A DNA stretch of 64,000 bases from Haematococcus lacustris. Its lineage: Eukaryota; Chlorophyta; Chlorophyceae; Chlamydomonadales; Haematococcaceae. Made by a program: the position numbers and the translations under genes. Where the stretch lies: positions 1,567,457 to 1,631,456 of the forward strand of contig JASKMD010000009.1 of NCBI GenBank assembly GCA_030144725.1. Direction: 5' to 3'. The notes beneath the pieces are model-generated. The model was not told the DNA's origin, made no database searches, and saw only the letters and a program-made list of their open reading frames with translations. Positions 1 to 64,000 of the stretch are shown in pieces (position 1 is the stretch's first letter; the number at the start of each line of letters is the position of its first letter).

Positions 1-87
1 CTCAATATCCCTAGTTGCTGTAGTCTATGAGAATTAGATACATTATCTAACCCGTCAGTTTTGAACGATTAGCATCTGCCAAGCCCT

Positions 88-159
88 GGGGGTTTGGTCT
101 AGTGGTATGATTCTCCCTTCGGGTGGGAGAGGTCGCGAGTTCGATTCCCGCAACCCCCC
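88..159 (+). tRNA. tRNA-Pro, anticodon CGG
   Basis: A 72-nt cloverleaf can be drawn. The acceptor stem GGGGGTT pairs with AACCCCC. The D-arm region reads GGTCTAGTGGTATGA. The anticodon arm is CTCCC / GGGAG with loop TTCGGGT, giving anticodon CGG for proline codon CCG. The T arm carries the internal promoter-like GTTCGATTCC (B box), with one A-C mismatch in its stem. There is no intron and CCA is not encoded, as expected for a nuclear tRNA gene. A T-rich run (TTTTTT) about 20 nt downstream could serve as a Pol III terminator. The sequence closely resembles known plant tRNA-Pro genes. Confidence 0.93.
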
Positions 160-364
160 CAACACCCATCAGCGACAGCTGATTTTTTGCCAAAGTGTCT
201 CACATTAAGAGTCGTGCAAGAAGCTCACAGTGCAATCATCATATAGTCCGCCAGTCATGTCAATCACCTAACAATCATCTTTAAGGTGCAGGCAATGCCC
301 GAGGCCCATCCTATGGTAGGTCACAAGATGGCGGTACAACAATATGATATTGTAGGTGGAGGAT
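160..364. other. Intergenic spacer between tRNA-Pro and transposon-like element
   Basis: About 200 bases of ordinary AT/GC-mixed sequence. Apart from the T-run just after the tRNA, I see no coding signal, repeat or promoter motif. Confidence 0.5.
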
Positions 365-1175
365 GGTATCTCTTTAGTCACACCTATCGTCACTCAGCTG
401 TGACACGTCCTGCGGAAATTTGAATATTTTTCGCATATCACGTACAGGCCATCCCAACATGTAAGACTTGCACCGCTCGGCTCAGCGAGTTGCCGTTATC
501 CCCCTGCCGGATGTCCAACCTCGCAGCCCGCCAAGCATCTGCACCAAGTGAAGCCTTATGAAGTGCCCAGTCGACAGAGTGCGGTATGATAGACCCAGGG
601 CACATCGCAAAGCATAAAACCGCTCAAGTGCTGACTTGTTTGCCCCTTGCGAGTGGAACGGCCGACGATGCAGGTAAGAACATTGGCGTCTCTTCCATTG
701 CGTAGCTGCAAGATTGAGCGCGTGAGGCTCTCTAAGCGTGGACCCGACTGCATCCATGCAGGGTTGCTGCAAACCCGGCCATCGCTTTGGCCAGGGCGAC
801 TCCTGAGCTGAAACTACACCTGCAGGCTTGTTATAGCATAAGGTATGCACGGGAACTGGTTGCAGCGCAGTGCACACAGTGGGTGCTGAATGGCAGGGAA
901 TGTCACTCATCACACACTGTGTGGTGTCAAGGAGCACGGACGTGATATTTATCAACGAAACTGGTAGGGGGTGATAATGACGGTCTCGGCAATGCCCTGC
1001 TATGGTTTCAGCTAAAGGTAAAAATGCAGGCAATTACGGCATAGTTATAACCAAAGAATGCAATGTTGTGAGTTATGCCATTGCCCTACAACGCAAACAT
1101 GCAAAACTTCCTAGGTGCACTGTGCAGGTACATACCAACGCTCGCACATCCCAACAACGGGTAAGATGTGCATCT
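365..1175 (+). repeat. Left inverted arm of the 0.4-4.5 kb element
   Basis: Diverged inverted copy of 3690-4500. It includes the inward-facing start-like segment at 1002 and a segment around 700-790 (GACCCGACTGCATCC...) that matches the right arm in opposite orientation. Confidence 0.65.
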
Positions 1176-1706
1176 GGAGGGTGTGCCCTTGCTACAGGTC
1201 TGAGCACCGTTCGCCTGTGTTGGTTGTGTCGATTGAGTCAAGTGCATCAAGCAATCCACCAACTGTCCTTGCTGGCGGACCCTTGCCTACCACGCCCCAC
1301 AAATGCCTCAGTTGATGTAGGGTGAGCTTAAGCGTGTTTTGAGGCAATGGCTGTATCGTGGAACTGTACATGGCCATAGCTTGGACTTGTTGTGTTGCCA
1401 TCCTTGCCCGATTGTTTGCTAGCTCCTTAGCAGCCAATTGTTGCTCCACTGCCGTGGCCTTGCACCGCTGACGTGTCTCAGTTGACGCAAACCTCATGGT
1501 TATGGACAGCTCCGCTGCCGCACGCTTCTGCCTTCTATGTTGCTCTTGTAGCTTGCGCCTATTGACCGCTTGTGCTCCAGCCGTGATTGCAGAAGAGGTG
1601 GGAGTGGAAGTGTGGGCGGGGGCGGGGGTGGGGTGTGGGCTGGGGATGTCAGCACCGTTGGTTGCAGCTGAAAGCGAAGGGCTGGCAGCGGTGTTGATGG
1701 GGGTGG

Positions 1707-2540
1707 CTACAGGCAGGCATGAGGGGGCCTTGGCATCTGCCACGCACCGCCGCTTCGCAGCCCTGTTTGCCACAAGGCTGTCCTCCTTGCTGCGTGCCGA
1801 CGTGCCGACACATCAGTATCGCCCAATTGGGCAAAGCTATATGGCATGACAGGTGCGGCACCACCCCCGCCCGGTGCTGATGGGGCTGGGCGGACAGGTG
1901 CGGCACCACCCCCGCCCGGTGCTGATGGGGCTGGGCGGACAGGTGCGGCACCACCCCCGCCCGGTGCTGATGGGGCTAGGCGGACAGGTGATGGCTGCCA
2001 ACTTGAAATGAGATTCTGCAAAGAGGGGAGAGCTCTGTTATCTGGTGTGCGGAGCGCTCTGAAGTGTCGGTCAGCTTCTACCACCATTGCGACTTCACGC
2101 ACACGCAGAGAGGAGGAGAAACGGGGTGTGATGAGGGGCAATAACTCTGCTGCTGCGGCTGCGGCATCCTCACCCATGAGAAGTTCTAGTACGCTGCTGG
2201 GCGTGTAGTGTTGCATGAACCCTTTGTTGAGGTCCACGACAACAATGGTGATCCCCAATAGCATGACAATCCAAATGACCCCGATCTGATCCAGCCAAGC
2301 CGCTGGATCGGCGAATTGCTGACCCCACTGCGCAAAGCTCACGGGGTCAGGCCAGTTGCATGAGAACATGGGCGACTCAATGGGTAGTAGATTCTGCTCG
2401 ATGCTTTGCAAAACCCTTGATGCCCACTGGTTATGCCGTTGCTCAGCCAGGTCCACCAGTGTAAACACACCATGAACCATAAGATCACGAATAAAACTCG
2501 CTCCCTGCAAATGCAAAGCGGCACCGGTTGCATTACTCAT
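1707..2540 (-). CDS. Unrecognised element-encoded protein with a possible membrane segment
   Basis: A minus-strand frame of 277 codons starts at ATG 2540. Residues of about 85-110 are strongly hydrophobic (IGVIWIVMLLGITIVVV), which could be a membrane helix or a buried strand. Downstream is a Pro/Gly-rich segment with three copies of a 15-residue repeat. The adjoining frame 1773-1192 encodes a basic, Gln-rich coiled-coil-like stretch (HRRQKRAAAE, QQLAAKELANN) ending in a motif resembling a SAP-type helix pair (HLRHLWGVVGKG-like, then LLDAL). It may be the last exon of the same transcript. Function unknown. The exon joins are not resolved. Confidence 0.35.
   Translation of the reverse strand: MSNATGAALHLQGASFIRDLMVHGVFTLVDLAEQRHNQWASRVLQSIEQNLLPIESPMFSCNWPDPVSFAQWGQQFADPAAWLDQIGVIWIVMLLGITIVVVDLNKGFMQHYTPSSVLELLMGEDAAAAAAELLPLITPRFSSSLRVREVAMVVEADRHFRALRTPDNRALPSLQNLISSWQPSPVRLAPSAPGGGGAAPVRPAPSAPGGGGAAPVRPAPSAPGGGGAAPVMPYSFAQLGDTDVSARRHAARRTALWQTGLRSGGAWQMPRPPHACL
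1848..1990. repeat. 45-bp tandem repeat, three copies
   Basis: The unit beginning GACAGGTGCGGCACCACC recurs at 1848, 1893 and 1938 with exact 45-bp spacing, and the first 8 bases recur again at 1983. In the minus-strand frame it encodes a 15-residue Pro/Gly/Ala repeat. Confidence 0.9.
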
Positions 2541-2625
2541 ACATGATCATGATCATGCATGGTTACGTGAGCATTGCAACCATTGGAGCCATTCGAGCAG
2601 CAACCATTGGAGCCGGCTGCATTAG

Positions 2626-3750
2626 TCATACACGATCATGATCATGCATGGTTACGTCAGCATTGCACACACAACATGCATATGCATGGCACCACACCTG
2701 TATTGCTGTGCCTAATAACTCCAACCCATGCCACAAAGACTCGAGTCCACAGCGGCCTTGCCCGGCGTTGTCATATGGTACAAGCCCAAAAGAGAGTAAC
2801 TGAGCCAACACGCACTGCTGGGAAGGGGTAGAACCAGGCGACAAGGAAGGCTTTGGGGCAGGGGTTGCGGGGGCTGCGGGGGCAAACAAGGATGCCCAAC
2901 TCTTCCGCCCCCCCGGCCCCATGACACCGCCGCTGTAGTTGCCTCCTTGGGGATGCACACCTTGCCCTCCAGCCCCCCCCCTCCCGGGACCCATGCTGCT
3001 GCTGCTGCTGCTGCCCAACACCGGGGCAGGTGGCGGGGAGCGTGGAGAGGGTGGTGCCCACTGCCCCAGCCCCACACCTTGCCCTCCAGCCCCCCCCCTC
3101 CCGGGACCCATGCTGCTGCTGCTGCTGCTGCCCAACACCGGGGCAGGTGGCGGGGAGCGTGGAGAGGGTGGTGCCCACTGCCCCAGCCCCACACCTTGCC
3201 CTCCAGCCCCCCCCCTCCCGGGACCCATGCTGCTGCTGCTGCTGCTGCTGCCCAACACCGGGGCAGGTGGCGGGGAGCGTGGAGAGGGTGGTGCCCACTG
3301 CCCCAGCCCCACACCTTGCCCTCCAGCCCCCCCCCCCCCAGGACCCATGCTGTTGCTGCTGTAACCAATCACCGGGGCAGGTGGGTGTGAGCGTATGCTA
3401 GCCTCCATCTTCACCCGCTGCACACATTTGCAGTGGGCTACAAGGGGAAGGTGCATTGCATCACACCCAGCTCGGAGTGTTTTGTCAACAAGGTGGGCTG
3501 GCCCTAGAGCATCACCGCGCTCATAGCCAAGATGGGCCTGGCCGCTGTAGGTTGAAACATCGCGAAGTACTTCCCAGACTGTGTCTCTCCCATCCTCGTT
3601 GGGTGCCATGCACAAAGTAGTCCATGCTTTCCATTTGCCTTGCACGCATGGTGCAGTCGACACCTTGCAGATCACGCAGCGGTCCAACTTGACCAAAGCG
3701 CCCTCCACCTGCACATCTTGCCCTTTGTAGGGATGTGGGAACGTTGGCAT
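2626..3750 (-). CDS. Unrecognised element-encoded protein (5' coding block)
   Basis: An open frame of 374 codons on the minus strand begins at ATG 3750. The first ~115 residues look like genuine protein: a Cys pair CVICK, then further Cys (APCVQ, HCKC), then Trp-rich sequence. This is followed by a Gly/Pro/Ser-rich region built from a tandem repeat of about 39 residues (positions about 2961-3370). A further exon may lie upstream, because an in-frame junction is possible at the CAG/GTAC at about 3755 that would add the MVSAKGKNAGN peptide (3881). The family is not recognised. The Cys pattern could be a zinc-binding fold. Lying inside a transposon-like element, it is probably an element protein rather than a host gene. 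The 3' splice structure towards 2540 is unresolved. Confidence 0.4.
   Translation of the reverse strand: MPTFPHPYKGQDVQVEGALVKLDRCVICKVSTAPCVQGKWKAWTTLCMAPNEDGRDTVWEVLRDVSTYSGQAHLGYERGDALGPAHLVDKTLRAGCDAMHLPLVAHCKCVQRVKMEASIRSHPPAPVIGYSSNSMGPGGGGAGGQGVGLGQWAPPSPRSPPPAPVLGSSSSSSSMGPGRGGAGGQGVGLGQWAPPSPRSPPPAPVLGSSSSSSMGPGRGGAGGQGVGLGQWAPPSPRSPPPAPVLGSSSSSSMGPGRGGAGGQGVHPQGGNYSGGVMGPGGRKSWASLFAPAAPATPAPKPSLSPGSTPSQQCVLAQLLSFGLVPYDNAGQGRCGLESLWHGLELLGTAIQVWCHAYACCVCNADVTMHDHDRV
2961..3370. repeat. 117/120-bp tandem repeat, about 3.5 copies
   Basis: CTTGCCCTCCAGCCCCCC recurs at 2961, 3078, 3195 and 3315. The period is 117 bp, or 120 where one extra CTG is present in the internal CTG run. It is coding in the minus-strand frame as a ~39-residue repeat with a poly-Ser tract of variable length. 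Confidence 0.9.
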
Positions 3751-4500
3751 GTACCTGCAAAGTGTACATAGGAAGTGTTGAGTGTGGGGACTTGTTGGGC
3801 TATGACATCCTTCACGGCAATGCGGTCATTGGTTGAAACTATGCCGGAATTGCCTGCATTTTTACCTTTAGCTGAAACCAAGGCACAACACTACTGTGAC
3901 CATTGTCAACACCCCTTATCAGTCTCATAGCTTGCTTTTACGTCCGTGCCCCTTAGCACCACACAGTGAGCGATGTGATGTGATCCCCTGCCATTGTGCA
4001 CTCGCTGCATGCATGGTGGTCCAGCCAATTCTATTGCGTACCTTATGCCCAAACGAACTTGAAGGTATAGTTTCAGCCCAGATGTCGCCCTGGCTAGGCC
4101 GGGGGCCGGGTTTGCAGCACCCCTGCATGGTCGCAGTCGGGTCCACGGTTGGTGAGCCACACGCGCTCATTGTTGCAGCTATGCAACGGAGCAAGTGCGA
4201 GCTGTCCTTACTCGCAGCTAACCCAGCAGGACGGCCGACGACATGTGTTCGGGGAAAGTTTGCGACTCGAGCAACGAGCGATACGGGGCAACACACAGCA
4301 ATTTCGGCCTTGCAGCTATGACGAAAACAAGCTGTGCATTAAGGTGTCGACTTTGGCGGGCGCAAGGAATAAGCGGGGGACAGCCCTGACTGGACCTCTA
4401 CAACAAGCGGGTGCAGAAATCGCGGCTCGAGGTGGCCTGGTTTGTCCATGCTGGCCCATTCGAACGGGTGTCACAGCTGATCGTCACTCAGACTAATACC
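3690..4500 (-). repeat. Right inverted arm of the 0.4-4.5 kb element
   Basis: Inverted partner of the left arm. It ends with ...GACTAATACC at 4500. Its inner end contains the 5' part of the minus-strand coding region. Confidence 0.65.
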
Positions 4501-5227
4501 TCGCTCAAATGATATAAAGCTGACCCACCCTGTTTTTTTTTAGATTCCAGTAGCCAGATGGTCACGACATGGGGCGAGACAGCCTTGAAGGACAAGGGGT
4601 TGCTGCCACATGGCCAACATGGCTTGCTACAGCCTCACTTACTCAGCTCACCCCCCTCTACATCTGTTCTTCTCCACATCCTTCCCAGGAATAGCAGTAC
4701 ACACATGTGATACGTATATGTACGCACGCACGCATCCCTCCCCAACCCATTCACGTCATGCATACAGCTCGCATGTCCTCCACATATCCACCAGCGGCCT
4801 TGTCATTGGGGATGTCTTTGTCGTCACTTGCGTAGAACAATGTGCACGGGCTCATACGCACCGTCACCAGAGGTGCAACGAACACTCTGCACATGGCCCA
4901 CAACACACGGCCTTAGCGCTTCCCTGCACAGGCCCATGCTTGCCAGGCTAGAAACACTACTTAGCACCTGTCAACCGACTCATGCACACCCCACCTCCAT
5001 CTCTTTTTTGAGGCACCCTCCTGCCCTGGCTTGACCCCCTATTTTGCATCCTGAAACTAGACCTGACCAGCTCCTGCCCCACCCTCCTTAGCTGCCCCAT
5101 CCTGCTGTATTTATTGATTTCCACCAGTTTCACCAATCAGCTCATTTCACTGATCAAATGTTTACAACATACATCATATAATACAGCATCTGTTCCTGTA
5201 TTATTAGCTCGCTCCCACCAACCCACT
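4501..5227. other. Non-coding stretch between element and LRR gene
   Basis: No convincing gene. It contains a T9 run near 4540 and low-complexity CA-rich sequence (4695-4745). Near 5162-5166 TTACA, read on the minus strand as TGTAA, lies about 62 bases past the stop of the upstream minus-strand gene and is its likely polyadenylation signal. Confidence 0.5.
5162..5166 (-). promoter_or_regulatory. Putative polyadenylation signal (TGTAA) of the LRR membrane gene
   Basis: TGTAA on the minus strand, 62 bases downstream of the stop codon at 5228. TGTAA is the known poly(A) signal of volvocalean algae; its use here is inferred from position. Confidence 0.45.
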
Positions 5228-8200
5228 TCACCAGCAGCAGGCCCCACCCACCCCTGAGCCACCAACCGCATTTGCCCACCTGGCCTCCACGGCATGGAGG
5301 CTGTCAAGGTCATTGCCTGGTGGCACCTGCCAGCTCACCTTCAGCGTGGGAGCTGTTGCCCCCAGCAGGTCATTGAATACAGGTCGCAGCAGCACCTCTG
5401 AGCAGCCTGACAGGTCCAAGCTGACCAGGGTGGCGCAGCTGGTGGCAGCTGCAGCCAGCACTGGCAGGCCTGCAAATGGAGCAGAAGCCGCACACCCTCA
5501 GCAGTGACACCACGCATGCTGGAACTGCTTTTTGCAGGTGGTCACACAAACACAGGAAGCAGCGGGTAAATGAGCACAGACCTCTGCTGTTGCGTTGTCA
5601 GGGATGTCGTTGTGGTATGTTGCAGCTGTGGTGTGGCCCATCACTTGGTCTCACTGCGCACCTTGCTGTGTCAGCGGCTTAGCATGCGCAAGGCTGAGGT
5701 GCGTCAAGCTGTTGTTCGCCGCCAGCCCGTTGCACAGCACGCTGAGCACAGCATCGCACAGGAGCGGCTCGTCGCTGGCCTGCCCGGCACCTCCGCGGCC
5801 CGACGACGGCCGGAGATACCGGGTGACAGCCGACCAGCCGGACGTTCCGCGGTGCTGCGGCTGGGGTTGCGCGTGCGTGAGCGAGCTGCCGGCGAGCTGC
5901 GAGTAATCGCCGTTGCTGGCTGCTTGTCCAAGGGCTGTTGCAGAGCTGGACGCATGCAAGCGTGCGGCTCCATTGCCGTACGAATCCAATCCTCCTGCTG
6001 CGCTAGCTTTCGGCGTCAATGTGCCTTTGCCCAGGGTATGTCCCTCCCCGCTGCCGGCAGCCTGCAAGCGCAGTGTTGGGAAAGGACATACGGTGCCATG
6101 CTCTTGTAATAGCCAGTTTGTGTCAGAGCGAGAGGCAGGTGGCAGCATCTGTGGCGCAGCAGGGTCGACCATATCCAGAGTAAATGCTGTCTGGGACCCG
6201 CCACTACTGAACCTGAAGCCCTGCATAGGTCTCGACAAGCCTGTCAAGATCAGTGGCCATCACAGGTAGCCCTGCCTTCGCAGCGCGGGCTTGTGCCCCT
6301 GTGGCTGCAGCTAGGGCAGGGCTGTCTTCCCATTCAACCTGCCTGCCTGCCAGTCCCAGCCTGCCCTCCGCACCTTGAGGCTGCTGCCTTGCACTGCTGG
6401 CAGCGCAGGGCCAGGCAGGCCAAGAGTCATAGGGGCCTCAGGGCGAGGCGCATGCGTCAGCCTGAAGAAGCCGCCGAGGAATGAGCGGGAGGCGGTCACA
6501 GGCTGAGCTGCCCCTGCCCTGCCTTCCTGCACTGACGGCTGCATAGTCTGGGATACGCTGGATGCGGCCAGCAGGTGCTGGCCCTGCTGCTGCTCCTGCT
6601 GCTCCTGCTGCTGCTGCTGCAGGCTGGCCAGTGGCGCGGGTTGGTTAGAGTGCGGGGTGTCGGCAGCGTCAAGAATCTGTGAGCGAGGATGGGTGGTGGT
6701 GCGGCAAGCCACTGCTGCTGTAGGGGGTTGCAGCACGCCACCCATGTCGAAGGATGAGGAGTGGGGTAGGCAGTCTGGGCCCATCTGCACCAGGGGCACC
6801 AAGGGGCACAGAGTCCAGAGTCGGCACCTGGCAGCTGGCGGATGGGCTGCACAGTGCTGGTGAAGGGCTGGGCTGGGCTGTGACGGGCTGGGATGTGCTG
6901 TGCTGTTCAGTGCAGTGCTGTGAGGAGCTGGTGACGGAGCGGGGCAGACTAGTGGAGGCCTTGACCCGGCTGCTGCCCTGATCCTGACATAATGAACCCG
7001 GAGCCATACTCCCAGCACACCACCCTGCCATGCCCCGCCATGCCCTACCCTCCTTACCCAGCCACCTGTTGAGGTGGTGATGGCAAGGTGGTGATGGCAA
7101 AGTGATGATGGCAAGGTGATGATGGCAAGGTGATGATGGCAAGGTGATGATGGCAAGGTGATGATGGCAAGGTGATGATGGCAAGGTGATGATGGCAAGG
7201 TGATGATGGCAAGGTGATGATGGCAAGGTGATGATGGCAAAATGGTGGTGATGGCAAAGTGGTGGTGGCAAGGTGGTGATGGCAAGGTGCAGTGCGCGTA
7301 CCTCACAGAAGGACAGGTCCAGGAGCAGCAGCCTACAGCCTTGTGCCTGCCCCCTCACAGCCGCCTTGCCCACCATCCCTGCATTGCCAGCGCCCGTGTC
7401 ACCCTCCTGGCTGCCCGCTGTGGCCCGGGGTCTCAGGGGCGTCAGGGTGGCTCTGGAGGTGGAGGGTGAGAGGGGTGGGGTGGGGCCTGTGCTGCTGGCA
7501 CGGCTGCAGGGGCCACGCAGGAGGTTGGCCAGGGCCCGGGCACCGGGTAGCTGCAGGCCTTGCAGGCCACTGAGGACCAGGTGCGTGAGAGAGGGGCAGG
7601 CCTGGGCAGATCAGGGCAGCGAGGAGCGATGTGGAGCGAGCTCGGCCAGTACACAGTAAGGTGCATAATTTGAACAGGCCCGAATAATTTCGAATTGGAG
7701 TAGTATAAATCGAAGTATGGGCCTTGAACGCCAAAAGCTAGTAGGCACATTAGGCACCTAACTGTGTACAGGTTGACAAAGGGTAGAACAGGCTTGGCCA
7801 GAACAGGGCAGCAGAGGGTTGCCCCTCGTGCCCTCACCCCACCCCCTTCCCCAATCCTAACCATTGCAGTCAGCAGCTGGTGTCAAGGCAGCGATGGCTG
7901 GTGTGTGCGAGCAGGAGTGAGGTGCAGCAGTGCCCTCACCTGCAGCCCTGGCGTGAGGAGCACCAGCCCGGGGTCAGCCAGCTTGGTGAGGCCCAGGTCC
8001 AGATGGTTCAGGTGCGGGCACAGGGGCAGGGCGGCGGCAAGCTCACTGCAGGCTGCCAGACCCAAGGTGTGGCCCTGCACGTCCACATGAAGCAGCGATG
8101 TACATGAAGCAGCAATGATGATCTTACGTATAACACGATTAAACACATTGTATATATGCAGGAAACTACGCATGTATAACTTTATGATACATAAGCATGA

Positions 8201-11200
8201 AGCAGCATGCATTGAGGCAGAGCAGCAAGGAGCTCATGCACGAGGGGGAGGACTGCAGTCCCACCCCATATATGCACATGACCTGGACACCTTGCCCTGC
8301 TGAGAGCCTTGCCAGGCTTGCAAGCCCTGTGCAACACAGCCACTGCCGCAGCCTGCCCACAAGGGCAGCACAGCAGCAGCCTCTCAGGCACAGCAGCGCA
8401 AAGCATGCTCACCCCTTGTCAACAGTTCACCCCGCTCTGGCCTGCTGACTCTGCTGCGCCCTGCCCTGCTTGACCTGCCCCTGTGCCTCACCCATTGGAT
8501 CCAGATTTTGTCTAACACTGCCAAAATGAAATGCTAGTTGCTAGGCAGTACTGCTGATTGCCTTGTTGTGGAGGCAGGAAGAATGACAGCAGAGTAGGAT
8601 GCAGGCAAGGTGGAGGGAGTGATGCGGTGGGGCAGGGGGAGGCTCCTCACCGTGAGGTGCAGGCGGGTGAGGGTGAATGACAGAGCCGGCAGCGCTGCAG
8701 CCAGGATGGCCATGCTGGCGTCCTGCAGTCTGTACTGCGCTGGCACCTGAGTGACACAAGGTGGCGTGCAAGCCAGCATGTGTGACCTGGGTGACCGTGG
8801 GTGACGAAAGGGACTGGGCGACATGGTGGCAGGGGCTCTAATGGCTGACGTGACCATCACCTGGGTTAACCTGGGTGACACAAAGTGACAAAAACAAGGT
8901 GGCATGCAAGACTACAAGATGTGCAAGATCGCCTGGGTGTGACGTGGACTGTGTACTGCTGCCACAGGTCTACTGCAAGTCAGCAGTGAATGTGAACTAA
9001 GGAGCCCTGACGCCTGCCTGTCTGGGTAATGCAACATCTTTCAGTCGTACTGAAACTGGTTGCATGGCTGGCATGCATGCCTAGCCAGCTTGCAAAGTTC
9101 TTCCTTCACAGCAGCATCGACACATCAATGGTACCACATTTGAGTGCATGCGTGGCCAGCTGGTCGAGCTCGAGTAGGCACTTTGCATTATGACTGATCC
9201 AGTTGTACCAGACTACTAGCATTCTAGTCTTACATGCTGGGGTGCCAGATGCCCCTGCCCCCAGCAGGACTAGTACATCGGGCATACCGCCTAACCTTGT
9301 GGCAAGGACTACAGCAGTTGTCCACTGTCAGCCACAGATGGAGCACAGAAGTCAGCGCATTGAGGTGGTATGAGATTGTGTGTTGCACCAACGCCACTAG
9401 GGCAATGCAATAGAACGACGATGCCAATGGTGCTGATGGTAATGCTGATGCTGGTGATGCTGGTGATGCTGATGCTGCTGCTGCCGATGCTGCTGCTGAT
9501 GGTGATGATGGTGATGCTGATGCTGATGCTGCCGATGCTGCTGCTGATGGTGATGATGGTGATGCTGCTGCTGATGGTGATGATGGTGATGCTGGTGATG
9601 ACAGAAGCCAGCAGTCCTATTGGGTGCAGCTGGCAGCGGCATGCGAGGAATCTGAGGCTGACGCAACGAGGCCTGGCCTGCATCATGGGGAGTCGCAGTG
9701 GGCACAGGTCAGGTGTGTTGAAGGCGATCACCTTGTCCCCCGCACCCAGGTCGAGGTGTTGCAGCACACAGCCGCTGGGGCTAGGGCCCTGAGACCCCAC
9801 AGCGTCCAGCCCGGCTGCAGCTGTTGCTGCGCTTGCCTGCTGCTGCCGCAAGAGGGCAGCGGCCAGTAGGGCTGCACCTGATGCCTGCGCACACCGCACA
9901 TCACGGGGCCGGGTAGACGTGAACAGGTGTCTAGCCAAAGGTAGGGAGCCCAGCACCAGCACCAGCCCAGCTCTACCTTCCCTGTCTTGCTCACGTCCAC
10001 CACCTATCCGCATACAGCTTTTGCACCTTCCCCACTTACCCACTTGAATAGTGCAGGGTGATGAATGGACAAAGGACCCTGAGCCTAGACCCCACTCTAC
10101 CGCCAGAGCTCAGCATGGACTCGTACCGTTGGCTAAACAAGGATTGCTACTAACTCACACTCATAGACGCACGCACACCCATGTTAAGAAGGCAGCATCC
10201 AGGATCACTCGGACAGCTGCCAAGGTGGCGAGGGCTTTAGCCAGGGTCTGAGTGGCTGCAGCTAGGCATGAGCAGGATGCAGTATGAGGTGGGTATATTC
10301 AGCCATGAGAAGCTGGTGGCATGCAGCAGGGTCCCGGGGCAGCTTGGGGCAGCAGGGGCCAGCAAGGGGCAGCAGCTAAGCCCTAACACTCAAGCCACCT
10401 GGAGAGGGCTGCTGGCCAATGACAGGTGTGTGATGTGCTGGTTGCAGGCCACGGTGTCCACCAGCACGGTGAGTGCAGCCTGGTCCGCTGCGAGGCTGTC
10501 GCCACAGTCGTCCAGTAGCCAGCTCTTCAGCCCGTTGTTCAGCCGCATGGCGCGGGCAACAGCACGCACTGCAACACACACGCCGCCATGCAGCCATGCA
10601 GCCGTACAACAACTCATCATGATTGAGCATTGTACATGGCTCAGGTGCATGGCTCAGGTACATGGCTCAGGTCAGAAAGTCACTTTGCAAAGCGACCATT
10701 CATACCTCACCACACTGTGTGCACAACACGGGATCAAAACATCAAAATATCAAAACAGCCATCCAACAAGCAAGCATAGTTGGGGTGTATGCACAACACA
10801 GAACTACGTGACTGCGTCCCTGACTATCACCTCCTCACGCACACACGTGTGTGAGGTTTGCCCTTGTAAGGTTTACCTCACGTGTCACAACCAACCACAG
10901 CAATAGCCCGCAAGCAATGGCTCTGCAAGACACGACACCCACCCTGACCCTACACCCCTCATTGCCCCTGGCCATGGAGTCAACTGTGCTCCCTAGCAAG
11001 CGCACCTGCCGCGCCATTCATGGTGTTGGCACTGAGGTCCAAGGCCGTCAAGCCGCGGTTGTCGGCCACACCTCCCGCCAGCAGGACGAGGCCCTCCCCA
11101 GTCAGCCCACACCCCCTGGGTGCGCACAATACAGCCCCAGCCACACTCTGTTCCATACACGCATGGCTCTGCCACACGTACCCTTGTCCCTAACCATCCA

Positions 11201-13554
11201 TACGTGATTATGTTGCCATGTTGTTTTGCCACATTATGCAGGTTTGTGCATATGTGTGTGCGTGCCTGCGTGCGCGTGTATGTATGTGTATGTTTGAGCA
11301 GTGCTGATAGGTCTCGGTGACGCTGTTGGCGGGACTGTTGCGGGGTTGGGTGGTCCTCTCATTTGTGTGGGGTTGGGTGGCTCACCTCAGGTTGAGTGAG
11401 GTGAGGGTCCGGCTGTGCCTGATGGCGCGTGCCAGGGGCATCACACCCAGGTCGCCCACACTGCTGCCCTGGAGGCTGAGGGCGCGCAGCTGGACATTGG
11501 TCTGCAGCGCACTGGCCAGCAGAGCCACGCCCTGCTCGCTCATCACGTGGCGGTGCAGCGCCAGGGAGGTCAGGGAGGGGCAGCTGCAGGGGCAGCCAGG
11601 AGCAGCCAAAAGCAGTCAGGAGCAAGGGGCTGCATGATGATGGGCTACCCTGTTCAGACCGCTTTGGCTGCTTGACTTTGCAGCCCAGACACAGCTGACA
11701 TGGACGCACATGCTGTGATTATTGGCTGGGCAGCATGCACCGCATGGGCCCCTACCTCCTAAGTATGGTGGAGGCCGCGAGCATGTACTTGATGCTGACC
11801 AGTGGGCCCTTGCTGCTGGCCCCTGACACGCCCAGTCTGCTGGCCAGGCTGGTCAGAGCCAGGCTGGTGCCAGCAAGCAGGCCAGCCGCCGCCGCTGCTG
11901 CGGCCGCTGCTGCCGCGGCAGATGCTGCCGCCACACCTGCAACAGGATGCTGCAGCGCAGGGGTTCAGGAATCCCAAGCCAGAGGTGCTGCTCAAGCCCT
12001 GGTACTAGACTATCGTACTCACCCTTGGGTGATACCACACTGAAGCAGAGCACATGCATTTCAGATATAGTCATGGGCATGCACCGTCACAGGCATGCGC
12101 AGACATAGCCATGCCTCAGACTTGCCACATGCCATGCGCATGCCAGGGCATGCATGACCAGTGGCGCATGATGTTGGCTCATGCGCAGGAGGCACATGTT
12201 GGGTGCCCTGGGTGGTGGTGGTGGTGGTGGTGGTGATGATGCCACCTTTGCAGTGCCACCAGTGGCCTTAGCTCGTTGTTGTGCCCTTGTTAAGCCTGTG
12301 AAACTGGGTGTGTTGCCTTTGCTAGGGTGCACTTGAAGTCCCTTCTGGTGCGCTTCAAGCCGCTCAGGCTGATGTGTTGCGTGTTGAGGAGCAGGCCCTC
12401 CAGCTTACAGCGCAGGCCAATGCCACTGGTGACCACTGCTGCTGGCATGGCTGTCAGCCGGGGGTCTAGCAGCAGCGCCCTGAGGATTCTGTTCGGAGTT
12501 CTGCTTGTTGGAGTTACGGGTGTGCCAGTCAGGTCAACCTCTATGTTTGCTTAAGAGTGACCTCTTGTTTTAGTTTGCCTGTGGGACCTTAGTCTGGTCC
12601 TGCGGCATCTCATCTGCCTACACTGCTCGCGGGCACCCCTTGTTGTCAGGCCTTCAGGTCACCACCTTTCACTACATTCAGGCTACTATCTCGTAGACCA
12701 GCATCAGAGCCATTATGATAGCAGTGGCAGTGTGCTGATGACGCTGGATCAGCATCAGGCTTGATGTCATCCAATCCAGCTCACCTGCTCCTGCCGCTTC
12801 CCCCCAGGCAGGTAGCCCAGCCGGCCCCCTGCCAGCCTGGCCACTGTGCGCTGCTCCCTTGCTAAACAGCTGCAGCATCTGGGCCAGCGCCGCCTGAAAG
12901 GTGGCGGCGGGGTGGGCTGACCCTGTACCCTCCGCATCAGCATCGGCGCTGCTTACTGCCTGCGTGCAGCAGGCACTCTCGCCCAGGTTGGGGTAGGTGC
13001 CGCCATGCAGGTAGGCAGTCAGGTGATACATGCGGGGTGGGGCGGGGTGGGGTAAAAGCCGAGCACCAGGGCAAACGAGAGACTGGCAAAACACAGGGGG
13101 TTGAGAAGGAGCTGTATGCTGCTTGCAGTGGCCCTGTTCCATGGCTCAACTGACCTGGCTCTGTCAGCCAAGGCCTAGGTGTAGCCAGAGCTGGGTGATG
13201 AGCGGCTGTGCGACCGGCCACCCAAGGCCCAGCCGCAGCAGCCTGCTGCGGCACAGTTGTGTGTGCCCCCCTTTGAGCTGCCATCAGCTTCCATCAGTGC
13301 ATGCATGCCATGCCAAGTCTAGGGCTGTAGCCCTGTCACAGGGGTCAGGCGCTAGTGTAGGTGGTAGGCCAGTGAGAGGACCTCCCTAGTGAGAGGACCT
13401 GATTCTGCCTTTGCGTGGTACTTGTAGCTTGCTGGGCCGAGGAGGGAGGTGCTGATGGTAGGGCGGACACTGAGGCCTGACACTGATGAGACACACAAGG
13501 CAAACACTCAATGCTCATGTTCTAGTGCTGGGGTGCTCCAGTGCTGCTGGCAGA

Positions 13555-13595
<41 letters not shown>

Positions 13596-16123
13596 AGGGG
13601 GACATACCAGCATAGACCTTTGTCACATTTCCTCTTTACTTAATGGCCTGCCCCAACTGTGACCAGCCTCTTCTAGCTGTCTGCAGGATGTGGGGCCACC
13701 ATGGAGGAGCAAACCAGCTTACTGGTGCACAACAGCCGACTCATTGCTAGAATTGGATTCGCATAGCCCAGCCCAACAAGGGAGCCAGATCCAGGTTTAT
13801 GCTCAGCATAAGATGCGCTGAAGACAGCCATAGCCATGTCCATAGCTCAAATGCAAGCATGCTAGTGCACAACAGCATGCTGGTGCACAACAGTATGCTA
13901 GTGCACGCTCGGCATAAGGTGCTAGGTGGTGCTAGGAGGCGCTGGTGCTGGTTGCTAGTTCTAGCAGTCTGGGTTGAGGCTAGTACTCACTGGGAACTCA
14001 ATTGCCAGCGATTGCAGAGTGGTGTGCGTCTTCAGCTGGTCAGCAGCAGCCTGCATGCACCACCACCACCACGCACCCACACACCTGGTAGGGGTAGCTG
14101 ACACCAACTACCACAACTGCCGCAACTGGTGCAGGCCCAGCTGCTCTCCCACTCACACCCACATTGACTAGAGACTATTCCACCACAGATGCAACCGTCA
14201 CATGGCATGTGCTGTTGGCATGTGCTGCAGCACACATGGTGGTGATGTTGATGTGGAGTGTGGCGGTGCCACTGACTAGCCTGCCTTGAGCCTAGCCCTG
14301 ACCTGCATCAGGGTCTCGCCCCAGAACGCCCCGCTCACGGCCACATGAGTCAGCCCCAGCTTGGGTTTGAACAGGGCGCCTAGGGCAGACGTCTTGGTGT
14401 TGCGGTACTTTTTCAGGATGCCAGTCTGCACCACTTTGACCTGCAGGGGTGGGTGGCAAGTGCAGGACAGGGCGTGCAGGATGGCAGCATGGCCCACTGG
14501 CAGCAGCCTGAGATGACACCATGTCTGGAGACTTCTACCTTATGATGACAATGATGGTGGTGGTGGTGATGATGATGGTGGTGATGCTGGCGATGAAGCT
14601 GTTGCTAGCTGCTGCTTCCATCAGATGGGCGGTGCTGGATAGGGCAGAAGGTGCTGCTGCTGCTGCTGTGCGCATCACCTTTGTGAGGGCCTTGTGCTTG
14701 CGGATGGCGCGCAGCAGCGGTTGCAGGGAGTCGCCCCGCACCGCACACTCACTCAGCTCCAGGGACTCCAAGTTCCTCATGCTCTGTACACCACGCTCAA
14801 GAATCCTGCAAGCAGCAGGCCCTGTAGGGTGTTGGACAACACACTCCCTGCCAGGCCACCACAGTCCCTGACAAATCCATACAAGTCCTCTCTTGACAGC
14901 ACCTTCCTAGGCCACAACACTTTGCTAGGCTACCACATTCCCTGACAACAACCAGGCCTCTCTTGACAGGACCCTCTGTGTGTCGAGCCTTATACAGCAA
15001 ACAACCTCATCGGGCCATCAAGCCACATACAGCGAAAACACTGTCCTCTGCATCTCAAGCAGACAAGCTTCATAACGGGCTCGTATTTTCAGACCTCACA
15101 CACACAAGCTCCACAAGGCAAGCGCAGCAATGGCTGCTCTGGGTTAATCATTGGGCACCCAATGGGAGTTGAACCCACGTCTTGATTAAGACCCCGACAA
15201 GGTGGCAAGGTGCTGAACGCCAACAGGGTTCCTCAGCTCTACCAGGACTGGCATGATGGAGGCAAGGTATCATAAGGGTAGATGAACACCATATGGGGAC
15301 CATGTGTGTGGGGTGAATGAAGGGCTTTGGTGCAAGGCCTCAAGCCTGGCCAGTTTGTGGCGAGGCCAGACAGCAGGCGCAGCTGTGGCGGCTGCAGTAG
15401 CGATAGTGTACAGTGTGCAAAGAGCAAACAACGGGACGAGCATCGCGGCGACAAGGGCAAAGGGATGCATTAACAGCGCATGCAGCAGCAACATGAATGG
15501 ACACATAAACATGTGTGCCTGCAGCTGCTGTGCACCTGGCTGCAGGCATGAGATGGCACATTGCATAGCTCCAGCGCATGGTGTTGCTGACCAGAGCTGT
15601 GAACCCATCTGTACATGTTGATGAGACAAAGGCCAGGTCAAGGCCTGAGCTGCTGCTGGTGGCAGCTGTGGCTGCAGCTGCTGGTGGCAGTTGTGGCTGC
15701 AGCTGCTGGTGGCAGTTGTGCAATGGCAGCTGCTGGTGGCAGTTGTGGCGGCAGCGAGAGAGTGCAGGGCGCAAGGTGTAATTCGCAGGACAAGCACTGA
15801 GGTGACAAGGGCAGTGGGTGACCTGCAAGGTGCTGTGAGCCAGCTCTCTGTACCCTTGTGCACCTGTTGATTGAGGCCAGGGGGCAGCCGATGCAGGTCC
15901 AGCGTGTTGCGGTCTTTAGCTCTGGGAAGCGGTTGAATGCGTTGATGAGGACGTACGCCTGCATGAACAAGGTCACCACAGGCCCCTGGTGGCATGGGTG
16001 AGGGCTGAGGATGGCAGATGCGTGAGCACAGGCCGGCGTCTGTCATCAGGGAAGAGCAGGCAGTTGGACATTAGGCACTGTGTGGCTGTCAGCATTATCA
16101 CCACCACCACCACCACCACCACT

Positions 16124-16167
<44 letters not shown>

Positions 16168-19100
16168 TACATGGCATTCGTCAGTCGGCATTACGCACGG
16201 GTTACTCATGTGTGATGTTTCAAGGTCTTGCTGTTTACATCACGACGCCCTGCTGCTGGCTGGGTAGGGGCAGTGCTTGCCTGCTGGGCCGGACCAAACC
16301 GCGCTTTGTCTCTGTGCAAGGGGAAGCCATTCATAGTGAAGATGTGGTCCTGCAAGGCCCAGCATGTCATCGTCATCATCATCACCGTCACTATCATCAC
16401 CACTTCACCGTAACCACTGTCATCATCATCATATTACTATCAGCATCATGTAACGGTCAACACTGACATCACTGGCATTAGCACCGTCATGGGGTGGGGT
16501 GTGGGGTGTGTGACCCTGTCCAGCTGACCCTGTTCAACCTGGGCTCACAGAAGGGGCCCCTTGGCAGTGGGCAGCTTACAACATGGCAACATGGTGCACG
16601 GGGATGAGCTTTGTGGCTCTGCTGAACTGCACCGGATGACTCCACAGCAGGTTGGGGTGGCTCCTGGCAGCCTGCTGTGCAGGTTCAGGCCTGAGCCCAG
16701 CGAGGCCACTGCTCATGCCAGGCATATGTGTTCATGCTGTGTCTCGAGCTGTGGCAGCATCATGCCTAGGCCACGCTAACACGGTACAGGCAAGGTTGCA
16801 GAGAGGGAGGTGGCAGCCAGGGAGGTGGCAGGGAGGGACGTGGCGGGGAGAGGGGTGGCAGGCAAGGTGGCAGGAGGGGTGTTGGCCCCACTTGGAGACT
16901 GCAGCACTTGTGGATGGCGGTGGTCATGGTGGCGGGGGCACACTCGTAGTTGCCCTGCACATAGTGGAGGAAGGGAGGCATGCCAGGCAGATGGTGGGAG
17001 TCGGGAGAAGCAGTAACAGCGGTAGCAGCAGCACCACATGACATTTGCTTAGATATGCAATCTTACATTGCGTGCTAACACAAGCCATGTCAGTAGGCAG
17101 ACGTCAGCACAACACACCACCTGTGGATGGCAAGCTGGTCCACACCAGGCTGGTGTTGAGGTGAAGCGTTTCCCACTAGCCCCACTAGCATCACTGCTGT
17201 GTTGTGGGAGATGCCCACGACCTGGGGTGCAGTACCCGGTGCCCTTTGTTGGCAGCTAGGGGTGTGACCTGGGAAGTGTGACCAGCACTCGCCGGCTGAG
17301 GGAAGGGCAGGGCTGCACCCACCTTGAGCAGCAGCACGTACTTGAAGTATTGGTGGAGTTTGAGTCCAGCATCATCAGCAGCCTGCGTGCAATCCACGTG
17401 GGCACAGCGCTGCACAGCCCCTCCATGGACACCCTGGCTACGTTGCGCAAGCCTCAGCACCATATGTGATACAGAATGTTGGCATGCGACTTTTAGTTGA
17501 TGGCTAGGAGCTCACATGGAGGTGCATCGAGCATTATCATATGTCTTGCACGCTTCCATGCACCCAACAGCTGTCTGAGAAAACAAGTGAGGGGCCCCTT
17601 CCCCACGGCCCCTCCCTCTCCTCCTAGACAGCACCCCACAGGAGCCTGGGAGAGTAGATGAGGTTCTGCCCCTCGCTCTGCCTTCCTTTGCTCTCAACCA
17701 TGACCACACACTCACACACCCACACATGCGCCCACATGCACCCCCATGCACCCCAATGCACCCCCGCACCTTCCATAGCTTCCAGCCAAACTTGAGGCAG
17801 TTGACGGCGGAGAATGCCAGCGACACCACCACTGCCCGCTGGGCAATGACCGATGTGCTGAGGACCTGGGTGCCAATGGCGTCAATGCCTGTCTTGGCCG
17901 GAGGTGGAGGCGGCAGTGCCCTAGGCCCTGCAGGCGCTGGACCTGAGGTGCTGCTGCTCCCTGCATCGCCCCGCAGCATCCTGCCCAGCACTGCCAGCAG
18001 GGCTAGCGTGGCCCCACCATGCATGGACAGGGGCAGGCCCGTGCTGACATTGCCAGGAGGCAGGGGTAGCTGCCAGGAAGCTGCGGGGGGCTGGGGGGCT
18101 GCATGCTGGTTGGTGAGCAGTAGCTGTGGAAGGTACCACCCTTGGTGGGGTTGGTCCTGCTGGTGGGGTAGCCTGGGCTGTGGGTGGATAGGAGGCGGGG
18201 TGAAGAGGGGCTGGGAGGGGAGGGGGCCGCTGCTGCTGCTGCTGGCCTGCACGGCTTGCCTCCTGCTGGGCCTGCTGATGTACCAGGTAGGCCATGGAGT
18301 CTGGTGCTTTCCATGCAGCTGCACGTGCTGCTGCTTAGTGCTTACTGGGTCGCCGGTCATGGCCTTCCTATGACGTGGGTGGTTATCGTGTGTGATATGT
18401 GTGACGTTTGCCAGCAGCATCCGCATGCACCCAGGGGCACCAGGTGGGCAGGGCAAAGGCCTGGCGCTGTCAGATGGCTGGTTGGAATCCGGCAAGGAGG
18501 AGGGGTGAGAGGTGGAGGAGGGGTGGGAGGTGGAGGAGGGGTGGGAGGTGGAGGAGGGGTGGGAGGTGGAGGAGGGGTGGGAGGTGGAGGAGGGGTGGGA
18601 GGTGGAGGAGGTTGGAGGTGCATTCAGCACTGTGCTGCCTTGCGGAGGAAGGTTTATGTTGTCAGCAGAGGTGCCTGCTGCAATGGCTGCAGCTTGGGCC
18701 TCTGCTGCTGCTGCTGCTGCAGCTGCGTTGATGTTCAGCAGGTGGTAGTAGATGTAAGCCTGCAAGAAGGACAAGTGTCCAACTATGCCACCAAGCAGCC
18801 AGCCAGGCCAGCATGGGTGTAGAGTGCCACGCAACCCCACCTGCAAGATGGATTGTGGGATGGACTCAAACACAAACTCCACAAACAAGCGGGAGAAGTT
18901 GTAGTTAGACATGAATCTGCAGCAACATCCAGCAGGTTTGGCTAGAATGGAAGAAAGTTGCAGAAAGTTTGGAGGGACAGGGCTGGCCAAGCAGGTTTGG
19001 CCTTCCTTGACAAAAGTCTCAGAATAGTGTGAGGGGGAGGGCACCGAAGCATCCAGAAGGCTGACGGCCTAAGCATAGAAAGCCATAACGCCATTTCTCC

Positions 19101-22100
19101 TAAGCAAGCTAGTTTCCTTTGGCACCCAGCAGGGCCGACTAGGACACCAGGACCTGGACATGGGTTGCAACAGTGTGTTTGTGTGAGAGAGTATGTGGGG
19201 CTGCCCAGTCGCACCCAAACACGCTCCATCCACTCCAACAGCCCTGGCTGGGGCTCAGTGGCACCCTATATGATCATTGGTCACTGGTGTGAGCAATGTA
19301 ACACCTTCCTTTTGTTCTACCTTGCACGCTGCTGACGGCATGAGGGGCAGAGGGGCGACAGCTCAATGCAGAGGGGTGTAAAGGGGCGACAGGTCTAGCT
19401 GTGCACCAGACCAGCATGGGGTAGTGCAGAAGGTTTTCCAAACATGCGTGACCACTGTGACTTCACTGCTGACAGGTGCTTTTGTTCCACCTATGGACTA
19501 CATGACGCCTGTGTTTCAACACAGCATGGACCAGCATGGAAAGGTGGCAGTGAGGCTGCTGGCAGGGCTCACGAGGAGAAGCCGGCAAACACGGCGGGGA
19601 AGAAGATGGGGGCGGTGGAGGTGAGCAGCATGCCCAGGTCCAGCACCTGAGGCCAGCAGCACGCAAGGGCAGCAGCTGCCTCCCAGCAACACGCCCTTCA
19701 GCTATCCTACCCACGCCATGCCTGGCCAAGGGCGGGACAACATGGAGGTGATGGAGCTCCTGAAGATGGTGGTGATGGCGGTGGTGGTGATGGCGGTGGC
19801 GGTGACGGCAGTAATCAGGGAGGTGATGGTGATGGTGAGAATGGCGACGCCTCATGACGACGAGGCAATTCAGTCAGGCGCACGCTGCTACCCTCAGCCA
19901 CCCAGCAGCAGCCATATACCTTCTCTAGCTACTAGCCCCACCCTCAGGGAAGGCCCCCTCAGCACCTACCACAATGACAATGATGGCAGGGGGCACGGTG
20001 GGCAGCCAAAGGCAGGACTTGAATGTGTCGCTGTTGATGACGCCCCAGCAGCAGCTCCACCTGCAGTGGATGAGTGCAGGCAGGCCAGGAGACAGTGCGG
20101 CACACTGGTGCACGCTGTGGCCTATTCAGCCTATTCACGCTGCGGCCTATTCACGCTGCGGCCTATTCACGCTACGGCCTATTCACGCTGCGGCCTATTC
20201 ACGCTACGGCCTATTCACGCTGCGGCCTATTCACGCTACGGCCTATTCAAGCGCCACTTGAAGCAGACCAGGCAGCTGCCGTGCTATCCATACCAACAGC
20301 ACTGGGCACGTAAGGCACATAACACATGGCACATTTGGCGCCATGGCCAGGCTGGGCCAGGCAAAGTCAGGTTAGTGGTTGTGCCACTGAGGAGGCAGGG
20401 CTTAGGTGGATGCAAGGAGGGGAGCACAGTAAGAGGAAATTATGCCTCGGGGTTGGAAGGTGACAAAAGGCAAGGGAGAAAAGCAATGAAAGCATGTCAG
20501 AGAAGGCTTTTCGGTTACGCCTCATCATTCACTGCAAATTTCGACGTGGCCCCTTGACAGCTTGGCCTCTGACATCATACTATACATCATGTCAGAGAAG
20601 GTGAGGCCTGGCAGCAGTGGCAAAAACAAGGAGAGGCCATGCAATTAGGGCCAACACAGCTGACCACCATCAGCAGCAGGCCAGGACATGCAGCTCATGG
20701 GCACAACCCCAATCACTGTCACAACCTCAGCGCAGTCAAGCTCACAATCATGATAAGGCCCAGCTGCATGGCATAGGCAGGCATAGCACTGACTGCCCAT
20801 GGATGACCACCACCACCACCACCACCACCACTACCACAATCAATCAAGATCACAAGCGGGCCTGCAATCGCAACCACAACCACGATCACTGTTGCAATCA
20901 CGGCATTCTGTGCCTGTACGCAGCCCACCTTGAGGTGGTGCGTCTCCAGAAGAGGCAGATGAGCACCGCCATGAGGACATAGTGCCAGGCGATGAAGATG
21001 ATGGTGAGAATGGCCCAGCTGTGATACCCGCCATGCTGCAGGGTCTGCGGCCACACTCATAACCCACCACCAGCAGCAATCATGGTTGTGTTTGTCTTAC
21101 AGCACGTCCCTGACAGCCATGACCAAGTCAACGCACCATGCATGGGACACGTCACAGACCACCAGGCAATACAAAACCCATCACCAAACTTTCAAATCCA
21201 AGAGACAACATGCAACCTTACTATACAACAGCATGCATGTGAGACACAATGCCACGAGCCTGTACCCAACAGAGCTCGCATGAACAGAGCTTGCATGATG
21301 TCCGGTGCGCTACATATGACACAGCCCATGTTTCCATGCATCTCAATGCATGCACCTGAGCGTCAGCCCTAACCTAACCACCCATGCAAGAAGTGGCGTG
21401 TCAGACTTTGAGCCCTCGCAACCCGCGTGGGTACTGATCCACCCCCCCTGCATCTTCCCATTCATAGTAACAATGCAATGTGTCCAGCATCCCAACGCCT
21501 CATGTTCCATTCACAATCTAGCATGTGCAGCCTTTCCTTGATTGCCTACCAGCCTTTTCCCTAGTTCTCTCTGTTGCAAGGAAAAGTGGGAACGCGCTGA
21601 GTGGGGTCAGGTTATATGGCTGCGGTGGCCATCTTAGCTGGGGCTGAGGCACAAGGAGTCAGGCACTGGCTGCCTATTGTTCACCCTGGTGTAGCACTCA
21701 TGAGGGGCTGGCGGCCAGCACACTTGTCAGGCGTTGCATGCCCATTCAAGAGACATGCAACTCAATGCATGCCTTCCAGCATCAGCCAGGCACCCTTATG
21801 GCACTGACCTGCACTACTCTGAAGTCTGTGTACATGTCCAGCAAGAAGAGCAGCACGTCGCTGATGTCAAACAGGATGGCCACCGCCTGCAGGCAAACAA
21901 GCTGCCTCAGTCCCTATGCCCCACTGAGGTGATGGAGCTCTGCGGCAGGCCATGCAACACCCAAGGTGGTATCAGGGAGCTCTGGGGGTAGGTAGCTGGC
22001 TCTTTCAACCCAAACCCTGACCCTAACCCTCACCCACAACCCCACCCTGACCCTGACCCTAACCCTGACCCTACCCTGACCCTAAGCCTAACCCTGATCC

Positions 22101-23717
22101 TGACCCTAATCCTGGCCCAAACCCTGACCCTAACCTTAACCCCGTTCAATGTACCTTACAGATCTGCCAACCGACCAAACGTTGGGGTTAGGGTTAGGGC
22201 TGACGCCCACCAAGGCCCCACCTGCGTTTGCATCAGCCGGTCATAGCGGTCATTGAGCCTCTGCATGACCGGGGCAGCCAGCAGCCTGCTGACGCACCCG
22301 TCCTGCACACCACAGGCACCAGCGGCTGAAGCAGGGGCTGGGGTCAGGTGCTGCACCCCTATGCCTGGCCCTGGTGAGCTAGGACTGCAGCACAGTCGGG
22401 TGTCGCAGCACACCCCGGGCGTGGCCCATCTGCACAAGCGTGCTCCATGCCATTCGATGCATCAGGTTGCCATCTATCCGGAATGCCGGCAACCGAGGTG
22501 GGGCGGAAGTGAGGTCCATTACATATAAACTACATGGTGTTGTCCCCACAGTAGTCGAGTTCTCGAGTGACCTCTACTATTGCAAGGCATTGCAATAGTA
22601 GGGGTTAGTGAGACCCCTATATTGCAATAGATATATAACCTATGTATATAAAGCTTATTGCAAGGTACAGACGGCTGCGTGAAGGGCGGAGGGCACTGGT
22701 GCCGAGAGATGCACCCCTTGGAGGTGCCAAGGAACCAATGAAATGGCAGACGTGCATGTCTACCGCAGACCCACGCCTCTGTTGCTCTCATATCAGCCAG
22801 GCAGTTTGGTGGCTTCACCCAAGTCACCACTGCATGCCAGCTGTTGGCTCAGGCGTAGAGCCCCCCATGCAACTGCGATGGTGCGTCACAGTGGCTGCTG
22901 TGCATGACGCTGTGCCAAGGAGGCACCTGCTTGGAGTGGTTGCAGCGGTTGCAGTGGTTACAGCCCCCTGATCCTTGTTCTAGCTCTGGCCTGCCCATGC
23001 CTCTGCTGCTTTCCTCATGGGGCCCATGCCAGCTAGCCAGCCATACAGGCGTGCCGAAAGAAACCTGGCCTGTTGGGAATGTCAGACATGTTGTGCCAGG
23101 TGCACAAGTGCATGGCAGGCATGCTGTGCACGGCTGCTTACCTTGTCATCATCGTCATCCATCACACCTTTCCCTGCGGGCGCAGCCGCCGTAGCTGCCT
23201 TGGGGCTGGCTGTCAACGATGCTCCAAAATGACCAGCCTGGGTCCACTGCGGCTGGCTCAGTGGCGCCTGTGTGTGCTGCTGCTGCTGCTGCTGTTGCAC
23301 AGCCCACGGCACAGCATCCCAAGACGTGAGCTTGTTCCCCTGCTGCTGAATTGCGGTCAATGTTGAACCCGGTTGAGCTGCTGCTGTTGCTGTGACTGAC
23401 AACACGCTTGCATCCAAGGGGTAGTGGGTGATTGTTGCCGCAGCAGGAGCATGCAAGGGCGGCAAAGGCAACAGAGGATGGTGCACATCTTCCCTCACTG
23501 GCTCTGCCATGGAAGGAGCATACCCAGCTGCTTTGCTGGTTACATCCCGGTCTGATCCTTGCTGCTCATCCTGCGCTGCCCAGCGGGGATGCCTTGGACT
23601 GCGGCTGCCAGCACGGCCAGCAAATGGGGGGCCATCCTTGCTCACCGGCTGGGAAGCCTGCGACCCCGGCCTGCTGTTATCCGGCGAAACTGCAACCTGT
23701 CTGTGTTGGTCTTCCAT
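5228..23717 (-). CDS. Large multi-exon protein: XK-like multi-pass membrane block plus leucine-rich repeats
   Basis: Eleven exons from the N-terminus join in a consistent phase: 23142-23717, 22222-22302, 21809-21886, 20929-21044, 19970-20060, 19573-19646, 18841-18916, 17770-18759, 17323-17382, 16892-16954 and 16281-16349; 15864-15985 follows. The first ATG fitting this chain is at 23717 (MEDQHRQV). The N-terminal ~190 residues are disordered and end in DDDDDK. Then come several membrane helices, a 330-codon low-complexity exon, and from about 14.8 kb down to the stop at 5228 a series of ribonuclease-inhibitor-type leucine-rich repeats. The helix FVEFVFESIPQSILQ and the earlier DMYTDFRVV resemble signature positions of XK-related (scramblase) proteins, which is an inference by eye. 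The product is probably a surface or internal membrane protein with an LRR domain for binding. Exon edges between 15.8 and 5.5 kb are only partly resolved, so two adjacent genes cannot be excluded. Confidence 0.6.
7072..7290. repeat. 14-bp minisatellite (GGTGATGATGGCAA)n
   Basis: About fifteen near-perfect 14-bp units in an intron of the LRR gene. Because 14 is not a multiple of 3, all three frames stay open and give His-rich artefact ORFs. Confidence 0.93.
9420..9600. repeat. GATGCT/GATGGT trinucleotide-derived repeat
   Basis: Interspersed GATGCTG and GATGGTGAT units over about 180 bp, within an intron of the minus-strand LRR gene. Confidence 0.8.
13557..13593. repeat. (CTG)n microsatellite
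   Basis: Uninterrupted run of about twelve CTG units in an intron of the LRR gene. Confidence 0.9.
15155..15240 (-). other. tRNA-like fragment
   Basis: On the minus strand the sequence contains a T-arm-like GTGGG-TTCAACT-CCCAT, with a perfect Pol III B-box match GGTTCAACTCC, preceded by a hairpin (GTCTT/AAGAC). I cannot pair a 5' acceptor strand or find a proper anticodon arm. It is best read as a tRNA-derived relic, possibly SINE-related, inside an intron. Confidence 0.3.
16100..16166. repeat. CAC then CAG microsatellite
   Basis: A run of ACC units passes into about sixteen CAG units, intronic to the LRR gene. Confidence 0.9.
18505..18615. repeat. 18-bp coding minisatellite
   Basis: Six to seven units of GAGGAGGGGTGGGAGGTG lie inside the 330-codon exon of the LRR gene. 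On the minus strand each unit encodes six residues (HPSSTS), so copy-number change keeps the frame. Confidence 0.92.
20120..20250. repeat. 16-bp minisatellite (CTGCGGCCTATTCACG)n
   Basis: About eight units with CTGCGG/CTACGG alternation, in an intron of the LRR gene. There are no unique spacers, so it is not a CRISPR array. Confidence 0.92.
22012..22196. repeat. Interstitial telomere-like repeat tract
   Basis: Degenerate CCCTAA/CCCTGA units run from about 22012 to 22145, followed by GGGGTTAGGGTTAGGG on the opposite orientation near 22181. It sits in an intron of the LRR gene. Confidence 0.8.
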
Positions 23718-24833
23718 GTTGCGTGCTTGCCGAGTGCGCCCTGGGTTGACGTGGTTGAGCTCTGGGCTGCTAGGGAGCCCTTCAACCCTGCTGACGTTAT
23801 GGGTAACCTGCCTAGCTTCCTGGGCAACTGTGTTGGTCCCTGGCAGGTGGTGGTGGTGGCGATGCCTCCCTTTCCCGGTGCTGGGCAGCAACTGGTGGTT
23901 CTCATCGACCTCCTACACGCATCACAACCTTTGTGTTTGCATTGGAACCTCGGCTTATCGCATCACTATACTTGCTCGGCGCACCCCAAGCTCCACATCG
24001 CGCAGTAGCTCCCTCCAACCAGGCATTTCAAAGCATCATCGGGGCATCGACATTAGTGTTTCTTAGGGCCATCGTTTTAGAGCCATAGCTGAGAACGGCA
24101 ACAGAAAGGGTCAAAGCTTGCTCGCGTTGACTTGCCCGGGCTCCAAGCAGCTAGACTGTGCACTTCATAAACCCGACGTAGACTATCTCGAACCATCATC
24201 GCCGTTTACGTACCTTCAGATGTAAGTGGATATTGCATTGCCGGACATGCCAGGAGTGGGTGGGCGTGCCCGGCAAGAGCATGCCGCGCAAACGGCGGCG
24301 ATAACTCCTAACAAAGGGATCCTTAATCACTAAAGCGGGTTCCTGCAGAGGTTGACGCAGACCAGGCCTGTTACTGCTCTCCCTACCTACTCCGAGGGTA
24401 ACCTCTCACAAAATTGTTACACTGAGGAGGCAGGGCTTGGGTGGATACGCGCCAACCTCCAGGGTCGGCTGTGCTGATGAGGTGCTGGGGTGGGTCGTCT
24501 CCCCTGCCCAGGCTGTCCTGCTGCCTAACCCTGGGCCCTGCAGCCTACCGTGGCCTTGGCCTAACGCACATGGAGTGGGCCCATGTCCCTTAAGTGTAAT
24601 GACTTGCACCGATTACACTGTCAGCCGTTCGGCTGCTTTGCCCAGAGGTTGTGAGATGATGTTGTTCATAACCATCAGCTTGGTATGGCTACTTGGCCTT
24701 GCCCTCAGGCGAGTAAAATGGGGACAACCCGCCTCAAGCGTGGAACTGGCTATGAGGTTAAATAGCACCTCCGGCGTGGCAGTATAAGGTGACTTACTCC
24801 ATGGCGGCATGTAGGAGGGGCAGGAGGGTGGGG
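23718..24833. other. Intergenic region between LRR gene and release factor gene
   Basis: No supported gene. It should hold the promoter and 5' untranslated part of the minus-strand LRR gene and the 3' untranslated region of the release factor gene. TTACA at 24613-24617 reads as TGTAA on the minus strand. A ~33-bp segment at 24419 (CACTGAGGAGGCAGGGCTTG) is nearly repeated at about 20385. Confidence 0.5.
24613..24617 (-). promoter_or_regulatory. Putative polyadenylation signal (TGTAA) of the release factor gene
   Basis: TGTAA on the minus strand about 217 bases past the stop at 24834. Assigned by position only. Confidence 0.35.
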
Positions 24834-27800
24834 TCAGTCAGTACCAGAGCCCACCAGGTCCTCCAGCTGCTGCACCTGCTCGGCTAGGGCCAGGGTGTCA
24901 TGGATGGCGTCCAGGGTGTCGGTGCGATGGCCTGACAGGATGGCCTCCAGCCCGTGGTGGGTGAGGGCCACCCGGTGGTCTGTCAGCCGGTCCTGCGGCC
25001 ATGCAACCATGCAGTCCATGCAGCCATGCAGCCATGCAACCATGCAGCCATGTTGCCAGTGTGCAGCAGCCTTGCCCCATCTTCATTGTCAACCACTTTG
25101 CATTGTGCTCACCAAGCGGCAGTGCTGCAGCATAGCGACAGGCTGGGCTTGGTCTGAGCCTTTTGTGTATCATGGTTGCCCACTGTGTCTAATGGTTGCA
25201 CATGATGCACAGGTGGCTGCTGGCTAGGCCTGTAACCTGCACCGGGGCATATGCCACGATGTAGGGTGGTAGTGCCAGGGATGGGCCAATGACTAACTCA
25301 GGGTACTCGCCCTTTGTGCCAGAGGCCATGCCAGCAGTCATCCGTGCCGGCAGCTGCAGCGATGGGAGCAGGTGGGTGCCTCAGACCCAGCCTCCCTTCA
25401 CCAACACAAGTCACCACCCCTGGCCATCAGCAAGCTGGGTGCTGCTATGGTAATGCTATGGTGCGGGCAGTTGGATTAGTGTCCATGACGGTGGCCAAGG
25501 GAGGTGCCACGCGGAGGTGTTCAGCTGGGCGGGAATATCTGCCTACATGCAGTGTATGTCATGGCGGCTCAGGGCAACCACTGGTGTGACATGGGGTGTG
25601 ACATGTGGCATGGCAGCGGCCCAAGGTCAGCTGCCTCTTGCCTGCTGGAAGTTGTACGTGCGGATGCGTTCATTGCGCTCAGAGCTGGCCACCTGGGCCC
25701 TGCGCTGCTCTGTTGTGGCTGCCTCTGCACGCCGCTGCTCCATTGCAAACAGGCGTGCCCGTAATACCTGCAGCGCCTTGGCTCGATTCCTGCATGGGCA
25801 CAGACCAGCCAGCTTGCAGAACGTCTTGGTAAACGTTAAGTAAGTCTCAAGAGGAGTGCTACGCCCTGCCATGGCCATGGGAAGGAATGGTCAGAGCCTG
25901 ACCTGGGCTGCCCGCACCTAAAGACAGCACAGCCCTTACACACAAGAAGAGTACTCCTTACTCCAACACTGGCTGCACCACACTGGTCTGAGCGTGCCCT
26001 GGGCTGGCCGCACCTGATCTGGCTGCGTTCGTCCTGGCAGGTCACCACTGTGTTGGTCGGCAGGTGCACGATGCGCACAGCGGAGGAGGTGGTGTTGACA
26101 TGCTGGCCGCCCGCCCCTGAGGCACGGAACGCCTCGATGCGCAGCTCTTCCTCCCTCAGTACCACCTCCACCTGCAGGGAGGTCGGTGTGCGTGGAGAGG
26201 GTGGCCCAAGGTCTGAGCAATTCACACCACCACCACCACCACCCCACAGAGGTCACACCACCACCACCACCCCACAGCAATCACACCACCATTATCCAAC
26301 AGAGCTTCCCAAAGACAGTCCGCAGGACTGCTCTAACAAGCAGTGGGACGGTGCAAGTGAAGCGAGGCTGGCGCAATAGGGTAGATTTCCAGCAGCCAGT
26401 GTACCAGCTGGTGCGGTGGGGTGCGGTGGGGTGGGGTCGGGTCGGGTGGGGTGGGCTGGGGTGGGGTGGGGTGGCGTGGGGTGGGGTGGGGTGGGGTGGG
26501 ATGGGGTGGGGTGGGGTGGGTGGGTGGGGTGGGGTGGGGTGGGGTGGGGTGGGGTGGGGTGGGGTGGGGTGGGGTGGGGTGGGGTGGGTGGGGTGGGGTG
26601 GGGTGGGGTGGGGTGGGGTGGGGTGGGGGGGGTGGGGTGGGGTGGGGTGGGTGGGGTGGGGTGGGGTGGGGTGGGGTGGGGTGGGGTGGGGTGGGTGTTA
26701 GCCGCACCTCAGAGGCCTGAGGCAGCACTGTGACGGCAGCTGTTGAGGTGTGCAGGCGCCCCATGGCCTCAGTTGCGGGTACGCGCTGCACGCGGTGGAC
26801 GCCTGCCTCCCACCTGCACCTCCCACCCCACCGCATCAGTCTGGATGGCACATCTGCTGCTGCCACACCTTGATCTCACACCTCCCAGTCCTGGGTGAAG
26901 CAGGGGCTGCTGCCTTTGTACCTCACACCCACATCTCATACCCACATCTCACACCCCCACGCCTAAAGTCTGTGTGCAGCAACGCGCTGGAGACAGCTCA
27001 CGACAGCTGCAGCACAGCGACTGCCAACCCTAACCCTGAACCTGACCCTGACCCTGACCCTGACCCTGACCCTGACCCTGACCCTGACCGTGACCCTGAC
27101 CGTGACCTTGACCCTGACCCTGACTTTGGCCCTAAACCAACCACGACCCATAGCAGGTCATGTGCCTAACCCATGCATCCATGTGTGCCTGTCTATCCCA
27201 GGCAGCAAATGCTGGGAACATGGCTGAAGAGCTGCAGGCCACAGCAGCAGGGGCCCCTTGTCCACTGCAGCACCGAGTCTGTCTGCCTTGTCTTCTGCGC
27301 CATGCAGGTCACAGGCTGGGAGGCTGAGGCCGTGCATGACCGGCTGCCCAGGGCCACTGCCTCCAGCCTTCCCAACACGGCTGCAGTATGTAAGACAGCG
27401 GCTGTGCTGCAGCCAGCATTGCAGCACTGTGCCTGGTCCTGCAACACACGGAGCTGGAACACCCTGGTCAATGCACTGGAAAGCAGCGTCAGGCTGGTAG
27501 CACCTGGCCCCCACTCCCACCCTCTAACCCTGTCTCTTGTTGCTGGCAGCACCTGACATGGGCCCCTGCCCCTGGCCACCGCCCTCTTCGTGCCTGACCC
27601 TAGCCCTGGCTGCCTGGCTCTGACCCTACCATGGGGCCTCTGCCCTGCCTGGCCTCCCTCCTGTGGCCTCTGCCCCTGTCCTGGCTTCCCCCCCTGTGGC
27701 CTCTGCCCCTCCCCTGCCCACCTTAGTGTGTTGTAGGCCCCGGGGCCAGTGACAGCGGCAGAGGCGGAACGATAGCCCCCTGCCTCTGACTCTGACGCCT

Positions 27801-28843
27801 CCAACACCTGCAGGGCATTGGGGGCCCTCTGGCTGCCGGCGCCGCATGCAGCCACAACGGCAGGGGCTGAGGGTTGGGGCTGGGGCTGGGGCTGGGTAGC
27901 CAGAGCAGGGGCCAGGCTACAGCTGGGACCACTAGCCATCTCTGCAGCCCTGCCCGCACCTCACTCTGCCATCCCTTGCTTGCAGCGAACTGCAGGTACA
28001 TGTGCAGCAGCTCTGCGGCAAACAGGCTGGCCTCAGCCCCGCCAGCACCTGCCCGGACCTGCAGACACAAAACGCACAGGCAGGAGGCACCAGACGGCCT
28101 CATGATCTGCCTGTGGCAAAAATAAGAGTCACAAACTGAAGGGAAAATCAGAGAAACTATGTCGCACACCGAAGGGTGTGCATTTAAGGAGGACGGTAGC
28201 AGCGGTGTGACCCTTGCCTAAGGGCAAGCTGGCCCCGCCCAACCCTACCAAGAATTGGAATGAGATAAATGAAATAAAATGTAGCAGGGGGTGTGACCCT
28301 TTGCTGCCCTCCCACCAATCTTGGAGACAGCCATCAGCCTGGCCTGGGGCCCCGCCCCGCCCCGCCCCGCCCCGCCCCGCCCCGCCCCGCCCCGCCCCGC
28401 CCCGCCCCGCCCCGCCCCGCCCCGCCCCGCCCCGCCCCGCCCCGCCCCGCCCCGCCCCGCCCCGCCCCGCCCCGCCCCGCCCCGCCCCGCCCCGCCCCGC
28501 CCCGCCCCGCCCCGCCCCGCCCCGCCCCGCCCCGCCCCGCCCCGCCCCGCCCCGCCCCGCCCCGCCCCGCCCCGCCCCGCCCCGCCCCGCCCCGCCCCGC
28601 CCCGCCCCGCCCCGCCCCGCCCCGCCCCGCCCCGCCCCGCCCCGCCCCGCCCCACCCCTCACCTCCAGTATGGCCCCCCGCTGGCTGTCATCCAGGCTGC
28701 GATTAGGCAAAAGCCCCAACAGCAACGCCTCCTCCAGCTGCCGCAGCTGTGCCAGGAGCAGCCAGCACAGACGCAGCAACAGGCCACCCTCACCCACCAG
28801 GTGCCTCCCCCTCCCCTGTGCCCCGCTGCTGTCAGGGGCCAAT

Positions 28844-28882
<39 letters not shown>

Positions 28883-30018
28883 GCTGCTCCTGCTGCTGCT
28901 GCTGCTGCTACCTATCTATCTGCAGGTGATAACTCCACCTGCTCCTACCGCTGCTGCCATCTGTTGCTGCTGTCCATGTTTGACATGGCGACGGGGCTGC
29001 ACCCTGACGCAACCCACCTTGGTGCGTAGTGCCTGGCTCTCCTCCCTAGCCAGGGTCACGACGGCAGGGTCAGGGTCAGCCAGCAGGCCAGCCACCCCCT
29101 CAATCTGCAGGCACCAGCCAGAGCCCCACCTCTCACCCTACTGTGACCTCCTCGGCCCTCCCAGCCTTTGCCTCCCCTCACCTCACCCCTCATGGCCTGG
29201 TACTGCGCATACTGCTCTGCAGTGTGCTGCAACGCGCCATACTCCTGCAATAACCGGGCCATGTCAAGAGCCCGGCCTCGCCCCTCCCCCTGCTGTCCCG
29301 CCGCTGCCGCTGCTGCTGCTGCTGCTTTGGTGCGGGCCGCCTCCTCAAAAACTTGGGCTTGGCTGCCAGCTGGCTGCTGCTGCACGTCAGATGTGTCGCC
29401 AGGCTGATCTGAAGGGACAGCAAGGCAGACGTCATATGCCAGGTGGCCCATTGATGATATGCAGACGACTTCAAGCCTGGCATATGCCCTGTCAGCACCC
29501 TGCCTGTAAACCTGTTACTAAATCGCAGTAGCTGAAGAGAAAAGATCTGACAGCCACACTTGGTGAGGCATCGCATGACCAGACAGCAGCTGGGGCGAAT
29601 TGGGACTCCTCTGGAGGTGCGTGGGTGTTGTCAAGAATGATGCTTAAAACCTGGGGTTTAGGGCTGTCTACAATGCGCTTGAAGGTTTAGAACAGCAGTG
29701 GCCACGCTCACCATGCTGTGTTGCTAGTATTGTGCTGATGTGTTGAAGACGGCTTGTGATGCGCTGTAGCTGCTGCTCGAGAGCTGGGGTTAGGCGGATG
29801 CTGGCTGGCAGCCGACTGGCTGGTGACTCTGGTGTGGTGCTGCAGGTCCGGGCAGAGGCTTGGCTTGGGGATGGGGCATAGCTGTCTCCTGCTCGCCGCG
29901 TATTGTGGAGGTTGTGCCCTCTGAGCCACAATGCCACCGTGCATAGTCCATGATGGTGGGTGTTGATGTGATGGCAGGCTGCGAGAGTAGCTAGCAACTG
30001 CTTGGCACGCGATCGCAT
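24834..30018 (-). CDS. Organellar class I peptide chain release factor (RF1/PrfA type)
   Basis: Ten exons join in a perfect phase series to 486 codons: 29712-30018, 29182-29408, 29018-29104, 28663-28746, 27960-28058, 27722-27807, 26708-26813, 26014-26171, 25642-25789 and 24834-24992. The protein recognises stop codons UAA/UAG on organellar ribosomes and triggers peptide release. Seen: an Arg-rich, acid-poor N-terminus from [17 protein letters not shown] (targeting-like), helix [17 protein letters not shown]-domain signature [41 protein letters not shown], the catalytic GGQ in [13 protein letters not shown], then [16 protein letters not shown] near the C-terminus. The bacterial family is ~360 residues; the excess here is the extension. 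The RF1 rather than RF2 assignment rests on overall motif wording. Mitochondrion or plastid cannot be decided. The ninth intron has a GC donor. Confidence 0.93.
26412..26696. repeat. (GGGGT)n array in a release-factor intron
   Basis: About 285 bp of pentanucleotide GGGGT with a few variants lies immediately 5' on the plus strand of exon 26708-26813. The plus strand could form G-quadruplexes, and the minus-strand transcript is C-rich. Confidence 0.95.
27020..27130. repeat. CCCTGA telomere-variant-like repeat
   Basis: About sixteen six-base units, mostly CCCTGA with CCCTAA at the left edge, in a release-factor intron. Confidence 0.85.
28349..28652. repeat. (CCCCG)n array, about 60 copies
   Basis: Essentially perfect pentanucleotide run of 300 bp in the release-factor intron between ...AILE and [10 protein letters not shown]. 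Read on the gene strand it is (CGGGG)n, so the pre-mRNA intron is G-rich. Confidence 0.97.
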
Positions 30019-30343
30019 GCCACGCGTCCAGCGGCGTCTATGAGCCGTGCAAACGTCGTTCAAACATCAGCATAATGGGGGACATAAATGTGGCCAACTC
30101 TTGATAGTTCAGCAGTGTAGCACGCCGTGCTTCAGTTACTACCTCATGTACCGATAGGCCACTCAGCTATGGCCCCTCACGCCCCAGTATCATATCACTC
30201 AGTGTAGACACCGGTCATCACTCACCAATGAGTTGAAGCAACGACGGGACATGAGCTGGAGCGTTTGAGTTATTGGCAATGGCTAGAACAATCCACAGCT
30301 TTCCTAGCTGGCGGTTGAGCCGGTTTTTGTCCAGCATGTCGTG
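30019..30343. promoter_or_regulatory. Divergent intergenic region between release factor and DGD synthase genes
   Basis: Only 325 bases separate the two start codons, which face away from each other, so both promoters must lie here or in the 5' exons. I see no clear TATA box. A short upstream start ATG TCG TGA sits at 30335, just before the DGD start. Confidence 0.5.
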
Positions 30344-33300
30344 ATGGTGCAGCGAATACTACTACCACGAGTTGCTTCCACCATGGACAGTGGCCCCACA
30401 GGCAGAAAGCGCGTCCAGCACGGGAGCGTGGGGAACGCGCTGGTGCCATTTTACGATGATTTCAGCACTTTAGTCCACTCAGCCTCGAACAGCGGTCCTA
30501 TCACCACAATTGCGTATGGATTGGAACGATGGAAAAGCGAATTGCGCAGCGAGGCTCGTCAGAGGCTGGGAGGATTTCAGCCGCCCCTGCCTATCAGCAA
30601 CGGGCTACTCGCTGGCGCAGACTTGGAGCTGCTGGCCAGGGTTGCCACAACCAATAACCGGCTTGTGTCAGGGTTCGGGAACTCCATGAAGCGTAGCGCA
30701 AGCGAGAACAGCTTAGAACAGCTTGGCGGTGTCCTACAAAACAGAAGATTTGCACGGAAGCCCTGGGTCTGGGATGAAAGCGACACAGATGCAGCACCCT
30801 CGCCACAACAGCCATCCACTCTCTCTTCCGGCCCCCAGCAACAGCTCAGCTTGGTGCCCCTCATACCCTTTGGGCGGGGCCTGCCACGTGTGGCCACAGC
30901 CCCTCTGCTCCAGGAGCTAGGGGACACCTTCAACAACAATGCTCTGCGCAACTTTGAGGCAGTCCGGCTGGCCCTACAAAACGCGCAGTTGAGCATCCAG
31001 CAGACTGCCGTGAATTGCCAGCAAAACCTTCAGACCTTGTCCAACCTATTCCAGCAGAGCATGCCCAGCAGTGGCAGCCCCCTCCAGACAGCCCTGTCCA
31101 GCTCCAAGGCCATGGTCACCTGGTCCATTGCCAACAGTGGGGATCCTGTGGGTGGCGCCCTGGTGCCATGGCAGGTGTTTCCTCGCTACATGCGGGCCAG
31201 GGAGCTTGACGCCCAGCAGGGAGCCCTCACTCTCACCAGTGGAGTGGCCCAGGCAGACAGCGAAGAGCACAGCAGCAGCAAAGGTGGAGGGGGTGTGATG
31301 GATTGGGTGACCCCATTGGAGAACTATGTCGCCCAGCTGGATGCCAAGCGGCTGCGCAAGCGGGCAGGCGGCAGCATCAGGGACCCTGGGCGCCAGGTGG
31401 CCATCGTCACTACCGCCTCCCTCCCCTGGCTGACTGGCACGGCAGTGAACCCCCTGCTGAGAGCAGCCTACCTGGCCACCGACGTGCAGCGCAAGGTCAC
31501 GCTGGTGCTGCCCTGGCTGTCTCTGGCGGACCAGCAGCGAGTGTTCCCAAACAACCTGCAGTTTGACACGCCTGAGCAGCAGGAGGAGTATGTCAGGGAC
31601 TGGGCACGCAAGCGCACGGGGCTGGACTGCAACTTCAAGGTCACGTTCTACCCCAGTAGATATGCTGCTGAGAAAGGTGCGCAGGAAGCTGCCATGCCAT
31701 GCCAGCTACCCGTTTGGTGGAAGCGCAGAGGGCAAGCACCCAGCTGCAACCAGTGCGTCATGCTGTGCCCCACCCTCCCATGCAGCAGCACCTGCCCAGC
31801 ATCATGTGCACAGCTGGCAGAGTGGCATCCAGCATGGACGACATGTGAGCGAAGAGCTGGCACCGCCATGCATGCCACTCTGCCATGTTGATGGTCATCT
31901 GTCATGACACACACACACACACATGTGTCCTCCACCCACCGCAATGGCGCAGGCAGCATCCTGCCGGTTGGAGACATCACGTCCGTCATCCCCGACCATG
32001 AGGCGGATGTGGCCGTGTTGGAGGAGCCCGAGCACCTGAACTGGTACCATCACGGGGCCCGTTGGACCGACAAGTTCAACCATGTGGTGGGCGTGATGCA
32101 CACCAACTACCTTGACTACGCTCGGCGTGAAGACAACGGCAACATGAAGGAGGCTGTTCTCAGGCAGGTTGGCTGCTGGAGGCTGTGGGACGTAGAGCTA
32201 CACAGGAACTCGCTGGGGCAGCACTGGGTTCCACAGCAGCAGCAAATGCGCCCTGTCTACATGCATGCATGCAGCCCTCCGTTGCTGTGCTGTTGTTTGC
32301 CAGGTGCTGGGGTGCTGGGCAGGGGTGGTGGTGTGCAGTAAGGGGTGCGTGCAGTGCTGGGTTAAGGGGCATGTGTGGCACACCCCTGCCAGGCTGTCTT
32401 CCCTCTTACTGGCCCGCTGCCCTGGCTGTGCTGTCACAGGCACATCAACGCCTGGGTGTGCCGCATCCACTGCCACAAGGTCATCAAGCTGTCAGACGCC
32501 GTGCAGCCCCTGCCCCGCGAGGACACCATGTTTGTGCACGGCGTGTCCCCCGCCTTCCTAAAAGTGGGCCAGGCCAAGGCAGCCGCTGCTGCCGCTGCTG
32601 CAGTGCCTGCGTCAGCCAACCCCACACCACCCACAGCACCCCTCCAGCCTGCCCAGCAGCAGCAGCAGCAGGCGCTGCCGCCCCAGGCTCAGCAGCAGGG
32701 TGAGGGGTCCTCCATGTCAGTGTTCGGCAAGGGCGTGTACTTCCTGGGCAAGGTGCTGTGGGCCAAGGGCTACACTGAGCTGCTGGATCGCTTGAATGAG
32801 CACACGGCACGGACAGGGGAGCATGTGGCAGTGGACGTGTACGGCAGTGGGCCGGACCTCAAGGTGAGGCTGGGCCAGGCTGGGCTGGGCTGGCAGGCTG
32901 CTTCCTGAGGCCGCTTGTGAGTGCATTTGAGGTGCTGGCTGGGCAGCTGGGAAAGGGACAAGCAGCAGATCTGCTAGAGAAGGCCAGGGAGGGATAGGAA
33001 CAAACCCTACGCCAGTAGGGCTGCATTGCAAGCGTCACAGGCATGTGGCGGTAGCATCAGGACCAATTACAGCACATAACCACAATCAGCACCACAATCA
33101 GCCCCCACTGTCACGTTGCCAGCCGCAGTGAGCTGTTGGCACATGCCATGTGGTCATGATGCTGGACACAACCGACAAGCTCGACATCATTCACTGCAGC
33201 CCATGCTGCTTGCGGCCTTCTAGCATACCTACAGAAATGCTTGAGGGTTGGCACAGCTGTGCAGCTGCTTAGTGAGTCCGCAGTCACCCTTGCCGTCAGC

Positions 33301-34602
33301 CTTGAGCCTTGGCTGCCGGGTGATGCTGGCGCAGGCTGTGGAGGAGGAGGCAGCACGCCGGCGGCTGGACCTGCACTTCCATGGTGCCAAGGATCACGCT
33401 GACAGCCAGCTGCAGGACTACAAGGTGGGCCTTACCTAGGGTAAGGGATGGGAGCAGGCAGTGGGTCAGGCAACAGCTCCTCCCCGCTCCCAGCTCTGCC
33501 CCAGTAGACTTCTTCTTCTCCTTTCACAAGGTCAGCTACCCACATGCTGCTAGCCGCCCCCGGCTGAGCTGTGTCGCCTTGGTACACAAAAAGGTACTTT
33601 TAGAACCTCAGTGTCCTGGAACTGCCTTGGAAAGGCTTTGGATCTGCTTTGGAGGCGCTCTGCTTGCCCAGTAGCCCTGATTCCTGAAACCAACACTGAC
33701 CTGCGGGTCCCAGGTGTTCATCAACCCCAGCCTCAGTGACGTGGTGGCCACCACCACTGCTGAGGCGCTGGCCATGGGCAAGTGGGTGGTGTGCGCTGAC
33801 CACCCCTCCAACGCCTTCTTCAAACGCTACAACAACTGCCTCATATACAGGTCCGTGGTGGTGGTTGCTCCCATGAGCGCATGCAGCATTCATGGCTGCA
33901 GCCCGGTGCCGTCCATGAACACTGGCTAGGTGGAGCGTGCTCTAGAGTTTGACCCTGACCTCAGCCACAGGTGCAGGTGGCTGGTTTAGATCCTGGGAGA
34001 CCAGCAATGGCTGTGCATACAGTGTGTATTCAGTCAGCACTGGTTGCTCTGTACGTTAGTGTGAACAATGCCAGGCCGCATGGCTGAAGGTATGCTGCGT
34101 GCCTGAGAGAACACCGACGAGCAAGGCAGCTTATCTGCCGCCGCCCCTGCTGCTGCTGCCCCGCTCGACCTGCAGGAACAGCGAGGAGTTCAGCCGCTGC
34201 CTGCACCGGGCCCTGCAGGAGGACCCCCGGCCCCTGTCCTCTGAGGAGCTGCACTCCCTCACCTGGGAGGCCGCCACCGAGCGCTTCCTGGACGTGGCCG
34301 ACTCCCTGCCCCGCAGCAACGCCCTTGAGACGGGGCTAGACAGCCTCCTGCACGCCGCTCACAACACGCTTGTAGGGGTGGAGTTCTTCAGGGTGGCTAT
34401 GGGTGCTGGGTCGCACACACGGGACGCCCCAGCCAGGATCACTGACTATGTGCCGTGCGAGAACGATGTGGGTGGGTTTTTTGACGACAGCGCAAGGGTG
34501 AAGAAGAGCTGGGAGGGCAAGGCCAAGCCTGCGGGCCGCAGGGGCGCTGCAGGCAGCAAGGGCGTGCTGCCCCAGGTGCCGGAAAAGCAGGCGGTGGCTT
34601 AG
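30344..34602 (+). CDS. Digalactosyldiacylglycerol synthase, DGD1 type
   Basis: Six exons join in frame to 873 residues: 30344-31676, 31953-32163, 32440-32863, 33335-33424, 33714-33850 and 34176-34602. The enzyme transfers galactose from UDP-galactose to monogalactosyldiacylglycerol, making the thylakoid lipid DGDG at the chloroplast envelope. Seen: the N-terminal extension typical of DGD1; the start of the catalytic domain [33 protein letters not shown] [57 protein letters not shown]; and the donor-sugar site of a GT4 fold, [25 protein letters not shown]. An Ala/Gln-rich insert in exon 3 interrupts HGVSPAFL...KGVYFLG, which makes it longer than the ~800-residue plant enzyme. The ATG at 30344 is the first usable one. 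Intron 2 has a GC donor at 32164. A TGTAA lies at 35184. Confidence 0.96.
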
Positions 34603-35407
34603 TGCGGGCGGTGGCACGCATGTGGTCAGCAGGCGTGGCTGGATTACGTGCTAAGGGAAACCTGGGGATCAGGACTGCTGAGGTCTGGCAGACGGACTGG
34701 GTGGTGATCGCGCGGACCTCTTTCGTTGCTGCAGGTACAGTACAAGCCCACATTGGCAGCAGTTGTGTGTGCAAGGCTTGCAGCCAGCCTGAGTGAGTGG
34801 TGGACAGTGTCACATGGTCAAGCAGGGGTGTCAGCAAGGGTGGGTAGGGAAGGGTGGTAGCTGGGGTGGTAGCTGGGGTGTAGCTGGGTGGGTAGGCGTG
34901 CATGGAATGGTGCACCAGGGTCAAGGCTGGGTGTTTGCTGCTGCCCGACTTGCACAAATTCTGCCCAAGCTGGTAAGGACCGCAACTGTGGATTTGTGCA
35001 CTGCGTTCCCTTAGGCTACTAGTGCCACAGGTGTTGCAGGCGAGAGTATGATTGATTACTGTGTGAAATATGAGTGTGGATGTGATGTGAGCGAGGCCCG
35101 GTATGCTGGATTTACCACAAGCGTCTCTGGTCTGTCGTTTTGGATGGGATTACTGACTCTCGGCTCTAATCCTGACGGCTGCTTGTAATGAAGAAAGCTG
35201 CGGCAGCCACCTACACGCGTGAGGCTTGTAGTGTAGGTGAGCGTCTGTGAGTCATTACTGGAAGCAGGTACTGGACACCATTCACCATCGCTTTACACAT
35301 GCCGCGTCGCATAACGTTACACTCCAACACCAGTCACGAAGCAATAAGCTGAACTTGCGCATGCACAACCATGCTGCACGACACTCCGGATTGAGCTCAA
35401 ACGGACT
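34603..35407. other. Intergenic region after DGD synthase
   Basis: No gene seen. It holds the DGD 3' untranslated region, with TGTAA at 35184-35188 as a candidate poly(A) signal, a short GGTAGCTGGGGT repeat near 34856-34885, and the promoter of the next gene. Confidence 0.5.
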
Positions 35408-36107
35408 ATGAGCTTTCGCGAGAAGCTGTTCATTGACGCTCTCTACCGTGACGGGAAAAAAACATTGAGCAAAATACTAAGCACCCGTCGCAAGACATTC
35501 ATAGGCGCGACGCCGCTGCTGGTCAGGACGCGCAAGTACAAGTATGCTGGCGAAGTACGGACTGAGTAAGTAGCAGCTTTTCAGCTAGCTAGGCAGCACT
35601 CTAGATGCAGACCAGCCACACTGAGCAGCACTGTCCTTGATGCTGCACAGGCGTGTCAGGGTATTGAAGCCCCCGCTGGTCCATGTCAAGCTGCACAGCT
35701 TACTGCTGGCAAAGGCAGTGCCTCTGCAGACTACAACACACATGCTGAAATACATTGAAGCCTGTGGAGGGCTGGACGACTATTTGTTGAAGACACCAGA
35801 CCGCGAGCTGTTTTCAGATGCAGCCTCGACTCTGAAAATGCAGATCAGTAAGCTGCACAGAGCAGCAAAGCAGTCTGCTCAACTGCAGCCTAGCACCAGT
35901 GCAGAGGCAGAGGAGCCAGCTGCGCTTGGCAGGGGCGGGAGCAGCAGCACCCCAAGATTGCAGAACAACAGCCTCAACAGTAGAGGCTTGCATACTTTGG
36001 CTGCATGCAGCCAAGGGCTGCAAGAACTCTTGAGCATGAAAACAGAGGTTGAGAAGGAGCGTGTTCAACGCAGTTTGGCGATGTTGGCCATGGCAGCTGG
36101 GCAGTAA
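35408..36107 (+). CDS. Organellar large-subunit ribosomal protein bL28, probably mitochondrial
   Basis: Exon 1 (35408-35565) joins exon 2 (35651-36107) at a GTAAGT donor and CACAG acceptor, in frame, giving 204 residues. bL28 is part of the large ribosomal subunit. Seen: N-terminus MSFREKLFIDALYRDGKK; the basic stretch RTRKYKYAGEVRTERVRVLKPP, equivalent to the family's RRxxxPNxxxxRV region; HVKLHSLLLAKAVPLQTTTHML; and the family's C-terminal signature KYIEACGGLDDYLLKTP, matching ...IxKAGGLDxYLLKT. A poorly conserved 95-residue tail with Ser/Glu runs follows, typical of mitochondrial forms. No long plastid transit peptide is present, which favours the mitochondrion. TGTAA at 36279 lies 172 bases after the stop. 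Confidence 0.82.
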
Positions 36108-36109
36108 TG

Positions 36110-36480
36110 CTGCCACTGACAGCTGGTCACTAGTCTGGCTGGGTGTTTTTTCATCATAGTCAGGGCAAGGCGCACACACAAACTGAGGAGCACGAACGCC
36201 GTCCCCCACATCATCAGGGCATGAGCTAAAAATACGCAATATTGAGTGATGCAATAGAGGGGCCTGCAGTGCTTTTGTTGTAACAGCCAACGTGGATGAG
36301 GGGTGGAGATGTGACAGTCTGAGTGGTGTTCCACTCCCGTCCACCTCTGCCACCAGTCCAGATAGGAGGTGGGGGCATAGGTCAAGCTGTGGATGTGCTG
36401 CTGTGAGCAACTGCAAGCGGGCTTTCACCTGGCTGAACTCTGCCTCTCTACGACTGAGCTCCTGTAGCTTGCGTAGCCTG
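36110..36480 (-). CDS. Possible minus-strand gene fragment with a C-terminal membrane helix
   Basis: Minus-strand exon-like segments sit tail-to-tail with the bL28 gene. After an acceptor (CTTCCAG) at about 36480 comes a heptad-rich helix (LRKLQELSRREAEFSQVKARLQLL). In another frame, ending around 36100, is a hydrophobic segment (MMWGTAFVLLSLCVRLAL) followed by basic residues, as in a tail-anchored protein. I could not join the two in phase and found no upstream exons. The call is weak; it may be chance coding potential antisense to the bL28 3' region. Confidence 0.25.
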
Positions 36481-36597
36481 GAAGCAAAGAGGACGGTAAC
36501 AGCAGTCAGTGGACGCGCTCCGCTGCACTTCACGGTCTCAGGACAGCACGCCTCTAGTCCAGGTCCTCCTGTCAGGACCTAACTAGCAGCTAAGGAC

Positions 36598-37022
36598 GTG
36601 TCCTCAAATGCAACGGCTGTCAAAGGACGGAAACGCGCACAGTGTGACAGCGGACAGCATAAAGCTGCCTTTTGCCTCAACTCGGTCTCTTACTCGGCGC
36701 TGGCAATTGTTGCCAGCGCCGAGTACTGGTCGGCTGTAGCCCAAGCTTTCGTACCGGTGTGGCTAGATGCCGTGCAATCACCCAAGGTAAGGCGCGCACC
36801 AGCAGCAGCCCCGCACCAGCAGCAGCCCCGCACCAGCAGCAGCCCCGCACCAACAAACAGCCCCGCAATAACAAACAGCCCCTTGTGTTGTTGTTCGCAG
36901 TGCACAAGATGGGAGTTGGCCTTGCAATACGGCAGCAAGAGACGTTGCTATATTTTGGAGTCTACGGTGTCTCTTCATCGGACAAAGCAGCAAACAATGC
37001 ACACTCAAATCACAAGTTGTAA
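36598..37022 (+). CDS. Possible small two-exon gene, unknown function
   Basis: A good donor (CCCAAG/GTAAGG, exon end 36786) and acceptor (GTTCGCAG, about 36900) bound a 113-bp CAGCAGC-rich intron. Joined without it, two readings stay open: one ends ...DAVQSPK then CTRWELALQYG..., the other ends with VHKMGVGLAIRQQETLLYFGVYG... and a stop TAA at about 37020. The second looks more protein-like but lacks an ATG in this stretch, so an upstream exon would be needed. The first exon contains a perfect 35-nt hairpin. The family is not recognised. Confidence 0.3.
36691..36725. repeat. Perfect 16-bp inverted repeat with 3-nt loop
   Basis: TACTCGGCGCTGGCAA (36691-36706), loop TTG, then its exact reverse complement (36710-36725). 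GC-rich and very stable as RNA or cruciform. Confidence 0.95.
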
Positions 37023-37049
37023 TTCACAACTTTAGACACTAAAATGGTT

Positions 37050-37057
37050 ATATCGAC
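37050..37057 (+). repeat. 8-bp target-site duplication (left)
   Basis: ATATCGAC, identical to 38559-38566, abutting the transposon termini. Confidence 0.92.
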
Positions 37058-38558
37058 CAGGCTTGTGAATCTTCAGATTTTCAGATTTTCAGATTTTCAT
37101 TTTCACATTTTCAAAAAAAACTGAAAGAGTTTCATCGTCAGTGAAATTGAGCGGATACCGCTGGTTGTCAGCCTATCCTTTTAAACGCGGCTTGTCTGTA
37201 GGCCTGCAATGTTGGAAATGCAGAAATACTTAGTTTGCCAAAGGTCAGACATGCAAGCCAGTTTAAAAGATGCAAGCCGTCCATGCTGTCCGTGGATCCG
37301 CCATCTGTGGCGTTTTCTGGCTCGCGCTTCTTTTGCTGTGGCTGTTGCGCGCTCGCGCCAGCCAAGCCTATCACAGCCAAGCCAATCACTCTGCAACACC
37401 CGATCTGCGATCTGACCGGGGGCAGCACCCGGCACTTTCAGGGCGCGTTTCCAATGCACGGAGAGAAAGAGAAAAGAGATCGGAGAGAGAAAGAGAAAAA
37501 GAGAGAAAGAGAAAGAGAAAAAGAGATCGCCGCCAGCCCATGTCCCTCTAACTGCCGCCAACGGTCCGGATCTCTTTTCTCCCGTTTCCAATGCGCGGAG
37601 ATAGAGACGAATAGCTCTCCTAGAGTGAGCTCCATTTCATCTCTTTTTCTCCGCTAGGGTCCTCCAGGCCGACCCCCCCAGGAGAAAAAGAGATGTGACC
37701 GAGAGATGTGACCTTTTGCACCGGAGCCGCAGCGAGAGCTGGGTTAGGCTGGGCTGTTTCTCCAGGGCATCGCTGTTTGACGTCCCGTTGCCAATGTCCC
37801 GTTGCCGCTTCTGCGTCGCCACCTAAGCCGCAGGAGCTGATGAAGAGGACAAATGCCCAGGAGATGGTCCTCGTCCGTATTGTTGCTGAGGGCGCATCAG
37901 CTGAGGGCGCATCAGCTGTTTGACGAGCACCGCAATTTCAACGCGGAGCAGTGCCATAGAGAGTTGTAGCCCCCCGGAGCATACTTAGCTAGTCCCGCTA
38001 GTGCGGAGAGTGCTTGACTAGTTAGCCTGATCAGCCCCGCAGCCTGACTTGCACAACTGCACTGACTTGCACGACTGACTTGCACGGCGCACTTTGTGCA
38101 CTTGCGCCTGCGATGCTTGACCCCATCATACCTGCCACCATTCCAGCTAACGGGACAATTGCGTCCTTGTTCCCATACCATATGAAAAGATCGCCCCCAG
38201 AGCTACAGCCAACCCCCAAAGCTACAGCCGACCAGCCATGGCATGCTCCAAGCACATTTACATCATAGTGAAACACCAGCCGAGCACTGTAGCTCGTGTG
38301 TAGATCAATGAAGCACTGTAGCTCGTGTGTAGATCAATGAAGGCGTAGGCGGCGGCTGGAAAGTGGCCTCCATGCATCTCTTCTCTCTTTTCTCCGTCCA
38401 TTGGAAACGCGTTTGAATTCATGCACATGGGCGATCTCTTTTCTCTTTTCTCCGTCCATTGGAAACGCGCCCTCAGATGTGCAGTGAAAACGTTCAGATT
38501 TTCAGATGAAAGTTTTCATTGAAAATCTGAATGAAAACCTGCAATTTTCACAAGCCTG
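37058..38558. mobile_element. Non-autonomous hAT-type transposon
   Basis: The element begins CAGGCTTGTGAA and ends with its exact reverse complement TTCACAAGCCTG (12-bp perfect termini, with looser similarity inwards). It is flanked by the 8-bp direct repeat ATATCGAC at 37050-37057 and 38559-38566. Eight-base duplications and CAGG-type termini are diagnostic of the hAT superfamily. Subterminal regions carry repeated TCAGATTTT motifs in both orientations. The 1.5-kb interior has no transposase-like frame, so it would need a transposase supplied elsewhere. Inside are inverted copies of a GTTTCCAATG...GGAGAAAGAG motif (37445 and about 38380-38472) and a 30-bp tandem duplication (38283-38342). 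Confidence 0.9.
38283..38342 (+). repeat. 30-bp tandem duplication inside the hAT element
   Basis: AGCACTGTAGCTCGTGTGTA and the following ATCAATGA occur twice in direct succession. Confidence 0.9.
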
Positions 38559-38566
38559 ATATCGAC
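38559..38566 (+). repeat. 8-bp target-site duplication (right)
   Basis: ATATCGAC, identical to 37050-37057. Confidence 0.92.
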
Positions 38567-38742
38567 GGGTGCTGCTAGATAGAGAGATAGAGAGAGAGCG
38601 TTTACATAGATCAGCCACAACAGCACACTTCAGGAAGGGCGGCCGCTTGCACGCGGGTGCTGCTTGCCTGTCTGCCTTAAAAACACACCTCACCGTTCAC
38701 CTTGCCCCTTCCAAATCAACGTATCAACAGAGCGATACTGCC

Positions 38743-38796
38743 ATGATGCAAGCAGCTCATGCACGATGCTTCAGGTTGTGTCAGAGCGGGCTATGA
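38743..38796 (+). promoter_or_regulatory. Upstream ORF overlapping the membrane-protein start
   Basis: Tandem ATG codons at 38743 and 38746 open an 18-codon frame that ends at TGA 38794-38796. It overlaps both candidate starts (38766 and 38793) in another frame, so it could dampen translation of the main product if the transcript begins upstream of it. Confidence 0.4.
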
Positions 38797-41700
38797 GCTT
38801 ACACGCTCTATCAGGGTGCCTCCTCCTGCTCCTGCTTCTTCCAGCGCGGCATGCGAGTGACCCAGATAGGACGACGGATGCCGACACCTCGGACAGTGCG
38901 CAGCAATCTGTGAAGCAGTTCGCGGCCTTGTTAGAGGAGCTGAATCAAAACATTTCTACTGCCCAGAGCCAAATCATCGCCCTGCACAGCACCTTGCAGC
39001 AATACACGGCCACACTACGCTCATTACAAGCAAATGTCAGTGAAGTGAGCCGCAGCCTACAGCTTGCTGGCAGCTGCCCCCTTGCCAGCCATGTGGAGCC
39101 TCCACATACAGAACATGGTGAACCCCCAGTGTGGGCTGAGGACGTTGGGTTACAACAGCTAGCAGCCTTGATAGCAGCCGCGTCGTCCCAGGAGCAGGCT
39201 CACGAGCAAGCCACAGTACATCTACACCGATCTGCCCACAGCTCCTGGCTGCAACATTTTCATCTCAGATCCACCTTTCAGTTGGAGGGTGGCATTCATG
39301 TAAGCGTGCTGGTGCTGGTGCGCACGAGGGAAAGCGGCCGCCACCCCTGGTTGTGAGTTAGGATGTGAGCTCGCCCCACCCGTGGCCAGGTGACCGCCAT
39401 GGCCTACCTCCATACCCGGCTGGCCCCACCCATCACCCCAGCCGTGCCCCAGTACCTAGCATTGGGGGATAGCCAGGGGCGCCTGCACATCTCAAGCCTA
39501 CCGATGGTGCTAAGCACCCCGTCGACTGTGGTGCATGACACAGGTGGGCTGCCTTAGGGACATGCATCCCAGTGGACACGCCTGGCAGAATTGATTCGCT
39601 AGGAACTCATGCGCTCACTCTTGCTGAGATGGGGTGCATCACACAGATGGGCTGCCCTGGGGGAAAGGCCACCCCAGTCAGAGGACATGCACCCCAGGAC
39701 ATGCACCCAGCCAGTGGACACGCATGGCAGCATTTGTTTTGCTAGGACATCATGCGCATACACTGTTGCTGACATGAGGCCATGCATGGCAGGCGGACGC
39801 CGCATGGTGCCATGCAGGCTCTGCATCTCCCATCACTGCTGTGAGCTCATATGCCAGCAAGCGCAACGAAAGCATCATCGTGACGGGGCATGCTGACGGC
39901 GAAGTACGTGTGCACTCAGTGCTAGTAGCACCCCCTCTACCACGCAAGCCAAAGCCCGGCAAGGGCGCAACCCTTGGTGACGCAAGTGACTCTCAGCCCC
40001 CAGCAGCCGGCACCATCCTAGAGGTGCAGTACCCCACGGGATGTCAATGCCAGCATGCAGCCTTTGACCAGACACTGTTGCGTGGGGGGCATGGAGGGCA
40101 TGGAGGGCATGGAGAGCAGACTCCATGCATGATTCTCAGCCTCGTGCTGTAGGGTTGCCTCTGCAGGTCCAGCTGCAAGCCATCTTACCAAGTGTGGTCG
40201 AGAGTGAGGCGGCACCCGTGACTTACTTGCTGCCATACAGGTGTGCATGTGCCCTACCAGCATGAAAGGGACCAGGACATACCCTTGACCAAGCTGTGCA
40301 CACATGTTCCTTGTGACATGGTTTCTGCTTGATTTGGGATTGCCTTCCAGGAAAAAAATGCATGCCACACTTGGCATGTTATGTGACATTACTCTGATCT
40401 CACTTGTTTGTGTGATACCACGCTGAAGTGTATTTCATCACTTTGCGCTACTGTTGTTGCCCTGCTCCGTTCCTATCCACCCCTGGTTGCAGCTGGTCCG
40501 CCCGTCCCTCCTCGCGCCGCAACCTGGTCATTGTCGATGCCTCCGGCCACTTTCGGGTGCAGCGAGAGAACGGCACGCTGCGGTACCAAGCCCACGCAAA
40601 TGCCTCGCTGCTGGCAGCAGCTACATGTGGGTGACTGCAGACGTCGTCGCGCTCGCAGTCAAGATTGTTACGGCATAGCAGGCTGCTTAGGTCCCCTAGG
40701 CCCCCTTCCTCAGGCCCAGCAGAATAGAAGAAAAAGAAGACTACTCCGGCACAGCTGGCGTTCATCAAGGGAGGAGTTACCGCCTGGGGCGCAGCCTGCT
40801 CCCACCACCTCAGCCCCTGCACCATACTGACTCTGATGGCACTAGGTCTGCAATCACACCAGTCAATGATGATGTCAACACTGACAGCTGGTCACCATGT
40901 GTGTTATGAGATGCTCAGATGCTGACACCTTCACGACCTCCTCTTCATTCGTCCTCGGCCTATCGTGGCCTTGTTTCTGCTGTTTGAATGGGTCATGCAG
41001 CTGGGACCTTGATACTTGGCTTGTCACGCGACCGGGTGTACGTGCTGTCCCAGTTGCTGACCACTGGGATGCGCTCCTACCACTGCCAAGGTCTCAATGC
41101 CTCCTTCCTAGTGGCTGCTGTGTTCGACCCGGTGCGCACGTACCGAGCCTATGCGATCAACAACTTGGCGCAACTGCTGACGCTGACAGTCCCAAATGAC
41201 AATCGGAAGACCCTGTGCAAGGTGAGCATGGGTGGTATGGAGCAGCAATTTGTTGGCCCAGACTTGCTACCATGCAAACGTCATGATTGTACACTATCAT
41301 GGCTGTGTGGAGGCAGGCAGGCAGTGCAGGCAGTAGGCCTAGGTGGCCAATAGTGGCTAGCACTGTGCCAGGACCACGAGGCATGGCATGCGCACATCAA
41401 GTGAGCATGACCATGAATCGTATTGATTCTACTAGGTTTTTTGTTGCAGCAGCATTGACAGGCGAGGCCCATGCACAAATCATGGAGATGATGATGAAGA
41501 TGTTCACATTGTGTCTGCCAACATTTGGTGAAGCTGCAGCACACCAACATGTGACAAAGTGTGTGTCACCCATGACGGTGGCTTGCTTGATGCAAGCACG
41601 CCATGCCTTGGCCGACAGCAATGCTTGGGCCACACAGTTCTAGGCCATGTGTGCGGAGTGTGTGTGTGTGTGTGTGTATGTAAATAACGGCCATGTGACC

Positions 41701-43270
41701 CAAGCTGTGTGCTGGCCACGTTGCAGGTCGTCCGCTTCGTGCAGCTACCCCAGCCCAATGCAGTGCCCGCCAACGCTGAGTGGCAGATGTTGGCCATGCC
41801 TGGGTACTTGTTGCTAGCGACAAGTGGAGTTGTTGCTGGTAAGCAAGGGCCATTGAATGCAATGTACATATCAACATTTCAAATCAAATGTAAGGGGCGA
41901 CTAGGATTGTGTAGAGTGGGTTGTATTGTTAGCCACCGTCACTGATCCTCATGGTGTTGCTGTCCCTCCCTGTTGTTGCTACTGTACAGTGCTCAATGTG
42001 ACCAGCACACGCTCAAACCCACACGGCGTGGTGGCCGGATCTCTGGCCAACATGATGGGTGGGTGCGGCCTGCTGTGCCTTGTGCATTGCTTCTTTCATG
42101 CTTTGCATGACCATGATCAGCATAGCGTGGCAAACAGGTGGTTGGGTCACCGCCTGTGTGAGTCGTCATGCAGGGCACCTTGGTCTTGCGGAGGCTGCAC
42201 CTGGAGTACTGCCCTGCCCCGCCCCTGTGGGCCACCTGGCAGTCAGCCGCCAAGGCAACTTGGTGGCGGCCTTGCTCGGCAACGGAGTCGTGGCTGTCTT
42301 TCAGAGTAGCCTGCTCGTTCCTGCTTCATTGCAAGGGCTTCCTGCCACTGGCAAAAACACTTGGATGCAGCCAGTGATGATAGGTGGGTGTTGCAATGGC
42401 TGTCCAGGGTGCATGGGGCTAGAGAAGGACTGCTTGACAACTGCATGCACATGGCCTTTTTTGTCACACTTGCAGGGTGCATGATCTTTGTGGGATTGTG
42501 GCAGTTCATGAGAGCCAAGAACAGAGTCAGTGAGCATGGACCTCACCACTTCAGCAGCCGCTTAGCTGGCGATGGTGACAGGTCACAGGTACGACAAAGC
42601 ACCATTGCTGCTTACAAGGCTGCCTTGCAAGAATTGAATGCAAGCAGGGCCAGTGGCATCATGACACCGCCCTCGCAAGCATGGGCCATGCAAGACGAAG
42701 GTGAAGCGCTATCAGACACCGTGAGTACAAGGACATGAGAGAACCACACTACCCATGCAGCACACCACACTACCCATGCAGCACACCACACTACCCATGC
42801 AGCACACCACATTACCCATGCAGCACACCATACTACCCATGCAGTACACCACACTACCATCACCTCTCTGCTAGCTATCTTTCAGCTTGCATGTAGGCTG
42901 AGGTATTCAGTGCATGGTTGGGTTAGCTGGGCTCCTTTCTCATGTCACTCGTAAAGCAGCCTTACGTGAAGTACTAGCAAGCAGGTCGTCAGGTGCAGCT
43001 CTGTCCTCACCAGAGACTGCTGTCTCGCCAGTGAGGGTGTACATGTGCAAGCTGTGTTGCAGCCTAGAATTGCACCCTGGACAAACAGGGGCTGAATTTT
43101 GGTGCGAGGCTCGGTTTGGACAGATGTGACAGGTGTGCATACCATTTCTTGTCTTGGTGCAGACGGCATTGCAAGGCATGGGAGGCTATGCGGGACCTCG
43201 CTCAATGAGGCGGGCTATGCGCATGGGTGTCTCTCCAATGATGGGACAAGAACCTAACTCTACTCGCTAG
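38766..43270 (+). CDS. Type I membrane protein with beta-propeller-like lumenal domain
   Basis: Exons seen: 38766-39299, 39390-39543, 39818-40023, 40167-40240, from 40493, about 41000-41220, 41727-41839, about 41990-42058, about 42175-42388, about 42476-42720 and a last exon ending at TAG 43268-43270. Most joins keep phase; the 40493-to-41000 join is unresolved. Seen: a signal peptide ([15 protein letters not shown]), an N-glycosylated-looking coiled-coil stretch (LEELNQNISTAQSQIIAL), then WD/quinoprotein-like blade motifs (QYLALGDSQGRLHI, SIIVTGHADGEVRVHSV, RNLVIVDASGHFRV, LAVSRQGNLVAALLGNGVVAVF), a membrane helix (GCMIFVGLWQFMRAK) and an Arg/Ser-rich cytosolic tail. Proteins of this layout are conserved in plants and algae with WD40-like annotation; function is unknown to me. 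Start could be 38793. TGTAA at 43374. Confidence 0.75.
42720..42860. repeat. Short tandem repeat ACCACACTACCCATGCAGCAC
   Basis: About six 21-bp units of a CACACTACCCATGCAG motif in an intron near the 3' end of the membrane-protein gene. Confidence 0.85.
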
Positions 43271-43274
43271 TCAT

Positions 43275-44060
43275 GTGAAGGATGCGGAGGCGGTGTTTCA
43301 TCTGATGCATGCCATGTTTTTCAGAGGAATTTGTGAGGTGTGGAAACGTAAGGGAACCACGTGCACCAATTGTTGTAATGGGAACACTAAAGAAACAAAC
43401 ATGACGAGGAAATCACTAGTTCGCCTCCATCTGCCTCTGTGCCAGTGCTTAGGTTGCCCCACCCGACACGTTTGTTAAGGTTGCGAGTGCAATTAATAGA
43501 AGACATTCACAAGGTGCATGTGGGCAGGTGCACGGTGTGGATGGGCACATGGACCAGCCAGGAGACCCGCTGCCGCCCAAGCTCTGCCTGCCGCCTCTGT
43601 TCCTCTGCCTGGCGCAGCTCAATACGCTGCAGTGCAGCAAAGCGCCGGCTGTTAGGCCGCGTTAGGTCGCACCACATGTGTGGCAAAACTCGCAAAGGGG
43701 ATGTGAGTGAGCAAGAGCTATAGCCTATAGGGTTAGTCAGAGCTCTTGCTAGTAGTAGACCTGGAGGCACACGAGCTCGCAGCCTGTGTTTGATTACAAT
43801 TCTTATTTTGGTGTATAGCATGTGTACTTGGTGTAGCGTGAGAGCTGTAGGGCTTGTCAAAACTTATTAGGCCGCGTCTGATGTCGCTGCACCCTGGCAG
43901 GCTCCTGTCACCACGTGCCGGGCGACCTTCTCCGTCGTCCTCCGCCTTTCCCCGCGCGGCTGCGATCTCCCTCCCCGCGGTACGCACCCACTCCCTGCCC
44001 GGATGATTGAGGCGGGCCGTCCAGGTTAGCGGCACAGTGGGCGGACAATAGTTCAAAGAG
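43275..44060. repeat. Repeat family R, short copy
   Basis: Two blocks match the copy at 46.2-48.2 kb. Block 1 (about 43330-43475, plus) encodes a Cys-rich peptide: MTRKS, then CQCLGCPTRHVC. Block 2 (about 43507-44035, minus-coding sense) encodes a Gln/Arg-rich helix (QRRQAELGRQRVSWLVHVPIHTV). In this copy the two blocks are almost adjacent, so it looks internally deleted relative to the other. Protein-level conservation between copies suggests a transposon-encoded protein with a zinc-binding motif; the family is not identified. Confidence 0.6.
43663..43866. mobile_element. SINE-like insertion with 11-bp target duplication
   Basis: The 204-bp segment interrupts block 2 of repeat R and is absent from the other copy (about 48025-48045). 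It is flanked by TTAGGCCGCGT at 43652-43662 and 43867-43877. Internal sequence GGGTTAGTCAGAGC resembles a tRNA 5' region/A box, and TGTTTGATTAC resembles a B box, as in tRNA-derived SINEs. Target duplications of this length are usual for LINE-mobilised elements. No poly(A) tail is evident. Confidence 0.6.
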
Positions 44061-44359
44061 CCCTAGTCCTTGCCCACCATCAAGTGCAATGCAAACCTTG
44101 ATGACTGATCATTGCACGCCCGAAAGTGTAGGTACAAGTTCAGGAAAGCAAGCATTGTGTTCGTAACTAATGTGACTAACAATTCAAATTCCTGCCAGCG
44201 CACACTTACTGTACACAGTACTGGCTCATGTCGCCGACGAGCCCAATGCCGGCTGCTCTAGTCTGTGTGTCATAGTTGCATATGGAGTTGATGAGTTGGC
44301 ACCAGTTTCCTGCATCGCTATAGTGAGGAGCTCCTACACTTCTCCTAGCCAGCGAAGCA

Positions 44360-45795
44360 ATGCAAGGGGAGGACCCGCCTCCAGCGAAGTCGTGCTCATT
44401 GCCTGGGACGCGGGGCAGCCTTCCACGGCGCAGCAGCGGACGTCCTGAGGACAGCGCCGAGCTCAATCAATCGAATAACGAGCAGGGCGGCGACCTAGCC
44501 ATAGAGCCGGAAATGCCCGCCGCGATGAAGCAGTCAGCACCCATACTGTCGTCTGGCACCCAAAGCTCTCCAGGACTCGCATGTGTCGAGACCAAGAATG
44601 TTACCGCCATATGTGCCAGCACCCTTCCCTCCGCCACATGCACCCCTGTACGGCCATGCTCTTCCAAGTCTAGGCGCTTGCGGCAGCAGCCTATCCATCA
44701 AGTGTCACCTTTTGCACAACCCGATGTCCAAGCACAGGTGGGTCTACTCCACGTGCTAAACATACTGAACAGCCTGTTGTGGTCAGCGCTGTCAAAGGGG
44801 GCCACACCAACGCAATGTAGTGTGTTGTCTACTTGACGCCGCACTGACCACCATGTCTTTCTGATGTGCTTGCAGCGGCCCACACCTGAGCCGGTAAAGC
44901 TGGGCCAGATGAAAACACTTGCTATTGCGGCAGTGGCAGCCGTTCGACCGGCATTACTTTCAGCCACCAACGCAACTCCAGACTCTATACTAGCCACCAC
45001 AACTGCCCCTATGGCGCCGCCTGCCCCAGCAGACCCCTTCCAGCGGCTTGGCGTGGTGCATGGCACCCACGCACCCCGACCTCACAGCAGCAGACGCAAG
45101 CACATACCCACTGCCTTTGCGTACCTTCAGCACCCACCCACCGCACCCACAGCATGCAAGGCTTGCCAACATCATCCGTCAGCCCTCCCACCTGCCAGGA
45201 TCCTGAGCAAGTCAGGCCAGGCCAATGTAACCCAGGAAGACCCACCAGCGCTGGCTGTGTGGGCAGTGGGGCCCCCTGGCCTGCCAGCACATGCAGGTAC
45301 GGTGGTGTGGTGGCGTGCAGCGGTTGCCAGGCTGGGCCGATGCTGTGCCCTTAGCTCTACACGCTCACAAGGCCTCCTGGGCTTGCATGGGGTTCCTGTA
45401 GCTTGCCAGGGAAACTAGCTGTGGCGCAGCTGGCTGGCTGGCTTTGTCGGGCTGCGGCTTTTTGAATTCGAACCCTTGCGTGAAGGAAATGGACGCCATG
45501 CGGACCAGGCTGAGCTGGCCTGAGACCAGGATTTGTAGGGTCTGGCCGCCACACTGGTATGGGCTGCATGTTGCAATGTGCTATGTGTTGTTTGATTTCC
45601 TATGCCATGCACAGTAATGCCACACAACAAAGATCTAGAACACCGGCATCCACACATGCACATGCCTGCTCTTCATGCATGCCCAGCTTGCATCACAATA
45701 ACTGCAGCTTGACCCCAGCTCCCTGTGGTGGCAGCACTGCGGGTGATCTCTACAGAATGATGGATGTTTTGTTTGGAGACAACAACGCATTGTAG
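44360..45795 (+). CDS. Unknown, largely disordered protein
   Basis: Exon 1 (44360-44737, from ATG) joins exon 2 (44876-45296) at phase 0. It encodes Ser/Pro/Ala-rich, low-order sequence (MQGEDPPPAKSCSLPG..., later a basic patch SSKSRRLRQQP, then RPTPEPVKLGQMKTLAIAAVAAV). A likely last exon ends LYRMMDVLFGDNNAL with TAG at 45793-45795, and TGTAA follows at 45912. The part between 45296 and about 45690 is unresolved: a middle exon around 45410-45540 (VKEMDAMRTRLSWPETR) is possible, but phases did not close. I recognise no domain. It lies between the two copies of repeat R, so an origin within a mobile element is possible but not shown. Confidence 0.45.
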
Positions 45796-46587
45796 TTGAT
45801 TTTTATCCACACTGTGTTTCATCATGCTATCTAACATGCAGACCTTGTATTGATGTGAGGTGTGCAAGGACGGGATGCATGCTTGGACTGCTAAGTGATG
45901 AGTTTGTATGTTGTAAGTTGTAGGAGGTGTACAGGGTATTGCAGCTGGTGCAGCATGGAAGAGTGAACGGACTGATGAAGTGGTGTGGATGTAAACATGG
46001 CGTGCTTTGGTAGGCTGGCCATGCACGCCCCTGAAGTCTGATCGTCAGATCAAGAGTGTCGCCAATGTCTGTGAGCTACATCAGGTTGGAACGCACCACG
46101 CCATGAAGCGTCATTGGCAAAAACGAATACTGGTGTTTTAATGAAACTTTCATGCAAGGTCGGCGATCTAGGTACTGCCTCTGGTCGACTTCTTGCTTTC
46201 TGGCCCACATTGGCAGCAGCAACGACAGTCCCACAGCACGACTGGCTCCAGCGAGGGGCTTCTATCGGAGAGGATAAGGCACGTCAGGCTGACAATTGAA
46301 CGTCCAACCATGTGCTCCAAGGAGTATAAAGGGCACCCCAGAGAAACAACCATGACAAGAAAAACACATGTCCACCTCCATGTGCCTATGTGCCAGTGCT
46401 TAGGTTGCCCCTCTCGACACGTTTGCTGTGATTGACGGTGGTCACCCCCGCCATTGGCCGCACCCCCGTGGCTCAAGAGATAAAAACTTTCTCATTTCTG
46501 CACGGATGAGGCCGCCGATTGGTGCGATGAGCTGCTTATGGCCTAACTAGAGTGGAGCCAGCCCCAGCGGTTTGCCGGGTGGCTGGG

Positions 46588-46765
46588 CCCAACCCGCGAC
46601 GGACATTTCAAATTTTCAGGTCAGCACGCGACAGTGCCGCTGCGTCCCAGCACGCATCGATACCATCTCCCAAGCTGTGGGCGTGACCGCGACGGCGGAT
46701 TGCTGCTGAACCTGCAATTTCGCAACTTGCCCCCAACCCGCGACGGACATTTGATTTTTCAGGTT
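46588..46765 (+). repeat. Direct repeat CCCAACCCGCGACGGACATTT
   Basis: The 20-bp core CCAACCCGCGACGGACATTT occurs at about 46589 and again at about 46733, each followed by a TTTTCAGGT motif, 144 bp apart. Confidence 0.85.
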
Positions 46766-46864
46766 TCACAGGATGTTCTTATAGTTGATGTCTGTGGCTT
46801 CCGAGCAACCAAGAGCAGCAAGAATCGGTCAAAAAGTTGTAGAAACTGAGCTGATATAAATGTC

Positions 46865-47600
46865 CTGCGCCCACACATGAAACGGCCCACACATGAAGGC
46901 AACGCGTTTCTGTCCTGATTACACGTTAGAGGCCCACATAAGGAGCCGCACATAGCTGGCACTTCATTATTCGACGTCCTGGTTGGACAGTTATGGCGGC
47001 CGGAAAAAGTGCCCACTAATGAAAATTTGACTTGGGGTGACGTGACACGAGTTGCACGCTGTTGTGGTGTAAGGACAGCCACAAGACATAAAAGCACTCT
47101 CAAGCATATTATCAGCACTAGCACGAGCACTAGAACACAGTTCAAGGGGGATCCTGCGCCCGACAGAAATTCAATATGGTGGAAGAGGCAAGATGGACGT
47201 CGGGACTTGCGTCGTTTGGTGCTAAGAGAGCTACAAAGTGAGCAGCTGGAGGCTGAATATGAGGCGGACAATGGATATGGTTGGGTGTAAGATGCAAGGG
47301 GGTCTACTTTGGAGCATCACAGACGGCCCACAGATGAAGACAAGACGTGTCTGTTCTTATGACACCTTACGAACCCACACAAGGAGTCGCACAAAACTGA
47401 CAGTTCATCATTCGACGTCCTGGTTGGACAGATATTCGGCCTGGAATAGTGCCCATTTCGAGGTAATTTGACATGGGGGGCGGACACGAGTTGCACGCTG
47501 TTCGGGTGCAGGGACAGGCCACAAGCCGTACCATCACTCTCATCAGCACTAGCACTAGCACTAGAACACATGTCAGGGGGGGTCCAGCGCCCGATAGAAA
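46865..47600 (+). repeat. Pair of diverged ~280-bp direct repeats
   Basis: Shared landmarks in the same order: CCCACA(C/G)ATGAAG, AAGGAG(C)CGCACA, ATTCGACGTCCTGGTTGGAC, GAGTTGCACGCTGTT, TATCAGCACTAGCAC, GCGCCCGA(C/T)AGAAATTC. The copies are offset by about 440 bp. An element with long terminal direct repeats or a local duplication would both fit. Confidence 0.75.
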
Positions 47601-48200
47601 TTCAAAAATAAATCTCTGTCCATGTCGCTGGGCCACTGAGCGCGATAGCTGTTCGCTGATCACAGCCCCACTAAGCAGGCCATTCCCGGCACAACGCGAC
47701 CCGATCTCCCAGCACCCCCGCCCGCCCCGGCACAGGTGCACATCAGCCCGAGCAGCCCGCTAGCTTCGCTTTAGTGAGCTGCACCGCCCTGCGCAGGAAT
47801 CGTGGTGAGACTCGTAAAGACCAGTAAGATTTTATCAGGGGTGCAGCCAATGGCGGGGGTGACCCGGTGCAATGCACAGCAGGCATGCACAAAGTGCCTG
47901 TGGGGAATTGCACGGTGTGGATGGGCACATGGACCAGCCAGGAGACCCGCTGCCGCCCCAGCTGTGCCTGCCGCCTCTGTTTCTCTGCCTGGCGCAGCTC
48001 AACACGCTGCTGGGCAGCAAACTGCCGCCTTTCGGCCGCTTCTAATGTCGCTGCACCCTGGCAGGCTCCTGCCACCGCGTGCCTGGCGATCCTCTCTCCG
48101 TTCTCCTCCTTCTTCCACGCGGCTGTTATCTCCCCCGTCCGAGATGTGCACCCACTCCCTGCCCGAATGATTGAGGGCGGGCCGTCCAGGGTAGCGTCAT

Positions 48201-49500
48201 AGTTCGCAGGGTCGGTACCAGCTGGTTACTCACCGCCGGATGTTGAGCGCCTGCAGAACAGCAGAGCCGTACACGAGCACTCCCAGTCGAATTAGGGTAG
48301 CGCTGCTTGCGGCAGTGCACAATGCAGTGTTAAACCCGGTAGTCGAGCTGGGCAGGGCTGGAAGGTGCTGCTCAAATGCTCACCGCATTGATGTCGCTGT
48401 CCACCCACTTGCTTCACCGTCGCTGTCCCAAGTGTTGGGGAGGCAGTGGCTGGCGCTGACCGCCGCCTGCCGCCTGCCGCCTGCCGCCTGCCGCTGTATA
48501 GCCGGAACCTCTAGTTGACCCAGCGTGGCGTGAGGCTCTCCTTCCACATGGACTCACACACCTCCAGCTCAGGCGCCCCCAACATTCAAAAAATGGCAGT
48601 AAACCGACCCCTGGTAGTAGGACGGCTGTAACTCTGCACTCGCTGCGCCAAATTTAATGCTAGCTGGCTCAGTGTGTAGCCAACCCAGCCAGCTACCTTT
48701 CACCCATCCAGAATAATTATCCAGTCAGTAGGCCGTGCACAGCAAAGCATCAAAGTTAGTAATTCAAATTTGAGCCGGTTCGGGGCATGCAGTCATCGCT
48801 GCGACCACCCGCGCCGCTTAGGTTGCTCTACACGAGCATGCGCATCGGCAGAAGCAGTCGGATCGGAAAACGGTTGCGGGAATGTGGCTCGAAGGCGGTT
48901 GGCAGGTGGTTGGGGGAGGTGGCCGGTACAGCCTTTGTTGCGCACTTTACAACCTGAGTTGGCGTTGGGGGGCTGTCTAACTAAGTCTAACTAACTGAGT
49001 CCAGCAAGGCCTTAAGGTGCCTCAAGGCCTTCCCAGCATGTGCCCTTGGGCTGGCCTTGGCCAAGGCGGCCAACTGTTGCTTGATGTTGCCCTCCTGTCA
49101 GGTCTGAGTCTGCTTCTTGAGGCGCTAATGCCACCGTCATGGTAGTGTTCAATTGGGCTTTGACATCAAGCCCAACCGAAATGGCAAAGCAAACGGAATA
49201 AATCGTTCGTAACACAACACAGCATCGGTGCCCTTCGGAGTGAAAAGGGCTACGTGACAGATGCTGCGCCGTCATATCGCGCCATCGTTATAAAAAAAAG
49301 GCATGCAGCCCGCGGCTCTACAGTGTCCATCAACAGGCCCCGGGCACGCCAGCAGCGTCTGGAAGCAGCGTCGACTGCCACACAGCTCCCGGGCGCCATG
49401 TGCAGCCTGGCCTCCTGGTGCGTCCCTAGTCCCTTGCCCATCACGTTGCTCCCTTTGCTCCACTTTACCACTTTACCACGTCAGCAGCCGTGGGAAGGTT
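48201..49500. other. Intergenic region, no supported gene
   Basis: No protein-like exons on either strand. Contains a CCGCCTG heptamer run (48466-48495). Possible promoter elements could not be distinguished. Confidence 0.45.
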
Positions 49501-49507
49501 GAGGGCA

Positions 49508-49830
49508 AGGTTGAGGGCAGGGGCAGGGGCAGGGGCAGGGGCAGGGGCAGGGGCAGGGGCAGGGGCAGGGGCAGGGGCAGGGGCAGGGGCAGGGGCAGGG
49601 GCAGGGGCAGGGGCAGGGGCAGGGGCAGGGGCAGGGGCAGGGGCAGGGGCAGGGGCAGGGGCAGGGGCAGGGGCAGGGGCAGGGGCAGGGGCAGGGGCAG
49701 GGGCAGGGGCAGGGGCAGGGGCAGGGGCAGGGGCAGGGGCAGGGGCAGGGGCAGGGGCAGGGGCAGGGGCAGGGGCAGGGGCAGGGGCAGGGGCAGGGGC
49801 AGGGGCAGGGGCAGGGGCAGGGGCAGGGGC
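49508..49830. repeat. (GGGGCA)n hexanucleotide array, about 53 copies
   Basis: Near-perfect six-base repeat of about 320 bp. Because 6 is a multiple of 3, every frame on both strands is open and gives Gly-Arg, Gly-Ala or Pro-Ala dipeptide artefact ORFs. The G-rich strand may form G-quadruplexes. Confidence 0.97.
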
Positions 49831-50525
49831 CATTATGGTGAGAAGCTCCGGAGGCAGAGGCGGTAATCATAGGATGAAGCCAGGATCAAGCTTCAGATGG
49901 CCGTTCTACAACCTAAGAACTCTCAGCACAATCCACCGACCAGGACTGTGACAGCAATGACTGGCACTGCATGCACCACTACCATGTGCTGTTGCCTGGC
50001 TCCCCACAAGCCGATGCACAACCACGCTGCACCACCCTGATCTTTCCACCCTGATCTTTCTTGAATCAGCGGTCATGCAGCCGCTTGCAGCCCATGCCAC
50101 TCCAGCCTAGCCCAGCCCAGCCTGCCCAGCCCAGGCCAGTTGTTACACCTGGCGGCAGATCCGGGCAAGCAAGCCACCAGTGCAGCCACAGCAGGTCCCA
50201 CTTGTTCTATTGCTATTAGTCTAGCGACTGCATTGCAGTCATGGCCACTTGGCTGGCTGCGGTGTTGGGATAGCTGGTTTGGCAGCCTTGCCGTTGGGCT
50301 GGCCTCGCCCAGTCTTGATGGGCATGTCTAGATGGAGTAGTGCTCTGTCCAGTCCTTGACTTTCATCTGGTTCTGAACGGGCTCTGCCCTGGCCTGGCCC
50401 AGCTCGGTTGGCTTGGCTGCCCAGGTGGTCTGTGCCTATGGTCAGAAGCTGCAGTTACAGAGGCGTTCTTCTTATCTTCTTTTTCTTATTCCTCCTCCTC
50501 CTCCTCCTCCTCCTCCTCCTCCTCC

Positions 50526-50557
<32 letters not shown>

Positions 50558-50938
50558 TACAGAGGCTGCTGCTGGGGCTGTGGGCAAGTGCAGCAGGCAG
50601 CGTGCTTGCGCTCAGGCCCCACCTGGCAAGCACAGCTGGGTGTGTTGGTTGAGGTGGGGTGCAGCCGGCAATGGTGGGCTAGTGAGTAGGCACAGAGGTC
50701 TGCACAGGCAGGCTACGAGGGATGCCTGGCGATGAGGTGCCTTGGGTCACTCCAGGCTCTGGCGGCAAACTGGGCACCCACCCGGGCACCTGACTGGGCG
50801 CCTAACCGTGTGCCTAATCAGGCGCTTCATTGAGAGCCTGATTGGGCGCCTTATTGGGTATCTGAAGTGCACGATTAAAACTGTCCAGTTACGCTCCTCA
50901 GGAGAATAGTTCTTTCTTTCTCTCAGTCGTGTCTGTTT
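49831..50938. other. Upstream region of the giant modular gene
   Basis: No supported exon. It includes a (CTC)n run (about 50490-50551) and a polypyrimidine tract TTTCTTTCTCTCAG ending 12 bases before the ATG at 50939, which may be an intron acceptor in the 5' untranslated region. Confidence 0.45.
50490..50551. repeat. (CTC)n microsatellite
   Basis: About twenty uninterrupted CTC units. Confidence 0.95.
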
Positions 50939-53038
50939 ATGGCTGCTGGCACCACCTTGCGCTTCATGCTCCTGCTCGCTCCCACTGCAGGCGGATGCCC
51001 CCCGGCAAGCCCCCCAACACCCAGCCGACCCAGCCGTCAGGCCAGCAGGGCAGGCAGCAGCCGGCCCCCCCGCTCCTTGCCAGCCTCCACCACGCCCACC
51101 GCCGCTACCAGCAGCACTCCGGAGACTGAGCCTGTGCAGGGTGCAGCAGGCGGTGCAGGCAGGCCTGCAGGGCACCCATACTCAGATGACAGCAACACAG
51201 CGCTGGCAGGGCATGTGCCAGCCGTTGCCCGCAACATAGGGCTGGAGATGGGTAAGCCAGCAGTTGGCAGCGACCCGGGACAAGAGGGTGGGGTGCCTGC
51301 AGCTGCAAGCGACACAGGTCCGGTACGGCATGGGTTGGCAGCTGGCAGCGAGATAGGGCGCGAGGGGCTGGAGCCTGCAGAAGCTACCGGGAAGCTGGCA
51401 GTGCATGGGCTGGCTGCTGGCAGTGCTGCTGCAGAGGAAGGTCTGGGGGACCCAGCTGCTGCTGGCAGCCTGACTGGGCCAGAGCAGGCAGCTGGCAATG
51501 GCATCCAGCAGACAAGCTCAACCACAGCTGGCAACCTGGCTGTGCTGCAGACAACCTTGAACACAACAGCCTTGGACACAACAGCCTTGGACACAGCCCA
51601 ACTGCCAGGGCCAGCCCAACTGCCAGGGCCAGCCCAACTGCCAGGTCCTGATCAGGCCTTGGACACAACCTTGGACAAAGCCCTGGCAGCAGCGTCCGCC
51701 ACCCTACCAGGGACATACCAGTCCCCTGGGGCGCTGCCTCCCCTCAGCCAGGCTAGCAGGTCTGGCCCCACCCTGCCTGCTGCTCCCCCTGCACCCCTGC
51801 CTCACCCCAGCATGCCTGCACCCAGCTGGCCTGTGCCCACAACTGCCAGACCCCCTCCTGGGCTGCTGCCACCCCTTAGCCCACTGACGGTCCCTTTGCC
51901 TGGCCTGCTCCAAGAACAAGCTGGCCTGGAGGCTGCAGCAGCTGGCAGTGCTCTTGGCTTGGAGGCTGCAGCAGCTGGCAGTGCAGTCAGCAGGGACGAG
52001 CTGGTCGTGCGAGCTGATCCAAGTACTCAGCCGAGCTCTGCACAAGGCGAGAGCAGTGGGCTAAATGTTGGTGAGGTGAAAGGGCTGATGACAAACAGCA
52101 GCAGCAAGCTATCTAGCCAGGCACAGCAGCTGACCAACAGACCAGGTTCTGCTCCCAGCAGTGCCGCCTGACGCGTGGCATATGGCATACGACCAGGCAG
52201 AAGAAGGGCTGCAGCTGCTTATGTTGTTGTCCTCTCCATTTTGAGAAAACTCACGAACCGTTTTATGTGCCCGTAAAACCAGATTATCAGTAGGTATGGA
52301 TATGATCTAAGAGCTTACAACCCTGCAGTTATTGCTATCTCCAGGGATTGTGCACGCATGTTGTTGTCGCTGTTGGTTCACACCAATGAGCAGCCAGCCT
52401 GGTGTGATTGCTGAGTTGTGATGGGGTGAGGAATGTAGCGGCGCGAGGCGGGGCGCGGCGTTGTTCTAGATTGCTGTGTTGGTTCCCACCCCTGACCCGC
52501 CAGCCTGGCAGTGGTGCTGGGTTGTGATTTTGGTGGTGGCTGTGGGTGATGGTGAAGGTGGGGTGGCCATGGGGTAGGGTGGGGTGGGGTGCCCCAGGAC
52601 TAGCCTCCTGGCCGCCTGCCATGGCAAATCGCTAGAGTCGGATTCACAGTGCAAGCCATAATCAATGCCCATGCCACTGCTGCCCTGATGCCACCGCTGC
52701 TGCCACCACTGCTGCCCCTGATGCCTGCGCCTACACCTGCAGCTGTCACCCACTGCCCCATGACTTCATCACCAGCAGCAGAGGAAGGAGAGTGGGAGAA
52801 GGGGGAGGAGGAGGAGGAGGAGGAGGAGGAGGAGGTGGTTGAGGAGGAGGAGGTGGTGACAAAGTCAGCAGCGCTGCCAGCCACATCTTCCCAGGCCCTG
52901 GTTACAGCAGGTACAGGAGCCCTGCCATCAGCCCCTCACCTCTCACTGCCTTCAGCCCCTCCCCTCTCACTGCCTGCAGCAGCAGAGGTGGAGGCAGCAC
53001 TAACACCAGCATCACCACCAGCAGCAGCAGCATTAAGC

Positions 53039-53098
<60 letters not shown>

Positions 53099-56000
53099 GG
53101 GGGACCTTCCACCCCCACAGCAGAAGCAGCTGGGCCTGCAGCCTGTGGTCAGTTCGCTGTGTTAGGCAGCGAGGTAACGCCACCAAGCAGCTCCCTGCCC
53201 CCTGCAGCTGCAGCCCTCGCCCCTGAAGGCCCCCTGCTCCTTACTTCACCTACCCCCCTTGCATTAGACATGAACCCTGACCCTGGGGACCAGCTGGAGG
53301 CCATCGCTGAGGAAGGCAGTGTCCAGCCTGCCCTGCCAGGTCAGCTGCTGCTGTTGGTGGAGGAGGGGGAGCCAGGGTGGGGCCCAGGAGGTGTTCAAGG
53401 AGGGCCAGGGTGGGGTTAGGGTCTGGGTTTGTGATGCCACCCAGCCAGGCACAGGAGCTAGAGGCTGGTTGCTGAAGCGTGAGGGGGAGGTGGCCTGAAG
53501 GCGAGGCCTGTCCAGCTGTGAGTGTGCGCACACAATTCAGCTGTGGTGAGGTGTAGCTGCTGGTGGGTAGGCCTTTCAGGCCATGTACCATTTGTTGAAC
53601 GCGCCCTTCCCCTCCTTGTACTAAGACCATAGTCTATGCTGAGTTGCTGGAGTGTCCCCCTACCTGCACACCAGCACCAGCACAAGTGTGACTCCATGTC
53701 CCTCCTTGCAGGCAATGAGGGAGGTGCAGGGCCAGGCCCCGGTGCTCCCCCCGCCCGTCTCACACTGCAACACCCCTCAGCTCCTGACGACCCAGCTCAT
53801 GACCCCCCCATGGTGGGGCTGGCACCCAGGCCCCTCCTCTTCCCCCCAGCAGCAGGAACCCCCATGCTGGCACTGCAGCCAGGCTCTACCCAGGCAGCTG
53901 CCCCAGCAGCACTGCTGGTCCTGGGCCAGGCTGATGGCTCCGGCACCTTAGGCACGGCAGCACTGGGCACCCAGCCAGCAGCTGCCCCTCAGGCCTCCCA
54001 CCCTCCAGCTGGTGACGACCTGCTCGGGGCTGATGCAGCTGCAGTCCAGGGGCAGGCCGGCAGCACCCAGGCCGCTGATGCTGTGGATCACACCCAAGGG
54101 CTGGCGCTGGCACCGGAGCACACAGCAGCAGGGGTGCCTCAGCAGGAGTTTGGTCTCCAGCCTGTACCTGTACCAGCATCTGGTACTGCACTCAACACCG
54201 TCCCATCCCGGCCAGTGAAGAAGGATGTCAAGCCAGGAGGCCCGAAGCAAGCGCAAGTGATGTTCAGGCGGGCTTGGCTCGGAGGTGGACGCAGGAGGGA
54301 GGGGGAAGAGGAAGAGGAAGGCGAGCAGGAGGAGGAGGAGGAGGCAGACGATGCGGGGGAGGAAGATGAGGATGAGTTTTCTTACGAGATTGATGACGAC
54401 GAGTGGGAGGAGGAGTACGAGGAAGAGGTGGACGAGGGATGGCGAACGAATTGGTCCGATCGCGATGATGATGAGGTCGAGGAGGACGATGATGAGGTGT
54501 TGAAACAGGCGCACAAGCACATCAAGCCTCACCTGCAACGCTTCATTCACGCAGCTTCCCTGCAGCTACTGTCAGCGCAGTCCTGCCTCGTGCGCGCTTC
54601 GTACTGCGATTCCTTTGAAGCAACGCAAGCGGAGCTGCAGGCCGCGGGCGACGCATTAGCAGCGCTACGGACTGGTGCCACTGACTTGGCTCTCAACGTG
54701 CTCACCCCTCCACCAGGCTCGTCAGAGTTGGACGACGAACAGCCGCCACCGCCCAAGCTGCAAGCCAAGGCAGGGCTGCAAGGCGTGAAGGGCGATGCTG
54801 TGACCGAGCAGCAGCTGGAGCAGCGATGGGCGGCTGCGTTCTGGCGCGACGGGGGCGTGCGAACGAGTGTGAAGGCGGCTGTGGAACTGGCACGGAGAGG
54901 GGTCCGCAGCCTTGAGGAGGAGATTGGCCCAGAGTTGCGCTTGGCCTTGGACGAGGTCGTGACGGACGTGCAGAAGCACGAGCGTGCCATCGCCTCCCTG
55001 ATGGCCTCAATAGCAACGCTCCCAGCGGATGGCCTGCTGCGGGTTCGCGAGAAGGTGACAGAAGGCAGTGGCGCGCCGTACACCACCGCGCTGAAAGCCG
55101 TCGAAGACGGGTATCGGCAGTACGAGGCGCAAGTTGCTGCAAGCACAGCAGCAGAGGCGGCCAACCTAAAGGTTGTCGCCGCAAATGAAGCTGCGAAGGC
55201 GCACTACTTAGAAGCAAAGAAGGTTGCGAAGAAGAAAGAGGCAGCGTACCTCCTGGATCTACGGGATGGTGCCACACCTCGCAAGGGGGACAAAGAGCAC
55301 GCGAGGAAGATGTTTAGGCCCTCCCCGCCATCTCTCGACAAAGGTGTGCCAGTACCGCCTATGCCGGCTCGATTGACGCGGCTGAAGCTCCAACAAGACA
55401 TTGTCGTGTCAGCCGATGCATGCCAGAATGCGCTGTTCCTTTACTTGTGGAAGGCTCACCCGCATGTTGTCGCGTTGCTGGACCACACGCCCTCCGCGAC
55501 ACCCGCGGCCCCAGCGACGCCCGCACCTCCCGCGACGCCCGCACCTCCCGCGACGCCCGCACCCGAAGCGACGCCCGCACCCCCCGTGACTCCCGTGGAC
55601 CCTGCGCTGCCGCACCCCCAGCACAGCGTGCGCGCGATTCTGCAGGCGCTGAGCAAAGCGCTGGCTGACGTGCAGTCCGTGGCTGTCGAAGCTGAGGCGA
55701 GCTGCCAGCTTGTATGGCGTACATTTTGGGATGAGGGGACCAGTAGCATGCTAAAGGGCCTCTCAAGAGAGCTCAGCTTCTCATCAGCCCCCGGCAAACA
55801 ACCATCAAGGCGTCAGAACAGTGACCCAGCCCGGCCCTGGGAGCTAGCTGCTACCCCCAACTGCACCGTTACCGTTGCCAGCTCAGACCCAGCTACCAGC
55901 CTCCGTGCCTGCCAGCAGCGGTTGAGGGAGGCTGCCGTGTGTCTCACTCAGAGCTTGGGTGGTGGGGCGGCGGTGTGGAGCACCCTCTCTGCGTGGCAAG

Positions 56001-56306
56001 TGGTCCCAGCCAGTCAACGTGGTGCGCAGCGCGTGCACTCGCTACTGCATCGGGCCATGGCTGAGGCTGCCAGCGTGCGGCAGTGCGCGGCCTGGGTGCT
56101 GGAGGCTGTGCAGCAGGCGGAGGCTGCGCATGCAAAGGGTCTGGAGGGCGAGCCTGGTGGCAGCGTGGGCGTGGGGGTGGAGGCGGAGGCTGCTGGGGTG
56201 CAGGGGACACCCAGGGAGGGGAAGAGGGAGGCAATAGCAGCAGCAGCAGCACCAACAGCAGCAGCAGCAGCAGCAGCAGCAGTACCAGCAGCAGCAGCAG
56301 AACCAA

Positions 56307-56341
<35 letters not shown>

Positions 56342-59300
56342 CCAATACCACCAGCTGCTGTGGCCACACCAGCCACCGTGGCCTCTGCCACCACCGCAGC
56401 AACCACTGAGGCGGCTGCGCACATGGCAGACACACCTGATGATGATGTCGACCCTGATGGTGAGCTGCGATCAGCAGCTGAGCTCCTCAACCCCTGGCTG
56501 TTTGCCCTCTTCCTTTGACCACTGCGGGTAACTCTAGTCGTTGTGGTAGGCCTGCAGGAGGCAGGTGAGTGCCCTCAGTAATCCCAGGTGCTGCCATCAT
56601 GCCCCATGGATGCTAGCCACTGCTGACCATGGATGCTAGCCACTGCTGGCTGCAGCTTCTGGGTATGGCCTGGCCGGGGAGGAGGGCAGCAACAGGCTTT
56701 CCCTTGGTTTTGGCATCAGCCCCTCCCTCAGCTGGTAGACGTTGCTGTCTGCAGGCCGTGGCTCCACTGTGGCTCCACCTCAGGCTGCAGCACAGCCTGC
56801 TGGGGGCGGCACCGCTGTGGCACCAGACCTCCCTGCTGCTGCTAATGAAGGTGAGGGTCAGCAGCATTGTCAGGCAGGACTGGTGCACAGTCACGAGCAT
56901 AGCAATACACCAGCCTGCCTGTTAACTAATGCTCCTTGTGTTCAATGGATTCGTGCTATCATTGTATGCACTGTGATGTTACCAGCCTGCCCGTCGTTAC
57001 CAGCCTGCCCGTCGGTACCAGCCTGCCTGTCGTTACCAGCCTGCCTATCGTTTGACGCTCCCAGTGTTCAGTGGATCATTGCTATCATTGTATGCACCAG
57101 TGATCTATATTTGCGTAGTACGTAATGATCAGTACGATGTTACATGACCGGTTTTCATGACTAGACGGACCATAGCTTTGGGTGCTTGCAGCTGTATTGT
57201 AACCTAAAAAGCTGAAGACATTATGAAACAAGCAACCAGCCAGGTGATGGGCTAGGATGCTGAGTGGTAAACGTTAGCTTGACAGTCAAAAAGACAGCAG
57301 CAGCAACGTGAGGTTGCACCGAAATCAGAAGCCTGCCGACCTCCTTTTGTTTGTGTCAGCTGGCAGCTTGTGTCACTGTGGCAGAGTAAGAAAGACAGAA
57401 ACTCCACACCACAATGGTCATTGAGGCACATGTAACAATAGGGTTGGTGGGCCCAACTCCCTGTACAAGGCTTGCATGAGCAGCATCATTGTTGTCATCA
57501 ACCTTGTATCAATAGGGTCTCTGGGCCAAGCTCTGGCGACCAGCACTGACTTGGCGAGCTGCCAGCACACTGTCTCAGGTCTGTATCAGAAGCAGCATTG
57601 CTGTCAAATGGCATGCGCTTTTTGAGCTTGCTACAAAGACAAACAATTTTAGAAACAACGTTGAGGCTCACTTGATAAGAGCACGCCATGCCTCACGCTC
57701 CTGCCACATGGCTAGGCGCTGGTGACTACCAGTGTTTTTCTTTTCGCACTGTATATAGCGTTCGCTATGAAATGCCATGTTTTACTGGCGTTTTGCGCTA
57801 TGCGTTCGTCATTAACAGTCTAGCCACCTAACAATTCGTAATGCCCACCAACCTATGGCAGACTCAGAGCGGCAGCGCCGTTGGGGGTTGGTTGTGGTAA
57901 TGGTTTGGCGGTGGCGAGAAGGGTGGTTGTGTGGACTCCTATGGCGCGTACCCAGCAATACTGCATAGTGCTTGCATGGTGGACATGGGCTTCTGGATTC
58001 ATTGGGTTTGGCAGCTGACGGCTGGGTGGCCCTGCTTCAACAGTCTGGTTGAGTCACCAACACATTGTATCGGTGTGGTACGCAGGATTGTGTAGACCTC
58101 GTTGTTGCCATTGTTACCAAGATCGCCATACATTACTCTTGCACCCAATCTTGTGCCCCTGTCATCATGCAACACCGTGTTACCCCGGCTCCTGTTTGCA
58201 TCGTGCCACACAAGCAGATGACGTGGCGGTCGGCCACGAAGTTGATGAGAAAGACAACGAGGAGTGGAAGGAGCACGCCAGGCCTTGTCTGCAACGCTTT
58301 GCTTATGAGGCTTCTCTACACTTGCTGGCCGCCCAGGCGAGCGAGGCGAAGGCGACATCGGCCATCACCCCGGCTGAAGCTGCAGCTGAGCTTCAGTCTG
58401 TGCACACAGCCCTGGCAGAGCTGCGGCGCTGTGCCGCCGTCCTGGTCGCCAGTGCGTTCAAACCCCCATCTAGCGCAACCGCGCTGTACAAGGAGGCGTT
58501 GTGCGCGGAGCCACTCCCACCTTCGCCGCTTCCGCCTTTGCAAGGTGAAGAGCCTTCCGTGCCACAGTCGGGACACGGTTCAGGACGGTGGACGCGAGCG
58601 GAGTCTCTCAGGGCCGAGCAGCGACTGGGACAGCAGTGGGCAACGGTGCTGGCGCAAGCCGTCGGCATGCGTATCACAGTGATGGAAGCGGTGGACCGAG
58701 CTTTGAGCGAGGCAGGCAATCTTGACGATCTGGACGGGTTGCTTATGCGCAAAGCCCTGGACAATGCCACAACGCAAGTGATGCAGCACGAGCGCAGCGT
58801 TGCCTGGCTGCTGGCAGCGCTGCCCACGGTCCCAGCAGAGGGCGTCAAGCGGGTCCAAAATGAGTTGTCGGACCGGGTCGTGGAGCCAGGCGCCACCGCG
58901 CTGCAGACCGTCATCGCCGCGATTTACGAGATTGCAGCAGATACAAAGCAGAAACCGCCGAAGTACATGGTGCCATTGGAGATCCAGCGGACGGTCATCG
59001 TGGCAGCTTGCGAACCTCAGTGTGTACTGCATCTCTACCTACAGAGCGCCCACTCACATGCTGTTTCGCTGCTCTCGCGCTTGCAGCCTTTCCCCCTCGC
59101 ACCAAACCCCACAGCCCCAGCGACTCTCGCTTCCCTGCCCACCTTGTGCGCCGACCTTCGCGGCCTACGCGCGGCGCTGGCAGCCGTGGAGGACGCGACC
59201 TTCCCTGCTGAGTCGCGCTGCACCAGTGTTTGGCCCATGTCTCAGGCGATAATCAGAGACAGCTACGCAGGGAAGTATCCGAGTAAATATATGAGTAACC

Positions 59301-62300
59301 TCGTGTACCGTGACTTGGCAGCTATGACAGCCGCCCCAGAGCTGCCCTGGGCGCTGCCACAACTGGCAGCCGCAGCTGTGTCACACATTGGGGAGGCCCC
59401 GACCAGCTCTGATGCCGCCATGACCAGCCTGCACACCTGCCAGCTGTGCCTAGGCGCCATTGTGATCAGGCTTGCACAGCTTGCAGGCACAGGCGGTGCA
59501 GTGAAACAGCTCCAGTCGTGGCGTGGCGTTGCCCGAATGTCCAGAGGCCAGTGGCTGGAGCACTCGGAGGCATTGGTGCAGCAGGCAGTCCAGGAGCTCG
59601 TCAGCCTGCGCCTGTGGACCTCCTCGTTGCGTGGTGTGGTGGATCAGGTTGAGCAAACCCTTCACATGGCAGCCTCAGCGGCACAGGGTGCAGGCACGGG
59701 GGGGGCACAGGGGGCTCCGTTGGGGGAGGATGTGGTGGGAGGGCAGGGGGCGGCGGGGGGCCAGGAGCAGGGGGCGGAGCAGGGATCTGTAGTCAGGCAG
59801 CTGGGCTTGGGCACCACCACTGCCTCCACCATTGTGACAGAGGTCAGCAACCAGGTTGTGGAGGGGAAGGGCGAGGGAGATGGAGGAGGAGTGGAGCAAG
59901 GGAGGTCGACTGCCCCTCCCCTCCCCGCTGCCCCTGCTGCCCCCAGCTCTTCCCCTGCGCTGCACCCAGAGGGGGCTGGCCAGGTCACCGGTGGCGCTGA
60001 CAGCACAGGCAAGGAGGACGCTGGTGGAGTCGAAGTGCCAGGTAGGCATCAGGGACCACAGGGGCGGCAGGGTGGCAGGGTCAGGACTGCAGGCGGGCGA
60101 TCAGGGTGTCACTTCACACCTTCACACTTGCATAGGGCTTACACCAGCAGTATGTCACAAGAGTGTAATGTACGGTTGTGGTGACAGCCATCGTTGGCAT
60201 CCTGCTTGTGTATGTCACTAGCCCACCCACATAGCCATGGACATCTGCCCTTGATCACTTGGCTAGGTAGGCTGTCTTGCCTACAAGGGTTGCTCAGGGC
60301 ATAGGTCCAGGGGCCAAGGCGTAAACTGTAGTGCACTTGGCTAGATGAGGCTGGCTTGCCTACAAGGGTGGCTCAGGACATAGTGGCTCTAGTGGCTCTG
60401 CCGTGTTTTGGAGTACCCTGTGCCACTCAGGGAACAGGGGACTGAATCGTGGATAGCATGGGTGCCATGCGCAATGCACTGAAGAGCAGCCCATGGTTTC
60501 CACATGACACCCCTCAGTATGTGAGCACCTAGCTGGGTGAAATGTTGTCGTGGTAACATTTGTAGGTTTGTGTTAGGTCAATCGGTAGATTGCCACATGC
60601 ATACCGCATTGTCAGGGTATCTCGCTGACCCTATTGCTGTGGTACCTAATTGATGTAGGTCGTAGGTTTGTGGTGAGTGCATTGTAGTAGGTTGTAGTGA
60701 GCCTCGAAGCCTTTACTTTACCGGGTATTTATGTATGGTCACTAGCTTTGTTTGTGGTAGGTAGATTGTAGTAGGTTGTAGTGAGCCTCGAAGCCCTTAC
60801 TTTACCGGCGTTTACTTCTGAGGTGTGCTTGCACGTCTCTCCCTACCCTGGCTGCTCCTGAAAGAACCAGTGCCTCTCTTGCCTCTCTTGCAGGACCCCA
60901 CCTGCTGCTGCTTCCCCTTGCCACCAGCCAGCAGAGCCCAGCCCAGGCCAGCCCCCCTGGCCCACCCGGACACCCCTCCCCTCCAGGCCACCCCGCTGCA
61001 GATCTCAGCCGCAGCCCGCCTCTGGACTTGGCTCCTGCAGCCCCAGCCAGCCCTGATGCCACTGAACAGCCCGCTATGGCACTGACCAAGGCACCCACCC
61101 CTCACGCCCCTGACAGCCCCTCAGCCCCTGACGTCCCTGCCCATGACCCCCCCATGCTGGCACTGCAGCCAGGCCCTACCCAGGCAGCTGCCCCAGCAGC
61201 ACTGCTGGTCCTGGGCCAGGCTGATGACTCCGGCACCTTGGGCACGGCAGCACTGGGCACCCAGCCAGCAGGTGCCCCTGAGGCCTCTCACCCTCCAGCT
61301 GGTGACGACTTGCTCGGGGCTGATGCAGCTTCAGTCCAGGGTCAGGCCAATGCAGTCCAGGCCGCTGATGCTGTGGATCACACCCTGGGGCTGGCGCTGG
61401 CAGCGGTACACACAGCAGCAGGAGTTCCTCAGCAGGAGTTTGGTCTCCAGCCTGTACCTGTACCAGCATCTGGTACTGCACTCAACACCGTCCCATCCCG
61501 GCCAGTGAAGAAGGATGTCAAGCCAGGAGGCCCGAAGCAAGCGCAAGTGATGTTCAGGCGGGCTTGGCTCGGGGGTGGACGCAGGAGGGAGGAGGAAGAG
61601 GAAGAGGAAGGCGAGCAGGATAATGATGATGACGACGATGATGATGAGGAAGACGATGCTGGGGAGGAAGATGAGGATGCGTTTTCTTATGAGATTGATG
61701 ACGACGAGTGGGAGGAGGAGTACGAGGAAGAGGTGGACGAGGGATGGCGAACGAATTGGTCTGATCGCGATGATGATGAGGTCGATGAGGACGATGATGA
61801 GGTCGATGAGGACGATGATGAGGTGTTGAAACGGGCGCACAAGCACATCAAGCCTCACCTGCAACGCTTCGTTCACGCAGCTTCCCTGCAGCTACTGTCA
61901 GCGCAGTCCTGCCTCGTGCGCGCTCCATACTGCGACACCCTCGAATCAACGCAAGCGGTGCTGCAGGCCGCGGGCGACGCACTAGTAGCGCTGCGGGCTG
62001 GTGCCACTGACTTGGCTCTCAACGTGCTGACCCCTCCGCCAGAATCCTTAGAGACGGACGACGAACAGCCGCCGCCGCACAAGCTGCAGTCCAAGGTAGG
62101 GCTGCAGGACGTCAACGTCGGTGCTGTTACCGAGCAATATCTGGAGCAGCGATGGGCGGCTGCGTTCTGGCGCGACGGGGGCGTGCGAAGGAGTGTGAAG
62201 GCGGCTGTGGAACTGGCACGGAGAGGGGTCCGCAGCCTTGAGGAGGAGACTGGCCCAGAGTTGCGCTGGGCCTTGGACTCGGTCGTGGCGGACGTGCAGA

Positions 62301-63572
62301 AGCACGAGCGTGCCATCGCCTCCCTGATGGCCTCAACAGCCACGCTCCCAGCGGATGGCCTGCTGCGGGTTCGCGAGAAGGTGACAGAAGGCAGTGGCGC
62401 GCCGTACACCACCGCGCTGCAAGCCGTCGAAGACGGGTATCGGCAGTACGAGGCGCAACTTGCTGCAAGGACAGCAGCAGAGGCGGCCAACCTGGAGGTC
62501 GTCGCCGTTAACAAAGCTGCGAGGGCACGCTACTTAGAAGCAAAAAAGACTGCGAAGGAGAAAGAGGCAGCGTACCTCATAAAGCTGCGGGATGGTGCCA
62601 AACCTGGCAAGGGGGACAAGAAGCGCGCGAGAGAGCTATACAGGCCCTCCCCGCCGTCTTCCAAGAAAGTGGTGCCAGTACCGCCTATGCCTGCTCGAGT
62701 GGCGCCGCTGAAGCTCCAACAAGACATTGTCGTGTCAGCCGATGCATGCCAAAATGCGCTGCTCCTCTACTTGTGGAAGGCTCACCCGCATGTTGTCGCG
62801 TTGCTGGACCACACGCCCTCCGCGACACCCGCGGCCCCAGCGACGCCCGCACCTCCCACGACTCCCGCGACCCCCGAGCTGCTGCACCCCCAGCACAGCG
62901 TGCGCGCGATTCTGCAGGCGCTGAGCAAAGCGCTGGCTGACGTGCAGTCCGTGGCCGCCGAGGCTGAGGCGAGCTGCCAGCTCGTATGGCGTGCATTTTC
63001 TAACGAGGCAAGCTGGGGCATGCGGAAGAGCCTCACGAGCGAGCCCAATCAATCAAAGAATCAGCAAGGTGACCCAGCTTGGCCCTGGGAGGTTGCTGCT
63101 GTCCCCAAGCGCACAAACACCTTCGCCAGCTCAGACCCAGCGGCCAGCCTCCGTGCCTGCCAGCAGCGGTTGATCGCGGCTGCCGGGTGTTTTGCTCAGA
63201 GCTTGGGTGAAGGGGCGGCGGTGTGGAGCAAACTCTCTGAGTGGAAAGTGGTTCCAGTTGGGACAGGTGGGGCACAGCGCGTGCACTCGTTACTGCAGCG
63301 GGCCATGGCTGAGGCTGCCACCGTGCGCCAGTGCGCGGCCTGGATGCTGGAGGCTGTGGAGCAGGCGGAGGCAGCGCATGCAAAGGGCCTGGATGCCACG
63401 CCTGTTGGCAATCTGGGCGTGGGGGCGGAGGCGGAGGCTGCTGGGGTGGAGGGCACACCCAGTGAGGGAATAGCAGCAGCAGCAGCAGCTGCAGTGCCAC
63501 CAGCAGCACTAACAGCAGCAGCAGCAGCAGCAGCAGCAGTATCACCAGCAGCACCAGCAGCAGTACCACCAG

Positions 63573-63603
<31 letters not shown>

Positions 63604-64000
63604 GCCAGCAGCAGCAGTGGACCTAGCGGGCCTCACCCGCCCTGAGGCTACTGCGCCGGAGGCCGACAACGGGGCGGGTTCCAGGGAGCGAGAGGAAGGG
63701 CAGGATGGGGAGGAGGGGCAGGAGGGGGAAGAGGAGGTGGAGGAGGAGGAGGAGGAGGGGCAGGAGGAAGAGACTGAGGAGAAGGGGGAAGCGGAGGTGG
63801 AGGAGGGGGAGGAGGAGGAGGGGCAGGAGGAGGAGAGTGAGCGTCCACAGTCCAGCAGCCCTCCCCTTGACACCAAGCTGGCCGTGGTGCTCTCTCCCTT
63901 CTTTGCCTCCAGCCACTGTGACTCACCCTCAGCCAGCATCCAGGCAGAGAGGGCCAGCCCTGCCCCACCACCATCACTCACCCTGCCTACTGGCAATGCT
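50939..64000 (+). CDS. Giant modular protein with repeated helical module (3' end outside window)
   Basis: Exons 50939-52070, 52650-53339, 53712-56459, 56755-56850, 58218-60041 and 60894-beyond 64000 connect through five introns, all in phase 1, giving about 3,200 codons so far. Every fully internal exon is a multiple of three: 690, 2748, 96 and 1824 bases. The N-terminus MAAGTTLRFMLLLAPTAGG could be a signal peptide. Exons 1 and 2 are Ala/Gly/Pro-rich, with LPGPAQ repeats, a poly-Glu run and a poly-Ala run. Exons 3, 5 and 6 each hold one copy of a ~550-600-residue helical module. I recognise no known domain. Acidic and Ala/Pro linkers suggest an extended, possibly extracellular or scaffold protein, which is inference. 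In-frame stops at 52169 and 56516 fall in the predicted introns, just past donors GTGAGG (52071) and GTGAGC (56460). If those donors are wrong, these are three tandem paralogous genes instead. Confidence 0.72.
52650..53339 (+). other. Low-complexity exon of the giant gene
   Basis: 230 codons. A poly-Glu run (about 52805-52855) and a 20-plus-residue poly-Ala run coded by GCA (about 53038-53097) lie between Pro/Ser/Ala-rich stretches. Flanked by acceptor ATTCACAG and donor CAG/GTCAGC, both phase 1. Confidence 0.6.
54241..56459 (+). other. Module A of the giant gene (within exon 53712-56459)
   Basis: Order: a basic start (KKDVKPGGPKQAQVMFRRAW), a Glu/Asp-rich stretch with FSYEIDDDEWEEEYEEE, helix KHIKPHLQRFIHAASLQLLSAQ, a helical middle (LEQRWAAAFWRDGGVR, VQKHERAIASLMASIATLPA, LLRVREKVTEGSGAPYTTALKAVEDGYRQYEAQ), a Lys/Ala coiled-coil-like stretch, LQQDIVVSADACQNALFLYLWKAHPHVVALL, a (APATP)n linker, QHSVRAILQALSKALADVQ, then SLRACQQRLREAAVCL and a poly-Ala tail. 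No catalytic motif seen. Confidence 0.75.
56985..57050 (+). repeat. 18-bp intronic tandem repeat
   Basis: Four units of TACCAGCCTGCCCGTCGT-like sequence, flanked by a duplicated ATTGTATGCAC-containing segment (about 56960 and 57090), in the intron between the 96-base exon and module B. Confidence 0.85.
58218..60041 (+). other. Module B of the giant gene (exon 58218-60041)
   Basis: A diverged copy of the same module filling one exon. Corresponding landmarks: EHARPCLQRFAYEASLHLLAAQ, LGQQWATVLAQAVGMR, VMQHERSVAWLLAALPTVPA, VKRVQNELSDRVVEPGATALQTVIAAIYEI, CVLHLYLQSAHSHAVSLLSRL, LRGLRAALAAVEDATFPAE, SLHTCQLCLGAIVIRLAQL. It lacks the long acidic N-terminal tract and has only a short linker. Confidence 0.75.
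60665..60810 (+). repeat. Tandem duplication in the intron before module C
   Basis: GTAGTAGGTTGTAGTGAGCC and the following CTCGAAGCC(T/C)TTACTTTACCGG occur at about 60686 and 60776, some 90 bp apart. An earlier pair (CACTTGGCTAG..., GCCTACAAGGGT...) at about 60256 and 60333 shows a second local duplication. Confidence 0.85.
61531..64000 (+). other. Module C of the giant gene (within the exon starting at 60894)
   Basis: Very close copy of module A, with a nearly constant offset of about 7.29 kb from 53.86/61.15 kb onward. It carries additional (DEDDDEV) repeats in the acidic part and a shorter APATP linker. After the final helices it continues through poly-Ala into a new Glu/Gly-rich tract (EEGQEEE...). 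The exon is open to the end of the window. Confidence 0.8.

Follow-up and report, generated by a model that had tools for sequence, protein, structure and literature searches.

Many extracellular modular proteins are encoded by phase-1 symmetrical exons. In giant modular proteins built from class 1-1 exons, phase-1 introns and exon lengths in multiples of three accompany repeated units; algal pherophorins and hydroxyproline-rich wall proteins carry Pro/Ala-rich spacers; and scaffolds of the ARM, HEAT, TPR and spectrin kinds set all-helical units in tandem. Here we describe a giant gene with points of likeness to all three groups from Haematococcus lacustris, which PMC7617258 presents as an alga grown for astaxanthin. 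The gene model is well supported, and the module from which the product would be built is unnamed in the libraries that we searched. The paralogues at three loci also provide a test of how alternating arrays grow, swap blocks and stay in frame.

A predicted ten-exon gene at three loci

The window, by which we mean the whole 64,000-nt stretch analysed, is C542:1567457-1631456 in a 307.9-Mb H. lacustris assembly of 597 contigs, and its numbering is carried on downstream for positions beyond 64000. We find the giant gene at three loci in this assembly, each with modules ordered A1-B1-A2-B2-A3 (3/3 loci). Locus 1 is the window plus ~8 kb past its end, locus 2 lies at C542:350-368 kb on the opposite strand, and locus 3 is on the 35-kb contig C253, also on the opposite strand, where it stops at the contig end after A3. 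The three loci hold 16 module copies, 15 of which are open; the exception is an extra, broken B copy at C253:7860-9610 in locus 3. A genome search with module B returned 23 matches, 22 of them within the three loci and the last a piece at C542:5196822-5197394 with four stops, a census that rests on the B query and may miss further A-type copies elsewhere. PMC7617258 reports a size of 151 Mb for a different assembly of the species, which is diploid, so both haplotypes may be present for some regions of the assembly used here. As loci 1 and 2 share contig C542, they cannot be allelic to each other, and the dS of locus 3 against them (0.085-0.18 for A1 and A2) looks too large for an allele of either.

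The window also contains a tRNA gene at its start (88-159, forward strand) and, ~20 kb from the giant gene, a gene for the digalactosyldiacylglycerol synthase DGD1 (30344-34599, forward strand), whose exons match H. lacustris QJQ45_020851, the first at 99.5% identity. An array of a short G-rich unit (GGGGCA) at 49482-49895, upstream of the giant gene, is matched in loci 2 and 3.

A giant multi-exon gene had been proposed from the window alone, and comparison of the three loci supports it: an anatomy of at least ten exons, nine phase-1 introns and five modules is very probable. All exons are on the forward strand of the window numbering. E1 (50939-52070) is Pro/Ala/Gly-rich, with an ATG at 50939 in 3/3 loci and the donor GTGAGG at 52071; a pyrimidine-rich CAG ending at 50926 in loci 1 and 2 (CAA in locus 3) could be an acceptor upstream of it. 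E2 (52743-53339, 597 nt) encodes acidic and poly-Ala tracts, and E3 (53712-56459, 2748 nt) a Pro/Ala linker, an acidic stretch, module A1 and an Ala-rich tail. The 96-nt E4 (56755-56850) is followed by E5 (58218-60041, 1824 nt), with module B1 and a linker, and by E6 (60894-64142), whose window part ends at 64000 and which holds a linker, an acidic stretch, module A2 and a tail. Beyond the window come E7 (64510-64890), the acceptor of which is one among many possible, E8 (65239-65334, 96 nt, a copy of E4 in the second unit), E9 (66109-67983) and E10 (68834-71782). The five introns and four complete internal exons first read in the window recur in the final model with the same counts, the five introns all in phase 1 and the exons (E2 to E5, phase 1-1) all multiples of three; over the whole model, 9/9 introns are phase 1 and the internal exons remain multiples of three. 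Joining E1-E10 gives an uninterrupted frame of 4,982 aa at locus 1 and 5,090 aa at locus 2 that has still not met a stop where E10 ends, so the product, originally put at more than 3,100 residues, would be larger, at least 4,982 aa, with the array continuing past the window. At locus 3 every exon but E9 is open; the interval of E9 contains both B copies and has 12 stops if read straight through. As a control, DGD1 has a phase-1 first junction, a second in phase 0 or phase 2 according to which annotated protein is taken, a third and fourth in phase 0, and a fifth that is not cleanly solved, its best candidates being phase 0.

All 57 exon borders (30 donors and 27 acceptors, or 10 and 9 per locus) carry a GT or AG. 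Taken alone this conservation is modest evidence, since at ~6% divergence our arithmetic predicts only 4-5 chance changes in these dinucleotides of loci 2 and 3. Reading frame is more telling. Each of the ten exons has equal length modulo three across the three loci, and indels between loci are mostly multiples of three in exons E1-E6 (23/28, 31/33 and 25/27 for the three locus pairs), in contrast to introns I1-I5 (5/22, 9/31 and 11/30). This difference gives Fisher p values of 4e-5, 6e-8 and 2e-5, the three pairs not being independent; the exon borders used for the count differ from those of the final model by at most 10 nt. In E2, counted over 52733-53339, 5/5 indels are multiples of three in every pair.

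Further downstream, a poly-Q-containing ORF at 73289-75140 runs uninterrupted at loci 1 and 2, whose DNA alignment here shows a single 3-nt indel; the contig of locus 3 ends before this position. The ORF has matches at six places on C542 (near 334, 348, 1641, 1655, 5194 and 5217 kb), and at four places it lies downstream of an A3-type module: loci 1 and 2, ~1,652-1,655 kb and ~5,194-5,197 kb, the A3-type pieces at the latter two being partial or broken. The 10 kb examined near 5,217 kb, which covered 2.9 kb upstream, contained no match to a module. This ORF probably supplies the giant gene's C-terminal part.

Two module types and possible exchange of blocks

Translated stretches A (54203-56515), B (58220-60040) and C (61502-64000) were compared, with 50.9-64 kb read in all frames. 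The three module copies announced for the window are real: A and C are 76% identical across 682 aa; A and B match at 33% identity across 228 aa (E 7e-25) and, in a further block, at 30% across 272 aa; and B and C match at 32% across 214 aa. Repetition goes beyond chance, because the layout recurs at two more loci and 15/16 copies are open. These comparisons support A and B as two diverged types of one module of ~460-550 residues. Pairwise similarity and dN/dS between loci were used for module A1 (type A, 54500..56140), module B1 (type B, 58271..59668) and module A2 (the former C, 61826..63388), all on the forward strand, with AlphaFold models added for A1 and B1.

An EGWRTNW motif lies in the acidic stretch preceding module A1 (54434..54454, forward strand) and again ahead of module A2 (61739..61759, forward strand). 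In the form EGWxTxW it occurs in the acidic stretch upstream of 13 of the 16 module copies, being missing from B1 of locus 1 and from A1 of loci 2 and 3; at B1 of locus 1, 132 nt of acidic sequence are absent in frame and present in loci 2 and 3. A DNA pattern somewhat stricter than the motif has 11 matches in the 308-Mb assembly, all within the three loci, and its reversed control has none. The Ala/Pro linkers between modules are repeat-rich and vary in length.

Predicted phase-1 introns flank the module exons at both ends, as in class 1-1 exons, and the original prediction noted that such symmetrical exons can be duplicated with no loss of frame. For A1 and A2 the borders of the duplicate do not lie in introns. 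Their DNA similarity (53773-56363 against 61117-63620) has both ends inside exons, with an upstream limit at 53773 and a downstream limit at an Ala run near 56363, so that this copy was not delimited by symmetrical exons. The 96-nt exon of the first unit has a copy in the second, as do its flanking introns, among them the long one ahead of B. In the second unit the tail of the A exon stands behind an intron as the separate exon E7, and in the first it is fused into E3 at the Ala run; the first unit may have lost that intron by recombination between runs of CAG type.

Exchange between copies appears to have continued. Over 69250-70750, the A3 stretch of locus 1 is 16-28% different from loci 2 and 3, with 2-5% difference in the same comparison at the flanks (69.0-69.25 and 71.5-72.0 kb), which suggests conversion or replacement of the module. 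The variable blocks of the broken B copy in locus 3 mix the type of B1 with the type of B2 of locus 1. In locus 3, the intron that follows E6 and the one that precedes E9 carry two ~160-nt insertions in opposite orientation, with inverted ends. The aligned introns of the other two loci lack these insertions, which resemble small non-autonomous transposons.

Selection, family searches and fold

Within the window, A1 against A2 (A against C) gives an omega of ~0.8, a value as low as this arising in 12% of simulations and thus not distinguishable from neutral. This window-internal test being uninformative, we used dN/dS between loci, over 15/16 copies with the broken B excluded. A1 (0.35-0.44) and A2 (0.42-0.45) are constrained (Z -2.35 to -4.87), and values are higher for B1 (0.61-0.71), B2 (0.62-0.82) and A3 (0.58-0.82), for which |Z| is below 1.96 in 6/9 between-locus pairs. 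Linker parts range from 0.41 to 3.1. Values outside the modules are 0.79-0.89 for E1, 0.50-1.11 for E2, 0.78-3.08 for the E3 tail, 0.20-2.6 for E4 (over 31 codons), 0.41-0.67 for E6 outside the module and 0.48-0.56 for E7. On these values parts of the protein, E1 among them, are hardly constrained. Between A1 and A2, 6.3 stops would be expected under neutrality and none is seen (P 0.001), an absence that argues for both being coding. A codon-preference profile was trained on the modules themselves and is illustrative only.

The module had been called unrecognised, and within the libraries searched (Pfam, NCBIfam and PDB) it is. Pfam gave no match above cut-off for five window ORFs, and nothing above cut-off for four downstream ORFs and two parts of the 3' ORF. 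Among 14/16 module copies (all except A2 of locus 2 and the broken B), only three families appeared, at E 0.056-0.19 and each in 2-3 members of this set, and we judge these hits below cut-off to be chance. The same holds for the best NCBIfam score, RcGTA_tape at 18 bits against a cut-off of 220, and for PDB sequence matches at E 0.29-2.2, none better than 0.29. No ARM, HEAT, TPR or spectrin profile matched, and none of these is among the weak Pfam hits of the 14 copies. A pyrenoid-linker motif was looked for and not found. Protein searches gave no match at E <= 0.01 for module A (residues 285-850 of a 961-aa ORF) and none at E <= 1 for module C (residues 345-678 of a 1,072-aa ORF). Both considered the 8,000 candidates sharing most words, with lengths of ~528-1,682 aa for A and ~590-1,876 aa for C, and a full-length model of this gene could therefore not appear; the case shows what length-limited protein searches can miss. 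Algae of this kind are represented in the protein database, since in a control search with a DGD1 exon the 120 matches listed, out of 1,398, included Haematococcus lacustris, Tetrabaena, Gonium, Pleodorina and Volvox. Among the titles listed by literature searches none concerned this gene, which is not proof of its being unpublished.

Two further claims stand in part. The module was described as helical, and both AlphaFold models, from runs on three window sequences, are all-helical, and their helices follow one another in much the same way in A and B; at pLDDT 45 and 43 and pTM 0.24 and 0.30, respectively, their confidence is too low to call a fold. Comparing four blocks of the module with one another by hhalign gave no similarity and thus no internal repeat. 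The module was also proposed as an undescribed protein family, which is likely and is not proved by homologue searches limited in length and shared words.

A putative scaffold and its rivals

The most economical reading of this anatomy is a multivalent scaffold inside the cell. The modules would be helical bundles in a row held by flexible linkers, an arrangement from which the protein might act as a scaffold or tether; each module, or each acidic EGWxTxW segment, could bind one partner, and the length of the array would set spacing and avidity. The A-B alternation could have come from tandem duplication of a unit of A exon, 96-nt exon and B exon, with conversion between copies still reshuffling blocks. 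For locus 1, the predicted product has a net charge of ~-341, and a simple hydropathy scan of it, skipping very Ala-rich stretches, shows nothing like a membrane span. The anatomy hints weakly at the scaffold mechanism, which we propose tentatively, and for the statement as a whole, gene and scaffold together, we put the probability at roughly 0.45.

Two readings would dissolve the gene itself. The array might be a row of separate smaller genes, with E1 ending at 52169, an A1 gene running from the ATG at 53696 to 56516, and B1, A2 and the rest as others. Both stops are in frame: the TGA at 52169..52171 (forward strand) would end E1 if intron 1 were unspliced, and the TGA at 56516..56518 (forward strand) lies 56 nt past the donor at 56460. 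The 52169 stop, the ATG at 53696 and, at its position in the first unit, the 56516 stop are each present in 3/3 loci, and the 52169 stop for that reason gives no comparative verdict. However, the 56516 segment exists in six copies, two at each locus: the donor GTGAGC is kept in 6/6, and the stop is lost in one, the second unit of locus 2, which retains its donor. The first in-frame ATG of E5 lies ~150 residues into module B1 and a 1-nt indel at 58194 closes the frame upstream, so B1, like E4, which also has no in-frame start upstream, must be an internal exon; and the ATG of E2 at 52760 is ACG in locus 2, so that E2 there needs an upstream exon. The lost stop, the startless E5 and the lost E2 ATG favour one spliced gene, all borders fit a single phase-1 chain, and separate genes are very unlikely. 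It is more improbable still that the region is a functionless remnant of a decaying repeat or mobile element. Such decay would fit the weak selection on B, A3 and E1, the broken B of locus 3 and two further sites with A3-like pieces that are broken or partial, but it is hard to square with a frame open over ~15 kb at two loci, with indels that keep the frame, with dN/dS of 0.35-0.45 for A1 and A2 and with the missing stops between them. Nor does B have a relative in phage records, and a narrow scan of viral and prokaryote contigs, using a pair of short peptide patterns drawn from an alignment of three sequences, found none.

Two others keep the gene and change its role. That it encodes a secreted or cell-wall matrix protein is rather unlikely: the Pro/Ala-rich linkers and the uniform phase 1 would suit it, as would the possible signal peptide originally read at its start, but that peptide is not supported, its best 11-residue mean hydropathy being a weak 1.52 in a short hydrophobic run that P and R break in locus 3 and that follows a start which is not certain. 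Long acidic tracts also speak against it, and neither a pherophorin nor any other extracellular Pfam domain was found in the parts scanned, namely five window ORFs, four downstream ORFs and 14 module copies. The bolder reading, a diversifying recognition protein in which hypervariable blocks of the B modules pass between copies and loci, is distinctly unlikely, yet has data behind it. Amino-acid-variable columns cluster in the six open B copies (shuffle p 0.0044); pN is at least pS in 12/46 overlapping 20-column windows, most strongly at 121-150 and 331-360; and alternative blocks occur in mosaic combinations, the broken copy included. Replacement and silent variable codons number 8 and 0 at columns 121-140, 15 and 1 at 331-350 and 24 and 10 at 401-440, against 105 and 80 of 363 outside the variable blocks. 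Against this, dN/dS of whole modules is below 1, windows and blocks were picked after inspecting the data from six sequences, conversion tracts can mimic the pattern, and in A pN reaches pS in only 3/55 windows. The fuller version, a lineage-specific giant protein on whose multivalent helical array B surface blocks swapped among copies and loci would form a recognition repertoire, is a still longer shot; if true, the repertoire would offer recognition surfaces for mating, self/non-self or defence.

The intracellular scaffold remains the reading that we prefer, and it shares traits with each of the systems with which we began. With pherophorins and hydroxyproline-rich wall proteins the predicted product has in common Pro/Ala-rich spacers and a green-algal setting; it differs in its long acidic tracts, its lack of a Pfam match in the parts scanned and its unconvincing signal peptide. 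Like ARM, HEAT, TPR and spectrin scaffolds it is predicted to be all-helical, in low-confidence models, and arranged in tandem, whereas it matches none of their profiles and its four module blocks show no similarity to one another. In comparison with giant class 1-1 proteins, the modules here match no searched domain and the A1/A2 copy limits are not at introns, yet the gene is like them in its phase-1 introns (9/9), its multiple-of-three exons and its repeated units.
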